From contig CAADGE010000009.1 in the NCBI GenBank assembly GCA_900696465.1, positions 1-61,524 on the forward strand: 61,524 nucleotides of DNA, in the 5' to 3' direction. Positions 1 through 61,524 of this stretch are shown here, in pieces; the stretch's first letter is position 1, and each line of letters opens with the position of its first letter. This stretch comes from an uncultured Planctomycetota bacterium (GTDB lineage: Bacteria > Planctomycetota > Phycisphaerae > UBA1845 > UTPLA1). The notes beneath the pieces were generated by a model. It saw nothing but the letters and a program-made list of their open reading frames with translations. It made no database searches and was not told the origin of the DNA. Both the position numbers and the translations under genes were made by a program.

Positions 1-47
1 CCTCGGATTCCTCGTCCCACGAACCACCCGCTCGTCGGCCTTGGTCC

Positions 48-719
48 ACTAGCATGGGACGGCGGCTCGCGAGCCGCGGATGCTCCTCAGCCCCCTCGAG
101 CGAGACCGCGCGAACCAACTTCAATGGGACCGCGGCTCGCGAGCCGCGGATGCTCAGCAATGAAGAACTCCGCGAGGCCCATCGCGAACTTCAATGGGAC
201 CGCGGCTCGCGAGCCGCGGATGCACCGATCGGCTGGAGCGCGTCGAGCAGCAGGTGATACTTCAATGGGACCGCGGCTCGCGAGCCGCGGATGCCGCGCA
301 GGATGGATGGGCGATCGATCGTCCTTGAAACTTCAATGGGACCGCGGCTCGCGAGCCGCGGATGCGCATCGAAGCCCAGGCGATCAGTGTGGCCCACTGC
401 ACTTCAATGGGACCGCGGCTCGCGAGCCGCGGATGCCGCAGTTGCAGCCCCACTCGCGGTTGGCGCGATTACTTCAATGGGACCGCGGCTCGCGAGCCGC
501 GGATGCATCATGATTACACTCCGTTGCAATCCACAATTAAACTTCAATGGGACCGCGGCTCGCGAGCCGCGGATGCGCGTAGAGCCGAACCCAGTCCGGC
601 CGCTCGCAGATGACTTCAATGGGACCGCGGCTCGCGAGCCGCGGATGCGGTGGAACGCGACGGCCACGTCCGTAGCGAATGGCACTTCAATGGGACCGCG
701 GCTCGCGAGCCGCGGATGC
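48..719 (-). CRISPR. Type I-G CRISPR array, 10 repeats and 9 spacers
   Basis: Ten 36-bp repeats lie at 48-83, 118-153, 188-223, 259-294, 330-365, 401-436, 471-506, 541-576, 613-648 and 684-719. The nine spacers are 34-36 bp long and all differ. Repeats two to ten are identical. Each contains a perfect 20-base palindrome, ccgcggctcgcgagccgcgg, which would form the crRNA hairpin. The first repeat (48-83) differs from the consensus at 51-53 and 61, as expected of the old trailer end. Read on the minus strand the repeat ends in TCCCATTGAAGT, matching the common ATTGAA-type 3' handle. The decayed repeat, this handle and the cas operon upstream on the same strand all say that the array is transcribed leftwards, with the leader at 720 and above. 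Confidence 0.97.
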
Positions 720-935
720 TGCCGCTACCGTAAACCGTGCTGGATAAGCTGGTTGCGATAGTGATTGCGAGCGAGAGGGAGTTACATGGTCGGGCGAGCG
801 TGGTTTACACCGCGAGTGTGGCACAAGTCTTGAATTGCCAAAGAGCTGCGACACGCGAGCGTGCCCGGCACCCCCCTGCACCACCGTCGCACTCGCTGCG
901 ATATTAGCAGGTAATGCCGTTGACATGGAAATCCT
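720..935 (-). promoter_or_regulatory. Probable CRISPR leader
   Basis: This 216-bp gap lies between the last intact repeat and the end of csb2. It has no supported gene. The neighbouring repeats are intact while the opposite array end is degenerate, so this side should carry the leader and the array promoter, read on the minus strand. An A/T-rich TAATAT on the minus strand near 902-907 could be a -10 element, but I see no convincing -35. The array might instead be co-transcribed from csb2. Confidence 0.6.
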
Positions 936-2705
936 CTATTCCTCTGTATCACGATGGAATGGCCAGAAAAGCCCCATACCAAAGTGACTCGACGAGCCTA
1001 ACAGAAGCGGCCCTTGAACTTCAAGGTCAAATTTGATGTGAAAGGATCCTGCAAGGCGATGACCACCGTCGTCGCCAGGCTTGCGACGGAAGCGCTTAAA
1101 CTGGATCGGACGCAAAGCCAATGCGGACCCCGGAAGGTTGATGCGGAATGCGCCGTGTTGATCTGTTTGCGGCGATATATCCACCTGATCTGCCGAGAGT
1201 TTACCGCGAAGGTCTTCGCGTTGATCGATCAATCGCTCGATCTCGCCGCGGAGATTCTCGACGAGCCAGCCTTGAGAATTGGAAAACACGCGGCGACGAA
1301 GCGGGTGCCCAGACTCGCGCGCGGTGGCCAGTTCCTCATCGGTACGAATGCTCCAGAAACGCGCGTCGTCGCGGCGCCCGCCGCGCTCCCGTGGATGTCG
1401 CGTGGCAAGATAAGGCGTGATGGATATCCACTCGCGTGACGGCCGCAAAGGACCAGGATGATAGTCACGGAGCGTGCCCATGCCGAGTAGCAACATTCGC
1501 AGCGGATGTCTCGCTTCGGCATCCCGGCCCGAGTTCAACTTGGACAGTCTGTCGAGCGCGCGACACTCATCGGGTCCGAACCCGTCACGGGCGAAGACCG
1601 TGAGGTGATCGAGACGGCCGTCGCCATCTTCGTCGGTGGGCAGATAGTAGGCGTGGGTGTGGCCGGAGAGCGGGTTACCATGCCCGTCTTTGCCGGAGAG
1701 GATGGCAGAGCGGCCGCGAACGCCGTTCCGCTGGGTTAAGCGGCCGTGAATGCTCATCAGCGCGCGGCGGGCGGCTTCGGCGACTGGGAGAGTCTCCGTC
1801 ACCAGCGGCAGGACGGTTGAGTCGAGAGCGTAGCGGGCAACCTGAATGCACCGGGGTGTGCTGCGTCCGCGCGGGCTGAAGCCCGCGGCTCGCTCACGCT
1901 TAGGTTCAATCTTGAAGCAGTCGCGCGGGCGGGCGTATTGGACCCAGCGCGAGCCGGGCGGGTCGGACCAGTGCTCCTTGTGCAGTTGAAGCGTCTCCAT
2001 GCAGAGGTTCCAGGCGGGGTCGTAGAGTGTGGTTCGCTGGTTGCTCGTCTGTCTCTTCCGGCCACGGCCGGTCGTTTCAGTGACGGTGGCAACATGGTCC
2101 TCGGCGAACGCGGACTTTGCGTCGGCGCAGAGCAGGCGGACGATCTCGTGGTCGTCTGGGACGTCGCGGCTGTTGAGCGGTGTGACGTGGCACCCCTCGG
2201 TCGTCGAGCCCGGCAAGATATCGGAGAAACCGCTCCCTGACGGTCGCAGCTCTGATTCGAGCAGCTCCGCCGCGCACCAGGACTCCGATCGACCGAGCGT
2301 GTTGAGGTTTGCCAGGATGCGGCTAAGCGTTTGGCGCTGCGTGTCGTCAAGCGAAGCGTTCGGCCAGCGGACCAGCAGCGCCGCCTCGCGCGAGACGGCG
2401 ACAAAAGTGTCAAACACCAACGTGCGATCATCCGGGCCTTTTTTGAACCACGGCATGTAGTGGCGCGTGTGGCCGGTGGAGGCCGGGGGCAGTACGAACT
2501 CGGGCGCCTCGGCCGCGAGAGTTTCGAGGATTGGCTTCACATCCGACTCCGGCACGTCCGGCTGCGTGCGTTTCCAGGTCGCGATCAGCGCGCGCAGAAT
2601 CCGCCACGGCGAAGGCGGCCACTCGACCGCGCCCTCGTTGACGTGCCGACCCCACGGCGTGGCGTGGTAGCGGCCGGCGAGGAATCGGAGCGAAATGGCG
2701 ATCAT
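936..2705 (-). CDS. csb2: Csb2, type I-G Cas5-Cas6 fusion (GSU0054 family)
   Basis: 589 residues. The family combines a Cas5-like backbone subunit with a Cas6-like crRNA endonuclease. The N-terminus shows the family signature around residues 7-38 (RFLAGRYHATPWG, then WPPSPWRILRALIA). The middle has a GHTHAYYLP stretch followed by an acidic DEDGDGRLDHLTVF segment, also typical of the family. The C-terminus has a glycine-rich GSSSHFGMGLFWP loop like that of Cas6 RAMP folds. It should bind and cut the palindromic repeat hairpin and cap the crRNA 5' end. Its ATG overlaps the csb1 stop in an ATGA, so the two are translationally coupled. It is the last cas gene before the array. No separate cas6 is present, in keeping with the fusion. 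Confidence 0.93.
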   Translation of the reverse strand: MIAISLRFLAGRYHATPWGRHVNEGAVEWPPSPWRILRALIATWKRTQPDVPESDVKPILETLAAEAPEFVLPPASTGHTRHYMPWFKKGPDDRTLVFDTFVAVSREAALLVRWPNASLDDTQRQTLSRILANLNTLGRSESWCAAELLESELRPSGSGFSDILPGSTTEGCHVTPLNSRDVPDDHEIVRLLCADAKSAFAEDHVATVTETTGRGRKRQTSNQRTTLYDPAWNLCMETLQLHKEHWSDPPGSRWVQYARPRDCFKIEPKRERAAGFSPRGRSTPRCIQVARYALDSTVLPLVTETLPVAEAARRALMSIHGRLTQRNGVRGRSAILSGKDGHGNPLSGHTHAYYLPTDEDGDGRLDHLTVFARDGFGPDECRALDRLSKLNSGRDAEARHPLRMLLLGMGTLRDYHPGPLRPSREWISITPYLATRHPRERGGRRDDARFWSIRTDEELATARESGHPLRRRVFSNSQGWLVENLRGEIERLIDQREDLRGKLSADQVDISPQTDQHGAFRINLPGSALALRPIQFKRFRRKPGDDGGHRLAGSFHIKFDLEVQGPLLLGSSSHFGMGLFWPFHRDTEE

Positions 2706-3790
2706 TGATCGTCGCCTTCCTCATCACCGTCGGCGCTGTCGTCGGCGTTCTCGTCCGCGTCTCCCTTACCCTTCCCGCCTTTGCCGCCCTTCTTCTTGCT
2801 CGGCTTCCACTCGACCTCGGTGATGGGCGGATCGGCGAAATGCGACTTGCACGCGCCGATCAGGTGCTTGCACTCGTTGAGCAGCACGTCCTCGGCGGGG
2901 ACCGTCCACCCGTCTAGCCGCATGACGTCCAGATCGCCGTCGAGTTCCAGGTCGCACGCGGTGCGCAGGCGCAGACCGGTGGAAAGGAACCGGCGAATCT
3001 TGAACAGCGACAGCGCGATCAGGAGCTTCGTGGCATCGTCGCCCAGACCGTAACCGCGGAGCAGTGCGAGATCGATATTAAAGTATGCCTTGATCGACTT
3101 GGCGACGAACTCGGTGCGATGGAAGGGGACGTTGCCTTCGCCACTCTTAAGGTCGGGCTGAACAATGTTGTTCTTGACGCCGCCGCTCTCCACTACGTCG
3201 ACGTCGCAGGCCTCGATGAAGCCAGACAGAGCCCGCGTCACACGCAATCGTCCTCCGATCTCTTCGAGAAAACACCCGTGAATGAGACTGTTGGGATCGT
3301 ACTTGAGCAACCCCGCGCGGAACTTCTTCCAATCGACGCGACCATCGTTCTGATAGCCGATCTCTGCGGCAAACTCCTTGTTGAATGCATTCTTGGTGAG
3401 TTCCCGCTTGCCGTCAGTCTTTGAGACGCGCCGCGCTTCCTTCATCACGTACTCGGAGTTAATCCGATGCGCCTCCAGAATCGAATTGCTCAGGTGTCCG
3501 TTGTTCGCGTCCGTGATTTTGATATATGGTAGGCCGCGCAGTTCAGCGATCAGATCCTCTGCTGCGGCGTCCCAGCACGCCAGTTCCATGCGGTTGGCCA
3601 CGGATTGGGCGGATTCGACCAGCAGCATTTCGGTGCCGTCCGGAAGCGTGTAGCGGGCCGGGCCGAGGTCGGCGAAGCCGGTGGACTGGAAGCGGCAGCC
3701 CTGGAGCGGCTTGAGCTTGGCTTCCATCAGCAACCGCGGGGTGTCCTTGAGCTTCTCGTAGTCGATGCCTGATGTTTTCGTTTCGCTCAT
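2702..3790 (-). CDS. csb1: Csb1, type I-G Cas7 backbone protein (GSU0053 family)
   Basis: 362 residues from the ATG at 3790. A longer in-frame start lies inside csx17 and is rejected, because the ATG at 3790 overlaps the csx17 stop as ATGA. In type I-G this family forms the Cas7-like filament along the crRNA. Family features visible are the N-terminal LEAKL/LQGCRFQSTGF-like region (here LMEAKLKPLQGCRFQSTGF), VESAQSVANRME near residue 60, and a long C-terminal half with a RRFLSTGLRLRTACDLE segment. The last 30 residues are a low-complexity Lys/Gly then Asp/Glu tail, probably disordered. It sits between csx17 and csb2, the canonical effector order. Confidence 0.93.
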   Translation of the reverse strand: MSETKTSGIDYEKLKDTPRLLMEAKLKPLQGCRFQSTGFADLGPARYTLPDGTEMLLVESAQSVANRMELACWDAAAEDLIAELRGLPYIKITDANNGHLSNSILEAHRINSEYVMKEARRVSKTDGKRELTKNAFNKEFAAEIGYQNDGRVDWKKFRAGLLKYDPNSLIHGCFLEEIGGRLRVTRALSGFIEACDVDVVESGGVKNNIVQPDLKSGEGNVPFHRTEFVAKSIKAYFNIDLALLRGYGLGDDATKLLIALSLFKIRRFLSTGLRLRTACDLELDGDLDVMRLDGWTVPAEDVLLNECKHLIGACKSHFADPPITEVEWKPSKKKGGKGGKGKGDADENADDSADGDEEGDDQ

Positions 3791-6096
3791 TCGGATTCTC
3801 CTTCCGCCGAGACGGCGAGTGCTCCGACTGCCGCGGACTCGCCGCGACAGACGAGTTGGACCAGATGGTTCACGGATTTCGATGAGATGGGGATGAGCAA
3901 CGCGGCCGCGAGGCGCTGGGCGCGGCGCGAGTCCATTGCCCCCTCGGACCAATTGTCGTCTCGCATCACGCCGGTGGGCAATGGGCCCGGCATCGGCGCC
4001 AATCCGGACACCCGGAGTCGCTGGGCGGCAATGCGGCACGCCTCGCCGACGCGCCCGGCGCGGAGCAAAGGCAGGATGCGCGGCTCGGGACGGATGGTCA
4101 GCCCGTTTTCCATGCGGCCGCCCTCAAGCCGGCGGGCAAGTCGCCACTTGACAGCTTCTCTCTCCCGCTCGGGTACGAGCGGTCGTGGCAGGAACACGAG
4201 TTTCAGGAGGGCGTATTCGCGCGGTAGCGGGTTGGGATCGGCTCGCTGATTGTCGCGGCTCTGCTTCATGCCGGCATGGGCGGGATGCCGGCGCCGGGGG
4301 TCGATCAGCATCAGGCCCCAGATCAATTGCTCGATGCGTTCGTCGTCGAGAACGGCGTTGATGAACGCGGCGATCGCATCGAGCGGTGCGGCATCGCGGG
4401 AGGCGAGCGGCAGACGTTCGCAGCCGGCGCGGGCGCCGTCCATCACGCGTCGCGCGAGGACGCTGACCAGATTGGTGGCCAAATCCGCAGCTTGCCAGAC
4501 GACCGAACGGTCCTTCTCCGCCCACGCCCGATAGCGCTTCCTCCAATCCGCGGTTTCGAGATTGGTCCTTAGTGGACCGATCCGGCCCTCGGCATCCTGG
4601 ACGTCGGCGATCCCCCGCGCGACGGTGAACTCATCCGTGCCGTCGCTGGCGGCGTCGAACCAGGCCGACGACAAGCCAACGAGCGGATTGAGTCTCTTTT
4701 CCTCGCGGAACCGCTCGGCGCTGGCCAGCTCACGCTCGGCTGCCCCCAGCGCGATGATGATCCGCTGGAAGAAGGTCTGGCCGCCGTACTTGCAGAAATC
4801 GAAGATCGCTGAGTCGATGCGGCGAAGGGCTGAACCAAACCGCGGCGGCGAGTTCTTGTCGCCGGCGGCCCGACGAAATCGCTCAAGCCACGGATCGACC
4901 TCCCGGAGAAGATCGACGCCGCTGCGCTCGACGACCTCAAACCGTCCCAGAGGCGCGGCCAGGAATGCTTTACCGCTGCGCTTAAGGAACCCGAGCCGGT
5001 TGAATCCTGTGATGCCGCGGTCAACGCCGAGCCCCGCCACAGCGCGGGCAAAGTCGGCGCCGTCCCGTGCCGCACGGCCGGAGATGTCTGCCCGACCCTC
5101 GCCGAACAATTGCCGGAGTTCGCTAGCGTTTGTCGGGCGGGTCCAGAGCGGCAACCACAGCTCGCCTCGTGACTCCGCTTCATCCTTGGAAGCAGGCGAA
5201 TCGAATCCGGCGGCGACAGTGCGGACCATGAACGGGAACGTGGCTCGCGACGAGTCCGGGAGGCCGAACCGTCGCACGGCGGCTCCTGCAAGCATCAGCG
5301 CGCCTTCAAGCATAAACACGAAGTCCCACGGATTGTCGCTCGAATCGCCTTCCATGCCCTGCGTGGCGTTTGGTCCGCCTGCGCGACCGGGCGCAAACTG
5401 GCCAACGCTGGCCGAGTTGAGCTTTGTTGGTGATGCAAATAATGCTTGGGCGAGCCATGCCCGCGATTGGTCGCTCGGCTGCTCATCCTTGTGCAAGCCG
5501 AGGGAGACGATCCGCTGCATGAAGTTCTGTGTGAAATCGAGACGCCCGTCGTTGCCGCCTGTGCCGAGCAGAGGGGCAAACCGCTGGCCGTCCTGCTGAA
5601 CAACCATCGCGGCGTCAATCCACGCGATCACGTCATCGGGCAGTTCGCGGCGGTAGCGACGGATCAGACGATCCTTGTCGTCGTCCTTCGGCTTATCGCC
5701 GACATTCTCCTCCCTGAGGGTTGCTTGCACGCTCGGGATCACCGTCTTGTAGAGGTCGGCGCGAGTCGATGTGCTCCCGGCCAACTCTTCTACCGCTTTC
5801 TTGTTGTCCTTCTCGAAGAATCCAGACCCCCCGGCCCATGGTGCCACGATCGGTGTCGGCTTGTATTTCTCCAGGAAGAACCTCACCAGCGCGTCGCGCT
5901 TCGCTTGGTCTGTCCCCGCGTCCCGAAACAGCTTCGGCGACCACAGCCAAAATACATCGTTTCTCCACCACCCCCGGGCCTCGGCATCCACTTGTTCGCT
6001 CACTAGGCGCAGGATGCCCAGGGCCTTCAGGTACGCCATCAGCGGTTCGGGGGTGCAGCCCGGCAGTTCAAGGTCGAAGCGCGGCGTTTCAGCCAT
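3787..6096 (-). CDS. csx17: Csx17, type I-G large subunit (Cas8 equivalent)
   Basis: 769 residues from the ATG at 6096, whose first codons overlap the cas3 stop by eight bases (ATGGCTGA). The longer open frame upstream adds 32 Arg/Pro-rich residues inside cas3 and is rejected. The N-terminus DLELPGCTPEPLMAYLKALG followed by ILRLVSEQ is the Csx17 signature. The next conserved block is a WW/FWLWSP region near residues 45-55, then APWAGGSGFFEKD. Csx17 marks subtype I-G (old I-U variant) and is taken to be the PAM-recognising large subunit of Cascade. I can see no nuclease motif. It ends in an ATGA overlap with csb1. Confidence 0.94.
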   Translation of the reverse strand: MAETPRFDLELPGCTPEPLMAYLKALGILRLVSEQVDAEARGWWRNDVFWLWSPKLFRDAGTDQAKRDALVRFFLEKYKPTPIVAPWAGGSGFFEKDNKKAVEELAGSTSTRADLYKTVIPSVQATLREENVGDKPKDDDKDRLIRRYRRELPDDVIAWIDAAMVVQQDGQRFAPLLGTGGNDGRLDFTQNFMQRIVSLGLHKDEQPSDQSRAWLAQALFASPTKLNSASVGQFAPGRAGGPNATQGMEGDSSDNPWDFVFMLEGALMLAGAAVRRFGLPDSSRATFPFMVRTVAAGFDSPASKDEAESRGELWLPLWTRPTNASELRQLFGEGRADISGRAARDGADFARAVAGLGVDRGITGFNRLGFLKRSGKAFLAAPLGRFEVVERSGVDLLREVDPWLERFRRAAGDKNSPPRFGSALRRIDSAIFDFCKYGGQTFFQRIIIALGAAERELASAERFREEKRLNPLVGLSSAWFDAASDGTDEFTVARGIADVQDAEGRIGPLRTNLETADWRKRYRAWAEKDRSVVWQAADLATNLVSVLARRVMDGARAGCERLPLASRDAAPLDAIAAFINAVLDDERIEQLIWGLMLIDPRRRHPAHAGMKQSRDNQRADPNPLPREYALLKLVFLPRPLVPEREREAVKWRLARRLEGGRMENGLTIRPEPRILPLLRAGRVGEACRIAAQRLRVSGLAPMPGPLPTGVMRDDNWSEGAMDSRRAQRLAAALLIPISSKSVNHLVQLVCRGESAAVGALAVSAEGESE

Positions 6097-8812
6097 TGGC
6101 TCCCTCCTTCCCGGACGCACCCGCGGACGACGAGATCGGCCCGGCGGCAGCCTGCTCCGCTGTCGCCGGCCGATCGGCCGCGATGCTGGCACGCATGTCC
6201 GCCGCGCGGAGGATCGCCTCCAGGTACGCCAGGCGGAATGGGCCCAGCGTATCGCGCAGGCGGATCATGCGCTCGGCCCACGACGGCTGACCCGCGAACG
6301 GCGGCTGCTCGCACAGGCCCATTTCCATCGGTTCCAGCGAAAAGGTCACGGCCGGTGCAGTGACGCCGTCGCCCAGGTCGGTCACGGGGAGCATGTCGCC
6401 GTCCCACACGCCGCGGGCGAAGCGCTTCTGCGGCGCTCGATTGCCGTTACCGTCGCGCGGACGAAGCTCATTCGGGAGCGAGCGGATCGACAAGCGCACT
6501 TTGCCATGATGGGCGGCTACGAGATATGCCACGAGGTTCAAATCTTCATCGGTCAGCAGCTTGAGGTGATCGTGTGGTCGCTGAAGCACCGCCAGCGCTG
6601 AGGCCAACTCATGCCGGAAGTGCCGGCGTTTGTAGCGCTTCCACTGACCTACTGCCTTGGCCCAGGCCATTTCTGCATCAGGGACATCGTCGGGTAATGC
6701 GGCCCGAAACACCTCATGGGCCTTGCCCCAGTCGTGCCAGCGTGCAGAGAGCCGTAACATCTCTGTCTCGGCGAGTTCCAGCACTGCAAGTATGGACTCA
6801 AGCTCCGTGCATACTTCGTTCGTGTGCTGAGCGATGGTTTGCCACACACCGACGCGAGAGAGAATATCAGCATCTGCTCCATCGAGAGTTTTCCGTTCTG
6901 AAGTGGGAAGCTCTATAGGTGTGACATGCCCCCCATTCGCTGGAGTCCATCCGATCTTCGCGGAGTATCCACCGGCGTCAGCATGAACCAAGTACACCTG
7001 GCCCGGCACAATCTTCGCCGCGTCAGCTTTCTCCCACGATTCGTCGAGGAAGTTCCATCGCCAGACTTGGCCTCTGTGCTGCTTCGTGAATTCGCGGAAG
7101 TCGGCGACCGGTGACGGGCAGAGTTCTTGTCGGCACGGCGCCGGTTCACTCACCGGAGGTGCTTCGTGGCCCTTGGGTCGATTCCATGCGCGCCAGAACA
7201 CGCGCACATCTGAATCTTCAATCTCGCGGACGAAGCGGTCGATGTCGATGTCGTTGCCGGCTAGGTCCGGCGTTGTGTCGAACAGGTCGATCAGGTCTCG
7301 CTGGCGAATGACGTGCGTATGCTCGTACGGAAACAGCGCCGCCTGGTCTTCATCGCTTAACTTCTCTCTATGCGCTGCCAGAGAGCCGAGGCCGACGTCG
7401 TTCAGCTTCGCCAACTGTGCCGCGGCGCCGCGAAGATCGTTGAGCCCGTACGGAAGGCGCAGCTTCTCCGCGTCCTGATCCTTCACAGGCAGATCGATCC
7501 ACTTCACGCAGGCATGCTCGTTCTGCTCGCCGCGCCGATTGCACCGCCCGAATCGCTGTACCAGCGACGCCCACGGCGCCAGTTCAGTGAACAACGTGGT
7601 CGCATCGACATCGACGCCCGCCTCAATCACCTGCGTGCTGACAACAATTGTTCCCTTCCCTGAAGGTTCGGCGAGCGCAGCCTCGACCGCCGTGGCGCGG
7701 TCTGTCGGCCTGAATCGGGAGTGCAGCAAGACGTACTCGGGCTGGTCATCGGATGACGCGCCCGCCGATTCCTGCGGCGCAGCTTTCTTCCGGCTCGTGC
7801 CTCTGGTCTTGCCAGCATTCGCCAGGTTCATCAACGCGTCGAACAGCTCACATGCCCGCCGCACGGAGTTCACAACCACGATCGTCCGCGTGCCGGGCCG
7901 ATGTGCGTCCACAATCTCCTTCGCCAGGCCCTCAGCGTAACCTATTGCCGACTCGGCTTTCTTGAGCGGCTTCGACGCGTTCCAGCGCTGCTTAACTTGC
8001 TCGTCCTTGTGATCCTCAGCGATCAACGAGAGTTGCGCCAGACCGTCCACGCGATCCTTGAAGTCTACGGTCTCGAGCCAGTTCGGGTGCATCGTCGCGG
8101 ACATCCACACGCTGTGGCATCCGTGGCCGTTCATCGCTTGGGGTGATTCAATGGTAGGTAGACACCGACGAAACGCCTCCAACTGCGCCGTCGTTGCCAA
8201 GCCGCTGCCCATGAGCTGGATTTCATCGAATACCCACAGGCAGTCAGTGTGCAGCAGACCGAACTGCATCGGCCAGCGCGAGCGACTCGCCGCGTAGCCA
8301 CGATTGAGCGCCCGCGACAAGAGCATGTCCTGCGTGCCGATGATGATCGCTTCGCGCTCCGGGTGGGTGTCCCAATCGTCCTCCTCCTCGCCGCCCATAA
8401 GCACGTACACCGCGACTTTGTCGGGTTCGAAAGCGCTCGACGCGTACGTCGCAACGCGGTGGTTCAGCGTCGCTGACTCGCCAGCGCTCGGCGGCAGATC
8501 GAACGTCACATCACCGCCCAAGCGGCCCAGGTTGTGCAGCCATCGAATGGCGTTGTCCCGCGTCTGCTCCACGAGAACCCGCATGGGTAGGCAGTACACC
8601 AGCCGGCGCGGCGTCTGGCGGCGAACCTCATCGCCCGCCCCGAACCGGCGCCACAGCCAGCCGAGTATGGCCATTGCTGTCTTGCCCAATCCGGTGGGCA
8701 CGGTCACGAGTGACTGTAGCTTGTCTTTGAACTCGCATTGAAACGGAAACGGCGCAGCCCCACTTGTCGCGCTCTTGAAGAAATCTCTGAATGACTGTTC
8801 GGCGCGGCCCAC
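6089..8812 (-). CDS. cas3: Cas3 helicase with C-terminal HD nuclease
   Basis: 907 residues. The helicase comes first: Walker A TVPTGLGKTA near residues 37-46, motif II VFDEIQLMG with D196-E197, motif III SAT at 238-240, and motif VI QRFGRCNRRGE. The HD nuclease domain is at the C-terminus: H693-D694 in ARWHDWGKAHEVF, a following RHELASAL, the H-H pair near 768-769 in AAHHGK, and a RAAD near 872. This helicase-then-HD order is the reverse of the usual Cas3 and is the known arrangement in type I-G. The protein should unwind and degrade target DNA after Cascade binding. Eight bases overlap csx17. A 115-bp gap separates it from cas2 upstream. Confidence 0.95.
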   Translation of the reverse strand: MGRAEQSFRDFFKSATSGAAPFPFQCEFKDKLQSLVTVPTGLGKTAMAILGWLWRRFGAGDEVRRQTPRRLVYCLPMRVLVEQTRDNAIRWLHNLGRLGGDVTFDLPPSAGESATLNHRVATYASSAFEPDKVAVYVLMGGEEEDDWDTHPEREAIIIGTQDMLLSRALNRGYAASRSRWPMQFGLLHTDCLWVFDEIQLMGSGLATTAQLEAFRRCLPTIESPQAMNGHGCHSVWMSATMHPNWLETVDFKDRVDGLAQLSLIAEDHKDEQVKQRWNASKPLKKAESAIGYAEGLAKEIVDAHRPGTRTIVVVNSVRRACELFDALMNLANAGKTRGTSRKKAAPQESAGASSDDQPEYVLLHSRFRPTDRATAVEAALAEPSGKGTIVVSTQVIEAGVDVDATTLFTELAPWASLVQRFGRCNRRGEQNEHACVKWIDLPVKDQDAEKLRLPYGLNDLRGAAAQLAKLNDVGLGSLAAHREKLSDEDQAALFPYEHTHVIRQRDLIDLFDTTPDLAGNDIDIDRFVREIEDSDVRVFWRAWNRPKGHEAPPVSEPAPCRQELCPSPVADFREFTKQHRGQVWRWNFLDESWEKADAAKIVPGQVYLVHADAGGYSAKIGWTPANGGHVTPIELPTSERKTLDGADADILSRVGVWQTIAQHTNEVCTELESILAVLELAETEMLRLSARWHDWGKAHEVFRAALPDDVPDAEMAWAKAVGQWKRYKRRHFRHELASALAVLQRPHDHLKLLTDEDLNLVAYLVAAHHGKVRLSIRSLPNELRPRDGNGNRAPQKRFARGVWDGDMLPVTDLGDGVTAPAVTFSLEPMEMGLCEQPPFAGQPSWAERMIRLRDTLGPFRLAYLEAILRAADMRASIAADRPATAEQAAAGPISSSAGASGKEGANG

Positions 8813-8927
8813 GCTTCTCTCCCGGAAGTCTCCGGAACGTGATGAATCGCTCGGAAGCGATAGTCTAACGTGGCCTAACGATCCGCAAAAGAGTTTCGAG
8901 AAACCTGTGAAATCAGGAATAGAGCGG

Positions 8928-9218
8928 TCAAATGACCACGACTCCGCACTCTTGTTCCGGCAGCGACGAGCCTAGAACCGTTGCCGACTCGCGGGCGGTC
9001 TCCTCATTGGCGCCTAAGTCCACGATTAACACCTGATCCACCTTGAGGTTGACGACCTCACGGAGTGCATTCTCCAATCGGACGCGATCGATGGGCTTGA
9101 GCGTGCAGTAGAAAACCGAGTATTGCCACGCTTCGCCGTAGGCCTTCATCAGCTTGTGCGTTCGGCGGAGGCGCTTAGGGTCGCGGATGTCGTAGCAGAC
9201 GAGATAGCAGCGGCGCAT
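8928..9218 (-). CDS. cas2: Cas2, spacer integration subunit
   Basis: 96 residues from the ATG at 9218. An upstream in-frame start adds 12 atypical residues. The N-terminus MRRCYLVCYDIRDPKRLRRT has the Cas2 ferredoxin-fold first strand and the conserved Asp of the YDI motif. WQYSVFYCTL forms the second strand region and QVLIVDLG the fourth. Cas2 forms the dimeric core that bridges two Cas1 dimers during integration. It lies 43 bp after cas4-cas1 and 115 bp before cas3 in the same operon. Confidence 0.95.
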   Translation of the reverse strand: MRRCYLVCYDIRDPKRLRRTHKLMKAYGEAWQYSVFYCTLKPIDRVRLENALREVVNLKVDQVLIVDLGANEETARESATVLGSSLPEQECGVVVI

Positions 9219-9261
9219 CTTGAAGGCTCCTTGCCGGCGAAACGCCGGCACCACCTGACCT

Positions 9262-11103
9262 TCATCGAGTCGTTAGGAAGGCCAGGGTCGGCACCTCGCC
9301 GAGCAGCCAGGCGGCGATCAGCCGCGCGTGCAGCATGATCATCCGGCGGTAGCTCAGGCGGTACTCGAAGACCGGATGCGTCACCTCCGTGTCCATCCGC
9401 CGGCCGTAGGCTGAGAAGAACGCTTTGCGGCCGGCATCGGTCAGTGCACAGCCCGCGTCGGTGTTGAGGAAGTGCCCCTCGACGAGTTCCGCACGATTGA
9501 ACCCCGATACGGCGACCGAATCTGCGATCAGCGGTCGGAACGGTTCCATCAAGTCCAATGCCATCGCCGGGCGGCCGGGGCGCGTGGCGTGAAGCGCCGC
9601 AAGCGTTGGTTCCAGACTCGCCAATCGGCAGGCCGCGGTGCACTCGTGCGTGAGCATCGAGTATGCGAACGACAGGACGGCGTTGATCGGATCGGGCGGC
9701 GGCCGCCGCTGACGACCGTTTGCGTCGAACCGGGCGGCGATCTCCTTCACGCCCTCCTTGAACATCCCCGCGAAATGTCGGAAGTAGATGGCAGCCGCGT
9801 TGCCTTCATGGCCGCGAAGCTCGTCCAACGTGGCGGCGCGTTCGGCGGAAGCGACGCAATCCTGAAGGTCGGCCGCTGCCCGTGACGGCAGGCCGGAGTG
9901 GTTTCGCATCAGGAGCGTGCGCTGATTGGCGATCTTCGCTACGGTGACGGCGCGGGCGAGTTCCAGCGATTTTTCTGGTCGATCCAGCACCCGGACCTGC
10001 GCAGCGCGGACGGCGGCGCTGGTTGGGCCCAACGGGTCCATTATGGCGGTCAGTCTGCCAGCGGCCGTGAGGAAGGCGACTGGCACCTCCTGCTCCGCGA
10101 AGATAGCCAGCGCCTGCGTGGAGATCTGCACGCCGCCCACGACCGCAAGCGACTCAACGTTTGCGAGCGGTAGTTCCTTGACCACGTCGCCGTCCTTGTC
10201 GGTGATCCGCACGGACTGGCCACGCACACCGACGCGGACGCCCTGGCGTTGGAGCACGACGTGGATGCCGTCATCACGCGGGGGCCAGAGTTTGCGGGGC
10301 GTGAGCTGTTCATCGACCGGCTGGCCGGCCACGGTCATCGCTGTGAATCGCTGGTGGTTGACCTCGTCGGGCAGGCAGATCGGTTGAAGCGAGCAACGCG
10401 GGCAGCGCGGATCGTTGACCAGCGGCGGCGGCCGCGGCCCGACTGCGTCGCGCTTAGCGGCTTCGAGTTCGGCCAGCGCATCGCTTCGCAGAACGTCATC
10501 GACCGACACGCGCAGCCGAAGTCGCTCCGCCGAATAATACAAGTACGCTTCAGGTACGATGTACCCGGCCTCCTCCAGGAGCAGCACCTGGAGGCCGAGT
10601 TGCACCCGATCCGTCGGCCAGGGCTCAGGGCCAAGGAGCAGAGGCAGTTGTTCCATTAACTCGTCGACAGCCCCGGCGACTTGGCTGCCGCCGCTTCGGC
10701 ACGGCCGCCCCTTGCGGTATTCGACCGGAACCGCGACGTTACCATTGATCTCGGCGAGGTCGAGCGTCGCGGTCAGTCCCAGCCGCCGGCTCGTGAGCGC
10801 CAAACTCCGAACAGAGCGTGGACGGTTGGAGTCGCTGTCGCTTTCTTCCAGTTTCTCGATTGTCTCGCGCTCCCTTGGGCGTTCCCGTGCGGCTGGTTCT
10901 GCGGACGCGGCGCTTGGCCGGTCGACGCGCCGATGGATCCCCTTGCCTTGTTCGGTATCGGCACTGGGCGCAAAGATACCTTCCACCGTCATGTAATAGA
11001 AGAGCCGAGGACAATAGGCGTGCTCGGCGACCCCGCGAGCTGGCCAAAGTTCCTGATCCACTAAGGGTTCATCGGTCCAGGCCGTCGAGTTGGTAACCTC
11101 CAT
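9262..11103 (-). CDS. cas4-cas1: Cas4-Cas1 fusion adaptation protein
   Basis: 613 residues. Residues 1 to about 250 are a Cas4 nuclease: Cys31 in AYCPRLFYY and Cys234, Cys237, Cys243 in CPRCSLQPIC are the iron-sulphur ligands. Asp115, the E128/K131 pair in VPVEYRKG and the Gln region near 168 form the RecB-like site. Residues from about 270 are Cas1: E433 in GHEGNAAA, H505 in ALHATRPGR, and D517/E520 in ALDLMEPFRP are the metal ligands. Cas4-Cas1 fusions are typical of type I-G and, in Geobacter, select PAM-bearing prespacers. The ATG has no clear ribosome site, so a GTG at codon 15 is a possible alternative. It is the first gene of the cas operon. Confidence 0.96.
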   Translation of the reverse strand: MEVTNSTAWTDEPLVDQELWPARGVAEHAYCPRLFYYMTVEGIFAPSADTEQGKGIHRRVDRPSAASAEPAARERPRERETIEKLEESDSDSNRPRSVRSLALTSRRLGLTATLDLAEINGNVAVPVEYRKGRPCRSGGSQVAGAVDELMEQLPLLLGPEPWPTDRVQLGLQVLLLEEAGYIVPEAYLYYSAERLRLRVSVDDVLRSDALAELEAAKRDAVGPRPPPLVNDPRCPRCSLQPICLPDEVNHQRFTAMTVAGQPVDEQLTPRKLWPPRDDGIHVVLQRQGVRVGVRGQSVRITDKDGDVVKELPLANVESLAVVGGVQISTQALAIFAEQEVPVAFLTAAGRLTAIMDPLGPTSAAVRAAQVRVLDRPEKSLELARAVTVAKIANQRTLLMRNHSGLPSRAAADLQDCVASAERAATLDELRGHEGNAAAIYFRHFAGMFKEGVKEIAARFDANGRQRRPPPDPINAVLSFAYSMLTHECTAACRLASLEPTLAALHATRPGRPAMALDLMEPFRPLIADSVAVSGFNRAELVEGHFLNTDAGCALTDAGRKAFFSAYGRRMDTEVTHPVFEYRLSYRRMIMLHARLIAAWLLGEVPTLAFLTTR

Positions 11104-11519
11104 GCTGGAATCTGCGATTGCCAGCGAACATCATCGGTCTGACGTTGTTAACGCCATCGATTTGGGACTACGAATGTGACCGAGCATCCGTTTCAACACT
11201 GGTACGACAAAACGCTTCGGCAAGTCAGGCACCATCAGCGGATGGTTAACGGGTTCGAGTGTTCCGACCATAATTACCGGAGTTTTTCATGTAAATTAGG
11301 CGTCAATAGAGGAACCCGTTTCGGACGGATTCGGCAGGCAATTATCGGACATCGCTTCACCGATGTGGGGGGGCTTGACTTGAACCGAACATTAACCTAA
11401 TCTCGTCCCTGATCCGCCCGTCGGCGGATGCCAGCCGTAAGGTCGCCGAGCCTGGTCAAGGAATTGCGCGTCAGCGGACGACGCGGCTCGGTGTCTGTTT
11501 TGTCTCGGAGGAGACGAAG
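11104..11519. other. Intergenic region between divergent cas operon and unknown gene pair
   Basis: This 416-bp stretch has no gene I can support; a 74-codon plus-strand frame at 11176-11400 has no recognisable features. It must carry the cas operon promoter on the minus strand, where only a weak TTGAAA-like candidate is visible about 90 bp upstream of cas4-cas1. It also carries the plus-strand promoter listed separately. Confidence 0.7.
11375..11403 (+). promoter_or_regulatory. Candidate sigma-70 promoter of the unknown gene pair
   Basis: TTGACT at 11375-11380 and TAATCT at 11398-11403 are separated by 17 bp, a good match to a housekeeping promoter. The first gene of the pair starts at 11520, after a strong GGAGGAG ribosome site at 11505-11513. 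Confidence 0.5.
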
Positions 11520-12686
11520 ATGGCGCGGCAATATTCTGCAAAGACTTTTCTGCGAAACGTACCCAACACTCTGCTCGAAGAATACTTCAAGCGGCGAGGA
11601 ATCGACCTCGGATTCCGTTGGAGCCACCTGCACGAGACCGATGTTGATCCCGTCTTCCTGGCCCTCGAAAAACTGCCTGACCAAACTCGCGGCGAGATCG
11701 ACACCGACTTCCGGATGATCAACGATCTGTGCAGCGCCGCCGGCGTACTCAGCATTCTCGATCATGCGACGCTTTGGCAGCAGGACCTTGGGGATCGCTT
11801 CGCTTCGATGAAGAACGCCTACGAGCGGGCATTCTGGACATTTCTGAACGAGCCGCATCATTTCCGAGTCGCGGGCAACTTTCACGAGATGGATCGTCGA
11901 GGCGGGTGGCACCGACGCGCAGTCGGTCAAGCGATTGAACCGCTAACCGACGCGGACACCCGAAATGCCCTACAGGACCGCCTGCGCCTGATCTATCGTC
12001 GTCAAGGTCGGGGCAAGTACTGCCACGTGGATTATTACTTTCGTCACTTTCCCGACCGCCATTGTTTCTTCGCGTACCCCGAGGATCACGCAGACACCGA
12101 CCTTGGATTTGACGAGAAGGGACGGCTGCAGCAACGCGCCCGACGATCGGCCTTTGAAATCATCTTTGTGTATCGCCCGGACGAGGGCATGCTGGAACTT
12201 CATGCGCGCGGTAAGAGGAAAGAGATCATGCAGCTCGAGACGGCGTTTTGCGAGGTCGTTCTTGGCTTGGATGAGTTGCCCAGCGATGGCTACATCCCAT
12301 TCGACATGCGAATCCTGAAGGACCCCACCTTCTCATTCCCAACGGAGGCGGAGGATCGAGTTGCCACGGTTGATATTCGGCAGCTGCGTTTTGACGTGGT
12401 TGGGGTTTCTAACGAGCGGATTACGTTCTCGGTTTCTCCTCGCGGAAGTGAGCCAGGGGCCCTTCATCAACTCATCGATCGGTCAATTCACAAGAGCAAA
12501 TTGCCACTAGACGAATTGACGGTCTCTCAGGCCAGGATTCGATTCACCTTCGAGCCGGTGAACGGAGAACGCCCAAAAACGCTGACATTCGAAGTGTCTC
12601 ATCCGGACCGTTGCTCGCTGCGAGATGACCCACATGACCAGATCGCCAAGAAGTACCTAAGGCGGTGGGGGATTGCACATGGATGA
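11520..12686 (+). CDS. Unrecognised protein, first gene of a coupled pair
   Basis: 388 residues; I do not recognise the family. No membrane segments or signal peptide are visible. The first 150 residues are helical in character and rich in Arg, Asp and His (for example FASMKNAYERAFW and FHEMDRRGGWHRRAVG). A HVDYYFRHFPDRHCFFAYP block near 170-190 is rich in His and aromatics. The second half looks beta-rich (FEIIFVYRPDEGMLEL, then alternating strands with FDVVGVSNERITFSV). A GGAGGAG ribosome site precedes the ATG. Its last eight bases overlap the next gene as ATGGATGA, so both are made together. The setting beside a CRISPR-Cas operon, on DNA bounded by a tRNA scar, suggests an accessory and possibly defence-related role, but nothing in the sequence proves this. 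Confidence 0.8.
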   Translation: MARQYSAKTFLRNVPNTLLEEYFKRRGIDLGFRWSHLHETDVDPVFLALEKLPDQTRGEIDTDFRMINDLCSAAGVLSILDHATLWQQDLGDRFASMKNAYERAFWTFLNEPHHFRVAGNFHEMDRRGGWHRRAVGQAIEPLTDADTRNALQDRLRLIYRRQGRGKYCHVDYYFRHFPDRHCFFAYPEDHADTDLGFDEKGRLQQRARRSAFEIIFVYRPDEGMLELHARGKRKEIMQLETAFCEVVLGLDELPSDGYIPFDMRILKDPTFSFPTEAEDRVATVDIRQLRFDVVGVSNERITFSVSPRGSEPGALHQLIDRSIHKSKLPLDELTVSQARIRFTFEPVNGERPKTLTFEVSHPDRCSLRDDPHDQIAKKYLRRWGIAHG

Positions 12687-13587
12687 GATTCTTCGGGACG
12701 TGATCTGTCGGCTGGAGCTCAAGACCGGCCCAATCTTCAGGGCGGATGAGGTCGCCCGTTGGCCGAAAGGCACGTTGGAGCGGCTTGTCCAAGCGGGGCT
12801 TCTCCGTGAAGGACCGCGCGCCCGCTGCATCGCCTACGACGGTTGCGATGAGGGCTGCATCGTCGAGCCGGAGATGATCGAAGGACCGGGTGGAATATCT
12901 CGCTTCGCTTTCTGGTGCTCGAGGGAAGAATGCGGCGGGATGATCCTTCTCGAACCAGCGTGCCTGCGGACGTGGGAAGTATGCATCGATTGGATCATGC
13001 AGGCGCTCGTAACCGATCTGCATCTATCGGGTGCCACCACCGTAGTGACCCCCGGCAGAATCTGGTTTCTCGGGGCCTGGCCCACAGGTGGAGGTCTTCT
13101 CGACGTGTTCCTGGTTCGCGGCCTCACGTGGACCGATGCCGCGACGGTATTGAATGATGCGGAAAGGCTGAAAACGTCCACCGCGCCGGTCATTCTCGCT
13201 CCCCGGCGACCGGCCCCCGACGCCGAGACAAGAGAAGCTCGCTCGCCACCGCTTTCGCTGATGGAGATGGTCAATTGGGATGCGGGCGAGGAGAAACTGG
13301 ACCTCTCTCACCTCGTCCGGCCGCTGACGGCGCTTCGACCACCAGTTCCACAAACAGCGTGGCTTACCGTCAGTCATGCAGCGAGCTTGCTCCTAAATGA
13401 CCTGCCGTTTCTGGATGTGAAGAAGGCGATGGCCCGCGTCTCCAAGGCGGCCGATGCCAGCAAGTTCGTGACCAACGGCAAGCAGAGGGCTGCGCGCCGA
13501 ATCGATCGCGTCAGCTTCGACGCTTGGCGCCTCAAGCAGCGAGACAAAGACCTCGATGCGGAGGACAAGCAGGTGCTACAAAAATAG
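12679..13587 (+). CDS. Unrecognised zinc-cluster protein with excisionase-like C-terminal HTH
   Basis: 302 residues from the ATG at 12679 inside the end of the previous gene. Residues 18-45 resemble a winged-helix end (IFRADEVARWPKGTLERLV). Cysteines 50, 56 and 60 followed by 80 and 85 (DGCDEGC and WCSREECG) could bind zinc. Residues 110-190 look like a mixed domain with a GRIWFLG strand and a hydrophobic LLDVFLVRGL. Residues 226-290 resemble a MerR/excisionase-type helix-turn-helix: TAWLTVSHAASLLL, then a KFVTNGKQ loop and RRIDRVSFDAWRL. I infer DNA binding and perhaps regulation of the pair. It is the last gene before the tRNA-Ala fragment. No family is assigned. Confidence 0.8.
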   Translation: MDEILRDVICRLELKTGPIFRADEVARWPKGTLERLVQAGLLREGPRARCIAYDGCDEGCIVEPEMIEGPGGISRFAFWCSREECGGMILLEPACLRTWEVCIDWIMQALVTDLHLSGATTVVTPGRIWFLGAWPTGGGLLDVFLVRGLTWTDAATVLNDAERLKTSTAPVILAPRRPAPDAETREARSPPLSLMEMVNWDAGEEKLDLSHLVRPLTALRPPVPQTAWLTVSHAASLLLNDLPFLDVKKAMARVSKAADASKFVTNGKQRAARRIDRVSFDAWRLKQRDKDLDAEDKQVLQK

Positions 13588-13613
13588 CGCCGGAGGCCCA
13601 AAACAGCGCGGTC

Positions 13614-13635
13614 TTGCGCGGTCACGACCGCGCAA
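13614..13635. repeat. 22-bp inverted repeat downstream of the unknown pair
   Basis: TTGCGCGGTC at 13614-13623 and GACCGCGCAA at 13626-13635 are perfect reverse complements separated by AC. No T-run follows, so it is not a classical terminator. Two similar direct words, CGCAAAGGCC (13631-13640) and CGCAAAAGGCC (about 13651-13661), follow. It lies about 100 bp left of the tRNA fragment and could be a terminator, an operator or a recombinase arm site. Confidence 0.55.
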
Positions 13636-13739
13636 AGGCCAGAAAACGCGCGCAAAAGGCCGCAATCCACAAAGGACTTGCAAATTGCAGACGGCGTTTG
13701 TATCGTCGTTTACGAGTTTCAGGTGGACCTTTGGTCGGA

Positions 13740-13781
13740 ATGGCATGCAAGAGGTCGAGGGTTCGACTCCCTTCGGCTCCA
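13740..13781 (+). other. 3' half of a tRNA-Ala(GGC) gene, probable att site scar
   Basis: The 42 bases match the 3' half of a tRNA: anticodon loop ATGGCAT with U33 and anticodon GGC, anticodon-stem strand GCAAG, variable loop AGGTC, T-arm GAGGG-TTCGACT-CCCTT, acceptor strand CGGCTCC and discriminator A. ATGGCATGCAAGAGGTC is the same as I recall for E. coli tRNA-Ala(GGC). Upstream there is no matching 5' half: the bases before the loop do not pair with GCAAG and no GGAGCCG acceptor strand is present. Such displaced 3' halves mark the distal end of elements integrated into tRNA genes. The polarity puts the element to the left, with an intact tRNA-Ala expected beyond base 1. A short AGTTT/AAACT hairpin and CTTTT follow at 13781-13802, perhaps the original tRNA terminator. 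Confidence 0.8.
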
Positions 13782-13931
13782 GTTTGCGTCAGAAACTCTT
13801 TTCACTCACGTCTTGCACAGCCAAGACGAACGGGCGGCTTCATGTCGACTCGACGTGCGACCTCTCTGAGGGTTACGCCAAGCAGAACGCGGGCCAGGGC
13901 AATTAATTACGGCAGTTCTGGTCTATACAGT

Positions 13932-14606
13932 CTAGCGGGTGGATGATCGATTCCATTGCATCGCATCGGTGAGTGGTTTCTTTACCAGGTCCGGCACGCG
14001 GCAATTTTCGGCGGGATAACCGACGGGGATGAGCAGGTAGGGCTTTTCATTCTCCGGGCGACGGCAGATGTCGCGCAGGAAATTCATCGGGCTGGGCGTG
14101 TGTGTAAGCGTGGCGAGACCGAGCTGGTGACACGCCATGAGAAAAAAGCCGGCGGCCAGGCCGGCGCTCTCGATCGGGTAGTAGTTCTTCACGCGGCGGC
14201 TGTCGATTTCCTCCCAGTCAATACGAAAAATGACAACGAGCCAAGGGGCGACTTCGAGGAAGGGCTTTTTCCATGTGGTGCCGATGGGTTCAAGGGCGTC
14301 GAGCCATTCGCGGGGCATGCGATGGTCGTAGCTCTCCTTTTCTTCATGCTCGGCGGCGATACGGATTTCGCGCTTGATCGTGAGATCGTCGATGGCGACG
14401 AAGCGCCACGGCTTGCGATTCGCGCCGGATGGCGCACTGTGAGCGATGGCGATGGCCTGTTCGATGAGATCGCGCGGAACGGGCTTCGGCGAAAAGTCGC
14501 GGCAGCTTCGCCGCTGCTCCATCTCGACCAGCAACTCACGGGCGCGGTGCACCTGCCACGTGGGATCGCGCGGTGTGAGGGTGTATGGAACGAGCTTGGG
14601 CGGCAA
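13932..14606 (-). CDS. Nitroreductase family FMN oxidoreductase
   Basis: 224 residues. The FMN-binding signature appears at residues 28-45 as MEQRRSCRDFSPKPVPRDLI. It continues as AHSAPSGANRKPWRFVAID near 55-73, and the C-terminal half has SAGLAAGFFLMACHQLGLAT and a late PVGYPA. This is the layout of the iodotyrosine-deiodinase-like branch of nitroreductases. They use NAD(P)H to reduce nitro, quinone or halogenated aromatic substrates; the substrate here is unknown. It lies 114 bp after the selenoprotein gene on the same strand and may share its transcript. It is the first core gene right of the tRNA scar. Confidence 0.9.
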   Translation of the reverse strand: MPPKLVPYTLTPRDPTWQVHRARELLVEMEQRRSCRDFSPKPVPRDLIEQAIAIAHSAPSGANRKPWRFVAIDDLTIKREIRIAAEHEEKESYDHRMPREWLDALEPIGTTWKKPFLEVAPWLVVIFRIDWEEIDSRRVKNYYPIESAGLAAGFFLMACHQLGLATLTHTPSPMNFLRDICRRPENEKPYLLIPVGYPAENCRVPDLVKKPLTDAMQWNRSSTR

Positions 14607-14720
14607 GAGTAACCCTTGAATGACGAATCACGAACTACAGAAGGGCAACGACCACAGGACCTGTGACCGTTGTACGGGCCCTCCCTCTTTCGTCATTAGT
14701 AATTCGACTTTCGACGTTTC

Positions 14721-14945
14721 TTACGCTTTCGGCTTGATCTGGTTGATCACCTCGTAGGGTTCGGGAAAGCGGCCTTCCTTGTGCTTGCTGAAGATCATTT
14801 TGCCGTCCACGACGACATCGAAGATACCGCCGCGGCCCTCGATCATCTGGGGCTTGACGCCGATCTCCTCCTCGATGAGCTCCGCCAAACTGGCGGCCTT
14901 GGGGAGGTAGTTTCACTGTACGCAGTAGGTGATGGAAATCTTCAT
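14721..14945 (-). CDS. SelW/Rdx-family selenoprotein with in-frame UGA (Sec) codon
   Basis: 74 residues if the TGA at 14913-14915 is read as selenocysteine. The frame starts at an ATG at 14945 with a GGAGG nine bases upstream and ends in TAA at 14721. The N-terminus is MKISITYCVQ, then Sec11, then NYLPKAASLAELIEEE, which places C8-V-Q-U11 exactly at the redox motif of the SelT/SelW/SelH (Rdx) family, C-x-x-C/U. The rest keeps family hallmarks: EGRGGIFDVVVDGKMIFSK and GRFPEP. Rdx proteins have a thioredoxin-like fold and probably act in thiol redox chemistry. An SECIS-like hairpin lies just after the UGA. Standard gene callers would miss or truncate it. No sel genes are in the window. A nonsense mutation of a Cys codon is the alternative. 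Confidence 0.88.
14882..14896 (-). promoter_or_regulatory. Bacterial SECIS-like hairpin of the SelW gene
   Basis: On the minus strand CCGCCA, loop GTT, TGGCGG forms a six-pair stem beginning 17 bases after the UGA. A G opens the apical loop. Distance, stem length and loop G fit the general bacterial SECIS description recognised by SelB. The hairpin is inside the coding frame, as expected in bacteria. Confidence 0.7.
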
Positions 14946-15164
14946 CGTAACAGTCCTCCGACTCAGTTGGTTTCTCTTATTCTATCTCACAGCGCACGAA
15001 TCGCCAAGTTTCACACCATCCGAGCCCGGAGCGCGAGCAACGGGTGGGACGCAGGGACCAGAGTAGGGAAATTGAGTTGCGGATTGGGGAACACTTCGAA
15101 TGCGGAACGGGGTAGGCCGAATGAGCTTGGCGGTACTGGGCACCCGATTTAGAGAAGCGACGCG
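14946..15164. other. Intergenic gap between selenoprotein and pyrG
   Basis: 219 bp upstream of the selenoprotein and downstream of pyrG, both on the minus strand. Apart from the GGAGG ribosome site at the left edge I see no gene or clear terminator. Confidence 0.6.
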
Positions 15165-16916
15165 TCAGATTTCAACCGCGATGTCTGCCACTTGTGCGGG
15201 CTTTCTGCGTGCGACAGCCGCCTTGACGAGGCCAAGGAAGAAGGGATCGGGCCGCAGGGGGCGGCTGGTAAGCTCGGGGTGGGCCTGGGTGGCGATGAAG
15301 CAGGGGTGAACATCCTGCGGAAGTTCGAGAACCTGCATGATGGGGAAGTCGGGGGCCTTGCCTGAAAAGACGAGTCCGCCGGCTTCGAGCTTGTCGATGT
15401 AGCGAGGATCTACCTCGTAACGATGGCGGAATCGCAGGCGAACTTCCGGTGCGCCGTTGAAGAGGCGCGAGGCGAGGGTGCCGCTTTTGAGCACCACGTC
15501 GTGGCCACCGAGGCGCATGTTGCCGCCGAGGCCTTCGATCTGCTTCTGCTCCGGGAGGATGTCGATGACCGGGTGCTTGCACTCGGCGCTGAATTCCGTC
15601 GAGCCGGCGCCGTCGAGGCCACAGACGTTGCGGGCGAACTCGATGACGGCAAGCTGGAAGCCGTAGCAGAGGCCGAGGTAGGGCAGGCCGGTGGTGCGGG
15701 CATGGCGGATGCAGGATATTTTTCCTTCGACGCCGCGTGCACCGAAGCCGCCGGGGACGATGAGGCCGTCGAGATGGGCCAGACGATCGGCGACGTCTTC
15801 GAGGGGGATGTCGCTGACTTCGATCCAGTTGATTTCGACGGCCGCGCCGCAGCGTGCGCCGGAATGTTCGAGGGCTTTGATAACGGAGGCGTAGCTGTCG
15901 CGCACGCTCGTGTACTTGCCGGCGATGCCGATCGTGACGCGGGCGTCCACCTTTCGCAGCCGAGTGAGGTAGTCGTTCCACAGGGCGCGGGCTTTATCCT
16001 CGGCTTCGACGTGGACACGCTCCTGTATGCCGAGTATGTCCACCACGGCCTTGTCGAGGCCGGCCTCGCGGATCATCTCGGGGATGACATAGATGGATTC
16101 GCGGTCGTGCATGGAGAAGACGCGGTTGAAGGGAACGCTGGAATAAAGGGCGATCTTCTCGCGGACCTTGTTTGAGACGGGCTGGATGGCGCGGCAGGCG
16201 ATGATGTTCGGTTGAATGCCGCTCTGGAGAAGCTGCTTGATGCCGAGCTGGGCGGCTTTGGATTTCTGTTCGCCGAGGGCCGGTGGCTGGAGGACGTAGG
16301 TGAGAGCGACGAAACAGGTGCTGCCTTGGCCTTCCTCGAAGGCGAGCTGTCGCAGGGCCTCGATGTAGTAGGCGTTTTCCACGTCACCGACGGTGCCGCC
16401 GATCTCGATGAAAACCACGTCGGCATCGCTGGAGACTGCGAGCTGGCGGAGCTTGCTTTTTACTTCGCCGGTGACGTGGGGAATCATCTGCACATCGCGG
16501 CCGAGGTAGTTGCCGCGGCGTTCCTTCTCCAGCACGGCGGAGAATATCTGTCCGCTGGTGGAGAAGTTCATGCGGGTCATGTTCTGGTCGAGCATGCGCT
16601 CGTAGGTGCCGAGGTCCATGTCGCATTCCATTCCGTCGTCGAGGACGAATACTTCGCCATGGCGGAATGGGTTAAGCGTGCCCGAATCGAGATTCAGATA
16701 GCCCTCGAGCTTGATGGGTGCGACGGTGAGGCCCTTGTCCTTGAGGACGCGTGCGAGACTGCTGGCGAAGATGCCTTTGCCGAGGCCGGACATGACCGTG
16801 CCGAAGACGCCGACGTATTTTGTTTTTCCCGGCTTGTAACCGGGCGGCATCGGCGTATAGAACTCGGTCTCATCGGAAACGGCTGCCAGGGACGTGAGGG
16901 CATCTTGCGGGTTCAT
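15165..16916 (-). CDS. pyrG: CTP synthase, divergent type
   Basis: 583 residues from the ATG at 16916 (GGAG ten bases upstream). Longer in-frame starts are rejected. The amidoligase domain has the P-loop as GTVMSGLGKGIFASS instead of the usual GGVVSSLGKGI, and KLEGYLNLDSGTLNPFRHGE where most enzymes have KLDPYINVDPGTM. FIEIGGTVGDVE follows, close to the usual EIGGTVGDIE. The C-terminal glutaminase has its nucleophile Cys in GLCYGFQLAVIEFARN (normally GICLGMQ) and the His/Glu of QAHPEL. It converts UTP to CTP with glutamine and ATP. About 30 extra N-terminal residues precede the amidoligase domain. The substitutions look lineage-specific rather than inactivating. Confidence 0.95.
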   Translation of the reverse strand: MNPQDALTSLAAVSDETEFYTPMPPGYKPGKTKYVGVFGTVMSGLGKGIFASSLARVLKDKGLTVAPIKLEGYLNLDSGTLNPFRHGEVFVLDDGMECDMDLGTYERMLDQNMTRMNFSTSGQIFSAVLEKERRGNYLGRDVQMIPHVTGEVKSKLRQLAVSSDADVVFIEIGGTVGDVENAYYIEALRQLAFEEGQGSTCFVALTYVLQPPALGEQKSKAAQLGIKQLLQSGIQPNIIACRAIQPVSNKVREKIALYSSVPFNRVFSMHDRESIYVIPEMIREAGLDKAVVDILGIQERVHVEAEDKARALWNDYLTRLRKVDARVTIGIAGKYTSVRDSYASVIKALEHSGARCGAAVEINWIEVSDIPLEDVADRLAHLDGLIVPGGFGARGVEGKISCIRHARTTGLPYLGLCYGFQLAVIEFARNVCGLDGAGSTEFSAECKHPVIDILPEQKQIEGLGGNMRLGGHDVVLKSGTLASRLFNGAPEVRLRFRHRYEVDPRYIDKLEAGGLVFSGKAPDFPIMQVLELPQDVHPCFIATQAHPELTSRPLRPDPFFLGLVKAAVARRKPAQVADIAVEI

Positions 16917-17178
16917 GATCTGCTCCGATCCAGACGGCGACGTGAGGCGGGAGATCGAGCCGGATGAGCGATGGCGAACCGGCAACATCCCGACGCAGGC
17001 ATTTGTAGATTGTAATCGGGCTGTCAAGCTCCGGCGAATCGCTGCGAAGTTATGTCGGCGGGGTTTATGGGGCGAGGGTGTGAAATCGGAGTTGCGGGAC
17101 CGTTTTGCACGGGAGGGCCGCTGCGAGCCCGTCATTCGCAGCGGTCTTTTCCGACGACTGAAAGCAAGTGAGGGCGCC

Positions 17179-18555
17179 ATGTCGCAGGATCGACGAATTC
17201 TAACTCGCGCATGTCTCGCATCCGTCGTGCTGGTCATCCTGGCGGCGATGCCGGGGATTGGATCGGACGAGACGCCCCGTAAAAAGCTCATCGAGAAGGC
17301 ACGACGTTTCGTGAAGCAGCTTGCATCGGGGGACGTGGATCAGGCCGTATCGCAGTTCGACGCGAAGATGTCGGAGGTGCTGCCGCCGGACAACCTGCGG
17401 GCGCTCTGGCGGAATCTGGAGTCTCAGGCGGGCTCGTTCAAGTCCATGGGAGAGGCGCGGGTCAGTCGTGCAGGCGGATTCGACACCGTGTATCTGGACA
17501 TGGCTTTTGAGCAGCACGCGTTGCGGTTCAAGATCGTCTTCGACAAGTCCGAACGGATCAGCGGCTTCTGGGTGGAGCCGGCGGCTTCGACCACGGGCCC
17601 ATCTGCGGCGCCAGCCGCGTACAAGCCGCCTTCATATGACAAGCCGGATCGATACAGCGAGGAACGCGTGAGCTTCGGGGAGGATCCGTGGATTGCCAAA
17701 GGCATCCTTACGCTGCCAAATGGAGTGGAGCGCGCGCCGGCCGTGGTACTGGTGCATGGATCGGGACCGCACGATGAGGATGAGACGATTGGCGTGAACA
17801 AGCCGTTTCGAGACCTGGCGACAGGGCTGTCATCGAACGGCATTGCGGTGCTTCGTTATCAGAAGCGCACGCACGCCTATCAACTTCGATTGGCGGCGGA
17901 AGGGCGGATCAGTGTTCGTGAGGAGGTCGTTGATGATGCGCTGGCGGCCCTGAAGTTTGTGCGGGCGCATCCGCGCGTTGATCCAGCGCGGGTCTTTGTG
18001 GTTGGGCACAGTCTGGGCGCCACGCTTGGGCCGCAGATTGCCCATGAGGACGGCAAGGTGGCCGGGGCCGTGCTCCTGGCGGGTACGGCGCGGGACCTGA
18101 CGGATGTGCTGCTCGATCAGCTTGGTTACATCGCCTCGCTGCCGCTGCCGAACCAGGCGCAGAATCAGAAGATGTACGATGAGACGCTGGCGACGTTGAT
18201 GAAGGTGCGCAACGGAGAGCTGGGGGACGACGCGACGGTGCTGAATGTGCCGGTGACGTACTGGAAGGAACTGAGTACGGCTGCGGAGCGCTCGCTGGAA
18301 ATCGCGCGGGGCCTGTCGTGCCGGCTGCTGATTGTGAATGGCGGGCGGGACTACCAGGTGACGAAGAAGGATTACGATCTTTATCGTCGCGAGCTTGCAG
18401 CGCGGTCGAATGTCAGCTTCAAGTGGTTCAAGAACTGTAACCATCTTTTCTTTGCGGGCGAATCCATGAGCACGCCGCAGGAGTATGAGAAAGCAGGGCA
18501 CGTGGATGAGGCGGTCATCAAGTATCTGGTGAAATGGATCACCAGGTCGAAATGA
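17179..18555 (+). CDS. Secreted alpha/beta hydrolase with N-terminal DUF3887-like domain
   Basis: 458 residues from the ATG at 17179. A signal peptide occupies about residues 1-30 (LASVVLVILAAMPGIGSD). Residues 35-130 resemble the DUF3887 domain (RRFVKQLASGDVDQAVSQF). The hydrolase follows: oxyanion segment VLVHGSGPHDEDE, nucleophile elbow VVGHSLGATLG, acid Asp in NGGRDYQV and catalytic His in NCNHLFF. Family members are serine esterases or peptidases of unknown substrate. It diverges from pyrG and converges on adenine deaminase, ending 12 bp from it. Confidence 0.9.
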   Translation: MSQDRRILTRACLASVVLVILAAMPGIGSDETPRKKLIEKARRFVKQLASGDVDQAVSQFDAKMSEVLPPDNLRALWRNLESQAGSFKSMGEARVSRAGGFDTVYLDMAFEQHALRFKIVFDKSERISGFWVEPAASTTGPSAAPAAYKPPSYDKPDRYSEERVSFGEDPWIAKGILTLPNGVERAPAVVLVHGSGPHDEDETIGVNKPFRDLATGLSSNGIAVLRYQKRTHAYQLRLAAEGRISVREEVVDDALAALKFVRAHPRVDPARVFVVGHSLGATLGPQIAHEDGKVAGAVLLAGTARDLTDVLLDQLGYIASLPLPNQAQNQKMYDETLATLMKVRNGELGDDATVLNVPVTYWKELSTAAERSLEIARGLSCRLLIVNGGRDYQVTKKDYDLYRRELAARSNVSFKWFKNCNHLFFAGESMSTPQEYEKAGHVDEAVIKYLVKWITRSK

Positions 18556-18567
18556 TGGGGGCGGGCA

Positions 18568-20319
18568 TCAGCTGCTGATCAGCGGGATCACCTTGAATTG
18601 TTCCACGTCGATCAGGCCCTGATTGGTCAGCTTCAGTTTGCCGATCACGGACAGACTCAGGAACGAGAGGGCCATGAAGGGCTGCTCCAGCGGACAGCCG
18701 AGATTGCGTGCGGCCTGACACAGGGCGCGAAGTTTATCGGCGACGGCCTCGGCAGGTTCGTCGCTGACGAGACCGGCGATCGGAAGGGGAACCTCTGCCA
18801 CGATTTGACCATCACTTGCCACGACGAGGCCGCCCCGAAGCTTCACCAGCCGGACCGCGGCGGCGTGCATGTCCGCGTCGGACATACCAACCACGATGAT
18901 GTTGTGAGCGTCATGCGCCACGGATGAGGCGATCGCGCCGCAGCGCAGCTTGAAGCCGTGGACGAAGCCGTGGCTGATTTCTCCGCTGGCGCGATGTCGC
19001 TCGATCACGACCATCTTGGCCAGATCGCGAAGGCGGTCGGCCACGAGGCGTCCGCGGCTGACCGTCGCTGCTTCGATGCTCCGTTCGGTGTCGATGCGGT
19101 TTTCCAGCACATGAATGACATGGATGTTCGGCGGGTTTGCCTCGTCGGCGCCGGCCGGCGCTGGGATTTCAAAGTCGGACGGTTCGATCCAGTGGACATC
19201 CACGCTGCTGCGAAGCGGGGCGCGGCGCTCGGCCTCGTGGATCGGGGCGATGCAGCGGCCGCCTTCGGCGACGAGCTGCCCTCGATGGAATGTGTGCGTG
19301 ACGCGGAAGTCCTTGAGGTTGTCGACGATGGCGAGATCGGCACGATAGCCCGGCAGCACGGCGCCGAGATGGCGGAGTCCGAAGTAGCGGGCGGTGTTGT
19401 AAGTGCCGAGCCGAATTGCAAGGATCGGATTTACACCAAGACGGATGGCTTTGCGGATGGCGAAGTCGATCTGGCCTTCCTCGAGCAAATCGCGGACGTC
19501 TTTGTCATCCGTGCAGAACATGAAGTGTTCGGCGGTGGCGGGAGTCACGAGCGGCAGCAGCGCTTCGAGGTTACGCGTCTGAGAGCCCTCGCGGATCATG
19601 ATGAAGAGCCCGCGGCGCAATTTCTCCCGGGCTTCGTCAGCGCCGACGCATTCGTGATCGCTCATGATGCCGGCGGCGGCGTAGGCCGTGAGATCGCGGC
19701 CTGCGACGGCGGGGGCATGGCCGTCGACGACGCCGTGAGCGACCATGGCGATTTTGTCGAGCACGTCCGGCTTCGCGGCGATCACGCCGGGGTAGTTCAT
19801 CATCTCGGCAAGGCCGAGGACCCAGGGGTTGGTGAGGAAGGGTTCGAGGTCTTCGGCGCCGAGTTCCGCGCCGGCGGATTCGAGCGGGCTGGCCGGCACA
19901 CAGGAACTGAGCATGACGTAGACATCAATCGGAGCGTATTTCGCACTTCGCAGAACGAAGGAGATGCCTTCGGTGCCCATGACGTTTGCGAATTCGTGCG
20001 GGTCGGCGACGACGGCGGTCGTGCCGTGAGCCGCGACGACGCGGGCGAACTCCGGTACGGCGAGCATGGATGACTCGATGTGCACGTGAGCGTCAATCAG
20101 ACCGGGGCAGACGTATTGACCCTTGAGGTCGATCGAATGTGCCGCGGAATAGTCGCCGATTCCGACGATCCGGTCGCCGTAGATTGCGAGGTGGCCCTCC
20201 TGGATTTCGTGGGAAACGACGTTGACGATGCGGGCATTGGTGAGGAGCAGATCGGCTGTTCGTCGGCCGGCAGCGACGTCGAGGAGGTCTTTGAGTGGTT
20301 TTATCGGCGGGTGCGGCAC
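18568..20319 (-). CDS. ade: Adenine deaminase
   Basis: 583 residues, the normal length for bacterial Ade. The amidohydrolase metal motif is GLIDAHVHIESSML near residue 75, followed by VVADPHEFANVMGTEG, MSDHECV with the bridging-ligand region, and FCTDDKD. It hydrolyses adenine to hypoxanthine and ammonia for purine salvage. The C-terminal domain (SDADMHAAAVRLVKLRGGLV) is also characteristic. It faces the hydrolase gene at its 3' end and is divergent from the rpsP cluster. Confidence 0.95.
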   Translation of the reverse strand: MPHPPIKPLKDLLDVAAGRRTADLLLTNARIVNVVSHEIQEGHLAIYGDRIVGIGDYSAAHSIDLKGQYVCPGLIDAHVHIESSMLAVPEFARVVAAHGTTAVVADPHEFANVMGTEGISFVLRSAKYAPIDVYVMLSSCVPASPLESAGAELGAEDLEPFLTNPWVLGLAEMMNYPGVIAAKPDVLDKIAMVAHGVVDGHAPAVAGRDLTAYAAAGIMSDHECVGADEAREKLRRGLFIMIREGSQTRNLEALLPLVTPATAEHFMFCTDDKDVRDLLEEGQIDFAIRKAIRLGVNPILAIRLGTYNTARYFGLRHLGAVLPGYRADLAIVDNLKDFRVTHTFHRGQLVAEGGRCIAPIHEAERRAPLRSSVDVHWIEPSDFEIPAPAGADEANPPNIHVIHVLENRIDTERSIEAATVSRGRLVADRLRDLAKMVVIERHRASGEISHGFVHGFKLRCGAIASSVAHDAHNIIVVGMSDADMHAAAVRLVKLRGGLVVASDGQIVAEVPLPIAGLVSDEPAEAVADKLRALCQAARNLGCPLEQPFMALSFLSLSVIGKLKLTNQGLIDVEQFKVIPLISS

Positions 20320-20412
20320 GATGCCAACTCCAAGTGATATCTGTAGTTATAGCATAACCTTCACTGCGGGGCCAGGGATCAGGGGCCTAAGTCCCGGGAT
20401 ACAGGTCGGGTG

Positions 20413-20440
20413 TTGAAGGAAGCTGCTTTTCTGTTATGAT
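20413..20440 (+). promoter_or_regulatory. Candidate promoter of the rpsP-trmD-rplS cluster
   Basis: TTGAAG at 20413-20418 and TATGAT at 20435-20440 are 16 bp apart, leaving about 105 bp of 5' leader before rpsP. It lies in the 234-bp gap between divergent ade and rpsP. No other feature is evident in the gap. Confidence 0.45.
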
Positions 20441-20553
20441 TTGTGATTCTCCGTCGCTTTCCGAGACGGGTTCGCCATCCGGTGATGCAGGGGCATCGGC
20501 GGGGATGGCTTCGTCGTCGGTACTATTAGGCAATACTGGAAGTTGAGGCATAC

Positions 20554-20808
20554 ATGGCGGTTACGTTGAGACTGGTGCGGCTGGGTCGTCGCAATCGGCC
20601 GTTCTATCGGTTGAGGGCTTCGGATTCGCGTTCAGCGGCGACAGGTCGGTTCATCGAGGAACTGGGCTTCGTCGATCCGTTGGAGAAGGATCCATCCAAG
20701 CAGGTCGTGCTGAAGCGCGAGCGCGTGGAGTACTGGCTCGGTCAGGGCGCGCAGACTTCCGACACGGTTCGGACTCTCCTGAAGAAGCAGGGCGTCGCGA
20801 AGAAGTAG
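20554..20808 (+). CDS. rpsP: 30S ribosomal protein S16
   Basis: 84 residues, normal length. The start MAVTLRLVRLGRRNRPFYRL and the RSAATGRFIEELGFVDPLEK block are diagnostic of S16, which binds 16S rRNA early in 30S assembly. It heads a plus-strand cluster with trmD and rplS. The usual rimM between rpsP and trmD is not present: only 51 bp separate the two genes. Confidence 0.98.
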   Translation: MAVTLRLVRLGRRNRPFYRLRASDSRSAATGRFIEELGFVDPLEKDPSKQVVLKRERVEYWLGQGAQTSDTVRTLLKKQGVAKK

Positions 20809-20859
20809 TTGCAGAATCGCTCGTTGGATGGCACCCGCCGCGACGGGTGACGAAGCGTC

Positions 20860-21594
20860 ATGCGGATCGACGTGCTCACGCTGTTTCCCGAGGCGTGCGA
20901 ACCGTTTTTTGGCGCGAGCATGCTGGGTCGTGCCCGACAGGCGGGTCTGGTGGCGATCGCCTGTCACAACATTCGGGACTACTCGAAGGATCCGCATCGC
21001 AAAGTCGATGATCGACCCTTCGGCGGCGGCGCCGGCATGGTGATGATGTGCCAGCCGGTGATCGACGCGGTGGAAGCAGTGGAACAGATGGCGCCGATGG
21101 CGGCGGAGCGTGTGCTCCTATCGCCGCAGGGCGAGCGCCTGACGCAGCGGATCGTGGAGCAACTGGCGGCATGTCCCCGGTTGCTCATGATTGCCGGGCA
21201 TTACGAAGGATTCGACGAACGGATTCGTCAGCTCTTGTCGCCGCGTGAGCTTTCCGTCGGCGACTATGTGCTTTCCGGAGGAGAAGCAGCGGCCATGGTG
21301 GTCGTGGATGCCGTCGTCCGGCTTTTGCCGGGCGTTCTGGGGCACGACGAGGCCACCGTGGAAGAATCCTTCAACGTGCGGCCCGACGGCGCCCTGGAGG
21401 GCGAGGCGCCTGTGTTCCTGGAGTATCCGCATTACACGCGGCCCCGGGAATATCGAGGGTTGGGCGTGCCGGAGGTCCTGCTTTGCGGTGACCATGCAAA
21501 GATTCGGGCGTGGCGGCTGGCCCAGGCCCGGGAACGAACAGAAAAGCGCCGGCCGGACCTTCTGCGACGCGCTGCGGAGGGGTTCGGCGAATAG
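20860..21594 (+). CDS. trmD: tRNA (guanine-N1)-methyltransferase
   Basis: 244 residues, normal length. TrmD methylates G37 of tRNAs using S-adenosylmethionine bound in a trefoil knot. Visible motifs are MRIDVLTLFPEA, DDRPFGGGAGMVM, LLSPQGERLTQ, AGHYEGFDERI, ELSVGDYVLSGGE and the C-terminal FLEYPHYTRP. All are canonical. It lies between rpsP and rplS in a conserved ribosomal cluster. Confidence 0.98.
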   Translation: MRIDVLTLFPEACEPFFGASMLGRARQAGLVAIACHNIRDYSKDPHRKVDDRPFGGGAGMVMMCQPVIDAVEAVEQMAPMAAERVLLSPQGERLTQRIVEQLAACPRLLMIAGHYEGFDERIRQLLSPRELSVGDYVLSGGEAAAMVVVDAVVRLLPGVLGHDEATVEESFNVRPDGALEGEAPVFLEYPHYTRPREYRGLGVPEVLLCGDHAKIRAWRLAQARERTEKRRPDLLRRAAEGFGE

Positions 21595-21647
21595 GAACGA
21601 AGAACCGACTTGAGAATCGCCGACATTGAAGTTTTGGAGATCGTACG

Positions 21648-22094
21648 ATGCGTAACAAATTCATCGAAGCAGTGGATCAGGGGCAGCTCAAGAAGGAGCC
21701 CCCGAAATTCGAGATCGGCGACACGGTATCGGTGGGCGTTCGCATCGTCGAAGGCAACAAGGAACGCGTCCAACCGTTTGTCGGCGTGGTCATCGGTCGT
21801 AAGGGACGCGGCCTGAATGAGACTTTTACCGTTCGGCGCATCGTGAACAACGAAGGTGTCGAGCGAATCTTTCCGGTCCAGTCGCCGCGGATCGCCGGGG
21901 TCGAGGTCATTCGCCACGGCAAGGTTCGGCGCAGCAAGCTCTACTACCTGCGCGATCGGGTCGGCAAGGCCCGCAAGCTTCGCGAGCGCGTTTCCGGCGG
22001 TTCCTCCAGTGAGGAATCCGCACCGTCGGAGGGCGCCCCACGTGCCACCCGTTCAGCATCGAAGCGGGATGCCGAAGTCGCGGTTCCGGTGTAA
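21648..22094 (+). CDS. rplS: 50S ribosomal protein L19
   Basis: 148 residues; the L19 core is about 115. The core shows FEIGDTVSVGVRIVEGNKER, GVVIGRKGRGLNETFTVRRI and HGKVRRSKLYYLR, all typical. The last 35 residues are an extra Ser/Glu/Ala-rich tail that is probably disordered. L19 sits at the 30S-50S interface. It is the third gene of the rpsP cluster. Confidence 0.98.
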   Translation: MRNKFIEAVDQGQLKKEPPKFEIGDTVSVGVRIVEGNKERVQPFVGVVIGRKGRGLNETFTVRRIVNNEGVERIFPVQSPRIAGVEVIRHGKVRRSKLYYLRDRVGKARKLRERVSGGSSSEESAPSEGAPRATRSASKRDAEVAVPV

Positions 22095-22124
22095 CGTCGG
22101 CGCAGGCGTCGCGGACTTTCAAGC

Positions 22125-22502
22125 ATGAGCAACGACGGCAAGCTGCTCGGCGCCGCGGGGGAAGAGGCGGCCGAGAGGTTTCTGCGCGCACGGGGGTATC
22201 GCATTCTTGCTCGCAATTTCTCCACGCCGCTGGGAGAGCTTGATCTTGTCTGCTTCCACGAGGGCACGGTTGTCTTTGTTGAAGTCAAGGCCCGCGCGAC
22301 GGATGCCGCGGCAGATCCCGAAGCGAACATCAATTCCGCGAAGCAGCGACGATTGTATCGCGCCGCCCGTGCCTGGCTGGCGGCAAACCGGTACCCGGAG
22401 TGTGCCTACCGGTTTGATGCCGTGAGCATTGTGCTGCCCGAATCCGGCGAGCCACGGATCCGGCATATCATTGAGGCCTTCGTCCCGGAAGGGGCGATCT
22501 AG
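22125..22502 (+). CDS. YraN/UPF0102 family endonuclease-like protein
   Basis: 125 residues. The family has a restriction-endonuclease-like fold. GAAGEEAAERFLRARGY near residues 9-25 and the catalytic-type segments GELDLV and VVFVEVKAR (E-x-K) are present. The cellular role of the family is poorly defined; links to RNase H genes and DNA processing have been proposed. The gene lies 30 bp after rplS, an arrangement common in bacteria. Confidence 0.93.
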   Translation: MSNDGKLLGAAGEEAAERFLRARGYRILARNFSTPLGELDLVCFHEGTVVFVEVKARATDAAADPEANINSAKQRRLYRAARAWLAANRYPECAYRFDAVSIVLPESGEPRIRHIIEAFVPEGAI

Positions 22503-22526
22503 TCTGTTTCATCGCGCGGGTCTGCC

Positions 22527-23300
22527 ATGCTGATTGATTCACATTGCCATCTGACATCCGGCGAACTGATCCCGCGGATCGACGACGTACTGGCCCGGGC
22601 ACACTCGGCCGGTGTGACCGAGTTCGTCACGATCGCTACCGATCTGGAGGATGCCCGCCGCGCGCTGGAGCTGGCTGCGCGCTGCGAGGGTATTCATGTT
22701 GTCTGCGGCATTCATCCGCACGAGTCCGGCAAGGCGTGCGATGGCTGGGACGCCGCGCTGGACGAGTTGGTGCGACGGGAGGACGTTTATGCCGTGGGCG
22801 AAATGGGGCTGGACTATCACTACGACTTCTCGGATCACGCGACACAACAGCGGGTCTTTCGGCGGCAGGTCGAGCTGGCGGCAGAAGTCGGGAAGCCGAT
22901 CGTCATCCATTGCCGCGAGGCCCATGAACAGGTGCTCAAATTGCTGGCGGATTGTCCCCGACCACCGAATGTGGTATTCCATTGCTTTACGGGGAGTGAA
23001 GCGGAAGCCCGTCAGATTCTGGACCGGGGGTACTGGATATCGCTGACCGGCGTGGTGACCTTCAAGCGCGCCGACGAACTCCGCGAGGTGGCCCGACAAG
23101 TCACGGAGGATCGGCTGATGCTCGAGACGGATTCGCCCTACCTTTCTCCGGAGCCGGTGCGGAATGTGCGGCCGAACGAGCCCTCGCATCTGGTGCACAC
23201 GGCAGCGTGCGTGGCTCGGGCGCGCGGCATATCGCTTGCCGAGCTGTCGGCACGCACGACGGAAAACACACGGCGGTTCTTTAATCTTCCTCGGCGGTAG
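22527..23300 (+). CDS. tatD: TatD family metal-dependent hydrolase
   Basis: 257 residues. Metal ligands of the TIM-barrel DNase family are visible: DSHCHL at the N-terminus, GIHPHE, the bridging GEMGLDYHYD, PIVIHCREA, FHCFTGS and LETDSPYLSPEP. TatD enzymes are 3'-5' DNases with roles in DNA repair. The gene follows yraN by 24 bp and precedes the ROK kinase by 3 bp, so it is in the same transcript. Confidence 0.95.
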   Translation: MLIDSHCHLTSGELIPRIDDVLARAHSAGVTEFVTIATDLEDARRALELAARCEGIHVVCGIHPHESGKACDGWDAALDELVRREDVYAVGEMGLDYHYDFSDHATQQRVFRRQVELAAEVGKPIVIHCREAHEQVLKLLADCPRPPNVVFHCFTGSEAEARQILDRGYWISLTGVVTFKRADELREVARQVTEDRLMLETDSPYLSPEPVRNVRPNEPSHLVHTAACVARARGISLAELSARTTENTRRFFNLPRR

Positions 23301-23303
23301 TTC

Positions 23304-24275
23304 ATGAGTGACCAGACTCAGAAGGTGGCGATCGGTCTGGACATCGGCGGTACCGCGCTGAAAGCCGGTCTGGTGACGTCGGACGGAGTCGTGATCACGA
23401 CGTCATCTCTTGAGACGCAGGCCACCGCCGGTGTCGAACACGTTCTGCAACGGATCATCGGGCTGATACAGGAATTGGCAGCGCAGGCACAGGGTGACGG
23501 CCGATCGGTCGAGGCCGTTGGCGTCGGCGTACCGGGCACGCTGAGCCGTTCCTGCGGCATGGTCATCGCGCCGCCGAACCTGCCGGGCTGGAGAAACGTG
23601 CCAATCGTCAAGCGTTTGTCGGAAGCGACGGGTTTTCGCATCACGCTGGACAACGACGCCAACAACGCAGCGCTCGGGGAGTTTCGCTGCGGAGCCGGCC
23701 GCGGCGTCAAGAATCTGGTGATGCTGACACTGGGCACGGGCATCGGCGGCGGCATGATCTTCAACGGCCGCTTGTGGCGCGGAGCTTATGAAAACGCGGG
23801 CGAGATCGGTCACACGATCATCTACGTCGGCGGGCGCACGTGTGGATGCGGACAACAGGGTTGCCTGGAGGCCTACGCGTCGGCCACGGCAACGGTGGCT
23901 CGTGCGGCGGAGCGTATCGAGTCCGGCGAGGCATCCACGCTGCGAGAGTTGCTGGAACGCGGCGACGCGCTGACGACCAAGCGGATCGTGGAACACGCCG
24001 CTGCGGGTGACATCCTGGCACAGGAAGTCTGGGAAGAAACCTGTCGATATCTTGCGGTCGGGTGCATCAACATACAGCACATCGTCAATGCGGAGCGGAT
24101 CGTGCTGGCCGGTGGGATGAGTGCCGCCGGCGAGGCGCTGCGCCGCCCCGTGGTGGAGGCGATCGAGCGGTTGGGTTCCCGAATGCTCGGCGACCCGCCG
24201 GAGATTCGCATCGCGGAACTGGGCAACGATGCCGGTTTCATCGGTTCGGGCCTGAGCGTGTTCGAGCCGGTTTGA
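23304..24275 (+). CDS. ROK family glucokinase
   Basis: 323 residues. N-terminal phosphate-binding GLDIGGTALKAGLV, LDNDANNAALGE with the catalytic Asp, TLGTGIGGGMIFNG, and the ROK zinc motif TCGCGQQGCLEAYAS are all present. ROK kinases phosphorylate glucose or amino sugars; the motif set fits glucokinase (GlcK). It begins three bases after tatD. Confidence 0.92.
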   Translation: MSDQTQKVAIGLDIGGTALKAGLVTSDGVVITTSSLETQATAGVEHVLQRIIGLIQELAAQAQGDGRSVEAVGVGVPGTLSRSCGMVIAPPNLPGWRNVPIVKRLSEATGFRITLDNDANNAALGEFRCGAGRGVKNLVMLTLGTGIGGGMIFNGRLWRGAYENAGEIGHTIIYVGGRTCGCGQQGCLEAYASATATVARAAERIESGEASTLRELLERGDALTTKRIVEHAAAGDILAQEVWEETCRYLAVGCINIQHIVNAERIVLAGGMSAAGEALRRPVVEAIERLGSRMLGDPPEIRIAELGNDAGFIGSGLSVFEPV

Positions 24276-24391
24276 TTGGAGTATGATCGTGGCGGGAGCA
24301 CGGCCTCGGCAGAAGTGCCGCAGTCGTTATCCTGCGACCTGCTGGCGGCGTGAAGACCCGTCGTTACCCGCAAAAACCGGGAGGCCAGATC

Positions 24392-24847
24392 GTGACTGAT
24401 ACCGCACCGCTTCCGCCGAGCAAAGTCCTGGTGGTGGACGATAACCTGCAAAACCTGGAACTTCTCGAAGCGTATCTGGAGGAGTTACCGGGAGTCACGA
24501 CGTTGCGCGCGACCAACGGCATGCAGGCCCTGGAGCGGGTGGCCGTCGACAAGCCGGACCTGATTCTTCTGGACATCATGATGCCGAAGATGAGCGGCTT
24601 TGAAGTATGCAAGAAGATCAAATCCGACCCGGCGACGAAAGACATCCCGATCATCATGGTCACGGCGCTGCACGAAGTCGGGGATGTGGAGCGCGGCGTC
24701 GAAGTCGGTACGAATGACTTTCTGACAAAGCCCGTGAACCGGATGGATCTGCTGTCGCGTGTGCGGAGCTTGTTGCGCGTACGACATGCGGGGGCGTCGC
24801 CGGACGCACTGGATGACCCCGCCATGCCCGGCGGCGCGCTTTCCTGA
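24392..24847 (+). CDS. Single-domain response regulator
   Basis: 151 residues from a GTG at 24392 with GGGAGG eight bases upstream. An ATG at 24350 lacks a ribosome site. Receiver motifs: acidic pair in VLVVDDNLQN, phosphoacceptor Asp in LILLDIMMPKMSG, TALHE, and the Lys of LTKPVNR. There is no output domain, so it acts through a partner kinase or effector not seen here. Receivers of this kind often serve in phosphorelays. Confidence 0.9.
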   Translation: MTDTAPLPPSKVLVVDDNLQNLELLEAYLEELPGVTTLRATNGMQALERVAVDKPDLILLDIMMPKMSGFEVCKKIKSDPATKDIPIIMVTALHEVGDVERGVEVGTNDFLTKPVNRMDLLSRVRSLLRVRHAGASPDALDDPAMPGGALS

Positions 24848-24870
24848 TTGATTCGTCTTGTCCGTAGCGG

Positions 24871-27528
24871 ATGGGTCAGGCCATGAGTCGAAAGCCGGGC
24901 CGGAAAAGGGCGGTCGGTGAGGCCTATCGCCTGTCGGATACGCATGCACGCCTTGTCAGCGTGCTGGACAGCGGGCTGACGATCCTGGTGCAGCGCAGTG
25001 AGCTGATTCCGATCGTCGCGGTTCGGCTGTATGTCCGCGCCGGCAGCGCGCTGGAGGGGCGCTGGGCGGGCAGCGGCATTACGCACCTGCTGGAACACGT
25101 CGTCACCGGCGGCGATACCCGGGCCCGTGGCGCCGAGGAGATCATGGCCTTCGGCGACTCGATCGGCGGGTTAAACAACGCCTACACATCGGTCGATCAC
25201 ATGTGTTACCACGCGACGGTCGAAGCCGGCCGACTGAGGGCGGCGCTGGACCTGATCGCGGACTGGGTGGTGCGACCGGCGCTGTCGGAATCAGTCTTTG
25301 ATCGCGAGCTGGGGGTCGTGCAGCGCGAATGGGAGAGCGACCGGGACGATCCGGAGACACAGCTCGACGAGATGCTCTGCGACATCATCTACCGGCAGCA
25401 TCCGATGAGTCATCCGGTGATCGGTCGTGCCGATGCGCTGGCGCGACTCACCTATCCGGACCTGCTCGAATATCATCGCGTGACGCATACGCCCTCGAAC
25501 TGCGTGCTGGTGTTGGCCGGTCATCTGGACCCGGACGCCGCGTTGCGTGAGGCGCTCCGGGCCTTTGAGGGTTTCGAAGGGCCGACGGCGCCGCCTGCCG
25601 CACTGCTGGATCCTTCGCCGATCCGTTCTCCGCTACGTGCCGTTCGGATCATGGGAGTGGAGTCCGCATCGCTGGCCCTTGCATGGCCGACGCTCCGCGA
25701 AGGTTCCGCCGATGACGCGCCGCTCGATCTGCTCAACTCCGTCATGACCGAAGGCGACGTCGCCCGGCTGGTGAAACGGCTGCGCTGGGATCGCGGGATG
25801 GTCTACGATCTTTCCGGTGCGCACGAGAGCTTCTGGCACAGCCCCGGCATCTGGCGCGTGTCCGCACAGCTCGATTCACGGCGCATCGATGAGGTCGAAC
25901 GGGCGATCGTCGAGTCTCTGACCGCGACGGAGAAGCTGGCGATCACGGAGGGGGAACTCGAACGTGCTCGCCGGCAGAATGTCGTCGGGATTCTTTCGGC
26001 GCGACAGACGGCGGACGGTCTGGCATCGCAACTGGGTCTGGACTTTCTGGCATTCGGCACGGCGGACTACAGTGACCATTACCTTCGGGCGATCGAGGCC
26101 GTCACCGCGACAGACTTGCAGCGCGTGGCATCGCATTACTTATCGCCGGAAGGTTATGCCATCGCGACGGTCCTGCCGCGTCGCAGACCGAGACATCGGC
26201 CGGGACCTGCCGCGCAACCGGCAGAAGCGGCGACCGGCCGATTCGAACTGGAGAACGGGCTGCGCTGTGTCTGGCGGCAGATGACAGGCAGCGGTTTCGC
26301 GGCCGTGGGGGCATCTTTCTGCGGCGGGCTCAGCGCAGAAGATGAGTCAACGAATGGCATTTACCATCTTCTCTCGGAAGTGATTCCGCGCGGCACCGTC
26401 CATCGCTCCGCGGATGAACTGATCAGCGCCTTTGAGCAGCGCGGAAGCTCCCTTCGATGCGGCAGCGGGCTGGACTCCATCGGGCTGGAGTTCGTCGCGC
26501 TCGCTGATGACCTGGAGCCACTGCTGGAATTGATGGCCGAAGCGGCGGCAGAGCCCGCCCTGTCTTCAGAGCAGATCGAGCATGTCCGACCGGCGATTCT
26601 TGATGCTGTCAGTCGTATCGATGATGCGTGGGATTCTCAACTGAACCGGCTGGCGCGAAGGTGCTTTTTCTCGAAGAGTCCGTATCGGCTGCAATCGCTC
26701 GGGACGGCAGAGAATCTCCAGCGATTTACGTCGGACGACCTGCGACGGGTGCATCGGTCTACGTTTCACGGTGGTGGCGTGATTTCGGTTGCGGGGGAGT
26801 TTGATTCCGGCAAGTTGCAGGAACTGGTCGCGAAACACTTTGGACGTCTCCCGAAAAATGGGTCGGATCGCAATTCCGTGGGCGCAAGCAATCGTGTCGC
26901 GGAGCCGGTTCCAAGTGAGGATCGACTTTTTGTTCGACATACGCCGGAAGAGCGGCACGTCGCGGCGATGTTCGTCGGCTTTCCGGGTTGCAGCGTTCTG
27001 GATCGAGATCATCGCGCGCCGCTGGCGCTGCTTGGCACGGCGCTTTCGGGTTATGCGCTTTCTGGCGGCCGCCTTTTTGCGGCGCTGCGAGGCGGTGATC
27101 GCGACCTGGCGTATGAAGTTTCCGGCGCGCATCTGTCCGGTCGACTGCCTGGGTACTTCGCCGTGGTGCTGGCCTGTGAACCGGATCGGATTACCGAGGT
27201 GTATGGCGTGGTGCGCCACGAGATCGGCCAGCTGGTCGCCGGATGCATGGGCGAGGAGGAGCTGGACCGTGCGCGGACGATGATCCTGACGGCCGAGCTG
27301 GAACAGTTGCAGGCGCCGCTCGACTATGTCCGACGTGATGGATTTGATGAATTGTGCGGCCCGGGCGTGGGTGATGGGACGGCTTTTCTGGAGGAAGTCT
27401 GTCGTACACCTCGCGACGTGGTTTGCGAGGCGGCGCATCGCTTTTTAACGCACGCCACCGTCGTGGTGGTCACGCCCCGGCCCGATGCCGTTCAGATCGG
27501 ACTCACGCCGGTTACCATCGACTTCTGA
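24871..27528 (+). CDS. M16 family zinc peptidase (tandem domain)
   Basis: 885 residues. The inverted zinc motif H-x-x-E-H is at H72-E75-H76 (THLLEHVVTGG), with the third ligand region FDRELGVVQREWESD about 75 residues on. The second half is a related non-catalytic M16 domain (FGGGLSAEDE-type strand, here FCGGLSAEDESTNGIYHLL). Tandem M16 proteins form clam-shell processing peptidases. A second ATG at 24883 is equally plausible as start. It lies 24 bp after the response regulator. Confidence 0.92.
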   Translation: MGQAMSRKPGRKRAVGEAYRLSDTHARLVSVLDSGLTILVQRSELIPIVAVRLYVRAGSALEGRWAGSGITHLLEHVVTGGDTRARGAEEIMAFGDSIGGLNNAYTSVDHMCYHATVEAGRLRAALDLIADWVVRPALSESVFDRELGVVQREWESDRDDPETQLDEMLCDIIYRQHPMSHPVIGRADALARLTYPDLLEYHRVTHTPSNCVLVLAGHLDPDAALREALRAFEGFEGPTAPPAALLDPSPIRSPLRAVRIMGVESASLALAWPTLREGSADDAPLDLLNSVMTEGDVARLVKRLRWDRGMVYDLSGAHESFWHSPGIWRVSAQLDSRRIDEVERAIVESLTATEKLAITEGELERARRQNVVGILSARQTADGLASQLGLDFLAFGTADYSDHYLRAIEAVTATDLQRVASHYLSPEGYAIATVLPRRRPRHRPGPAAQPAEAATGRFELENGLRCVWRQMTGSGFAAVGASFCGGLSAEDESTNGIYHLLSEVIPRGTVHRSADELISAFEQRGSSLRCGSGLDSIGLEFVALADDLEPLLELMAEAAAEPALSSEQIEHVRPAILDAVSRIDDAWDSQLNRLARRCFFSKSPYRLQSLGTAENLQRFTSDDLRRVHRSTFHGGGVISVAGEFDSGKLQELVAKHFGRLPKNGSDRNSVGASNRVAEPVPSEDRLFVRHTPEERHVAAMFVGFPGCSVLDRDHRAPLALLGTALSGYALSGGRLFAALRGGDRDLAYEVSGAHLSGRLPGYFAVVLACEPDRITEVYGVVRHEIGQLVAGCMGEEELDRARTMILTAELEQLQAPLDYVRRDGFDELCGPGVGDGTAFLEEVCRTPRDVVCEAAHRFLTHATVVVVTPRPDAVQIGLTPVTIDF

Positions 27529-27579
27529 ACGCGTCCCCGAACGGCCGATGATTCCACTGGGGCCGGGGGCTGGTGCGGC

Positions 27580-28620
27580 ATGGACCTGTCAATGTTCATG
27601 AATCGGACATCTTCCGTCGAGACGACTGTCGGACTCGCGTCGAGCGAAGAGACCGTCGCAAGCCGCTCCGATGCATGCGCCTCGTCCAGTCGGCACATCG
27701 TGAACGCCCTGACGATCGATCTGGAAGACTGGCCCATCGCGGTGCTTGGTCCGCAGCACGAAATCTCCGGTCGAGTTGTGGAGAATACGCGGCGGCTGCT
27801 TCAACTGTTGAGCTGGCATCATGTCCGGGCGACGTTCTTCGTGCTGACACGCGTGGCCCTGCGGTTCCCGGAACTGGTCCAGGAGGTTCACGCGGCTGGG
27901 CACGAGATTGCATCGCACGGGCACGGTCACGAACTGCTGACGACCATCAGCCCGCGTCGGTTTGAGCAGGATGTCCGTACGAGCATCGAGGTCCTGACGC
28001 AACTTACCGGTCAGAGGCCGTTGGGCTATCGCGCGCCGGCGTTTTCGATCGTTCCGTCGACACGCTGGGCGGGTCCGATTCTTGCTGACCTGGGCTTCCG
28101 CTACAGTTCGAGCATCTTCCCGATCCGACATCCGCGTTATGGGATTCCTGATGCGCCGAATGCGATTCATCGCTGGGCGAATTGCGATCTGATCGAGTGT
28201 CCGGTCGCCACGGTTCGAGCGCTAGGGCGGAACTGGCCCGTGGCGGGCGGCGGTTACTTCCGGCTCCTGCCAGGCATGCTGGCGCGCGGGGCGCTTCGCT
28301 GGGTGCATCGACAGGGACGGCCCGCGGTGGTCTATCTTCATCCTTACGAGCTGGACGTCGGCGGAGTTTCGTTTCATAAGGATGAAGGTCTGTCCGTGTC
28401 GCTGCGAAGGCACCTGACACAGGCGCTCTTCCGCGGGCGCATGGAGCACCGCATCCATCGATTGCTGGAGTGTTTCACGTTTACCACGCTGGAGGATCTG
28501 CTGCGCCGCAATCGCATTCAGGCAGGGGCGGATCGCATGTCGCATCCAGAGCAAGCCAGCGCAGGGCAGCACCGCGGAGCGGCCGGGGCGGTCGTCAGAG
28601 CATCTCTTCCCCGCTCTTGA
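27580..28620 (+). CDS. XrtA-associated polysaccharide deacetylase (DUF3473 type)
   Basis: 346 residues. NodB-type motifs: the DLEDW variant of the first metal motif near residue 50, RATFFVLTRVA, HEIASHGHGHELLT with the metal-binding H-x3-H, GYRAPAFSI, and YLHPYEL. The DLEDW start and the GGGYFRLLP segment are those of deacetylases tied to exosortase/PEP-CTERM exopolysaccharide clusters, which fits the PEP-CTERM proteins elsewhere in the window. The 3' end overlaps ilvE by 26 bp in convergent orientation. Confidence 0.9.
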   Translation: MDLSMFMNRTSSVETTVGLASSEETVASRSDACASSSRHIVNALTIDLEDWPIAVLGPQHEISGRVVENTRRLLQLLSWHHVRATFFVLTRVALRFPELVQEVHAAGHEIASHGHGHELLTTISPRRFEQDVRTSIEVLTQLTGQRPLGYRAPAFSIVPSTRWAGPILADLGFRYSSSIFPIRHPRYGIPDAPNAIHRWANCDLIECPVATVRALGRNWPVAGGGYFRLLPGMLARGALRWVHRQGRPAVVYLHPYELDVGGVSFHKDEGLSVSLRRHLTQALFRGRMEHRIHRLLECFTFTTLEDLLRRNRIQAGADRMSHPEQASAGQHRGAAGAVVRASLPRS

Positions 28621-29491
28621 TGTGAGCACGGAAGTCGGCAATGAGCTGCCGGGTGAAGGGGCCGGGCTTGCCATCGCCGACGGGGCGATTATCGATATCG
28701 ATAATCGGGCAGACCTCGGCGCCGGTACCGGTGATGAACATCTCATCAGCGTAGTAAAGGTCGATTCGCGTCAAGGTTGTTTCTTCGGCGGGGATGCCGC
28801 GCTTCTGGGCCATCTTGAGCACCAGGCGGCGTGTAACGCCGTTCAGCAAACCACAGTGCGTCGCCGGGGTGCGGAGACGGCCGCCCTGGACGATAAAAAG
28901 ATTGTCGCCGGAGCATTCCGCGACATAGCCCTCGTGGTTGAGCATGACGGCTTCGAGACAGCCGGCGTCGATGGCCTCGATCTTAGCGAGGATGTTGTTG
29001 AGATAGTTCAAGCTCTTGAGCTGCGGAGAGAGTGCATTCGGGTGATTCCGAATAGTGGATGCCGTGACAATTTTCATGCCCGTTTCATACATCTCCGGGC
29101 CGTACATCTGGATCTTGTCGCAGATGATGAAAACGTTTGGCGCCACGCAGCGAAACGGATGAATCCCGAGCGTGCCCGGTCCGCGGGCGGCGACGAGACG
29201 GATGTACCCGTCGACGGTGTTGTTGGCGCGGATGCAGTCGTTCATTGCGTCGACGATCTGGTCCATCGTCCAGGGAATTTCGAGTCGGATGGCCTGGAGG
29301 CCGAGCGCGAAACGCTCCATGTGGGCTCGGCACTCGAAGATGCGGCCGCCATAGACGCGGATGCCTTCGAAGATGCCGTCGCCGTAGAGCAGTCCGTGCG
29401 AGAAGACGCTGATTTTGGCTTCGGCCGTGGGCACGAGCTTGCCATCGAGCCAGATCTTCAGATTGGGGTTCGGCGCATAGTCCTGGGCCAT
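28595..29491 (-). CDS. ilvE: Branched-chain amino acid aminotransferase
   Basis: 298 residues from the ATG at 29491 (GAGGA upstream). The longer start adds 29 untypical residues. PLP fold-type IV motifs: IWLDGKLVPTAEAKISVFSH, GLLYGDGIFEGIR, RLVAARGPGTLG, the PLP-binding Lys in QLKSLNYLNN, and ECSGDNLFIV. It carries out the last step of Leu, Ile and Val synthesis with glutamate. It is convergent with the deacetylase gene. Confidence 0.95.
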   Translation of the reverse strand: MAQDYAPNPNLKIWLDGKLVPTAEAKISVFSHGLLYGDGIFEGIRVYGGRIFECRAHMERFALGLQAIRLEIPWTMDQIVDAMNDCIRANNTVDGYIRLVAARGPGTLGIHPFRCVAPNVFIICDKIQMYGPEMYETGMKIVTASTIRNHPNALSPQLKSLNYLNNILAKIEAIDAGCLEAVMLNHEGYVAECSGDNLFIVQGGRLRTPATHCGLLNGVTRRLVLKMAQKRGIPAEETTLTRIDLYYADEMFITGTGAEVCPIIDIDNRPVGDGKPGPFTRQLIADFRAHIKSGEEML

Positions 29492-29689
29492 GGGTCGTTC
29501 CTCAAACTCGGTAGCCACGTGAGCAACGCTCCGAGCACTGCTTCGCAGATTCTCCGGGGTTCGGGCGATTGTCGTCATGGCGAAGCCCTCCAGTGTAGAT
29601 GCGTGGAAAATTCCAGGGCACGCGATAGCGGGGGCCGGAGCCCCTGCACCGTCACACTATAGGTCAGGCCGCACGTCGAAACAACCGCA

Positions 29690-30532
29690 TCATTTTACAC
29701 GACCATCCACCAGTTGCACAACCACATCGGTTTCCGCTGCCAGATCGCGGTCGTGGGTTACGATGACGATGGTCTGACCTGCCCCATTAAGGTCCTTGAG
29801 GAGATCGAAAATCTCCCGGCCGGTTCTGGCATCGAGGTTGCCGGTCGGTTCATCGGCGAACAGCACGCGCGGTTCATTCATCAGTGCGCGGGCAATGGCC
29901 ACTCGCTGGCGCTCGCCGCCGGACAGTTCGTTGGGTCGATGGTCCAGGCGGTCCTGCAGGCCGACGCGCTGGAGAAGTGCCCTCGCGCGGTGCTCAATCT
30001 TCGCGCGCTGCGCTAGCCAGCCGGCCATGGAATGACCGACCATCGCGGGCAGGAGGACATTCTCCAGAACATCGAACTCCGGCAGCAGGTGGTAGAACTG
30101 GAAGACGAAGCCGAAGGCCTCGTTGAGCAACTGGTTGCGCCGCGGTTCGAGTGTCTGCGTATTTCCGATGGATGGACTACGCGGGCCGGGTCGGCGAGCG
30201 ACGTCCTGCGCGGACCTGCCGGACAGGTCGGGCGATTTTTCCTGCCATCGGCGGCTGAAGGGTTCGCCGGCGTCGCAGTTTCGGCCGCGCGGGATTTTTC
30301 GAATCGCCTCGGGCTCAAAAAGCGGCTGATTTTCGAAATGGACCTGTCCGCGCTGAGGGACATCAAGGCCGGAGAGCACGTGCAGGAGCGTGCTCTTTCC
30401 ACTGCCGCTGTTTCCGATGATAGAGACGAACTGCCCGCGCGGAATGGTCAGATCAATGCCGCGCAGGACGTGCAGTTCCGTCCTGCCGAGAGAGTAGCTC
30501 TTGTGGATGTTTTCGCAACGAAGAATGCTCAT
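29690..30532 (-). CDS. lolD: LolD-like ABC transporter ATPase with in-frame insertion
   Basis: 280 residues. Walker [13 protein letters not shown]-loop region [16 protein letters not shown], signature [15 protein letters not shown], Walker [13 protein letters not shown] and H-loop IVTHD are all present, and the sequence matches lipoprotein-release ATPases. LolD proteins are about 225-235 residues. The excess is a block of about 45 extra residues (about 80-131) between the [12 protein letters not shown] strand and the Q-loop. The gene lies 53 bp after the permease gene on the same strand, and together they should form a LolCDE or MacB-like exporter. Confidence 0.92.
30140..30297. repeat. In-frame insertion within lolD, possible intragenic repeat element
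   Basis: This segment encodes the Arg/Ser/Pro-rich extra block of the LolD-like ATPase. It contains GACCTG-CCGGA-CAGGTC, a short inverted repeat near 30209-30225. Its encoded peptide (for example [18 protein letters not shown]) has no counterpart in the ABC fold. It keeps the frame open, so it may be a small mobile or palindromic element tolerated in a surface loop. Boundaries are approximate. Confidence 0.45.
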
Positions 30533-30585
30533 CTCAGCACGCGCGAATGATCGGCTGTAAGTTGCAATCGGGCTTTGAATATCGA

Positions 30586-33240
30586 CTATTCATAACGCAG
30601 TGTCTCCACGGGCCAGGTGCGACCGGCGCGAAGGGCCGGAAAGGCGGCGCCGATGATCGACGCGATGATCGACAAGATGCTGATCCAGATCACTTCCGAC
30701 CATTTCCAGACGTCCGGAATCTTGTCGAAGGAATACGTCTCCGGACTCCAGACGCGCCAGTCGGGGTTGAGCTTGGCGAGCCAGTCCTGGATGTCGTTGA
30801 TGTGCTCGACGAAGGTCGTGCCGAGCAGGGCGCCGAGGATGCAGCCGACCAGGCCGATGGCACCGCCGTAGGCGAGGAAGACTGCGGCGACGCCTTCGGC
30901 GCTGCCGCCGACGCTCTTGATGATTCCGATGTCGCGGGTCTTCTCCTGCACGATCATGTAGAAGATGCAGAGAATCAGGAAGATGGCGACGATGCTGATG
31001 ACTCCGAACATGATGAGGACGAGGAACTTTTCCTTCTCGATGGCAGCAATGTAACTGGCCTGCATCTCTTCCCAGGTACTGATGTCCACAAGTCTGAGCA
31101 TTTCGTACTCAAACGGATCCGACGGCGTTTCGGCAACCAGCTTTTCCCATTCGTTGTAGATGCGCTGCTTCTGCAGGGCAAGGATGCGGCGGTCGTTGCC
31201 CAGGTCGTCGCGGACCTTGATCTGAATCTGTGTGCATCGCGCGCCAGTCATGCCGCTGCCATCCGCGCGCTCCTGGGACTCCATGGACAGAAGCTGCTGG
31301 AGATAATCAAAATCGACGTAGACATTCATCGTGTCGATTTCGTGAATTCCGGTCCGTGAGTCGTCCACGTAGCGAAGCGTCGGCTGAGGCGGCGACTCCG
31401 TGCTGATCTCGCCGCCGCGGGTCATCGGCAGCACAGACAAACGGCATAGCTCGCCGCGCGGATAGAATTCGCTTCGCCGGTAGTCCCCCGACGGCAAACG
31501 GCGAAAGATGATGCTTCTGCCGACGATGATGCCGGGGTACTCCTTACCGGTGTAGCCGGGCTGCTCTTCCGGCCCACGGAAGATACCTGGTCCGGGAAAC
31601 AGGTCTCCCGGCTCGCGGTAGTACTGCCGCGTCTCCTCCTCGCGCTGTGGTGAAGGGAGACTTTCAAGGTACTTCTGAAAGTTCGCTTCGAGTTCCTCCG
31701 GCAGAACGGCCAGACCTTGCGAATTGAAGCCGTAGACGGGCTGTTGCTGCGGACCGAGATGGGTGTGGCCGAAACGGCGCTGGTAGAACAAGTCTTCACC
31801 GAACTTGTTGACCCGGACGTATTCATCGAGCCGGATTCCAAGGACGGTGACCGGTGCGGTTTTCTTGTTTCTCGGAAACTGCAGGATACCGTAGGTGCGG
31901 ACGATCGGGGTGGCCTGAACGACAATCGGCGAGCCGTTCTCGTCCGTGAGGCGGCAGATGCGGTCGATGAATTCCTGGTAGAGCGGAAACCCTTGAAGAC
32001 TGCCGTCCATCACGAGGTCGCCGAGCAGGCCGTGGGCCCTGTTGCGGATGCTGTCCACGAAACCGCCCATGACGCTGATGACAATGATCATCATGGCGAC
32101 GCAGAGTGTGACGGCGCCGACGGAGAAGAAGGCGATTCGTTTTCGCTGTAGCAATCGCGACGCGAGAAAGGCGACGTAGTACTTCGGCCATCCCAGGAGC
32201 GGCGCCGTCCGCCAGGCCAGGAACCAGCCGCCAGCCAGCAGGGCGATGAGAATCATCCAGAGTCCGGCATTGAAGAGGTACCACTCCGGACGAATCCAGA
32301 GGTCGTAGTCGATTCCCAGCCAGTGGGCGGGGCTGAGCGCGGCGAAGACGAAAGGTATCTCCGTCGGCATGAACCAGAAGCCGTAATACAGGGTTAACGG
32401 TTCCCAGGTGACGAGGTGATAGATGGCCCCTGCGCAGAGACCCAGTCGAAGCAGCAGCCCGCAGAACCGCGCCGGCAGATTCGGGAGCACGCGGAACATG
32501 CCCGGCCAGCGAATCAGCAGCATCCATGCAAAGACGAGCGGGCCCAGCAGGAGGGCACTGTGGTCTGCACCGTCTTCGGAGACCTGGGCCGGCACGAAGT
32601 ACCACGGCATGCCGGCGAGCTGTCTGCGCAGCGGCTCGTTTCGCATCCAGCGGAAGAGGTTTTCATCGTCCTGCAGGAAGCTCAGGATCGCATCCCACTG
32701 GGGGTGAACTCTTTCCTTGTGCCGTGTCAGATCGTCCATCAGGCGGTTGCGGCGCGATTGTGCATCCGGTGGCAGATCGCGCAGGGCACGGGCGCGCTCG
32801 ATCCCGTCGACGTAGATGTCCTGTCCGCGGACCGGTCGCCCGACCCAGCTTGCGCCGACGGCGGCATTCAAACAGGTGACCGTGGTCCAGAGAGCGATCA
32901 GGAGCCAGACGCCGCCGATCAGCAGCGAGGCCCATCGTGAGCGCGTGCCGGCCTGCCAGCGGCCGAGCCAGGTCAGCCCGGACAGGATGAGCCGGACCAT
33001 CCAGAGGAGCATGTGTGCGGCCGTGAAGAGCGGGGCGAGGAGCAGGACAGGTAGTGCGAATACAGCCATCTGTCCGCGCGAAAGGGCGATCGGTCTGCGC
33101 AGGAGCGGCGAGAGCGAGGCCTCGATGACAATGTAGAACGCGCCGCCCAGGAGGTTGGAAAAGGCGAGAAAGAGCGCATATGCCGGCAGTGTGATCGGTG
33201 CAAAGAGCGTGAAGAGAATCGTAGCCGTTCGAGATCGCAC
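30586..33240 (-). CDS. LolC/E-like ABC permease with extended N-terminal membrane region
   Basis: 884 residues, roughly twice the usual LolC/LolE length. From about residue 360 it resembles LolCE/FtsX permeases: a first helix after FLASRLLQRKRIAFFSV, a long periplasmic domain, and C-terminal helices (LIMFGVISIVAIFLILCIFY, KTRDIGIIKSVGGS, AYGGAIGLVGCILGALLG). Residues 1-360 carry about six extra hydrophobic helices with two long soluble loops, which I do not recognise. The transmembrane plus FtsX order suits an exporter of lipoproteins or a MacB-like substrate. It starts three bases after lysS ends and is followed by the ATPase. Confidence 0.85.
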   Translation of the reverse strand: MRSRTATILFTLFAPITLPAYALFLAFSNLLGGAFYIVIEASLSPLLRRPIALSRGQMAVFALPVLLLAPLFTAAHMLLWMVRLILSGLTWLGRWQAGTRSRWASLLIGGVWLLIALWTTVTCLNAAVGASWVGRPVRGQDIYVDGIERARALRDLPPDAQSRRNRLMDDLTRHKERVHPQWDAILSFLQDDENLFRWMRNEPLRRQLAGMPWYFVPAQVSEDGADHSALLLGPLVFAWMLLIRWPGMFRVLPNLPARFCGLLLRLGLCAGAIYHLVTWEPLTLYYGFWFMPTEIPFVFAALSPAHWLGIDYDLWIRPEWYLFNAGLWMILIALLAGGWFLAWRTAPLLGWPKYYVAFLASRLLQRKRIAFFSVGAVTLCVAMMIIVISVMGGFVDSIRNRAHGLLGDLVMDGSLQGFPLYQEFIDRICRLTDENGSPIVVQATPIVRTYGILQFPRNKKTAPVTVLGIRLDEYVRVNKFGEDLFYQRRFGHTHLGPQQQPVYGFNSQGLAVLPEELEANFQKYLESLPSPQREEETRQYYREPGDLFPGPGIFRGPEEQPGYTGKEYPGIIVGRSIIFRRLPSGDYRRSEFYPRGELCRLSVLPMTRGGEISTESPPQPTLRYVDDSRTGIHEIDTMNVYVDFDYLQQLLSMESQERADGSGMTGARCTQIQIKVRDDLGNDRRILALQKQRIYNEWEKLVAETPSDPFEYEMLRLVDISTWEEMQASYIAAIEKEKFLVLIMFGVISIVAIFLILCIFYMIVQEKTRDIGIIKSVGGSAEGVAAVFLAYGGAIGLVGCILGALLGTTFVEHINDIQDWLAKLNPDWRVWSPETYSFDKIPDVWKWSEVIWISILSIIASIIGAAFPALRAGRTWPVETLRYE

Positions 33241-33242
33241 GC

Positions 33243-34775
33243 CTATTCCTTATTGGATGTGGAAGGGCCTGCGCCACCCCCGGTCTTCCCGAGCGGGCGC
33301 TGCAACGGAAAGAGGATTACGTCGCGGATGCTCGGTGAGTTGGTCATCAGCATCACCAGCCGGTCGATTCCCACGCCGAGACCGCCGGCCGGGGGCATGC
33401 CGTATTCGAGCGCTTTGAGAAAGTCTTCGTCCATGATGCGCATGGTCTCGTCGCCCTCGCCGGCGAGTTGCGAGCTGAAGGTTTCGCGCTGAATGGCCGG
33501 GTCGTTCAGTTCGGTGTAGGCGTTACCGCATTCCATGCAGGCCACGAAGGCCTCGAATCGCAGTGCCAGATCGGGGGCATCCTTTTTGCGCCTGGTCAGC
33601 GGGCAGAGCACTGCAGGGTATTCGATGACGAACGTCGGCTGGATCAGCTTGTCCTCAACCGTGGCCTCGAAGATCTTGTTTGCCACGAGCACCGGGTCCT
33701 CTGCCTCGACATGGGCGCGGGCCCCGGCCGGCGCCTCTCTGACCAGACCGAGTTGGCGTGCTTTGCGCAGGACGGCGTCGGTGTCCCGCCAGTCGATGCC
33801 GGCGTGTTCCTGAAGCAGTTCGCTGTACGTCTTGCGTGGCCAGGGCGGTGTGAAATCCAGCTCGTAATCGCGAAACCGTCGCTTGAAGCCACCGCCGACC
33901 GCCTCGATGGAATGTACGAAGATGCCTTCGACGTGGTTCATCATATCGGACAGGTCGCCGTAGGCCTGGTAACACTCCATCATGGTGAACTCGGGGTTGT
34001 GCTTCGTGCTGATGCCCTCGTTGCGGAAGTTGCGGTTGATCTCGAAGACCCGCTCCATCCCGCCGACGAGCAGCCGCTTGAGATGCAGCTCGGGACTGAT
34101 CCGCAGATACAGGTCCATGTCCAGCGTGTTGTGGTGGGTCATGAAGGGCCGCGCCGCCGCGCCGCCGTAGACCGATTGAAGCATGGGCGTCTCAACTTCC
34201 ATAAAGCCCTGTCCCGCGAAATAGCGGCGCACGGCATCCACGATGCGGCTGCGGGCACGGAAGGTCTGCATCACTTCGGGATTGGCGAACAGATCGACGT
34301 AACGCTCTCGATAGCGAAGGTCGACGTCGGTCAGGCCGTGCCACTTTTCCGGCGGGGTGCGCAGGGCCTTGCAGAGCGGAGTGATGGTCTCCGCCCAGAC
34401 GGTGACCTCGTTCGTCTTGGTGCGGCCCAGCAGACCATCTGCACCGATGAGGTCGCCCAGATCAAGCAGTTCGAGCACCTGCCAGCCGGCGTCGCCGACC
34501 TTGGCCCGCGAGATTCCGATCTGCAGATCGCCGGTCCAGTCGCGGATCGTCAGGAAGGCCAGCTTGCCCATCACGCGGCGGAGCATGACGCGACCGGCGG
34601 CCCGGACCTGTGCGGACTCGTCCGTCTGGCCGGCCTCCAGACTCAGCCGCTCGGCAAACGAGCGGATGTCGGCATTGGACCGGACATCGGTAAAGCGCTG
34701 GCCGTAGGGGTCATATCCCAGCGCGGCGAGTTGCAGAAGCTTTCTCTGGCGATCTTCGAAGTACTGATCTGTCAT
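33243..34775 (-). CDS. lysS: Lysyl-tRNA synthetase, class II
   Basis: 510 residues from the ATG at 34775, normal for LysS. The OB-fold anticodon domain has GRVMLRRVMGKLAFLTIRDW. The class II core has motif 1 (FMEVETPMLQ), motif 2 (FRNEGISTKHNPEFTMMECY), the NDP segment (TELNDP) and motif 3 (GLGVGIDRLVMLMT). It charges tRNA-Lys. A longer frame upstream adds 119 unrelated residues and is rejected. It lies three bases before the ABC permease gene. Confidence 0.97.
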   Translation of the reverse strand: MTDQYFEDRQRKLLQLAALGYDPYGQRFTDVRSNADIRSFAERLSLEAGQTDESAQVRAAGRVMLRRVMGKLAFLTIRDWTGDLQIGISRAKVGDAGWQVLELLDLGDLIGADGLLGRTKTNEVTVWAETITPLCKALRTPPEKWHGLTDVDLRYRERYVDLFANPEVMQTFRARSRIVDAVRRYFAGQGFMEVETPMLQSVYGGAAARPFMTHHNTLDMDLYLRISPELHLKRLLVGGMERVFEINRNFRNEGISTKHNPEFTMMECYQAYGDLSDMMNHVEGIFVHSIEAVGGGFKRRFRDYELDFTPPWPRKTYSELLQEHAGIDWRDTDAVLRKARQLGLVREAPAGARAHVEAEDPVLVANKIFEATVEDKLIQPTFVIEYPAVLCPLTRRKKDAPDLALRFEAFVACMECGNAYTELNDPAIQRETFSSQLAGEGDETMRIMDEDFLKALEYGMPPAGGLGVGIDRLVMLMTNSPSIRDVILFPLQRPLGKTGGGAGPSTSNKE

Positions 34776-35001
34776 CGCTTTGCACGTTCTGCTCGGGCCG
34801 TGGTGAGTCTTCGGGTGGCATTCCCGTTTCGATGGTGAGGATGCTAATTGTTCGGGCGCTTTGCGGCAACCATTCGACCGCGAGGAGTACGCTCCAAACC
34901 GTCGATATTCTGATGACAGCCGAGTTCGAGCCGAGTACACTGGCTGATACTGACCTTGGGCGACCAAGCATCGTAACCAATCTTCATCAGAGGAACGGGC
35001 C

Positions 35002-35745
35002 ATGAGCGATCCACTGCGACGCAACGAATACCGCATGACGGAAACAAGTGCCTTCGACGCGCGGGCCGGCGAGTACGGCGCACCAGTCGCCGTCGCCGTG
35101 GACCGCGGGGCCTTCGTCGTCAAGACATACATGCACCTGCTGGGTGCGATTCTGCTGTTCGTGGGGATCGAGGCCGCATTGTTTCAGGCCGGTCTTGCCG
35201 AGCGGATCGCGTCGGCCATGCTCGGCACGAGCTGGTTGGTTGTCCTGGGCGGCTTCGTGCTGGTGAGCTGGCTGGCCTCGCGCGTGGCGCACATGTCCGC
35301 GTCGTTGCCGGCGCAGTATCTGGCACTGACGGGTTTTGTCGCGGCACAGGCGCTGATCTTCGTTCCGCTTCTTTATGTCGCCGAGCGGTACGCACCCGGT
35401 GCGATCCAGAGCGCCGCCCTTTGCACGGTGATCGGCTTCCTGGGGCTCACCTTTGTCGCATGGGGTACGCGGAAGGATTTTTCGTTTCTGCGGGGCATAC
35501 TGATGTGGGCCGGCATCTGCGCCCTGGTGGCCATCGTCGCCAGTGTGCTCTTCGGTTTCACGCTGGGGACGCTCTTTTCCGTAGTGATGGTCGTCTTCGC
35601 CGGTGCAGCGATTCTGTACGACACGTCGAAGGTGATTCACCACTATCCGGAAGACCGGTACGTCGGCGCAGCCCTGGAACTCTTTGCATCCGTGGCGCTG
35701 ATGTTCTGGTACGTCCTGCGGATCTTCCTCGCCGCTCGGCGATGA
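35002..35745 (+). CDS. Bax inhibitor-1 (YccA/YbhL) family membrane protein
   Basis: 247 residues with seven predicted membrane helices. The first follows FVVKTYMHLLGAILLFVGIE. The C-terminal half has the family elements FLGLTFVAWGTRKDFSFLRG, GAAILYDTSKVIHHYPEDRY with the conserved Asp, and a terminal LRIFLAARR. Bacterial members act as calcium leak channels or modulate FtsH; the role here is unknown. It is divergent from lysS across 226 bp that contains no gene. Confidence 0.92.
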   Translation: MSDPLRRNEYRMTETSAFDARAGEYGAPVAVAVDRGAFVVKTYMHLLGAILLFVGIEAALFQAGLAERIASAMLGTSWLVVLGGFVLVSWLASRVAHMSASLPAQYLALTGFVAAQALIFVPLLYVAERYAPGAIQSAALCTVIGFLGLTFVAWGTRKDFSFLRGILMWAGICALVAIVASVLFGFTLGTLFSVVMVVFAGAAILYDTSKVIHHYPEDRYVGAALELFASVALMFWYVLRIFLAARR

Positions 35746-35831
35746 GGTTGAAGCGGGCCATGCTGATGACGGGACGTGTGGCTTAGTACTGTCCGGGCAC
35801 GGTCCTGCTCGATCATGGCAGGGAAGTAACT

Positions 35832-37742
35832 TCAGGGCTTCTGCTTTCCGGTCGAAGTATCGCGGTCCTTTAGATATTCTGCTCGTCGTGATTCGAGTCC
35901 ATCGAGCACCATCGGGTCGGCCCTGCGCGAGACTGCTTCGATACAGCGATCCATCAGTTCTACTGCCGCATCGTAGTCGCCTTCTCGGGCGCGGAGGATG
36001 GCCAGCCGCTCCAGCGCCTCGGGGTGTCGCGGATCCAGCTCCAGTGCGTAGAGCAATCGCGGGACGGCCTCCGCGTCGTGACCATGGAGCATGAAGAGTC
36101 GGGCCAGGGCGACATGAGCATCCGGGAGATCGAGCCGCAGTTCGAGGGCCTGCCGATAGGCATCGGCGGCATTCTGCACATCGCCCATGCGTTCGTATGA
36201 AATGGCCATGTAGTAATAGCTTTCCCATCGGCCGGGGTAATGCTGAATATCCGCACGGTAGGCCTCGATCGCCTCGGTGTGTTTCCCGGTTCGCTGCAAA
36301 ATGGCCGCGAGATTTCGATAGACCGTCGGATGTCGCCAGCCCAGTGCCAGGCCTCGGCGATAGTGTTCGATCGCCTGATCCGAGTGCCCGGCCGTTTCGA
36401 GGGCCTGTGCCAGGTTGCAGTGCGCACCGCCGCTGGTGAGGTCCACGGCGAGCGCATGGTTCCAGAGGGTGATCGAATCACGCCACCGGGAGAGCTGCGA
36501 CTGCGTACGCACGGTCAACGCGATCAGAATCAACGCCGCCGTCAGGATCGCGAGGCCGCGCGATCTCAGCAGAAATCGTGCGAAAAGGCCGCCGGCGATC
36601 AGCGCGAAGGGGATGCACGACAGGTAGCTGTATCGATCCGCGGTCATCTGCGGTCCGCGCTGCGTCAGACCTGTAACCGGAAGGATCAGGATGACGTAGC
36701 AACAGACAGCGGCAGTCAGCCCGGGCCATTTCCTGCGAGCCATCATCAGTGCGATGATCGTGAGCAGCAGTGCGAGCCCGCTGATGAGTACACGCCGGTG
36801 CGTCAGACCGAACCCGATCGGGAACTCATTGAGCGGTGAGAGAGAGCCCGGGACCAGCGTGCGATACGGATAATGCACGATCGACACGATCAGTTGCGCC
36901 AGTCGCGTGGAGAGCGGGTGCTCCCGAAGCCCTGCGACGGTATCACCGCCGGCGGCGAAGAAAGCGCCGGCGATCACCGCGCCGGAGATAATCAGCAGCG
37001 GGAGTTTCTCCAGCAGAATCGGCCGGTGCGGCGTGTCCAGCCATCGACGGGGACTCCCGGGCAGCCGGCGCAGCGGGTAGACATCCAGTACGATCAACAC
37101 GGCCGGCAGGGTCACGGCCATTTCCTTGGAGAGCGCGGCCAGTGTAAAGAGCAGCGCGACGAGCAGCAGGCGCGACCCCGGCAGCGCGCGTTGGTGTGAT
37201 GAAAGTGCCGCCGGAATGTATGCGAGGATTGCTGCGAGATAGAAGATGGTCGCCAGGACATCCCCGCGGGCGCTGGCCCAGGCCACCGATTCGACACGCA
37301 GCGGATGGAGCGCGAACAACAATCCCGCAAAGATTGCCGCGGCCCAGTGCAGGTCTGAATGCCAGTCCGGCGAAGCGAGACGCAGCAAGCGGTGCGAAAC
37401 GCTCAGGACGAGTACCGCTGCCAGTGCGTGCAGAAACGCCTGCGTGAGGTGGTAGCGAGCCGGGTCCAGTCCGCCCAGTTGGTAATCGACGGCATAGGTC
37501 AGCCAGTTGATCGGTTGATAATGACCGACGTGAGTGGTCGTGAAACACCAGCGGAGCGTGGCTGTGTTCAAGCCGCGATAGTGCGGATTGTTCAGAAAGT
37601 ATTCCGGATCATCCCAGTTGATGAAGTCGTGGTCGACGACGGGAAGATACGCCGCCAGCCCGAGAAAGAAGACGGCGCCGGCCGACAGCCATCGGCGTAC
37701 ATCGAACCGATGTGTTACGGGGCTGCTGAGCACGTGTTGCAA
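35832..37742 (-). CDS. TMTC-like membrane protein with C-terminal TPR repeats
   Basis: 636 residues. The N-terminal 400 residues hold about ten membrane helices. They have the signature of TMTC/PMT-like O-glycosyltransferases: FINWDDPEYFLNNP, QPINWLTYAVDYQLGG, HLTQAFLHALAA, FALHPLRVESVAWASARGD and LSKEMAVTLPA. The C-terminal 230 residues are about six TPRs (ALETAGHSDQAIEHYRRGLA and similar). Such proteins are common in Planctomycetota and are thought to glycosylate secreted proteins from dolichol or undecaprenol-linked sugars (inference). It follows the secreted TPR protein by 25 bp, probably in one transcript. Confidence 0.88.
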   Translation of the reverse strand: MQHVLSSPVTHRFDVRRWLSAGAVFFLGLAAYLPVVDHDFINWDDPEYFLNNPHYRGLNTATLRWCFTTTHVGHYQPINWLTYAVDYQLGGLDPARYHLTQAFLHALAAVLVLSVSHRLLRLASPDWHSDLHWAAAIFAGLLFALHPLRVESVAWASARGDVLATIFYLAAILAYIPAALSSHQRALPGSRLLLVALLFTLAALSKEMAVTLPAVLIVLDVYPLRRLPGSPRRWLDTPHRPILLEKLPLLIISGAVIAGAFFAAGGDTVAGLREHPLSTRLAQLIVSIVHYPYRTLVPGSLSPLNEFPIGFGLTHRRVLISGLALLLTIIALMMARRKWPGLTAAVCCYVILILPVTGLTQRGPQMTADRYSYLSCIPFALIAGGLFARFLLRSRGLAILTAALILIALTVRTQSQLSRWRDSITLWNHALAVDLTSGGAHCNLAQALETAGHSDQAIEHYRRGLALGWRHPTVYRNLAAILQRTGKHTEAIEAYRADIQHYPGRWESYYYMAISYERMGDVQNAADAYRQALELRLDLPDAHVALARLFMLHGHDAEAVPRLLYALELDPRHPEALERLAILRAREGDYDAAVELMDRCIEAVSRRADPMVLDGLESRRAEYLKDRDTSTGKQKP

Positions 37743-37767
37743 GCGTAACGGGTCGACGGGGTCCCTG

Positions 37768-39945
37768 TCACCCGCGCGAGGTCGGCATTCCCCACTCCTT
37801 CAGCCAGTCCTTCATTTCAGCCGTCAGGGCGCGCGTGTCGCGCAGTTCCGTCACATTCTTCTTAAGCTCCGCGGTCAGAGATTCGCGTTCCGCGCGGTCG
37901 GCAGAGGAGTCCCGCGCGAGGGCATCGACCAGGTACTTGAGCGTGTTCGTTTTCATCGTCTTGAGCTGCATCGGATAGGACGAGACGATCTTGTCGCACA
38001 TGGCGAGGGCCTCGCGCATCACCTGAACGGCCTTCTGCGGCTCGTTGTTCTCGAGGTAACAGACTGAGAGGTCCCGCATAAGGGCGATGTATTTGACCGG
38101 GTCGTCGATGCGGTTGCGTTCGACGATTTCTCGGGCTTCTTCGAGGGAAAACTGGGCGATGTCGTAATTCTTCTGGGCAATCTGCACCTTGCCCATTGCA
38201 TGCAGGGCGTAGGCCGCGTTCAGACTGCGACGCGGAAACTTGTCTTCCGTGATGCGCAGCACTTCCGTGCAGGTTCTCGATGCGTCCGACAGTTCGTCGG
38301 CTTCCAGTTGTGCATGGGCGAGCGCCAACAGTGGGCCGGTCAATTCACGCTCTGTTTCCCCATAAAGTCCGCGGGCTTGTTCAACCGTCTTCGTCAAAAG
38401 CCGTACGCCGTCCTTCGCCCGACCTACTTCAACGTAGAGCCGCCCGAGGTGCGTGCTGCGGCGGATGGCGATTTCGTTCCTGCGGCCGGAACGCGCATCG
38501 TCATATTCCTGCAGTTTTTCGCGGACGCGAACGGCATCCTCCAGCATGCGGCGGGACTGATAGGCGAGTGCCAGTTGATCCAGTTCGTTCATCGCCGCGC
38601 TCTGCTCGCCTGCTTCGTAGAGGCGGACTGCTTTGTTGAAGGCCCGCTCCAGCGTTTTTTCTCCTTCGAGCTGACGACCCGTTTCGAGTTCGAGCATGCC
38701 GACCATCATCAGGCGATTGACCGCACCGGGGTCGGTCGCGGTGTCGGCTTGATCGTCCGCCTCGGACATGGATCGATAGAGCTTGAGGGCTTCATCAAGC
38801 TGGCCGACACTGCGGTAGGATTGGGCGAGGTTACTCTTTTCCACCATAGTATCGCGGTGCGTGGGTCCCAGTTGTTTCTCGAAGATGTCGAGGGCTCTTC
38901 GCCGCAGGGGGATGACTTCGTCGCGAAGTCCCGAGCGTGCATAGAGCCAGGCCAGATTGCTCAGCGAAATGCCGGCCTCCTTCGAGTCCGCGCCGAGCAG
39001 TTTCTCGCGGATGACCAGCGCACGCAGCTTATGATTGACGGCTTCGATGAAGTCGTTTCGTGAGGTACCCAGGGCGGTGCCGAGGTTGTCCATCGTCTCC
39101 GCGGTGTCAGCGTTTTCTCCGACCGCTGCGTTGAGGATGAAGAGCGCCCGCCGCAGGGCCGTCGCGGCGTCTTCATTCTTCGATTGATAAATCTGCAGCC
39201 AGCCGATGCGATCCAGCACCAGTGCCGTCTGGGGATGTGCTTTGCCGTAGATTCGCTCGCTCATATCCAGCGCTCGCAGCAGGGTGACGCCTGCCTCGTC
39301 GAGGGCTCGCAGCTCTGTCAAGGCATTGCCCAGAATACGCAGCGGCTCCACCAGTTCCGGGTGCTCTTTGCCGAGGAGCTTCTCGCGGATTTCCAGGCAG
39401 GCCCGTGCGGCGGCTCTCGCCTCAACGAAGCGGCCGTTTCGCACGGCATCCAGCGCGAGCTTCTCCTGTCGATCGCTTTCCTTGAATTGCGCGAGTTCGT
39501 CCGGTCCCGCACTGGCTCGCTTATCGAGACTCGCCGCTGTGGAGACCGCCGTGACGAAGAGGTGCTGCGTCGGACTCAGCAGCTTCTGATAGGTCTGGAT
39601 CGCGGGCTTCAGCTCGGCGCGGGCACGCTGATACTCCCCCGAGCGCCGCAGCTCGATCGCCGTGTTTACCCTGCGCTCCGCGTCGCGAAGCTCGGACAAT
39701 TCCGCCTCGGAGACCGGTTTGCCGTCCGGTCTTCGATACTCGGGTATCACGAGCGGTCGATCTGAAGCCGTCGCCACCAGTTCGGCATGGGTGGGAAGGC
39801 GCTGCTGCGAGGTGGTCGGGGCAGATGTATCGGAATCCTGCGCGACGGCCTGCGTCGTGATCATCGAAAGGACCATCAGCCAGAAGCAGGCAATTTCAGC
39901 AGGAAGGAGAAGAATGCGGCGTGTCAATTCAGGTCGGCGCGTCAA
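37768..39945 (-). CDS. Secreted TPR protein, kinesin-light-chain-like
   Basis: 725 residues from a TTG at 39945 with GAGGAG six bases upstream. An ATG further upstream at 40032 adds 29 residues without a ribosome site. A signal peptide follows (ILLLPAEIACFWLMVLSM, then TTQAVAQDS). From about residue 110 there are many 42-residue TPRs of the kinesin-light-chain type (for example AARACLEIREKLLGKEHPEL, ALDMSERIYGKAHPQTALVL, RRALDIFEKQLGPTHRDTMV). These are protein-interaction repeats; no catalytic domain is visible. It lies between two TMTC-like genes, upstream of one on the same strand and divergent from the other. Confidence 0.88.
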   Translation of the reverse strand: MTRRPELTRRILLLPAEIACFWLMVLSMITTQAVAQDSDTSAPTTSQQRLPTHAELVATASDRPLVIPEYRRPDGKPVSEAELSELRDAERRVNTAIELRRSGEYQRARAELKPAIQTYQKLLSPTQHLFVTAVSTAASLDKRASAGPDELAQFKESDRQEKLALDAVRNGRFVEARAAARACLEIREKLLGKEHPELVEPLRILGNALTELRALDEAGVTLLRALDMSERIYGKAHPQTALVLDRIGWLQIYQSKNEDAATALRRALFILNAAVGENADTAETMDNLGTALGTSRNDFIEAVNHKLRALVIREKLLGADSKEAGISLSNLAWLYARSGLRDEVIPLRRRALDIFEKQLGPTHRDTMVEKSNLAQSYRSVGQLDEALKLYRSMSEADDQADTATDPGAVNRLMMVGMLELETGRQLEGEKTLERAFNKAVRLYEAGEQSAAMNELDQLALAYQSRRMLEDAVRVREKLQEYDDARSGRRNEIAIRRSTHLGRLYVEVGRAKDGVRLLTKTVEQARGLYGETERELTGPLLALAHAQLEADELSDASRTCTEVLRITEDKFPRRSLNAAYALHAMGKVQIAQKNYDIAQFSLEEAREIVERNRIDDPVKYIALMRDLSVCYLENNEPQKAVQVMREALAMCDKIVSSYPMQLKTMKTNTLKYLVDALARDSSADRAERESLTAELKKNVTELRDTRALTAEMKDWLKEWGMPTSRG

Positions 39946-40129
39946 GACAGACTCCTCGGTTCTGGGTGGGCGTGGCCGTGAAGTTATCAACGGTGGAATC
40001 TTCGAAAGTCTGGATACGGGCCTCTCCCACACCCTTTCATACTACTCCGGGCGGAAGATGTTCACAAACGGCCTGATCATTCTGCTCCCGTATGGATGCC
40101 TCCGGCAGCCGATATAATGGCCTTATAAG

Positions 40130-42298
40130 ATGCCCAGCCGCACTTCCTCTGCCGTCTTATCCAACACGCCCAGGGTGGCGTCGTCGACGTTACTGGTCGC
40201 AGGACTGATCGCGGCCATTACGGTCGTCGCGTATCTGCCGGCCCTGCAAGGCGGATTAATCTGGGATGACGATGCGCATGTGACCCGGCCGGAACTGCGC
40301 TCCACTGAAGGTCTCTATCGAATCTGGTTCGACCTCGGCGCCACGCAGCAATACTACCCCCTGCTGCACTCGGCCTTCTGGCTACAGCACAAGCTGTGGG
40401 GCGACCGGCCCATCGGCTACCACGTTGTGAACCTGGCGCTGCATCTTTTCGCAGCAGGTCTGGTCTTCGTCGTTGTTCGGCTGCTGCTGATTGAGCGGCA
40501 TGCTGCCTGGGCCGAGAGTGCCGCGCTGATAACGGCTGCCGTGTTCGCCCTGCATCCGGTTCACGTCGAGTCCGTCGCGTGGATCACCGAACAGAAGAAC
40601 ACGCTCTCTGCCGTCTTCTATCTGGCAGCCATGCTGATCTACCTGCGATTCGATGCCACGCGTCGTGTCGGCCCCTACGCGCTCGCGACCGGTTTCTTTG
40701 TGCTCGGGCTACTTACCAAGACCGTTACAGCGACGCTGCCGGCGGCACTTCTGGTGATCTTCTGGTGGAAGAACGGCCGTCTCTCCATGCGGCGCGACGG
40801 TTGGCCACTGATGCCCTGGTTTGCACTCGGTGCGGCTGCGGGGCTATTTACGGCATGGGTCGAGCACGATCTGATCGGCGCCAAGGGTGCGGCATTCGAG
40901 CTCAACGCAGCGGAACGGTTCCTTCTCGCCGGGCGCGTCGTCTGGTTCTACTTGTCCAAGCTCTTCTGGCCCGCGGATCTTGTCTTCATCTATCCGCGAT
41001 GGTCCGTCGATGCCGCCGACTGGCGACAATGGCTCTACCCGATCACGCTCATTGTTTTGTTCATTGTGCTCGCCGCCCGCAGTCGGAAAAACCGGGCACC
41101 GCTGGCGGGGCTGCTTTTTTTCGTCGGCTCGCTCTTTCCGGTGCTGGGCTTCCTGAACGTCTATCCGTTTCTCTTTTCGTACGTGGCCGATCATTTTCAG
41201 TATCTGCCGAGTCTCGGGGTGCTGATGCTGGTCGGCACCGCACTTGCAGCGGGCCTATCGCGGATGGCGTCGCCATTGCCGCGTCTGGCGGTCGTCCTGG
41301 TGTTGTGTGCGGCGCTGGCGTCCCTGACTTACCGGCAGAGCAGCATGTACCGTGATGTACGCACGCTGTACGAGACGACGATCGCCCGGAATCCGTCCGC
41401 GTGGATGGCTTTCAATAACCTCGGGGTCGTGCTGAAGGGCGAGGGGCACATTGACGAGGCGATGGACCACTATCGCCGTGCGATCGAACTCCGACCTGCG
41501 TATCCCGAAGCGTGGAGCAATCTTGGCGTTGCTCTGAGCGAGTCGGGCCGCTACGAGGAGGCCATAGCCGCTCATCGAGAGTCCCTACGCATTCGTTCCG
41601 CCAATCCGGAAGCGCTGAGCAATCTCGCGACTGCACTGAGCCGGGCCGGGCGACACTCGGAGGCGATAGACGCCATGCAACAGGCCCTGCAGTACGACCC
41701 ACGAAACGCCGCACTGCATCGCAATCTCGGCGTTACGCTCCATGCCGCCGGCCGGACGGCTGATGCGGTCGCGGCCTATCGCAGGTCACTTGAATTGCAT
41801 CCAGAGCAGCCCGAGGTTCGCGCACAGATGGAATTGGCGCTGGCGGCCTCGCAGTCGCCGGAGCAGGCGATCGTGAGCTACCAGCGGATCCTGAAGGATG
41901 ATCCGACGAATGCGCAGGCACATTTCAACCTGGCTGTGCTGCTGGCGAACATAGGGCAATCACAGGAGGCGATACGGCACTACGAGCAGGTCGTCGTTCT
42001 TCACCCGGATCATCTGGAAGCCCGAACGAACCTGGCCACGCTGTTGGCGCGTAGTGGCAGGGTCAGCGAAGCGATCCCCCATTTTGAGAAGGCCGCCCAA
42101 CTCGGCTCTGGCCGCGTTGAGATGCACATGAACCTGGCGGTCGCGTATGCGTCGGCTGAGCGATTTGCAGATGCCATGGCCTCGGCTGCGAAGGCGCGGG
42201 AACTGGCTCAGGCCGTTGGGCCGCCGGAGGTCGTTGCGCGGATTGATGAATGGATCGCAGATTGCCGGAGACGAGAGATGTCCACGAAGGGTCGCTGA
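40130..42298 (+). CDS. TMTC-like membrane protein with C-terminal TPR repeats
   Basis: 722 residues. About ten N-terminal helices include the family blocks GGLIWDDDAHVTRPELRS, YYPLLHSAFWLQHKLWG, YHVVNLALHLFAAG, ALHPVHVESVAWITEQKNTL and LTKTVTATLPAALLV. From about residue 420 there are eight or so TPRs (GHIDEAMDHYRRAIELRPAY, GRYEEAIAAHRESLRI). It is a second copy of the gene type at 35832-37742 and diverges from the secreted TPR gene. The terminator at 42373-42406 lies 75 bp after its stop. Confidence 0.9.
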   Translation: MPSRTSSAVLSNTPRVASSTLLVAGLIAAITVVAYLPALQGGLIWDDDAHVTRPELRSTEGLYRIWFDLGATQQYYPLLHSAFWLQHKLWGDRPIGYHVVNLALHLFAAGLVFVVVRLLLIERHAAWAESAALITAAVFALHPVHVESVAWITEQKNTLSAVFYLAAMLIYLRFDATRRVGPYALATGFFVLGLLTKTVTATLPAALLVIFWWKNGRLSMRRDGWPLMPWFALGAAAGLFTAWVEHDLIGAKGAAFELNAAERFLLAGRVVWFYLSKLFWPADLVFIYPRWSVDAADWRQWLYPITLIVLFIVLAARSRKNRAPLAGLLFFVGSLFPVLGFLNVYPFLFSYVADHFQYLPSLGVLMLVGTALAAGLSRMASPLPRLAVVLVLCAALASLTYRQSSMYRDVRTLYETTIARNPSAWMAFNNLGVVLKGEGHIDEAMDHYRRAIELRPAYPEAWSNLGVALSESGRYEEAIAAHRESLRIRSANPEALSNLATALSRAGRHSEAIDAMQQALQYDPRNAALHRNLGVTLHAAGRTADAVAAYRRSLELHPEQPEVRAQMELALAASQSPEQAIVSYQRILKDDPTNAQAHFNLAVLLANIGQSQEAIRHYEQVVVLHPDHLEARTNLATLLARSGRVSEAIPHFEKAAQLGSGRVEMHMNLAVAYASAERFADAMASAAKARELAQAVGPPEVVARIDEWIADCRRREMSTKGR

Positions 42299-42372
42299 TC
42301 GGGTCGTACCAAGTCTTCAGCGGACAGGACAGGGCTGTTCGCTCGCGTTTCCCCCCGGCCGGTCGCGCAAAA

Positions 42373-42406
42373 AAAGGCCGCGAGCAGTCGCCTGCACGCG
42401 GCCTTT
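42373..42406. terminator. Bidirectional intrinsic terminator
   Basis: AAAGGCCGCG at 42373-42382 pairs perfectly with CGCGGCCTTT at 42397-42406. An A-run precedes and T-rich bases close the stem, so it can serve both converging genes: the TMTC-like gene ending at 42298 and the PEP-CTERM gene ending at 42429. Confidence 0.88.
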
Positions 42407-42428
42407 AAGATTTCAGAGGTTAGCTGGT

Positions 42429-43130
42429 TTAGCGGCGTCGCCGGAGGAACAGGGCGCCGAGGGCCAGCAGACCGATGGTGCCGGGCTCGGGAATGACCAA
42501 GCCCTTAATCACCAGGTTATCGACTCGGTTCGTGCCACCAGTCTGAACCGTGGCGCCATTCGCGCTGACCGTGGTTTCCATCACAAGTCGGACACAAACT
42601 TCGGCGGCATCATCGAGCTCGGCAAAATCGCTGAGATCCACCTTGTGGCGGTCCTGCAAACGAACGTTTTCAGGCAGACTCGACCATGCAGGACTGACGT
42701 TCGCGCGAACCGTGTAGCTCAGTACATCTTCATACGGTCCGAGCTTGCCATTGGCACTGACAGCCAGAAGGAAATCGCGAGGGCCGGTATTGCTGCTGAC
42801 CTGATCCCAGTTGACCTGAATGCCGTAGTAGCCCTCGGTCGAGGTGCAGAACTGGTAGTAGTCGCCGATCTGCCAGTTGTTGGAGCTGAATGACTCGGCC
42901 GAGCCGTTGCCGACCGGGTTGTCGTACACAGCATTCGCGCTTGCATGGAAACCTTTCGCTGGCGAGCCAGCACCGGCATTCAGTCCGCCCTCGGCGGCAT
43001 GGGGGCCGGGGCCAATCGGAATGCTCGTCTCGAAGGTCCATACGGCGAGATTCGTCAGACCTGCGGAAGCGGGGGCGGCGATATAAGCCACGACCGCGAG
43101 AGCAACCAGAACTTTTGCGAAGCGGTTCAT
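42429..43130 (-). CDS. PEP-CTERM sorting domain protein
   Basis: 233 residues. A signal peptide (FAKVLVALAVVAYIAAPASA) begins the protein. It ends in a PEP-CTERM signal: VIPEPGTIGLLALGALFL, followed by RRRR. Exosortase recognises such signals and anchors or releases the protein at the cell surface. The middle is Asn/Ser-rich and beta-like (WQIGDYYQFCTSTEGYYGI), similar to many planctomycete PEP-CTERM proteins of unknown role. It is monocistronic, with the shared terminator after it. Confidence 0.92.
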   Translation of the reverse strand: MNRFAKVLVALAVVAYIAAPASAGLTNLAVWTFETSIPIGPGPHAAEGGLNAGAGSPAKGFHASANAVYDNPVGNGSAESFSSNNWQIGDYYQFCTSTEGYYGIQVNWDQVSSNTGPRDFLLAVSANGKLGPYEDVLSYTVRANVSPAWSSLPENVRLQDRHKVDLSDFAELDDAAEVCVRLVMETTVSANGATVQTGGTNRVDNLVIKGLVIPEPGTIGLLALGALFLRRRR

Positions 43131-43504
43131 ACTTCAAACTCCTCCGGATAGTGGTCAGCGCTGAGCTGCCAGCAAACTCCAAACGTGCTGTATTTCCTCT
43201 CCTGAAGAAGGTACTTCCTTCCCTTCCACTCACGTTCCAGTGTACCAGAATCGATCTTCGGATTCAACCCCCGGAAGCACCTTACCTTCCTGCTGAGAAC
43301 TCTTTGCCATGAATGGGGTTAAGTACGGTCAAACACCTTCGAAATACGAACCTAATGAAAGCTTATCGGATGGAAAGTTCGGAGTGCCGTACGCCCGCTG
43401 GCAACCGATGCATACCCGTTTTATTGGCCTTCAAAGGCCGCTTACGATTCCTTTTGGTGACGTTGCAGATAGGCCAGTACGTGCTGATCGAGGGAATCCG
43501 TCAA
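43131..43504. other. Intergenic region upstream of the PEP-CTERM gene
   Basis: 374 bp between two minus-strand genes, the pectate-lyase-like gene ending at 43505 and the PEP-CTERM gene starting at 43130. It should hold the PEP-CTERM promoter. I see no supported gene, no repeat and no clear terminator. Confidence 0.6.
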
Positions 43505-45418
43505 TCAGGGAGCGAGCAGGTTCAAATAGTCCTCGAGATTCAGATACCCGTCGCCGTTGGCGTCTTCCATGCTGTCGTGGCGGTTGGGATCCGTCCCGAG
43601 GATGTACTCGTAAAAATCCGGAATGCCGTCCTGATCACTATCGATTCGTTGGTTGATCGGTATGACCGTGTTTGTTGGGTAGAGCGTCTGAAGCGTTCGT
43701 CGGTCCGGTATGACCATCGACTCGGTGCTCCACTGATAGGTTGTCGGGTCATTCAGGACGCGAATCGCATCTTGCGGAAGCGTGATGCCGTCGGGAAACG
43801 TGCAGCTCAGCGAGTTCAGAAAAACCCACTTGGCCTCGAAGAGCGACATACCCGGTCGCATCCGGTATTGACGCGGCGCACAGAGGAAGCCGGGGTCGTT
43901 CGTCGGGCGAAACGTGAGCACCTGCGCCGTTTCTCCGTGGTGTACGCCCACGCGTCTCAGCAAGGGATCCTGTGTGGGATCGTACCCGAGATCGGTCCGA
44001 CTAAACGGCTGCGTCTGGTGCACATAGATCAGTTCATCGACCAGTTCGCGGTCGACCACGTCGCGCGACGGCAGGGTGGCACCGGCGCTTTGCAGCACGC
44101 GTTGTACTCCGATACGGGCCGTATCCGTGGCCACTGCCGGTGCGTATGTTGGCACCGCCAGACTGTATAAGCCGTTGAACGTTTGTTCGAAAACGTCGAT
44201 CCGGCAGCTTGAAGTACCCGGCGGGCAGACCGAACCGGTGTTCGGCGTTACGAAGAACACGCCGATGTCCCAGTCGTTCTGGCTGTCGGATTGTCTTTGT
44301 GGCGCGATGTTGTCGCGGATGTAGAGCTTGGGTGTGCCGGTCGGATTGGCTGGGGCGGCGACGTTGATGACGCGTCGATAGGACGACTGCGGCGTGTCGA
44401 TTCCGCGCATCAGGTAGTTGCCGACATAGTTGACTCGCATCGAAGCGATGAACATGCAGGCGGTCTCGTACCAGTTGTAGATGACGTTGTTGCGGAAGTC
44501 GATCGTGCCCCCGGCGGTCATCCGCGGATTGCGCCGCAGGTTGTGGGCGAAGATGTTGTGGTGGATCGACAGCCGCGCCAGATCGGCAGGACTCTGACTG
44601 CCGGCCGATCGCCCGACCAGCCATCCTGCACCTCCGGACCCCTCGCGGTGGCCGTACTTCGCGGCCTCGGCGATGATCGACCACTGCACGGTCACATCCT
44701 TGACCCATGAGACAATGTCGACGTTTTCGTCAATTCCCCAGGAGAGGGAGCAGTGATCAATCATGATGTTCGTGACAACGTCGCGGTTGGGGTCCTGCAC
44801 CTCGGAGTCGTTTCGCAACATCTGGATTGAGTCGCTTCCATGATTACCGTGTGGTTCCCCGGCCTCCTCGTCGATGAACATGCGGATTCGCAGGTGCCGC
44901 AGAACGACGTCTCGCGTGCGGATGCGCAGGCCGGCGCCGCCGATGGTGATTCCCGGATTCGGCGCCGTCTGTCCGGCGATCGTCAGGTACGGATTCCGAA
45001 TAAAAAGGGGCTGGTTCAGAAGAATGACACCGCCGACTCGGAAGACGACGAAGCGAGGTCCCGTGGCTTCCACGGCTTCTCTCAAACTGCCTGGCGCGGC
45101 TACGAGTTGACCGTTCTGCGGATTGACGATCATGTCCTGGAGCGTCGTCACACGAAAGACCCGCGGCGCCATGCCGAGTCCGCCGGGTCCGCGGCCGCCG
45201 AGCGAGTAGGCGCCGAAGCCCTCCGCTGTCGGAAAGGCGCGGAGTGAAGGCAGATGACCGGCGCCATCGGGATTCTCCAATCCCTGCGCTTTAGCCGTTG
45301 ACGCGCCCGACGGTACGCGAGAACCGAGTAAGCCCGCGCCGACGGCGCAACTGATGCAAATGAGGACGCTCCGACTCAACCTGGACGAACTTCTCATGAT
45401 ATACCTTCGATGGGGCAT
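43505..45418 (-). CDS. Secreted pectate-lyase-like polysaccharide lyase with EF-hand/dockerin-like tail
   Basis: 637 residues, or 630 from the next ATG. A signal peptide lies at about 10-45 (VLICISCAVGAGLLGSRVPS). The parallel beta-helix core carries pectate-lyase superfamily 1-like features: FVVFRVGGVILLNQPLFI, YLTIAGQTAPNPGITIGG, the DHCSLSW block (IMIDHCSLSWGIDENVDI) and a run of HHNIF/RNNVIYNWYE repeats. The last 60 residues are Asp-rich calcium-type loops (RIDSDQDGIPDFYEYILG, DANGDGYLNLEDYLNLL), resembling thrombospondin-3 or dockerin units used for surface assembly. It should cleave uronate-rich polysaccharide outside the cell; the exact substrate is not deducible. Confidence 0.88.
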   Translation of the reverse strand: MPHRRYIMRSSSRLSRSVLICISCAVGAGLLGSRVPSGASTAKAQGLENPDGAGHLPSLRAFPTAEGFGAYSLGGRGPGGLGMAPRVFRVTTLQDMIVNPQNGQLVAAPGSLREAVEATGPRFVVFRVGGVILLNQPLFIRNPYLTIAGQTAPNPGITIGGAGLRIRTRDVVLRHLRIRMFIDEEAGEPHGNHGSDSIQMLRNDSEVQDPNRDVVTNIMIDHCSLSWGIDENVDIVSWVKDVTVQWSIIAEAAKYGHREGSGGAGWLVGRSAGSQSPADLARLSIHHNIFAHNLRRNPRMTAGGTIDFRNNVIYNWYETACMFIASMRVNYVGNYLMRGIDTPQSSYRRVINVAAPANPTGTPKLYIRDNIAPQRQSDSQNDWDIGVFFVTPNTGSVCPPGTSSCRIDVFEQTFNGLYSLAVPTYAPAVATDTARIGVQRVLQSAGATLPSRDVVDRELVDELIYVHQTQPFSRTDLGYDPTQDPLLRRVGVHHGETAQVLTFRPTNDPGFLCAPRQYRMRPGMSLFEAKWVFLNSLSCTFPDGITLPQDAIRVLNDPTTYQWSTESMVIPDRRTLQTLYPTNTVIPINQRIDSDQDGIPDFYEYILGTDPNRHDSMEDANGDGYLNLEDYLNLLAP

Positions 45419-45604
45419 TCAGGAATGCCATACGAGGGAGGTCGGGCCTAACTGGAATGCACTGCTACGTAACGTCTCGCGGTCGCTCACCCGAAACATA
45501 CGTTATGAAAATCTCGGGTTGAATTCAAGGCGGCGGTGGTGATTTTCAGGGCGACGACCGCCTGCAGATCGTGGGATGCTGAAGGAAGGCGCGCATTTCG
45601 CGTA

Positions 45605-46927
45605 TCAGGTGGCGGCCGTAGCGTGTCGTGAACCGATTTTTGCGGCGGGTTTCGGGTCGTCGGCGCGGCTGATGACACGGGTTTCGATGGGGGAGATCAG
45701 CTCGTATTCAATGTGTCGCCAACGGATGCGGCGCCCTCGGGCGGATGCCAGAAACAGTATTAAGTGGAGTGCTCCGGACCAGAGGGCTCCAGTGATATCC
45801 CAGAATGCATCAAGCGCCGTCAGGTCCGGCGGATGGAGTACTTTTCGGATTGCGATCTGCCGCAGCACGACGCGGCCGATGGCTGCTGTGGCGATGTATA
45901 CCCACAGGATGCTCGCAACCATCGCCACGGTTGGATTCCCGAGCCAGCCCAGGAGCGCGCCGACGCAAAGCCCTGCCGCGATCATGCCACCGCCGACGAA
46001 GCTCAGGCACACAAGCAGACCGGCCCGCCAGATCTCCGGGGCGCAGATTCTTGTGATTACGAGCTGGCGGCGTGCGAATTCCCAGAAGCCAAGCAGCGTG
46101 GTTCGATCATGACTCGGGATCAAGGCGTGCGGCACAAAGACGATCTCGAGCCCCTGTGTCTTGATGGCCTTCGAGACCTGAAGGTCGTCCGAGAGTGCCC
46201 GGTCCCAATGTTCCGCAATGCGTAACTGCTCGAATCGCCTGCGGGTGATGGCCGTCGCGCCTCCCCAGCAGAATCGCGTGTGCGCTCGTTCCATCAAGGT
46301 GATGCTGGCTGCATTCCAAACGCAACGGACGCCGTTGGCCAGTCCGCCGGCCGCGCAATACCATCGAAAGCCGGTGGCGGCGCCGACCTGTTCGTTGGCC
46401 AGCGGTGAGACGATGTGGCCCAGCCAGTCCTGATTCGGTACCGCATCGGAATCGAGAAAGACGAGCACTTCGACGTCCTCGGGCACGACCGCAACGGCGG
46501 CAAGCAGGTTGTGTATTTTTTGTGATCGATGAGGCGTTCGGCCGGCGATGACGCGGCGATACTGTGGGAAGGGTGAATTCGGTGTGACGCGATTGTGTTC
46601 GTCGATCCATCTGCCCACGGCAGCGTAGGCCGGATCGTCGCTCGACTCGAATGTAAAGAGCACGATGTAGGCGTCGTAATTCTGGCGGCCGAGGCGCTCC
46701 ACGGTGTGGTGCAGTCGCTCGTCAACGCCGCAGCACGGCAGGATCACGGCGACCTTCGGCTGATACTCGAAGCGTCCGGACGTGCCACGGAGTTTGTCGG
46801 CCTGGCGGACTTTTTCCGCTACTTCGCCCACGAAACGAACGCCGGAGAACAGACCGATCGTCGCCTGAATGCATGAGAGCAGACAAACGGCAAACAGGAC
46901 CAGATAAATCCAGTGAAGGTCAGACAT
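45605..46927 (-). CDS. Membrane-bound family 2 glycosyltransferase
   Basis: 440 residues. One N-terminal helix (IYLVLFAVCLLSCIQATIGL) precedes a GT-A domain: VAVILPCCGVDERLHHTVERL, DXD-type VLVFLDSDAVPNQDWL near 160, a WCWGGATAI-like block (FCWGGATAITRR) and RALSDDLQVSKAI with the catalytic Asp. About four C-terminal helices follow. The layout is close to ceramide-glucosyltransferase-like and cellulose-synthase-like enzymes. It probably adds sugar to a lipid or an exported polysaccharide; the acceptor is unknown. It is divergent from the dehydrogenase gene at 47107. Confidence 0.88.
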   Translation of the reverse strand: MSDLHWIYLVLFAVCLLSCIQATIGLFSGVRFVGEVAEKVRQADKLRGTSGRFEYQPKVAVILPCCGVDERLHHTVERLGRQNYDAYIVLFTFESSDDPAYAAVGRWIDEHNRVTPNSPFPQYRRVIAGRTPHRSQKIHNLLAAVAVVPEDVEVLVFLDSDAVPNQDWLGHIVSPLANEQVGAATGFRWYCAAGGLANGVRCVWNAASITLMERAHTRFCWGGATAITRRRFEQLRIAEHWDRALSDDLQVSKAIKTQGLEIVFVPHALIPSHDRTTLLGFWEFARRQLVITRICAPEIWRAGLLVCLSFVGGGMIAAGLCVGALLGWLGNPTVAMVASILWVYIATAAIGRVVLRQIAIRKVLHPPDLTALDAFWDITGALWSGALHLILFLASARGRRIRWRHIEYELISPIETRVISRADDPKPAAKIGSRHATAAT

Positions 46928-47106
46928 AAGCGCCCACCGGGCAGACGGTCATCATACCGCCCGCACGCTGTATTGCTACGGGTGCATCGACGCAGTCCTG
47001 AGGACGCATTCTGCAGTCGTTGCGCTGGTGAGACCGCGGTCGCGCCGCTTAGAATGTCGCCTCCAGAGGTGACTGTGCTGATGTGCGTGTTTCAGGAGCA
47101 ACTTTG

Positions 47107-48249
47107 ATGAAGCAGAAGGCCGTCATACTCGGATGCGGAATGGTCGGCGCCACGATTGCACGTGATCTGGCGACGGACGATCAATTCGAGGTCACCGTCG
47201 CCGACGTTTCTGCGGACAATCTCGCCCGCGTTTCCGGCGTCACCAATGTCACGATACGCGTCGCAGATCTCTCCACGCCTCAGGCCGTCGCCGACGTGAT
47301 CCAGGAAGCGGATGTGGTTCTTGGCGCCATGCCCAGCCGGCTCGGACGCATGGTTCTACAGACCGTCATCGAAGCGGGAAAGTCATTCTCGGATATTTCC
47401 TTCATGATCGAGGACGCCCGCGAGTTTGACGGACTGGCGCAACGAAAGGGCGTAACCGCCGTGGTGGACTGCGGCGTTGCACCGGGGCTGGCCAATCTGA
47501 TCATCGGCCATTGCTACGCGACGCTCGATCGGACGGATCGGATCGCCTATTACGTAGGCGGGCTTCCGAAGTCGCCGGCATGGCCCTACTTCTACAAGGC
47601 GCCTTTCGCACCGTCAGACGTCATTGAGGAGTACACGCGGCCGGCCCGACTACGAGTAGACGGACGAAACGTGGTGCGTCCGGCGCTGTCGGAAGCGGAG
47701 CGGATTTGCTTCGAGGGCATCGGCGAACTGGAGGCTTTCAACACGGATGGATTGCGCTCGCTGCTCGATACGATCGACTGCCCGAACATGGTCGAAAAGA
47801 CCCTGCGCTGGCCGGGTCATGCGGAACTCATGGCCATCTTTCGGGAGACCGGTTTCTTCAGCAAGGAGGAGATCGACGTACGCGGCACGCGGGTACGACC
47901 GCTGGATGTGACCGCGAAACTGCTCTTTCCAATGTGGACGTATAAGCCGGGTGAGGAGGAATTTACGATCCTGCGCGTGGTTGTCGAAGGGCAGGAAAGA
48001 GGCGAGCAGGTGCGGCTGATCTACGAGCTATACGACGTGTATGACGCGCAATCCGATCAGACCTCGATGGCCCGAACGACCGGCTTTCCCTGTGCGATCG
48101 TAGGTCGAATGCTGGCCCGTGGTGAGATCACACAGAACGGCGTCCTTCCTCCGGAACTCTTGGGCAAGCATCCGGGCATGCTTGAACGCATCACGGAAGA
48201 GCTATCTCGCCGCGGCGTACATATCCAACACCGTCGCGAGCTGCTGTGA
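47107..48249 (+). CDS. Saccharopine dehydrogenase family oxidoreductase
   Basis: 380 residues from the ATG at 47107 (GGAG about eight bases upstream). An upstream start adds eight residues. The Rossmann motif AVILGCGMVGATIARDLA opens the protein, VTVADVSADNL ends strand two, and VVDCGVAPGLANLIIG follows the NAD domain, as in lysine-6-dehydrogenase-like members. The reaction is probably NAD(P)-dependent amino acid oxidation or saccharopine cleavage. No lysine pathway genes are adjacent, so the substrate is not certain. Confidence 0.9.
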   Translation: MKQKAVILGCGMVGATIARDLATDDQFEVTVADVSADNLARVSGVTNVTIRVADLSTPQAVADVIQEADVVLGAMPSRLGRMVLQTVIEAGKSFSDISFMIEDAREFDGLAQRKGVTAVVDCGVAPGLANLIIGHCYATLDRTDRIAYYVGGLPKSPAWPYFYKAPFAPSDVIEEYTRPARLRVDGRNVVRPALSEAERICFEGIGELEAFNTDGLRSLLDTIDCPNMVEKTLRWPGHAELMAIFRETGFFSKEEIDVRGTRVRPLDVTAKLLFPMWTYKPGEEEFTILRVVVEGQERGEQVRLIYELYDVYDAQSDQTSMARTTGFPCAIVGRMLARGEITQNGVLPPELLGKHPGMLERITEELSRRGVHIQHRRELL

Positions 48250-48273
48250 GTCGATTCCCAGGCGAGCCACTGC

Positions 48274-48795
48274 TTATCGTCCGGCAGTTGTGTTCACGGC
48301 CATCACAGGACCGCGGAAGGACGCATGGCAGGAATTGCAGGTGGTGAAAATCTCATCGACCTTTCGTGAAATCTGATCGACTTTCTTCCGTCGCGCCAAT
48401 GCGGCCAGCTCGCTGCACTCTCGCGCCAGTCGAAGGGCGAGATCGTCATAGACGCGCCGGCTTTCCTCGCTCCATTCCGTCTCACGGAAGAGCCGTGGAA
48501 TCAGTCGGGCGTCCTCCGCCAGCGCCGCGGCGTGAACGGCCACATCGGCCAGTTGTTCGTCAAGCTTCCGCTGATCGGCCTGCCGGGCGAGTTGATCAAA
48601 GTCAATTGCGCGCAGCTCATGCATGATGAGTCGAAGATGCTCATTGCGCACGACGTGCAGCCCATGTGCGTCGTCGGCGTCGGATGCGGCGCCTTCCGTA
48701 CCGGCGGGCTGCTGGCATGCAGGGTTCGTGAGGCAGACTGAGGCAAGCGCGAGAGACAAGACGGTGATGGTTGTTCGGTACACTTTGCGAAGCAT
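48274..48795 (-). CDS. Secreted monohaem c-type cytochrome, C-terminal CxxCH
   Basis: 173 residues. An N-terminal signal (TVLSLALASVCLTNPA) is followed by a helical domain rich in Arg, Glu and Ala. The haem motif CNSCH lies about 18 residues from the end (EIFTTCNSCHASFRG). A C-terminal CxxCH after four helices is the cytochrome c'/c-556 plan. It could carry electrons or bind small ligands in the periplasm. It is convergent with the dehydrogenase gene (25 bp apart). Confidence 0.85.
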   Translation of the reverse strand: MLRKVYRTTITVLSLALASVCLTNPACQQPAGTEGAASDADDAHGLHVVRNEHLRLIMHELRAIDFDQLARQADQRKLDEQLADVAVHAAALAEDARLIPRLFRETEWSEESRRVYDDLALRLARECSELAALARRKKVDQISRKVDEIFTTCNSCHASFRGPVMAVNTTAGR

Positions 48796-48915
48796 GTCGT
48801 TACCACCTCAAGCTGATTTGAACTTCCGCGACGGGGTCCGCGGACGAACCGCCGGATAAGCGTACCACGGGCTCAGGAGGTCTGCATCCCGCTGCATCAC
48901 TCTACATCGGCTATC

Positions 48916-49344
48916 ATGATGTCCATGGAACATGATCCGATTGCCTTCCGGCAGGCCCTGGTTCGCGGCTGGCGTCGGCGCTGTCCGAGATGCGGCGAGG
49001 GTCCGCTTTTCGGGCGATGGAATCATCTTCGGGAGTGCTGCCCGATCTGTGGTCTGGAGTACGAACCGCTGGAAGGCAATTCGTGGTGGTTCATGTATTA
49101 CTCGACCGCAATGTTGACCGGCGTCATCGTGATTCTCATGTTTCTCATTCGACCTGCGAACCTCTGGCTGGGTCGGCTTGTCGTCTTTGCGACCGCGCTG
49201 GTGCTCATTGTGCTGAGTCTGCCCTATCGCAAAGGCATTGCATTGGCGATCGATTATCTCTCGGAACATCGTTGTTCCAAAATGCACAAAGCCGACACCG
49301 AAGGGTCCTCGCGCTGCGAGGGCGAGCAGGATTCGCGCCAGTGA
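48916..49344 (+). CDS. DUF983 family membrane protein
   Basis: 142 residues, or 139 from the third Met codon. RGWRRRCPRCGEGPLFGRW and ECCPICGLEYEPLEGNSWWF form the two CxxC pairs and connecting block typical of DUF983. Two membrane helices follow (MYYSTAMLTGVIVILMFLI and LGRLVVFATALVLIVLSLP). The function of the family is unknown. It is divergent from the cytochrome gene across 120 bp. Confidence 0.92.
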   Translation: MMSMEHDPIAFRQALVRGWRRRCPRCGEGPLFGRWNHLRECCPICGLEYEPLEGNSWWFMYYSTAMLTGVIVILMFLIRPANLWLGRLVVFATALVLIVLSLPYRKGIALAIDYLSEHRCSKMHKADTEGSSRCEGEQDSRQ

Positions 49345-49529
49345 TGTCTCGATGCCGACGGGATGACAGTTCGTTCGCGCTCACTCTTGAAACAGATCAT
49401 CTCTTGAATTAGTCCTGCCCCTTGGGGTATCTTGGTACGTGTTCGGTCAGAAGCACCTGAAAACTCAGTCTCGTGCGCCGTCCGGAATCGCGGCGTGCGA
49501 CTCACATCGCCAATTAAGAAAGGGCACAC

Positions 49530-51356
49530 ATGCGCCAGTTCTTACTTGCAGCAACCGTCTCAGGTCTTGTAGGGTTCTGGTATCAGCCGGCAGTGGCCGC
49601 TTCCCCCTGCGCGCCAGGTACCTGGAGCCCGACAGGCGAGCAGCCCTGTTATCCCTGCCCGGCGGGTTCGTACTCCGGTTACCCCGGTGCACGAAAGTGT
49701 CTGCCATGCAGCCCCGGTACGTTTAGCAGCCAGGAAGGGATGTCATCCTGCCAGTCGTGTCCCGCCGGAAGCTACTCGGATCAATACGGGAGTGCCGAGT
49801 GCGACCCGTGTCCGTCAGGTACCTACAACGATGAAATCGGCCGCACCGATTGCGATCCCTGCGCGCCGGGTCACTATGCGTCCGGGTTGGGTAGCACATC
49901 CTGTCAACCATGCAATCCCGGTCAGTATGCGCCATGCTCGGGAAGCGCCGTGTGTCAATACTGCCCGGCGGGATCATACACATCCACGAGCGGCAGCTTG
50001 GTGTGTACACCCTGCGCAAGCGGAACTTTCGCGCCGAATATCGGCTCCATCTATTGTACGCCCTGTCTTCCGGGCAGCTTCGGCCCCATCGAAGGCCTCT
50101 CGGAGTGTTTTCCGTGCAGGCCCGGTGAGTATACGAACGCGCCTGGACGACAGGAGTGCGATCTATGTAATCCGGGGACTTACTCAAGCGCGGAGGGAGC
50201 CATCGATTGTACGCCGTGTTCCGCCGGCCTGTTTGCACCATTGGGAGGCATGGCAAGCTGCATTCCGTGCACGCCGGGTGAGTATACATCCAGCTCGGGC
50301 AGCACTTTCTGCACTGCCTGCGGCGAAGGCACCTACGCTCCCGTCGGTGGAAGCATCACTTGCTCAAGCTGTCCGCCGGGCAGTTACGCGCCGACAGTCG
50401 GAAACAGAGAATGCGCGCAGTGTCGACCGGGTACCTACGCTTCGGCGAGTGGTAGCACGGCCTGTCTACGCTGCCCGGCCGGCAGCATTGCCTCCATGCC
50501 GGGAGCGACCGCATGCACACCCTGCCCGGCAGGTTTTCATTCCAACGCTACACAAATTTCGTGCGAGCCCTGCCCTCCTGGAACGTCTACAGGGAACGTG
50601 ACGAGCAGTTTTTGTGAACCCTGTGCGCCGGGATTCTTCGCATCCGATCCGGCAACCGTTCTTTGTTCTCCCTGTCCTCCGGGAACTTTCGCAGCCGGTG
50701 GGGGCAATGTTTCGTGCGAGACTTGTCCACCGGGTACGATCGCTTCCTCGCATGGGGCATCTGAATGCGTCCCTTGTGCGGCGGGTACGATACCGAATGC
50801 GGCGCGGACAGATTGCGTACCATGTCCTGCGGGAACCTATTCGCCGATCATCGGCGGTCAGATTTGCCTGTCATGCCCGCCGGGAAGTTTCACGAACTTC
50901 TCAGGTGCGCAGTCCTGTACAGCATGTCCGGCAGGCACCATCTCAAGCCCTACGCTGACATCCTGCCTGAATTGTCCGGCTGGTACCTTCTCCCGGCCCG
51001 GCAGTTCGGTCTGCCAGAACTGCAACTGCGATGATTGCAATTCATGTACGAATGATTCCTGTGAAGTAACGACAGGTGCGTGCAGCAACACGCCGATCTT
51101 AGGATGCATCGCCTGCTGTCTGCCGACCGGCGAGTGTGCCTACCTGTCGGACAAAGAATGCACCGACCGCGGCGGCATTCCGCAGCCGGCGAGTACGCTG
51201 TGCGAGTTTGCAGAATGTGAGACGGTCTGTCCCTGCCCCGGCGACATGAACGGAGACAATGTTCTGGATGCGCTGGACATCCAGGAATTCGTCGATCTGC
51301 TGCTCAGCAAAGACATCAAGCTCTGCGATGCCTTGCGTTCAGCGGTCAGCAGATAG
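49530..51356 (+). CDS. Secreted cysteine-rich GCC2/GCC3-repeat protein with dockerin-like tail
   Basis: 608 residues. A signal peptide covers about 1-23 (LLAATVSGLVGFWYQPAVAA). Residues 27 to about 500 are about 28 tandem units of 16-17 residues, each of the form C-x2-C-x-P/A-G-(T/S)-(Y/F) (for example CPAGSYSDQYGSAECDPC). This is the ephrin-receptor-like GCC2/GCC3 repeat best known from eukaryotes. Another Cys-rich block follows (NCNCDDCNSCTNDSCE), then GDMNGDNVLDALDIQEFVDL, a dockerin-like calcium loop. The pairing of cysteines suggests a rigid disulphide rod on the cell surface or in the periplasm. No catalytic domain is visible. RBS GAAAGG lies upstream. Confidence 0.9.
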   Translation: MRQFLLAATVSGLVGFWYQPAVAASPCAPGTWSPTGEQPCYPCPAGSYSGYPGARKCLPCSPGTFSSQEGMSSCQSCPAGSYSDQYGSAECDPCPSGTYNDEIGRTDCDPCAPGHYASGLGSTSCQPCNPGQYAPCSGSAVCQYCPAGSYTSTSGSLVCTPCASGTFAPNIGSIYCTPCLPGSFGPIEGLSECFPCRPGEYTNAPGRQECDLCNPGTYSSAEGAIDCTPCSAGLFAPLGGMASCIPCTPGEYTSSSGSTFCTACGEGTYAPVGGSITCSSCPPGSYAPTVGNRECAQCRPGTYASASGSTACLRCPAGSIASMPGATACTPCPAGFHSNATQISCEPCPPGTSTGNVTSSFCEPCAPGFFASDPATVLCSPCPPGTFAAGGGNVSCETCPPGTIASSHGASECVPCAAGTIPNAARTDCVPCPAGTYSPIIGGQICLSCPPGSFTNFSGAQSCTACPAGTISSPTLTSCLNCPAGTFSRPGSSVCQNCNCDDCNSCTNDSCEVTTGACSNTPILGCIACCLPTGECAYLSDKECTDRGGIPQPASTLCEFAECETVCPCPGDMNGDNVLDALDIQEFVDLLLSKDIKLCDALRSAVSR

Positions 51357-51415
51357 CGACAAGCGATGCTGCTGCCCCAGGCGTTCTCGACCCTTCTACT
51401 GCGATGAGCCGCGTC

Positions 51416-52168
51416 TCACGGCTTGGGCGGATTGAAATCCGGCTGCTCCATCACGGTCACGCCCGGCGGGGCTTTGAATTCGAACCGATCGTCGCTGATG
51501 TCGGAATTGATTTTGACGTTCGTGAGCACCGAGGTCGAGATGACCTTGCCGTTGGGGTCGTAGTTGACACCGCGGATCGAGAGGCCGGTTTCCTTGTCGT
51601 AGTAGGAAAGTGATCGCCCCATGATGTTCGTGGGGTCGACACCTTCCTTGGGCTTGGTCTCCAGCACCCAGGCGGACTTGCCGTCCACCGTTTCATCCGG
51701 CAGTAGTTTGATCTCGAAGCTCTCGGCCAGCAGCTTGAAGCTCAGAAGCGCGTTGAACGGGTTCGGCTCGTTTTCCGGGTTGACCTTCCGCCGCGTGGCC
51801 ATCTGCTGGCCCATGCGCTCGACGAGGTTATGCCAGTGCTTGCCGTCGGAGACGTCGGTGGACTTCGTGTCGTAGGACTGCTCCTGATCACCCATCTTCT
51901 GGGAAGTGCTGCTCGTCGTTTCGATTCGTGCCAGCACCCGGTCGTCCTTGCGGGCGAACTGCGCCACCTGACGCGTCGTGGACTTGATCGTAACCTGCTG
52001 CATGGTCATCTCGGTCTTGAGATCGAGCGTGTACTCGAGACTCTTCATCGTCGAGACTTTCGTATGAATCTTCTTCTGGACATCTTCGAGGGTCTCGGCG
52101 CGGGCCGCGGAAGCGGCGAAGGCGCAAACAAAGCATGCGACGATGAGCAGGGGCCTGGCAGAATACAT
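51416..52168 (-). CDS. Secreted LolA-like outer-membrane lipoprotein carrier-type protein
   Basis: 250 residues with a signal peptide ending near AASAARAE. The remainder resembles the LolA/LolB-like half-barrel and planctomycete DUF1571-type proteins: SLEYTLDLKTEMTMQQVTIK and FARKDDRVLARIETTS are early strands, SAWVLETKPKEG, LSYYDKETGLSIRGVNYD and DDRFEFKAPPGVTV later ones. Such folds bind lipids or lipoproteins. The partner is unknown, although a LolD/LolCE-like exporter is encoded 20 kb away. It is convergent with the cysteine-rich protein gene. Confidence 0.75.
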   Translation of the reverse strand: MYSARPLLIVACFVCAFAASAARAETLEDVQKKIHTKVSTMKSLEYTLDLKTEMTMQQVTIKSTTRQVAQFARKDDRVLARIETTSSTSQKMGDQEQSYDTKSTDVSDGKHWHNLVERMGQQMATRRKVNPENEPNPFNALLSFKLLAESFEIKLLPDETVDGKSAWVLETKPKEGVDPTNIMGRSLSYYDKETGLSIRGVNYDPNGKVISTSVLTNVKINSDISDDRFEFKAPPGVTVMEQPDFNPPKP

Positions 52169-52277
52169 GGGTGATCCTTCCCAAAAAGGGGTGTGACGCG
52201 CAGGGTGTCAATTCACCAGCGCCACATTCATCCTAGCATGCCGTCGATGGGTGGGCAACGCCCGGAGGATGTGCGCT

Positions 52278-53480
52278 TCAGACCTCTGGCTGTGATGCGG
52301 AAGCGTTCTCTGCCTGCCGACGGGGAGTCTTCGATCCGGTGTAAAGATCGTACTTCAGCAGACGGCACTCGATCCGGGCATTCCAGAATTCGAACTTGCG
52401 ACTTGTTCGCAGCCCGACCGATTTCGCCAGAATCGGGTTGCCCGTGAAAATGTAGCCCGTCCAGCCGGCGCAGCGTTGCTTGAGAAAGTCTCCCAGCCGT
52501 TCGTAGGTCTTCCTGAGTGCCTGTGTTTCTCCCAGCCGACGACCATACTCCGGGTTAACGATGAGAATTCCCGCCGTCGCGGGCAGCGGCGTATCCGCGA
52601 AATCACACACGGAAAAATCAATGAGGTGATCGACGCCTGCAGTCTTCGCATTCTGCCTTGCCGCGGCAATCGCCTTCGGATCGATGTCCGTCGCCACGAT
52701 CGGTGCCGGTTGACCCTTGGAGCGAATTTTGCCTTCGTCCACGCGCACTTGTCGCCATGCGGCTTCATCAAAGCCCGCCAGGTGCATCAGCCCGTAGTTG
52801 GATCGCAGAAGGCCCGGCGCACGGTTGGTGGCGATCAGCGCCGCCTCAATGGCCAGCGTACCGCTTCCGCACATGGGATTAACAAGCGGGGCTTCACCAG
52901 TGTAGCCGGTGGCAAGCACGACGCCCGCTGCAAGGGTTTCCGTCATCGGGGCCTTATGCGGGATCTTCCGGTAGCCGCGCTGGGAAAGTTTCTCGCCGGA
53001 GGTGTTCAGCGAGACGGAGCACTGGTCATGTTTCCAATAGACATTTAGGACGACGCCGTGGCGATCCGGTCCGCTGGTTGGCCGTGTTCCGAAGTGCTCG
53101 GCCATGCGATCCACAATGGCATCCTTCACACGCTGGTTGACATACATCCAGTTGTCGATGGATGGGTGATCGCCCCGCGAATCGACGCAGATGTACTCCG
53201 CGGGCGGGATGATTCGCTCCCACGGGATGGCGAGGCAGTTGGCGTAGAGTTCGTCGGGGCCTCCACAGGGAAAACTTTGCAGCAGGTAATGAACGGACAA
53301 CGCCGTTCGAAGACGAAGATTAAGCCGCATGCAGACGCGCAGCGAGCCGGTCAGGGCGACCGTGGTATCGTGAACCTCTTCGATGTTGTAGCCGAGTGCT
53401 GCGACTTCCTGTTCAAGGTAGCCAACCAGCCCCGGTGCCGTTGTGATGCGGAGCAGATTCGGCGCGTCGAGTTCTAACAC
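52278..53480 (-). CDS. THUMP-domain class I rRNA methyltransferase (RlmL/YpsC type)
   Basis: 400 residues. The N-terminal ferredoxin-like and THUMP regions include RITTAPGLVGYLEQEVAALG and a THUMP YVNQRVKDAIVDRM stretch. The SAM-binding fold follows: PLVNPMCGSGTLAIEAALIA is motif I, ATDIDPKAIAAARQNAK is motif II, and ILIVNPEYGRRLGE is motif IV, with NPEYG in place of the usual NPPYG. This class methylates N2 of guanine in 23S rRNA. The C-terminal RlmK part of the E. coli fusion is absent. Confidence 0.92.
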   Translation of the reverse strand: MLELDAPNLLRITTAPGLVGYLEQEVAALGYNIEEVHDTTVALTGSLRVCMRLNLRLRTALSVHYLLQSFPCGGPDELYANCLAIPWERIIPPAEYICVDSRGDHPSIDNWMYVNQRVKDAIVDRMAEHFGTRPTSGPDRHGVVLNVYWKHDQCSVSLNTSGEKLSQRGYRKIPHKAPMTETLAAGVVLATGYTGEAPLVNPMCGSGTLAIEAALIATNRAPGLLRSNYGLMHLAGFDEAAWRQVRVDEGKIRSKGQPAPIVATDIDPKAIAAARQNAKTAGVDHLIDFSVCDFADTPLPATAGILIVNPEYGRRLGETQALRKTYERLGDFLKQRCAGWTGYIFTGNPILAKSVGLRTSRKFEFWNARIECRLLKYDLYTGSKTPRRQAENASASQPEV

Positions 53481-53880
53481 GCCGGGATTATAACGGGCCG
53501 CGTCAGAACCTGTCTCACGGGGAGATTAGCCCCGGGTATTACGGCGCGCGAAAATTGGTCCATAACAGCGTCGCAATCAAAATGGACCGCTCCAAATCTC
53601 TGCATATGTGGGCAATACTGTCGACCATGGCTTCGCCATTCCGATCGATTCGGAACCGGTGATCGGGACGATCCCCCTTGACATCGGGCTCAAACATCGG
53701 ATAAGTTGCATCCGCTTGAGTCCAACTTGGAAGGACTGGAGTCATGAGTCATGCTCGACGTGATTGCGTCGGGAACACCCTCTTACGAAATAACTCTCCC
53801 GTGTCCCTCCCCGTTTGGATGTGCGCGCATTCGGGGTGCAAAGTGGGAAACTGGCGCGCAATCAGGTAAGGAAAGGAAGT
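53481..53880. other. Intergenic region between rRNA methyltransferase and PEP-CTERM genes
   Basis: 400 bp between divergent genes. It carries the candidate plus-strand promoter at 53678-53707 and the AGGAAAGGA ribosome site of the gene at 53881. No further gene is supported; short frames here have no recognisable features. Confidence 0.6.
53678..53707 (+). promoter_or_regulatory. Candidate promoter of the PEP-CTERM gene
   Basis: A perfect TTGACA at 53678-53683 is followed 18 bp later by TAAGTT at 53702-53707 (or ATAAGT one base earlier with 17 bp). The transcript would have a leader of about 170 bases before the ATG at 53881. Confidence 0.45.
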
Positions 53881-54852
53881 ATGTTCAAGAAGTTAGTCAT
53901 CGCGATGACGCTGCTCTGTACACCGGTGGTGGCGATGGCCGGTATCGGAGACCCCAATGACATCTACGCCATGAGCGACGCTCACAGTGAGTTGTATCAG
54001 TTTGAACGGAATCCGCCGTTCAATTATGTGCCAGGCAACTACACAGGGGCCCTGGGCGGCACCTATGCTAATGTGTTTTCCAACAGTACCGAGCTGTCGA
54101 GCAACTTCCCCTATCTCGGGGCGGTTGCCGGGACTGCGCAGAACTTCTTCATCGGCGGGTTTACCTCGCTGATCGAGATCGATTCCCTGACCGGCGCCGC
54201 GGTCCAGACCATCGCGGGCGGCACCCGCCTCGGTCCTGCCCGGGCGCCGAACGACAACATTGTCGTGGGCGGTCCGACTGGCGTGGAAGAGTACGATTCG
54301 AACACCGGTGCCTTTGTCCGCACCGTGGTCGGCGTGGGCGACGGCGGTAACCTGCACACCTTCAACGGCGGTGAGATGTACGTCGCCAACTGGTTCCAGG
54401 GGTCGGGTTTCGGCATCAAGCGCTACAACTTCGTCACGGGCCTTTCGAGCGGTCCGGACATTGCCGTTCCTTTTGCTCCGCAGGAGATCGGCTTTGGTCC
54501 CGATGGCGCCCTGTACGCGACGGCCCTCTACGAGGGACCGGGCATCGAAGGCCTCTGGCGTTACAATGCGGGCTCGGGCACCTGGTCGCAGTTCATTGAC
54601 GTGCAGTCGTTGCCCGGTGGCGGACCGCACGGTTTTACTTACGATCCCGTGACGTTTGATTGCTTCATGGCGTTCAACACCGGCGAGATTTATCGCTTTG
54701 ATGGCTTCACCGGCGCCTACATCGATCAGCCGGCTTACGTGCCGACGAAGCTGACGGACATCCTCTTCAAGACGGTGATTCCGGAGCCGACGACGGCCGC
54801 TTTGATGATGCTCGGTTTAGCCGGCCTGATTTCGCGACGACGATCGCGATAA
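53881..54852 (+). CDS. PEP-CTERM sorting domain protein with beta-propeller-like body
   Basis: 323 residues from the ATG at 53881, preceded by AGGAAAGGA. An upstream in-frame start adds 22 residues. Signal peptide KLVIAMTLLCTPVVAMA. The middle has repeated blocks resembling propeller blades (GVEEYDSNTGAFVRTVVG, EIGFGPDGALYATALY, GIEGLWRYNAGSGTW), as in NHL- or SMP-30-like proteins. The C-terminus VIPEPTTAALMMLGLAGLIS, then RRRSR, is a PEP-CTERM signal. It is expected at the cell surface. A strong terminator lies 36 bp after the stop. Confidence 0.93.
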   Translation: MFKKLVIAMTLLCTPVVAMAGIGDPNDIYAMSDAHSELYQFERNPPFNYVPGNYTGALGGTYANVFSNSTELSSNFPYLGAVAGTAQNFFIGGFTSLIEIDSLTGAAVQTIAGGTRLGPARAPNDNIVVGGPTGVEEYDSNTGAFVRTVVGVGDGGNLHTFNGGEMYVANWFQGSGFGIKRYNFVTGLSSGPDIAVPFAPQEIGFGPDGALYATALYEGPGIEGLWRYNAGSGTWSQFIDVQSLPGGGPHGFTYDPVTFDCFMAFNTGEIYRFDGFTGAYIDQPAYVPTKLTDILFKTVIPEPTTAALMMLGLAGLISRRRSR

Positions 54853-54887
54853 ACAGTCCACGATCACGTCTATTGCGTAACAAAAAA

Positions 54888-54920
54888 AGCCCCGGGCGGA
54901 CGATGCATCCGCTCGGGGCT
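54888..54920. terminator. Bidirectional intrinsic terminator
   Basis: AGCCCCGGGCGGA at 54888-54900 pairs with TCCGCTCGGGGCT at 54908-54920 with one mismatch. An A7 run lies before it and TTTT after it. It serves the PEP-CTERM gene ending at 54852 and sucC ending at 54979 from the other side. Confidence 0.9.
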
Positions 54921-54978
54921 TTTACTGTTGAGAGATCGTATCTGCGTTACAGACGCGCGGGTTTATCGCTTGGCGGCT

Positions 54979-56154
54979 TCACACCGCCGCGCAGACCTTC
55001 TTCGCCGCGTCGGTCAGGTCCGCGGCACTGATGAGTCCCTCGATCTTTGCTTCGGCGAGCATCTTGCGGGCCTGTTCGACGTTCGTGCCTTCCAGCCGTA
55101 CGACCACCGGTACCTTGAAGCCGACTTCCTTCGCCGCGTGAATCAGGGCATCGGCGATGACGTCGCACTTGGCGATACCGCCGAAGATGTTGACGAGGAC
55201 GCCTTTGACCTTCGGATCGCTCAGGATGATGCGGAAGGCCTCGACGGCGCCGTCCTTGGTGACGCTGCCGCCGACGTCGAGGAAATTGGCCGGTTCGCCG
55301 CCGTGCAGCTTGATGATGTCCATGGTGGCCATCGCCAGGCCGGCGCCATTGACGAGACAGCCGATGTTGCCGTCGAGGGCGATGTAGGACAGATTGTGCT
55401 GCGAGGCGCGGATTTCGTTGGGATTCTCCTCGGTCGGGTCGAACATCGACTGCACGTCGGGGTGGCGGAAGAGGGCGTTGTCGTCAAAGTTGAACTTGGC
55501 GTCGATGGCCATGATCTCGCCGGGTCTGCCGCCGCCTTCCTTCGTGAGCACGAGCGGGTTGATCTCCGCCAGCGAGCAGTCCTTCTCGATGAACAGCTTG
55601 GCCAGCGCCTCCATTGTTCGCGCGGCCTGTTTGGCGTGTTCGCCTTCGAGGCCGAGAGCGGCTGTCAGGCGACGGACCTGGTAGGGCTGCAGGCCCAGAT
55701 GCGGGTGCAGCCATTCCTTGATGATCGCGTCGGGATTCTTCGCGGCAACTTCTTCAATCTCTACGCCGCCTTCCTTCGAGACCATCATCACCGGGCAGCC
55801 CATCGCGCGATCGATAACCATGCCGATGTAGTATTCCTTCTCAATATCGACGGCAGGTGCGAGCAGAAGCTTGCGGACTTTGACACCCTGCGGGCCGGTC
55901 TGCTTGGAGATCATCGGCTCGGCGAGCATGCGGCGGCTGTTCTTCTCAATCTCAGTGGGATTGTCGGAGAGAACGACGTAACCGGCCTTGCCGCGACCAC
56001 CGGCGTGAACCTGTGCCTTGACGACGAGCGTACCGCCGCCGAGGTTCTTGATGGCGGTCGCAACCTGATCGGGCGAGTCGATGACCTCGAAGCGCGGCAC
56101 CGGCGCACCGGCGGCCTGAAGCAGTTCTCTTGCCTGATACTCGTGGACTTTCAT
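54979..56154 (-). CDS. sucC: Succinyl-CoA synthetase beta subunit
   Basis: 391 residues from the ATG at 56154, normal length. MKVHEYQARELLQAAGAPVP opens the ATP-grasp domain, VVKAQVHAGGRGKAGYV binds ATP, LAEINPLVLT carries a metal ligand, GNIGCLVNGAGLAMATMDII and GVLVNIFGGIAKCDVIA end the CoA-ligase domain. It makes or uses succinyl-CoA in the TCA cycle. The partner sucD is not adjacent and not in the window. It diverges from citrate synthase, 162 bp away. Confidence 0.96.
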   Translation of the reverse strand: MKVHEYQARELLQAAGAPVPRFEVIDSPDQVATAIKNLGGGTLVVKAQVHAGGRGKAGYVVLSDNPTEIEKNSRRMLAEPMISKQTGPQGVKVRKLLLAPAVDIEKEYYIGMVIDRAMGCPVMMVSKEGGVEIEEVAAKNPDAIIKEWLHPHLGLQPYQVRRLTAALGLEGEHAKQAARTMEALAKLFIEKDCSLAEINPLVLTKEGGGRPGEIMAIDAKFNFDDNALFRHPDVQSMFDPTEENPNEIRASQHNLSYIALDGNIGCLVNGAGLAMATMDIIKLHGGEPANFLDVGGSVTKDGAVEAFRIILSDPKVKGVLVNIFGGIAKCDVIADALIHAAKEVGFKVPVVVRLEGTNVEQARKMLAEAKIEGLISAADLTDAAKKVCAAV

Positions 56155-56316
56155 ACTGTCGTCTCCAGATTGCCGGCATCGATGGCGTGGGTCGATCACC
56201 GCGCTCGATTCGCCCGTGAACAGGCCCTATCGTAGCAGTTTTCCATCCTGACGAAAGCCCTTATACTCTTCGCAAGACGTACAACCGTGACGCGAACCCT
56301 GACCGAGGTATCAGCC

Positions 56317-57516
56317 ATGCCCAAATTTCTTGGCCGAGTCGAGTTTCCCTGCACGATTGAGCTGGGGCGAGGGCTCGAAGGAGCCATCACCAACATCACC
56401 AAAATCGGCTATGTGGATGGCGATGCCGGCCACCTGATCTATCGCGGCTACACTGTTTCAGATCTCTCCGATCATTGCACGTACGATGAAGTCGCCTATC
56501 TGCTCATCTTCGGCAAGCTTCCGAATCGATCTGAGCTGACCGCCTTCCGCAAGCGCCTCGGTGACAACGGCGACCTGCCCCAGCCGATCATCCGGTTCAT
56601 TGAGTCGATGCCGAAGGACGCCCACCCGATGAATGTGCTTCAGGCCGGTGTCGCGGCGCTCGGCTGTCTCGATAAGGACAGTCTGTTCGTCACCCAGCAC
56701 GTTTCCGATCCGGCGACGGCCGTGGAAATGGAAACCGAGATCGCCATTCGCATCATGGCCCGAACGCGCAGCATCGCAGCGGCCATCGCCCGGGCACGAA
56801 AGGGCCTGCCGATCCTGCAGCCCGATCCGAATCTCTCCTTCACGGCGAACTACCTCTACCAGATGAGCGGGGAAAAGCCGAGCGAAGTGACGGAACGAGT
56901 GATGGACATCTGCCTGATCCTTCAGGCCGACCACGGCATGAACGCATCGACCTTTACGGCGATGGTCACCCATAGCTCGCTGGCAGACATGTATTCAACC
57001 ATCGCGGCTGCGATTGGCTCTCTGCGCGGTCCGCTACATGGCGGCGCGAACGAAGCGGCGCTGGAGCATCTCAAGGCCATCGGCGGCCCTGAGAAGGCCA
57101 AGGCCTGGGTCGCGGAACGGATCGCCAAAGGGGAGAAGGTCATCGGTTTCGGCCATCGGGTGTACAAGGCCTACGACCCGCGCGCGGTCGTCCTCAAGAA
57201 GCATGCCCAGGCGCTCTGCCAGGAGAAAGGTCTGGAAACGCTCTACCGCACGGCCGCCGAAGTGGAAGACCTCTTCATCGCCGAGATGCAGGCCAAGGGC
57301 AAGCCCATCTATCCCAACGTCGATTACTACAGCGGCATCGTCTATCACGCCCTCGGTTTCCCCACTCCGCTGTTCCCGGTCATCTTTGCCGTCTCCCGTA
57401 CGGCGGGCTGGGCCTCGCGCGTGCTGGAGTATCTGCCGGAGAATCGCATCTTTCGACCGCGCGCGGTCTATGACGGGCCGACGGATTTGAAAGTCGTGCC
57501 GATCGACCAGCGATAA
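56317..57516 (+). CDS. gltA: Citrate synthase
   Basis: 399 residues from the ATG at 56317. The family blocks are IGYVDGDAGHLIYRGYTVSD, EVAYLLIFGKLPN, the first catalytic His in LQADHGMNASTF, the second in GPLHGGANEAAL, the GFGHRVYKAYDPRA segment, and PNVDYYSGIVYHALGFP with the Asp. The length matches the short dimeric Gram-positive/archaeal-type enzyme that can also include methylcitrate synthase. It is divergent from sucC, so two TCA genes share one control region. Confidence 0.95.
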   Translation: MPKFLGRVEFPCTIELGRGLEGAITNITKIGYVDGDAGHLIYRGYTVSDLSDHCTYDEVAYLLIFGKLPNRSELTAFRKRLGDNGDLPQPIIRFIESMPKDAHPMNVLQAGVAALGCLDKDSLFVTQHVSDPATAVEMETEIAIRIMARTRSIAAAIARARKGLPILQPDPNLSFTANYLYQMSGEKPSEVTERVMDICLILQADHGMNASTFTAMVTHSSLADMYSTIAAAIGSLRGPLHGGANEAALEHLKAIGGPEKAKAWVAERIAKGEKVIGFGHRVYKAYDPRAVVLKKHAQALCQEKGLETLYRTAAEVEDLFIAEMQAKGKPIYPNVDYYSGIVYHALGFPTPLFPVIFAVSRTAGWASRVLEYLPENRIFRPRAVYDGPTDLKVVPIDQR

Positions 57517-57645
57517 ACCCCGGCCCACAACGGCCGAAGTGCGCCGTACCAGTCTGTCGGCGCGCGGCACATGCCGCTACGCAATCATGTGAGACGTAAA
57601 TCCCGCCGCCAGAGCGCGAACGTGCTGATTTTCTCCCGCTTCGAT

Positions 57646-58767
57646 CTACAGGGTGCCGTCGCCTTTCTTCGGCAGCTCCGCCGGACGCTGGACCTTGATG
57701 GGCTCGGGGCTGGAAAGGGCCTCCAGAAAAGCGAGCAGATCGTCGAATTCCTGATCGGTAAGCTCGAAGGGTTTGAGCAGCGGGTCCTTGTTCGGATGGT
57801 TGCCGCCGCCCTTCATGTAGAACTCGATCACATCCTCAAGCGTCTCGAAGGCGCCGTTGTGCATGTAGGGCGCCGTCCACTTGAGTTCACGCAGCGACGG
57901 CGTCTTGAACTTACCCCGGTCGGACTGACTCTTGGTGATCAGCTCTCGGCCGTAATCCGCGTCTACACTTCGAGGGTTGGGATACTTCTGCCCGGTGGCG
58001 AAGAAGTGCCGCGTGGCGATGCGGTCGCTCTCGGTCTTGAGCGGCTCGATCTCCGGAACGCCGGTCGTGTGGAATTCGTTGTCCGACAGGACGGGGCCGT
58101 GGTGACAGGCGATGCAGTTCGCCTTGCCGGTGAACAGCTCCATGCCGCGTCGCTCGGAATCATTCAAGGCCGATTTGTCGCCCTTGAGGTACTGGTCGAC
58201 CTTGCCGGGCTTCGACACGATGGTGCGCTCGAAGGCCGAGACGGCCTTGGCCAGGTTCTCCATGGTGACATCGCTCTTGAAGACCTTACGGAATTGCTCG
58301 CGGTACCACGGAATACCGTTCAGTTTCTCCACCAGATGAGCGAAGTTCTGATTCATTTCGATTGGTGCTTCGATCGGTCCGAGGCACTGTTCTTCCAGAC
58401 TACCGGCCCGGCCGTCCCAGAACTGGTGTTTGAGGTACGCGGCATTCAGAACCGTCGGTACATGTCGCCAGTGCTTCGTGCCCGGGTAAGCGTCAGACAT
58501 TTGCAGCCCGTTGGAGAATCCCTTGTCGGGGTCATGACACTTGGCGCAGGCGATGCTGCTGTCGCCCGAGAGCCGCGTATCGAAGTAGAGCATCCGCCCG
58601 AGTTCGATCTTTTCCGGGGTCATCGGGTTGTCAGCGGGGACCGGTACCGGTCCGATCGGCTCGAGCTTCTTTGCACCGCCGCTCTGTGAGCCGGCCGAGA
58701 GAATCGCACTGGCCGCGAAGACCAGCATCACCGCCATTACACTGCCGAGTTTACGAGTTGCCTTCAT
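57646..58767 (-). CDS. Di-haem cytochrome c peroxidase / MauG family protein
   Basis: 373 residues from the ATG at 58767 (GGAGG upstream). A signal peptide is followed by two haem c motifs, CAKCH (in SIACAKCHDPDKGFSNG) and CIACH (in KANCIACHHGPVLSDNEF). LGRMLYFDTRLSGDSS before the first haem and KFKTPSLRELKWTAPYMHNG near the end are diagnostic of the bacterial CCP/MauG family. It uses peroxide or oxidises protein substrates in the periplasm. It is followed (minus-strand order) by no close gene. The cupredoxin-like gene lies upstream at 58895. Confidence 0.92.
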   Translation of the reverse strand: MKATRKLGSVMAVMLVFAASAILSAGSQSGGAKKLEPIGPVPVPADNPMTPEKIELGRMLYFDTRLSGDSSIACAKCHDPDKGFSNGLQMSDAYPGTKHWRHVPTVLNAAYLKHQFWDGRAGSLEEQCLGPIEAPIEMNQNFAHLVEKLNGIPWYREQFRKVFKSDVTMENLAKAVSAFERTIVSKPGKVDQYLKGDKSALNDSERRGMELFTGKANCIACHHGPVLSDNEFHTTGVPEIEPLKTESDRIATRHFFATGQKYPNPRSVDADYGRELITKSQSDRGKFKTPSLRELKWTAPYMHNGAFETLEDVIEFYMKGGGNHPNKDPLLKPFELTDQEFDDLLAFLEALSSPEPIKVQRPAELPKKGDGTL

Positions 58768-58894
58768 CGTGAAGTACCTCCGCTTCAACTGCTCAGTTTG
58801 TTGTGCTATGCCGGTAGTTACCAGCCGATCACCATAAATACATCGTTGCACATCATGCGACGGATGCGGGTTGATCGTCGTCCCGCACGCCGGG

Positions 58895-59788
58895 TCAGTG
58901 ACTGGCCTTGGTGTCGGATGCCCCTGCCGCTTTCGGCTTCAGGGTGAGGTTCAGAGTGCTCGTCTCGCCGGGTTTGACTTCCACGTCGAACGTTTGTTCA
59001 TCAAGAAATTCCTGCCAGACCGCCAACTCATACTTTCCCGCCGGGACGTCGTCAAACTTGAACGTACCGTCTTCGGCCGTGATCACGACGTAGGGATGTA
59101 CGACGACGTGTACATAGGCCTGCATCCAGTCGTGGACGTTGCAGCGTAGGTTCACCAGGCCGGGCCGGTCGAACTGCTGCGTGGCGCGCATGTTCTGCTG
59201 GGGCTGGAGAATATTAAACAATGTATAGATTCGCTGGGATGCGTTGATGTTGTGGGCCACCGGGTCGCTGTTGACGATCTCCACCGGCTGGCGCGCCCGA
59301 ACGACCTGCACATGCGGATGAAACTGGCAGGCCTTCTGATCGATGATCGGCGGTGCACCCGACTTCGGGAAGTCCTTGCCTTCCGCGATGTCCGCCAGGA
59401 AGACGACGGCCTCGGCCACCCGGCCATCCTTGTCGACGTTGATCAACGGAACCTCCGACGGGTGGTGGCCGCATGTTTCGTGATCTTTCACGATCTGCGG
59501 TTTCTTCGGTGGAGGTATCTCGCCCTGATACTTCACCACGCCGCTGATCGTGCCGCCGTTCTTGACTTCCATGACCTTGTAGCTCGTCGGTCGCCGGCGC
59601 GAGCGACGCGAAGATGCCGTCGCAGCGCCGTCCTGCGAAGTGACGGCAGCCAACAGTATCGACGGATGGTCCTGTTTTTCGGATGCGGGATTGGCCGGTC
59701 GAGGTTCATCGGCGCTCAGGAAGGATTCGTAACCGGCAAGCAGGCAGATTGTCAGGGCGGTAACGAGCGAGAGTCGTGGCTTCGTCAT
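58895..59788 (-). CDS. Secreted cupredoxin-like protein with carboxypeptidase regulatory-like domain
   Basis: 297 residues with an N-terminal signal (LSLVTALTICLLAGYESFLS) and an Arg/Ser-rich linker near 60-70. The core has GGTISGVVKYQGEIPPPKKP, a DHETCGHHP motif, PVEIVNSDPVAHNINASQRI and VNLRCNVHDWMQAYVHVV. The last two resemble the His/Cys/His/Met copper ligands of plastocyanin-like proteins. The C-terminal FDDVPAGKYELAVWQEF is a carboxypeptidase regulatory-like strand pair. Such proteins often occur next to MauG-type peroxidases in planctomycetes, as here. They may be redox partners (inference). Confidence 0.8.
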   Translation of the reverse strand: MTKPRLSLVTALTICLLAGYESFLSADEPRPANPASEKQDHPSILLAAVTSQDGAATASSRRSRRRPTSYKVMEVKNGGTISGVVKYQGEIPPPKKPQIVKDHETCGHHPSEVPLINVDKDGRVAEAVVFLADIAEGKDFPKSGAPPIIDQKACQFHPHVQVVRARQPVEIVNSDPVAHNINASQRIYTLFNILQPQQNMRATQQFDRPGLVNLRCNVHDWMQAYVHVVVHPYVVITAEDGTFKFDDVPAGKYELAVWQEFLDEQTFDVEVKPGETSTLNLTLKPKAAGASDTKASH

Positions 59789-60165
59789 AGGGTGTCCTCG
59801 ATATAACTCGTATGTCTCAATGTGGTGCTTATCCTCCTCGATTCGCCACAGAGTTTAGCGCGCCGAGCGCAGACTCGCCACTTCGCAGCGCGCCGGCTTG
59901 TACGGTGGAATCCGTGCGCTGCAAGAACCCTACCCGGAATGCGACATAAAGACTCTTGACAGCCCTGCCGCGCGGAGCATACTTCCCCGCTGTTGGCGCG
60001 GGCACGATCCGACATGCCTCGCGGGTGGCATCGATCGCCCGCGGGAGCGGGTTTCGGATCGCTCTGCCGGCCTGCCCATCGCACGTTCTAGTCTGGCAGT
60101 TCGTCCATTCGGGTGTACGGCGCGTTGTCCCCGGTAGCGCCCCGGGAAAACCTAAGGAACCGACC
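59789..60165. other. Intergenic region upstream of the aquaporin gene
   Basis: 377 bp between the divergent cupredoxin-like and aquaporin genes. Apart from the promoter at 59956-59983 and the AAGGA ribosome site of the aquaporin I see no feature. Confidence 0.6.
59956..59983 (+). promoter_or_regulatory. Candidate promoter of the aquaporin gene
   Basis: TTGACA at 59956-59961 is a perfect -35 and CATACT at 59978-59983 a fair -10, spaced by 16 bp. The leader would be about 175 bases before the ATG at 60166. Confidence 0.45.
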
Positions 60166-60891
60166 ATGAACAACCTGAGCAAACTCGTGGCCGAAGCGAT
60201 CGGTACGTTTATCCTCTGTTTCATCGGTGCCGGTGCAATCTGCATGGCGACCATGAAAGGTGCCGGTTACGAAGGCCTCCTCGGTATCGCCGTTGCTCAC
60301 GGCATTGCCCTGTCGGTTGCCGTCTCTGCGACGATGGGCGTCTCCGGCGGCCATGTGAACCCCGCCGTGACGGTCGGCCTGCTGCTCACCAAGCGAATCA
60401 GTCTGCCGGACGCCATCGCCTACATCGTTGCGCAGCTCGCAGGTGCGACGCTTGCCGGTGTTCTGGTGCTGGCCATCTTCAAGGGAATGGTGACAGCGGA
60501 CGGCGCATCGGTCGTCGAAACGGCTGGCCTCGGCACACCTGCGTTCGATGCGGACACCCTCACGATGGGCAAGGCCATCCTCATCGAAGCGGTGCTGACA
60601 TTCCTGCTGGTCACGGCGGTCTTCGGGACTGCGGTCGATCCCCGGGCGCCGAAGATCGGCGGGTTCGGGATCGGCCTGATCATCTGTGCAGATATCCTTG
60701 TCGGCGGCCCGCTGACCGGCGCGGCCATGAACCCGGCGCGAACCTTCGGCCCCGGCATCGTGGCGTTCTTCTCCGGCAATCTGCCGGCCTTCTGGTCGCA
60801 GCACGCGGTCTACTGGCTCGGTCCGATCATCGGCGGCGGCATCGCTGCGCTGGTGTACGACACCTTCATTATGCCGAAGCAGTCGAGCTGA
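60166..60891 (+). CDS. Aquaporin family channel (MIP)
   Basis: 241 residues from the ATG at 60166, with AAGGA nine bases upstream. Six helices and two half-helices bear the NPA motifs GGHVNPAVT and GAAMNPARTFGP. The Arg of the second motif (NPAR) is the selectivity filter. EAIGTFILCFIGAGAICMA begins helix one. It is more like water-type AqpZ than a glycerol facilitator, because the Asp after the second NPA that marks glycerol channels is replaced by Thr. It is transcribed alone. Confidence 0.94.
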   Translation: MNNLSKLVAEAIGTFILCFIGAGAICMATMKGAGYEGLLGIAVAHGIALSVAVSATMGVSGGHVNPAVTVGLLLTKRISLPDAIAYIVAQLAGATLAGVLVLAIFKGMVTADGASVVETAGLGTPAFDADTLTMGKAILIEAVLTFLLVTAVFGTAVDPRAPKIGGFGIGLIICADILVGGPLTGAAMNPARTFGPGIVAFFSGNLPAFWSQHAVYWLGPIIGGGIAALVYDTFIMPKQSS

Positions 60892-61368
60892 TCGGACATC
60901 GCAGCAGCGTGTGAGGTCTGGCGCGCCGCCAATCTTTCGGTGACCAGCACCATTGCGCGCAGCGCGCCGTGTGCAGCACGCGACGGAGTGATACGGCCGC
61001 GGTAACACATGGCCGCTTAAAGCGGCGGCCAGCCACCCGTCCGAGGCCATCTCACGCGTTGCGAAGTTTTTACTTTTCCAAATACGAACTTTTTTGGTCA
61101 TCGCGCTGGTGTCGCTGCTCTGTCTTCGAGCGCAATTATCAGCTCGGGGCTGAAAAAGCGCGGCGCGCTCCTGAAAAGTAGTGAAAAATTCGGAGAAAGT
61201 CAGAGCCGGTTGTCCGTTGTCGGACGATCGGGAATCGCGGTTGCGCAGTTGGTCGCATACGGAAGAAGTCTTGCTCGCTGTGCGCGCCGGGGAAGTACGA
61301 ATGACGTATTTCGATTTACGAATTGCGGAGCGGCGAGCAGGAGCGCCGGCGTCGAAGCTCCACGGCGT
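60892..61368. other. Intergenic region between aquaporin and the partial PEP-CTERM gene
   Basis: 477 bp. I see no supported gene. Near 61300-61335 it has a word, CGAATGACGTATTTCG, related to short AATGACGAA words in the gap at 14617-14702. These look like degenerate intergenic words rather than a mobile element. Confidence 0.5.
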
Positions 61369-61524
61369 TCACGCCGTACGACGCAACATGATCCCGAGGC
61401 GGGGTTTGAAGATCGAGATTGACAGTACCAACAGCGCCAGCGTGGCCGGTTCCGGGACGGGGGTGATGGTGAATCGCAAGTGGCCCTCGCCGAAGCCGTA
61501 GGTGCCCGGCGGTGTGGGGTCGAA
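61369..61524 (-). CDS. PEP-CTERM protein, C-terminal end only
   Basis: The last 51 codons of a minus-strand gene that enters from the right edge. The frame reads PPGTYGFGEGHLRFTITP, then VPEPATLALLVLSISIF, and ends in a basic tail with RR before TGA at 61369-61371. VPEP, a hydrophobic helix and a basic end form a PEP-CTERM signal, though the tail (KPRLGIMLRRTA) is longer than usual. The rest of the protein lies outside the window. Confidence 0.8.
   Translation of the reverse strand, partial: FDPTPPGTYGFGEGHLRFTITPVPEPATLALLVLSISIFKPRLGIMLRRTA

Follow-up and report, generated by a model that had tools for sequence, protein, structure and literature searches.

The window, by which we mean the whole 61,524-nucleotide stretch analyzed, constitutes contig C9; the genome, that of an uncultured Planctomycetota bacterium, measures 4.14 Mb. 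The window carries a gene encoding a 608-residue cysteine-rich protein, here called the rod protein, the frame of which is intact and open throughout (Table 1). A record of the uncultured planctomycete isolate PLA5 is identical to the window for 13,824 bases in the region of the gene and thus does not represent an independent strain. A first-pass annotation had described the product as a GCC2/GCC3 disulphide rod of about 28 two-cysteine units, preceded by a signal peptide and followed by a dockerin-like end. The signal peptide was recognized again when the translation was read by eye. No passenger domain lies ahead of the rod in the window protein, the protein gave no IPTL-CTERM sorting motif match at E values up to 1, and no sigma-70-like site was found on the forward strand within positions 49250-51600.

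Table 1. The rod gene, the parts of its product and the two flanking genes (window positions).
Feature	Position	Strand	Basis
DUF983 gene, left flank	48916..49344	+	Pfam; adjoins LolA-like gene in same-genus genome G001
SD-like AAGAAAGG	six bases 5' of the rod-gene ATG	+	read directly from the sequence
Rod gene, 608 aa	49530..51356	+	ORF, translation, Pfam PF07699 match
Putative signal peptide, residues 1-23, ending AVA	49530..49598	+	by-eye reading of translation
First unit (N-cap), 16 aa, residues 27-42	49608..49655	+	alignment, unit counts
Units 2-28, residues 43-497	49656..51020	+	unit counts, Pfam PF07699
Cysteine cap, Dicty_CTDC-like, residues 498-523	51021..51098	+	PF00526
Second cysteine block, residues 524-566	51099..51227	+	alignment; G016 has a similar block
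Putative half-dockerin tail, one calcium-type loop, residues 567-594	51228..51311	+	Dockerin_1 profile, tail model
LolA-like exported protein, right flank	51416..52168	-	21.6 bits, under Pfam cut-off of 30

The array consists of exactly 28 uninterrupted units spanning residues 27-497 (the first 16-residue unit, C27-C40, included), of which 23 are 17 residues long and five are 16 residues long. Both framework cysteines are present in 28/28 units. This regularity is far above chance: the protein contains 31 CxxC motifs and 29 C-x10-14-CxxC motifs, whereas 10,000 residue shuffles gave means of 8.6 and 4.6 and maxima of 20 and 17, respectively. The Pfam Ephrin_rec_like profile (PF07699, GCC2/GCC3) matched 15 stretches with a total of 220.4 bits (E 1.5e-66, cut-off 23.1), so the unit count and family first assigned to the protein were borne out; membership is consistent in score, in regular cysteine spacing and, in the predicted model, in the fold of the units. 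All 12 PF07699 matches in the genome fall inside the rod-gene frame. Since the array opens with Cys27, which has no earlier partner, we infer that the disulphide lies within the unit and joins Cys 1 to Cys 15. The total of 73 cysteines is odd, and unit 7 carries an extra cysteine at position 9. Across 12 proteins with 134 units in total, such an extra cysteine occurred in four units, each time (4/4) at position 9.

Structure prediction, which the first-pass annotation had proposed as a check, gave models consistent with a rod. An AlphaFold2 model of the rod (five rows) had a mean pLDDT of 70.9; blocks averaged 77-95 between residues 31 and 330, and confidence was low across residues 450-524 and in the tail. 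The model is built of repeated units with two short strands each. In a second model (residues 415-608, three rows) the block means were 76-89 for the last units and 63-65 for the cap, and the tail was poor. The rod model is best matched by the cysteine-rich domain of Mst1, the mastigoneme protein of Chlamydomonas: the top Foldseek hits were seven mastigoneme rows (5e-28), followed by ELAPOR1 and then by TNF-receptor-type domains. VIA-align superposed the model on 9b4h_A with a Z score of 15.4 (341 residues aligned, rmsd 6.3) and on 8wa2_F with a Z score of 15.2 (rmsd 10.6); the cysteine-rich parts of the calcium-sensing receptor gave Z scores of about 8 over 54 residues, middling by the standards of the tool. 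Mst1 was also the best solved match by sequence (phmmer, 6e-45, a score that includes a large composition-bias term). According to the available part of PMC11015965, the mastigoneme cysteine-rich domain is 26 nm long and contains 26 disulphides. As 26 disulphides occupy 26 nm there, 28 units would span about 28 nm, and by this scaling the length of the rod may be put very roughly at 25-30 nm.

Downstream of the array, the cysteine cap matched Dicty_CTDC (PF00526) with 27.2 bits in the whole protein and 30.4 bits when the tail alone was searched (cut-off 27). Type I dockerins are defined by two calcium-binding loops. The tail of the rod protein has one loop and scored 13.1-13.9 bits against Dockerin_1 (PF00404), below the cut-off of 22.9, matching profile positions 1-23 of 57. 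On these grounds a canonical dockerin was rejected, and the C-terminal end is, from its sequence, better called a half-dockerin tail; of the dockerin-like end first described, the resemblance of one loop to the start of Dockerin_1 stood and the rest did not. The genome is rich in dockerin-like loops, with 77 Dockerin_1 matches at E values of 1 or less, some 40 of which exceed the cut-off. A three-row model of the rod tail, which includes, besides the window protein's own tail, a tail from another protein encoded in this genome, gave 105 matches there at E values up to 0.05. Among the best 30 of these 105, 23 lay at most 75 residues from a stop codon, three lay farther upstream, and for four the fetched locus contained no stop. 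Most of the 23 near-stop tails have two loops, or one plus a degenerate one, and three, the rod tail included, were single-loop tails by eye.

The cohesin-like partner for which the first-pass annotation had recommended a search did not emerge: PF00963 gave no match at E 0.001 in the genome, which is 96.8% complete and in which remote cohesins, or cohesins in the missing sequence, are possible. The genome thus has many dockerin-like C-terminal tails, yet no detectable cohesin. Cohesin matches were found in 5 of the 17 genomes of the family, three of them over the cut-off, and none of the five bears a rod; the same-genus genome G002 has two such matches, one over the cut-off. The other two rod bearers of the family, G014 and G016, gave none.

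The units of the array have diverged strongly. The mean identity between 17-residue units is 39% in amino acids and 46% in DNA, and at third codon positions it is 32%, compared with about 27% expected from composition. Third positions thus retain hardly more identity than background, so the array is old. TRF detected no tandem repeat in the DNA of the gene, and direct-repeat families at unit-period distances have copies of 62-80% identity. Recent tandem expansion was therefore rejected. The growth by tandem duplication originally suggested is a fair guess for the origin of the array, but such growth must be old. No clear higher-order period was found in the window protein (lag means 0.36-0.45). 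When the best match of each unit was sought across 12 proteins, 25.8 of 116 units found it within their own protein, against a mean of 13.1 and a maximum of 26.2 in 200 label shuffles. The within-protein excess is only suggestive, as the observed value does not surpass all shuffles; it is carried by G014 (11.5/18 units) and G405 (7/19), and the window protein contributed 4/23.

Selection was seen in two relatives, G023 and G043, this pair being measured instead of the window gene. The NG86 method gave a dN of 0.145 and a dS of 1.91, the latter near saturation, and YN00 gave a dN of 0.168 and a dS of 0.880. All 35 of 35 cysteines are shared by the pair; the conservation of unit cysteines in homologues, which the first-pass annotation had made a test of its reading, thus held. 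The unit in the same place was the best match for 8 of 9 G023 units, and reciprocally for 7 of 9, indicating that unit number and order have been stable in this pair, as units best match their same-place partners.

Members of the rod family are rare and come almost exclusively from one order, in agreement with the rarity noted at the outset. In counts that include the window's own genome each time, PF07699 matches were found in 5 of 61 relatives, 3 of 17 genomes of the family and 13 of 114 genomes of the order. In a draw from the class 15 of 397 genomes matched, 12 of these within the order and the other three weakly, and in a draw from the phylum the sole match among 294 genomes was the window's own; none of 14 control genomes matched. 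The class-draw matches G425, G446 and G507 were taken as noise because G446 and G507 fall below the PF07699 cut-off, G425 lies just above it with a stop inside the frame, and the frames are short (33-78 residues). Both same-genus genomes, G001 and G002, lack the rod gene.

Of the 13 matching genomes of the order, 11 provided the 12 arrays that we counted, with 28 (window), 22, 19, 10 (four arrays), 8, 5 and 4 (three arrays) units; the matches in G377 (masked letters) and G389 (a fragment) were excluded. The 16-residue first unit, C.PG.[FWV]S..G..PC, opens 12/12 arrays. Note that this count holds partly by construction, since the arrays were located with that pattern, which was derived from the initial arrays and extended by one letter (V) so as to cover two more. 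By pattern, the array is followed by a similar cysteine cap in the window's own genome, G405, G385 and both proteins of G401 (G401a/b). G016 has a variant cap (24.1 bits, under the cut-off), as do G377 and G389 by eye, and G014, G388 and the four proteins with 10 units showed no cap. Ahead of the array, beta-helix domains scored over the Pfam cut-off in G388 and G401a/b, and Chlam_PMP repeats were found in G385. Loci L083 (G385) and L085 (G388) thus encode PMP-repeat or beta-helix proteins bearing the rod cassette, and in G401 (locus L088) two beta-helix rod-cassette proteins lie side by side.

The ends of these proteins also differ. G401a/b match IPTL-CTERM in Pfam with 22.9 and 21.4 bits (cut-off 20.8) and in NCBIfam with 18.0 and 15.4 bits, under the cut-off of 20.5. 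WGL-type tails, alike by eye, were found in G385, G377 and G389. G023, G043, G404 and G406 have a MopE-type metal motif over the cut-off and a D.D.D-type motif at the end. Because the cassette is found between different fronts and different ends, we infer that it looks like an interchangeable spacer, and retention would fall to the tail. Homologues with these bacterial-type fronts and tails occur in two families of the order. Since the cassette spans both families, it is unlikely that this strain acquired it recently and on its own.

The chromosomal setting was compared with four fetched loci (G001, G002, G010 and G014), and synteny was found only in G001, which keeps the order SacDH, cytochrome c', DUF983, LolA-like and RlmL. 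The distance from the DUF983 stop to the end of the LolA-like frame is 73 bases in G001 versus 2,071 in the window, where the rod gene lies inside; G001 has additional space of its own between the LolA-like gene and RlmL. The syntenic locus of G001 thus lacks the rod gene, which would reflect either a gain in the window or a loss in G001. The cytochrome c'-like protein (PF01322), also syntenic in G001, is encoded at 48274-48795 on the reverse strand, and a PEP-CTERM protein is encoded near the rod gene at 53815-54852 on the forward strand. The rod gene has a GC content of 0.604 and a GC3 of 0.62 versus 0.66-0.83 in eight neighbours, a composition that is slightly low and not clearly foreign.

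No conserved operon was seen, as none of the 18 window genes besides the rod gene matched homologue loci L037-L040 at E 1e-4. In Pfam, nine neighbouring ORFs of L037, L038 and L039 encoded common enzymes, a GreA-type factor or a type II/IV secretion ATPase, or gave nothing. A mobile-element origin was rejected: positions 49250-51500 contain no inverted repeats of at least 18, no plasmid or phage match to the rod was found at E 1e-5, and of 26 stretches of viral contigs that fit the pattern 0 were confirmed as rod relatives. At the end of the contig lies a CRISPR array with 10 copies of a palindromic repeat at a spacing of 70-72 (window 46-726 and 936-11103, with the cas set). PADLOC assigned the adjoining cas set best to type I-G (I-U), with Cas5/6, Cas7, Cas8g, Cas3g and a Cas4-Cas1 fusion.

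To our knowledge, and in keeping with PMC6993872, long GCC2/GCC3 runs are known mainly from eukaryotes, and a search of the open-licence literature found no description of this rod family. Mst1 (PDB 8tx1, 8wa2 and 9b4h) shares with the rod protein a long, disulphide-rich, extracellular run of Ephrin_rec_like type, but its spacing is less regular (677 residues for 26 disulphides) than that of the bacterial rod with its half-dockerin end. In Mst1 there are, in addition, nine Ig-like domains and a helix rich in hydroxyproline, as described in the available text of PMC11015965, whereas the rod protein gave no Ig match in Pfam and its sequence has no polyproline stretch. Eph receptors and ELAPOR1 (PF07699) resemble the rod protein in unit sequence and cysteine spacing, the predicted model also matches Eph cysteine-rich parts, and ELAPOR1 is among the PDB matches. 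Unlike Eph receptors, the rod protein is 28 uninterrupted units, and the Pfam scan gave neither ephrin-binding nor kinase domains. An Ephrin_rec_like protein was reported in the actinobacterium Ilumatobacter coccineum and interpreted as a horizontal transfer, the domain being described as emerging in ancient eukaryotes (PMC6993872, from the part available). That protein, likened here by its description, belongs to the same domain family but is actinobacterial and has an HYR domain. The nearest architectures are those of the beta-helix relatives (G401a/b, G385 and G388), which have the first unit and the units in common with the window protein and, in G401a/b and G385, a similar cap. They differ in having a long front domain and only 4-5 units, and G401a/b end in IPTL-CTERM whereas the window rod ends in the half-dockerin. 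The rod protein is therefore neither an Eph receptor, nor a full mastigoneme protein, nor a strict dockerin protein.

We propose that the protein is a secreted, disulphide-clamped rod, most likely a stalk or spacer on the outer cell surface, a reading that we regard as moderately probable because relatives bear shorter rods in surface-type proteins. The signal peptide supported by the sequence would export the protein, and its cysteines would be oxidised outside the cytoplasm. Extracytoplasmic disulphide formation is plausible, as the genome has two VKOR-family matches over the cut-off. The units would then fold one by one and stack into a stiff rod, the regular folding being supported by both sequence and model, and the half-dockerin tail, or binding by the rod itself, would hold it at or near the surface. 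The relatives with sorting tails likewise point to a surface location. Against the reading speak the lack of a passenger domain for the rod to hold out and of a sorting motif in the protein itself, the poorly modelled cap and tail, and the marginal IPTL-CTERM scores of the relatives.

The rod could instead be a filament subunit, pairing through its cysteine-rich faces and polymerising into a surface hair like Mst1. No other solved structure matches nearly as well as Mst1, which forms an antiparallel dimer via its cysteine-rich domain (PMC11015965, in the part available), and the odd cysteine count together with the extra cysteine of unit 7 fits such pairing. Against this stand the lack of an Ig match or an Mst1-like polyproline stretch, the fact that a common fold does not imply a common assembly, and the 4-5-unit homologues behind beta-helix domains, which resemble stalks; we consider a filament subunit unlikely. 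A broader proposal is that the order has an exchangeable capped rod cassette of its own, with 4 to 28 units, the number of which determines how far surface proteins reach, and that the long rods standing alone (28, 22 and 19 units) align laterally to build mastigoneme-like hairs; it seems to us rather speculative and a little less likely still. Docking of the tail onto a scaffold, in a planctosome-like cohesin-dockerin complex of the kind proposed for planctomycetes (PMC6461901, from the text available), would account for a tail that resembles dockerin loop 1 in a genome with numerous dockerin-like tails, and the cohesin matches of G002 are in line with it. The single sub-threshold loop, the failure to find cohesin in the window's own genome, G014 or G016, and the lack of rods in the cohesin-matching genomes of the family make docking quite improbable.

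A recent uptake of the gene from a eukaryote, with a use in attaching to eukaryotic surfaces or mimicking them, would agree with the ancient eukaryotic origin of the domain and the Ilumatobacter transfer as given in the available part of PMC6993872, and with the rod-less syntenic site of G001. It is hard to reconcile with homologues in two families bearing bacterial-type fronts and tails or with a composition near that of the neighbouring genes, and we think it very doubtful. The idea that the gene is decaying or unexpressed draws on its patchy distribution and on the lack of a promoter-like site on the forward strand. An intact 608-residue frame, an SD-like site, framework cysteines in 28/28 units and the selection seen in the pair of relatives render it highly improbable.

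A surface stalk or spacer thus remains our preferred reading. Our results show that the rod family is an order-level family with its own architecture, whereas the earlier report, in its available part, concerned one actinobacterium (PMC6993872). Attention is also drawn to the half-dockerin, a tail type that may take part in export or in retention. With a fixed first unit and 4 to 28 units in different species, the rods form a natural series in which unit number can be set against rod length and stiffness, and this series lets one ask whether bacterial hairs follow the algal building principle.
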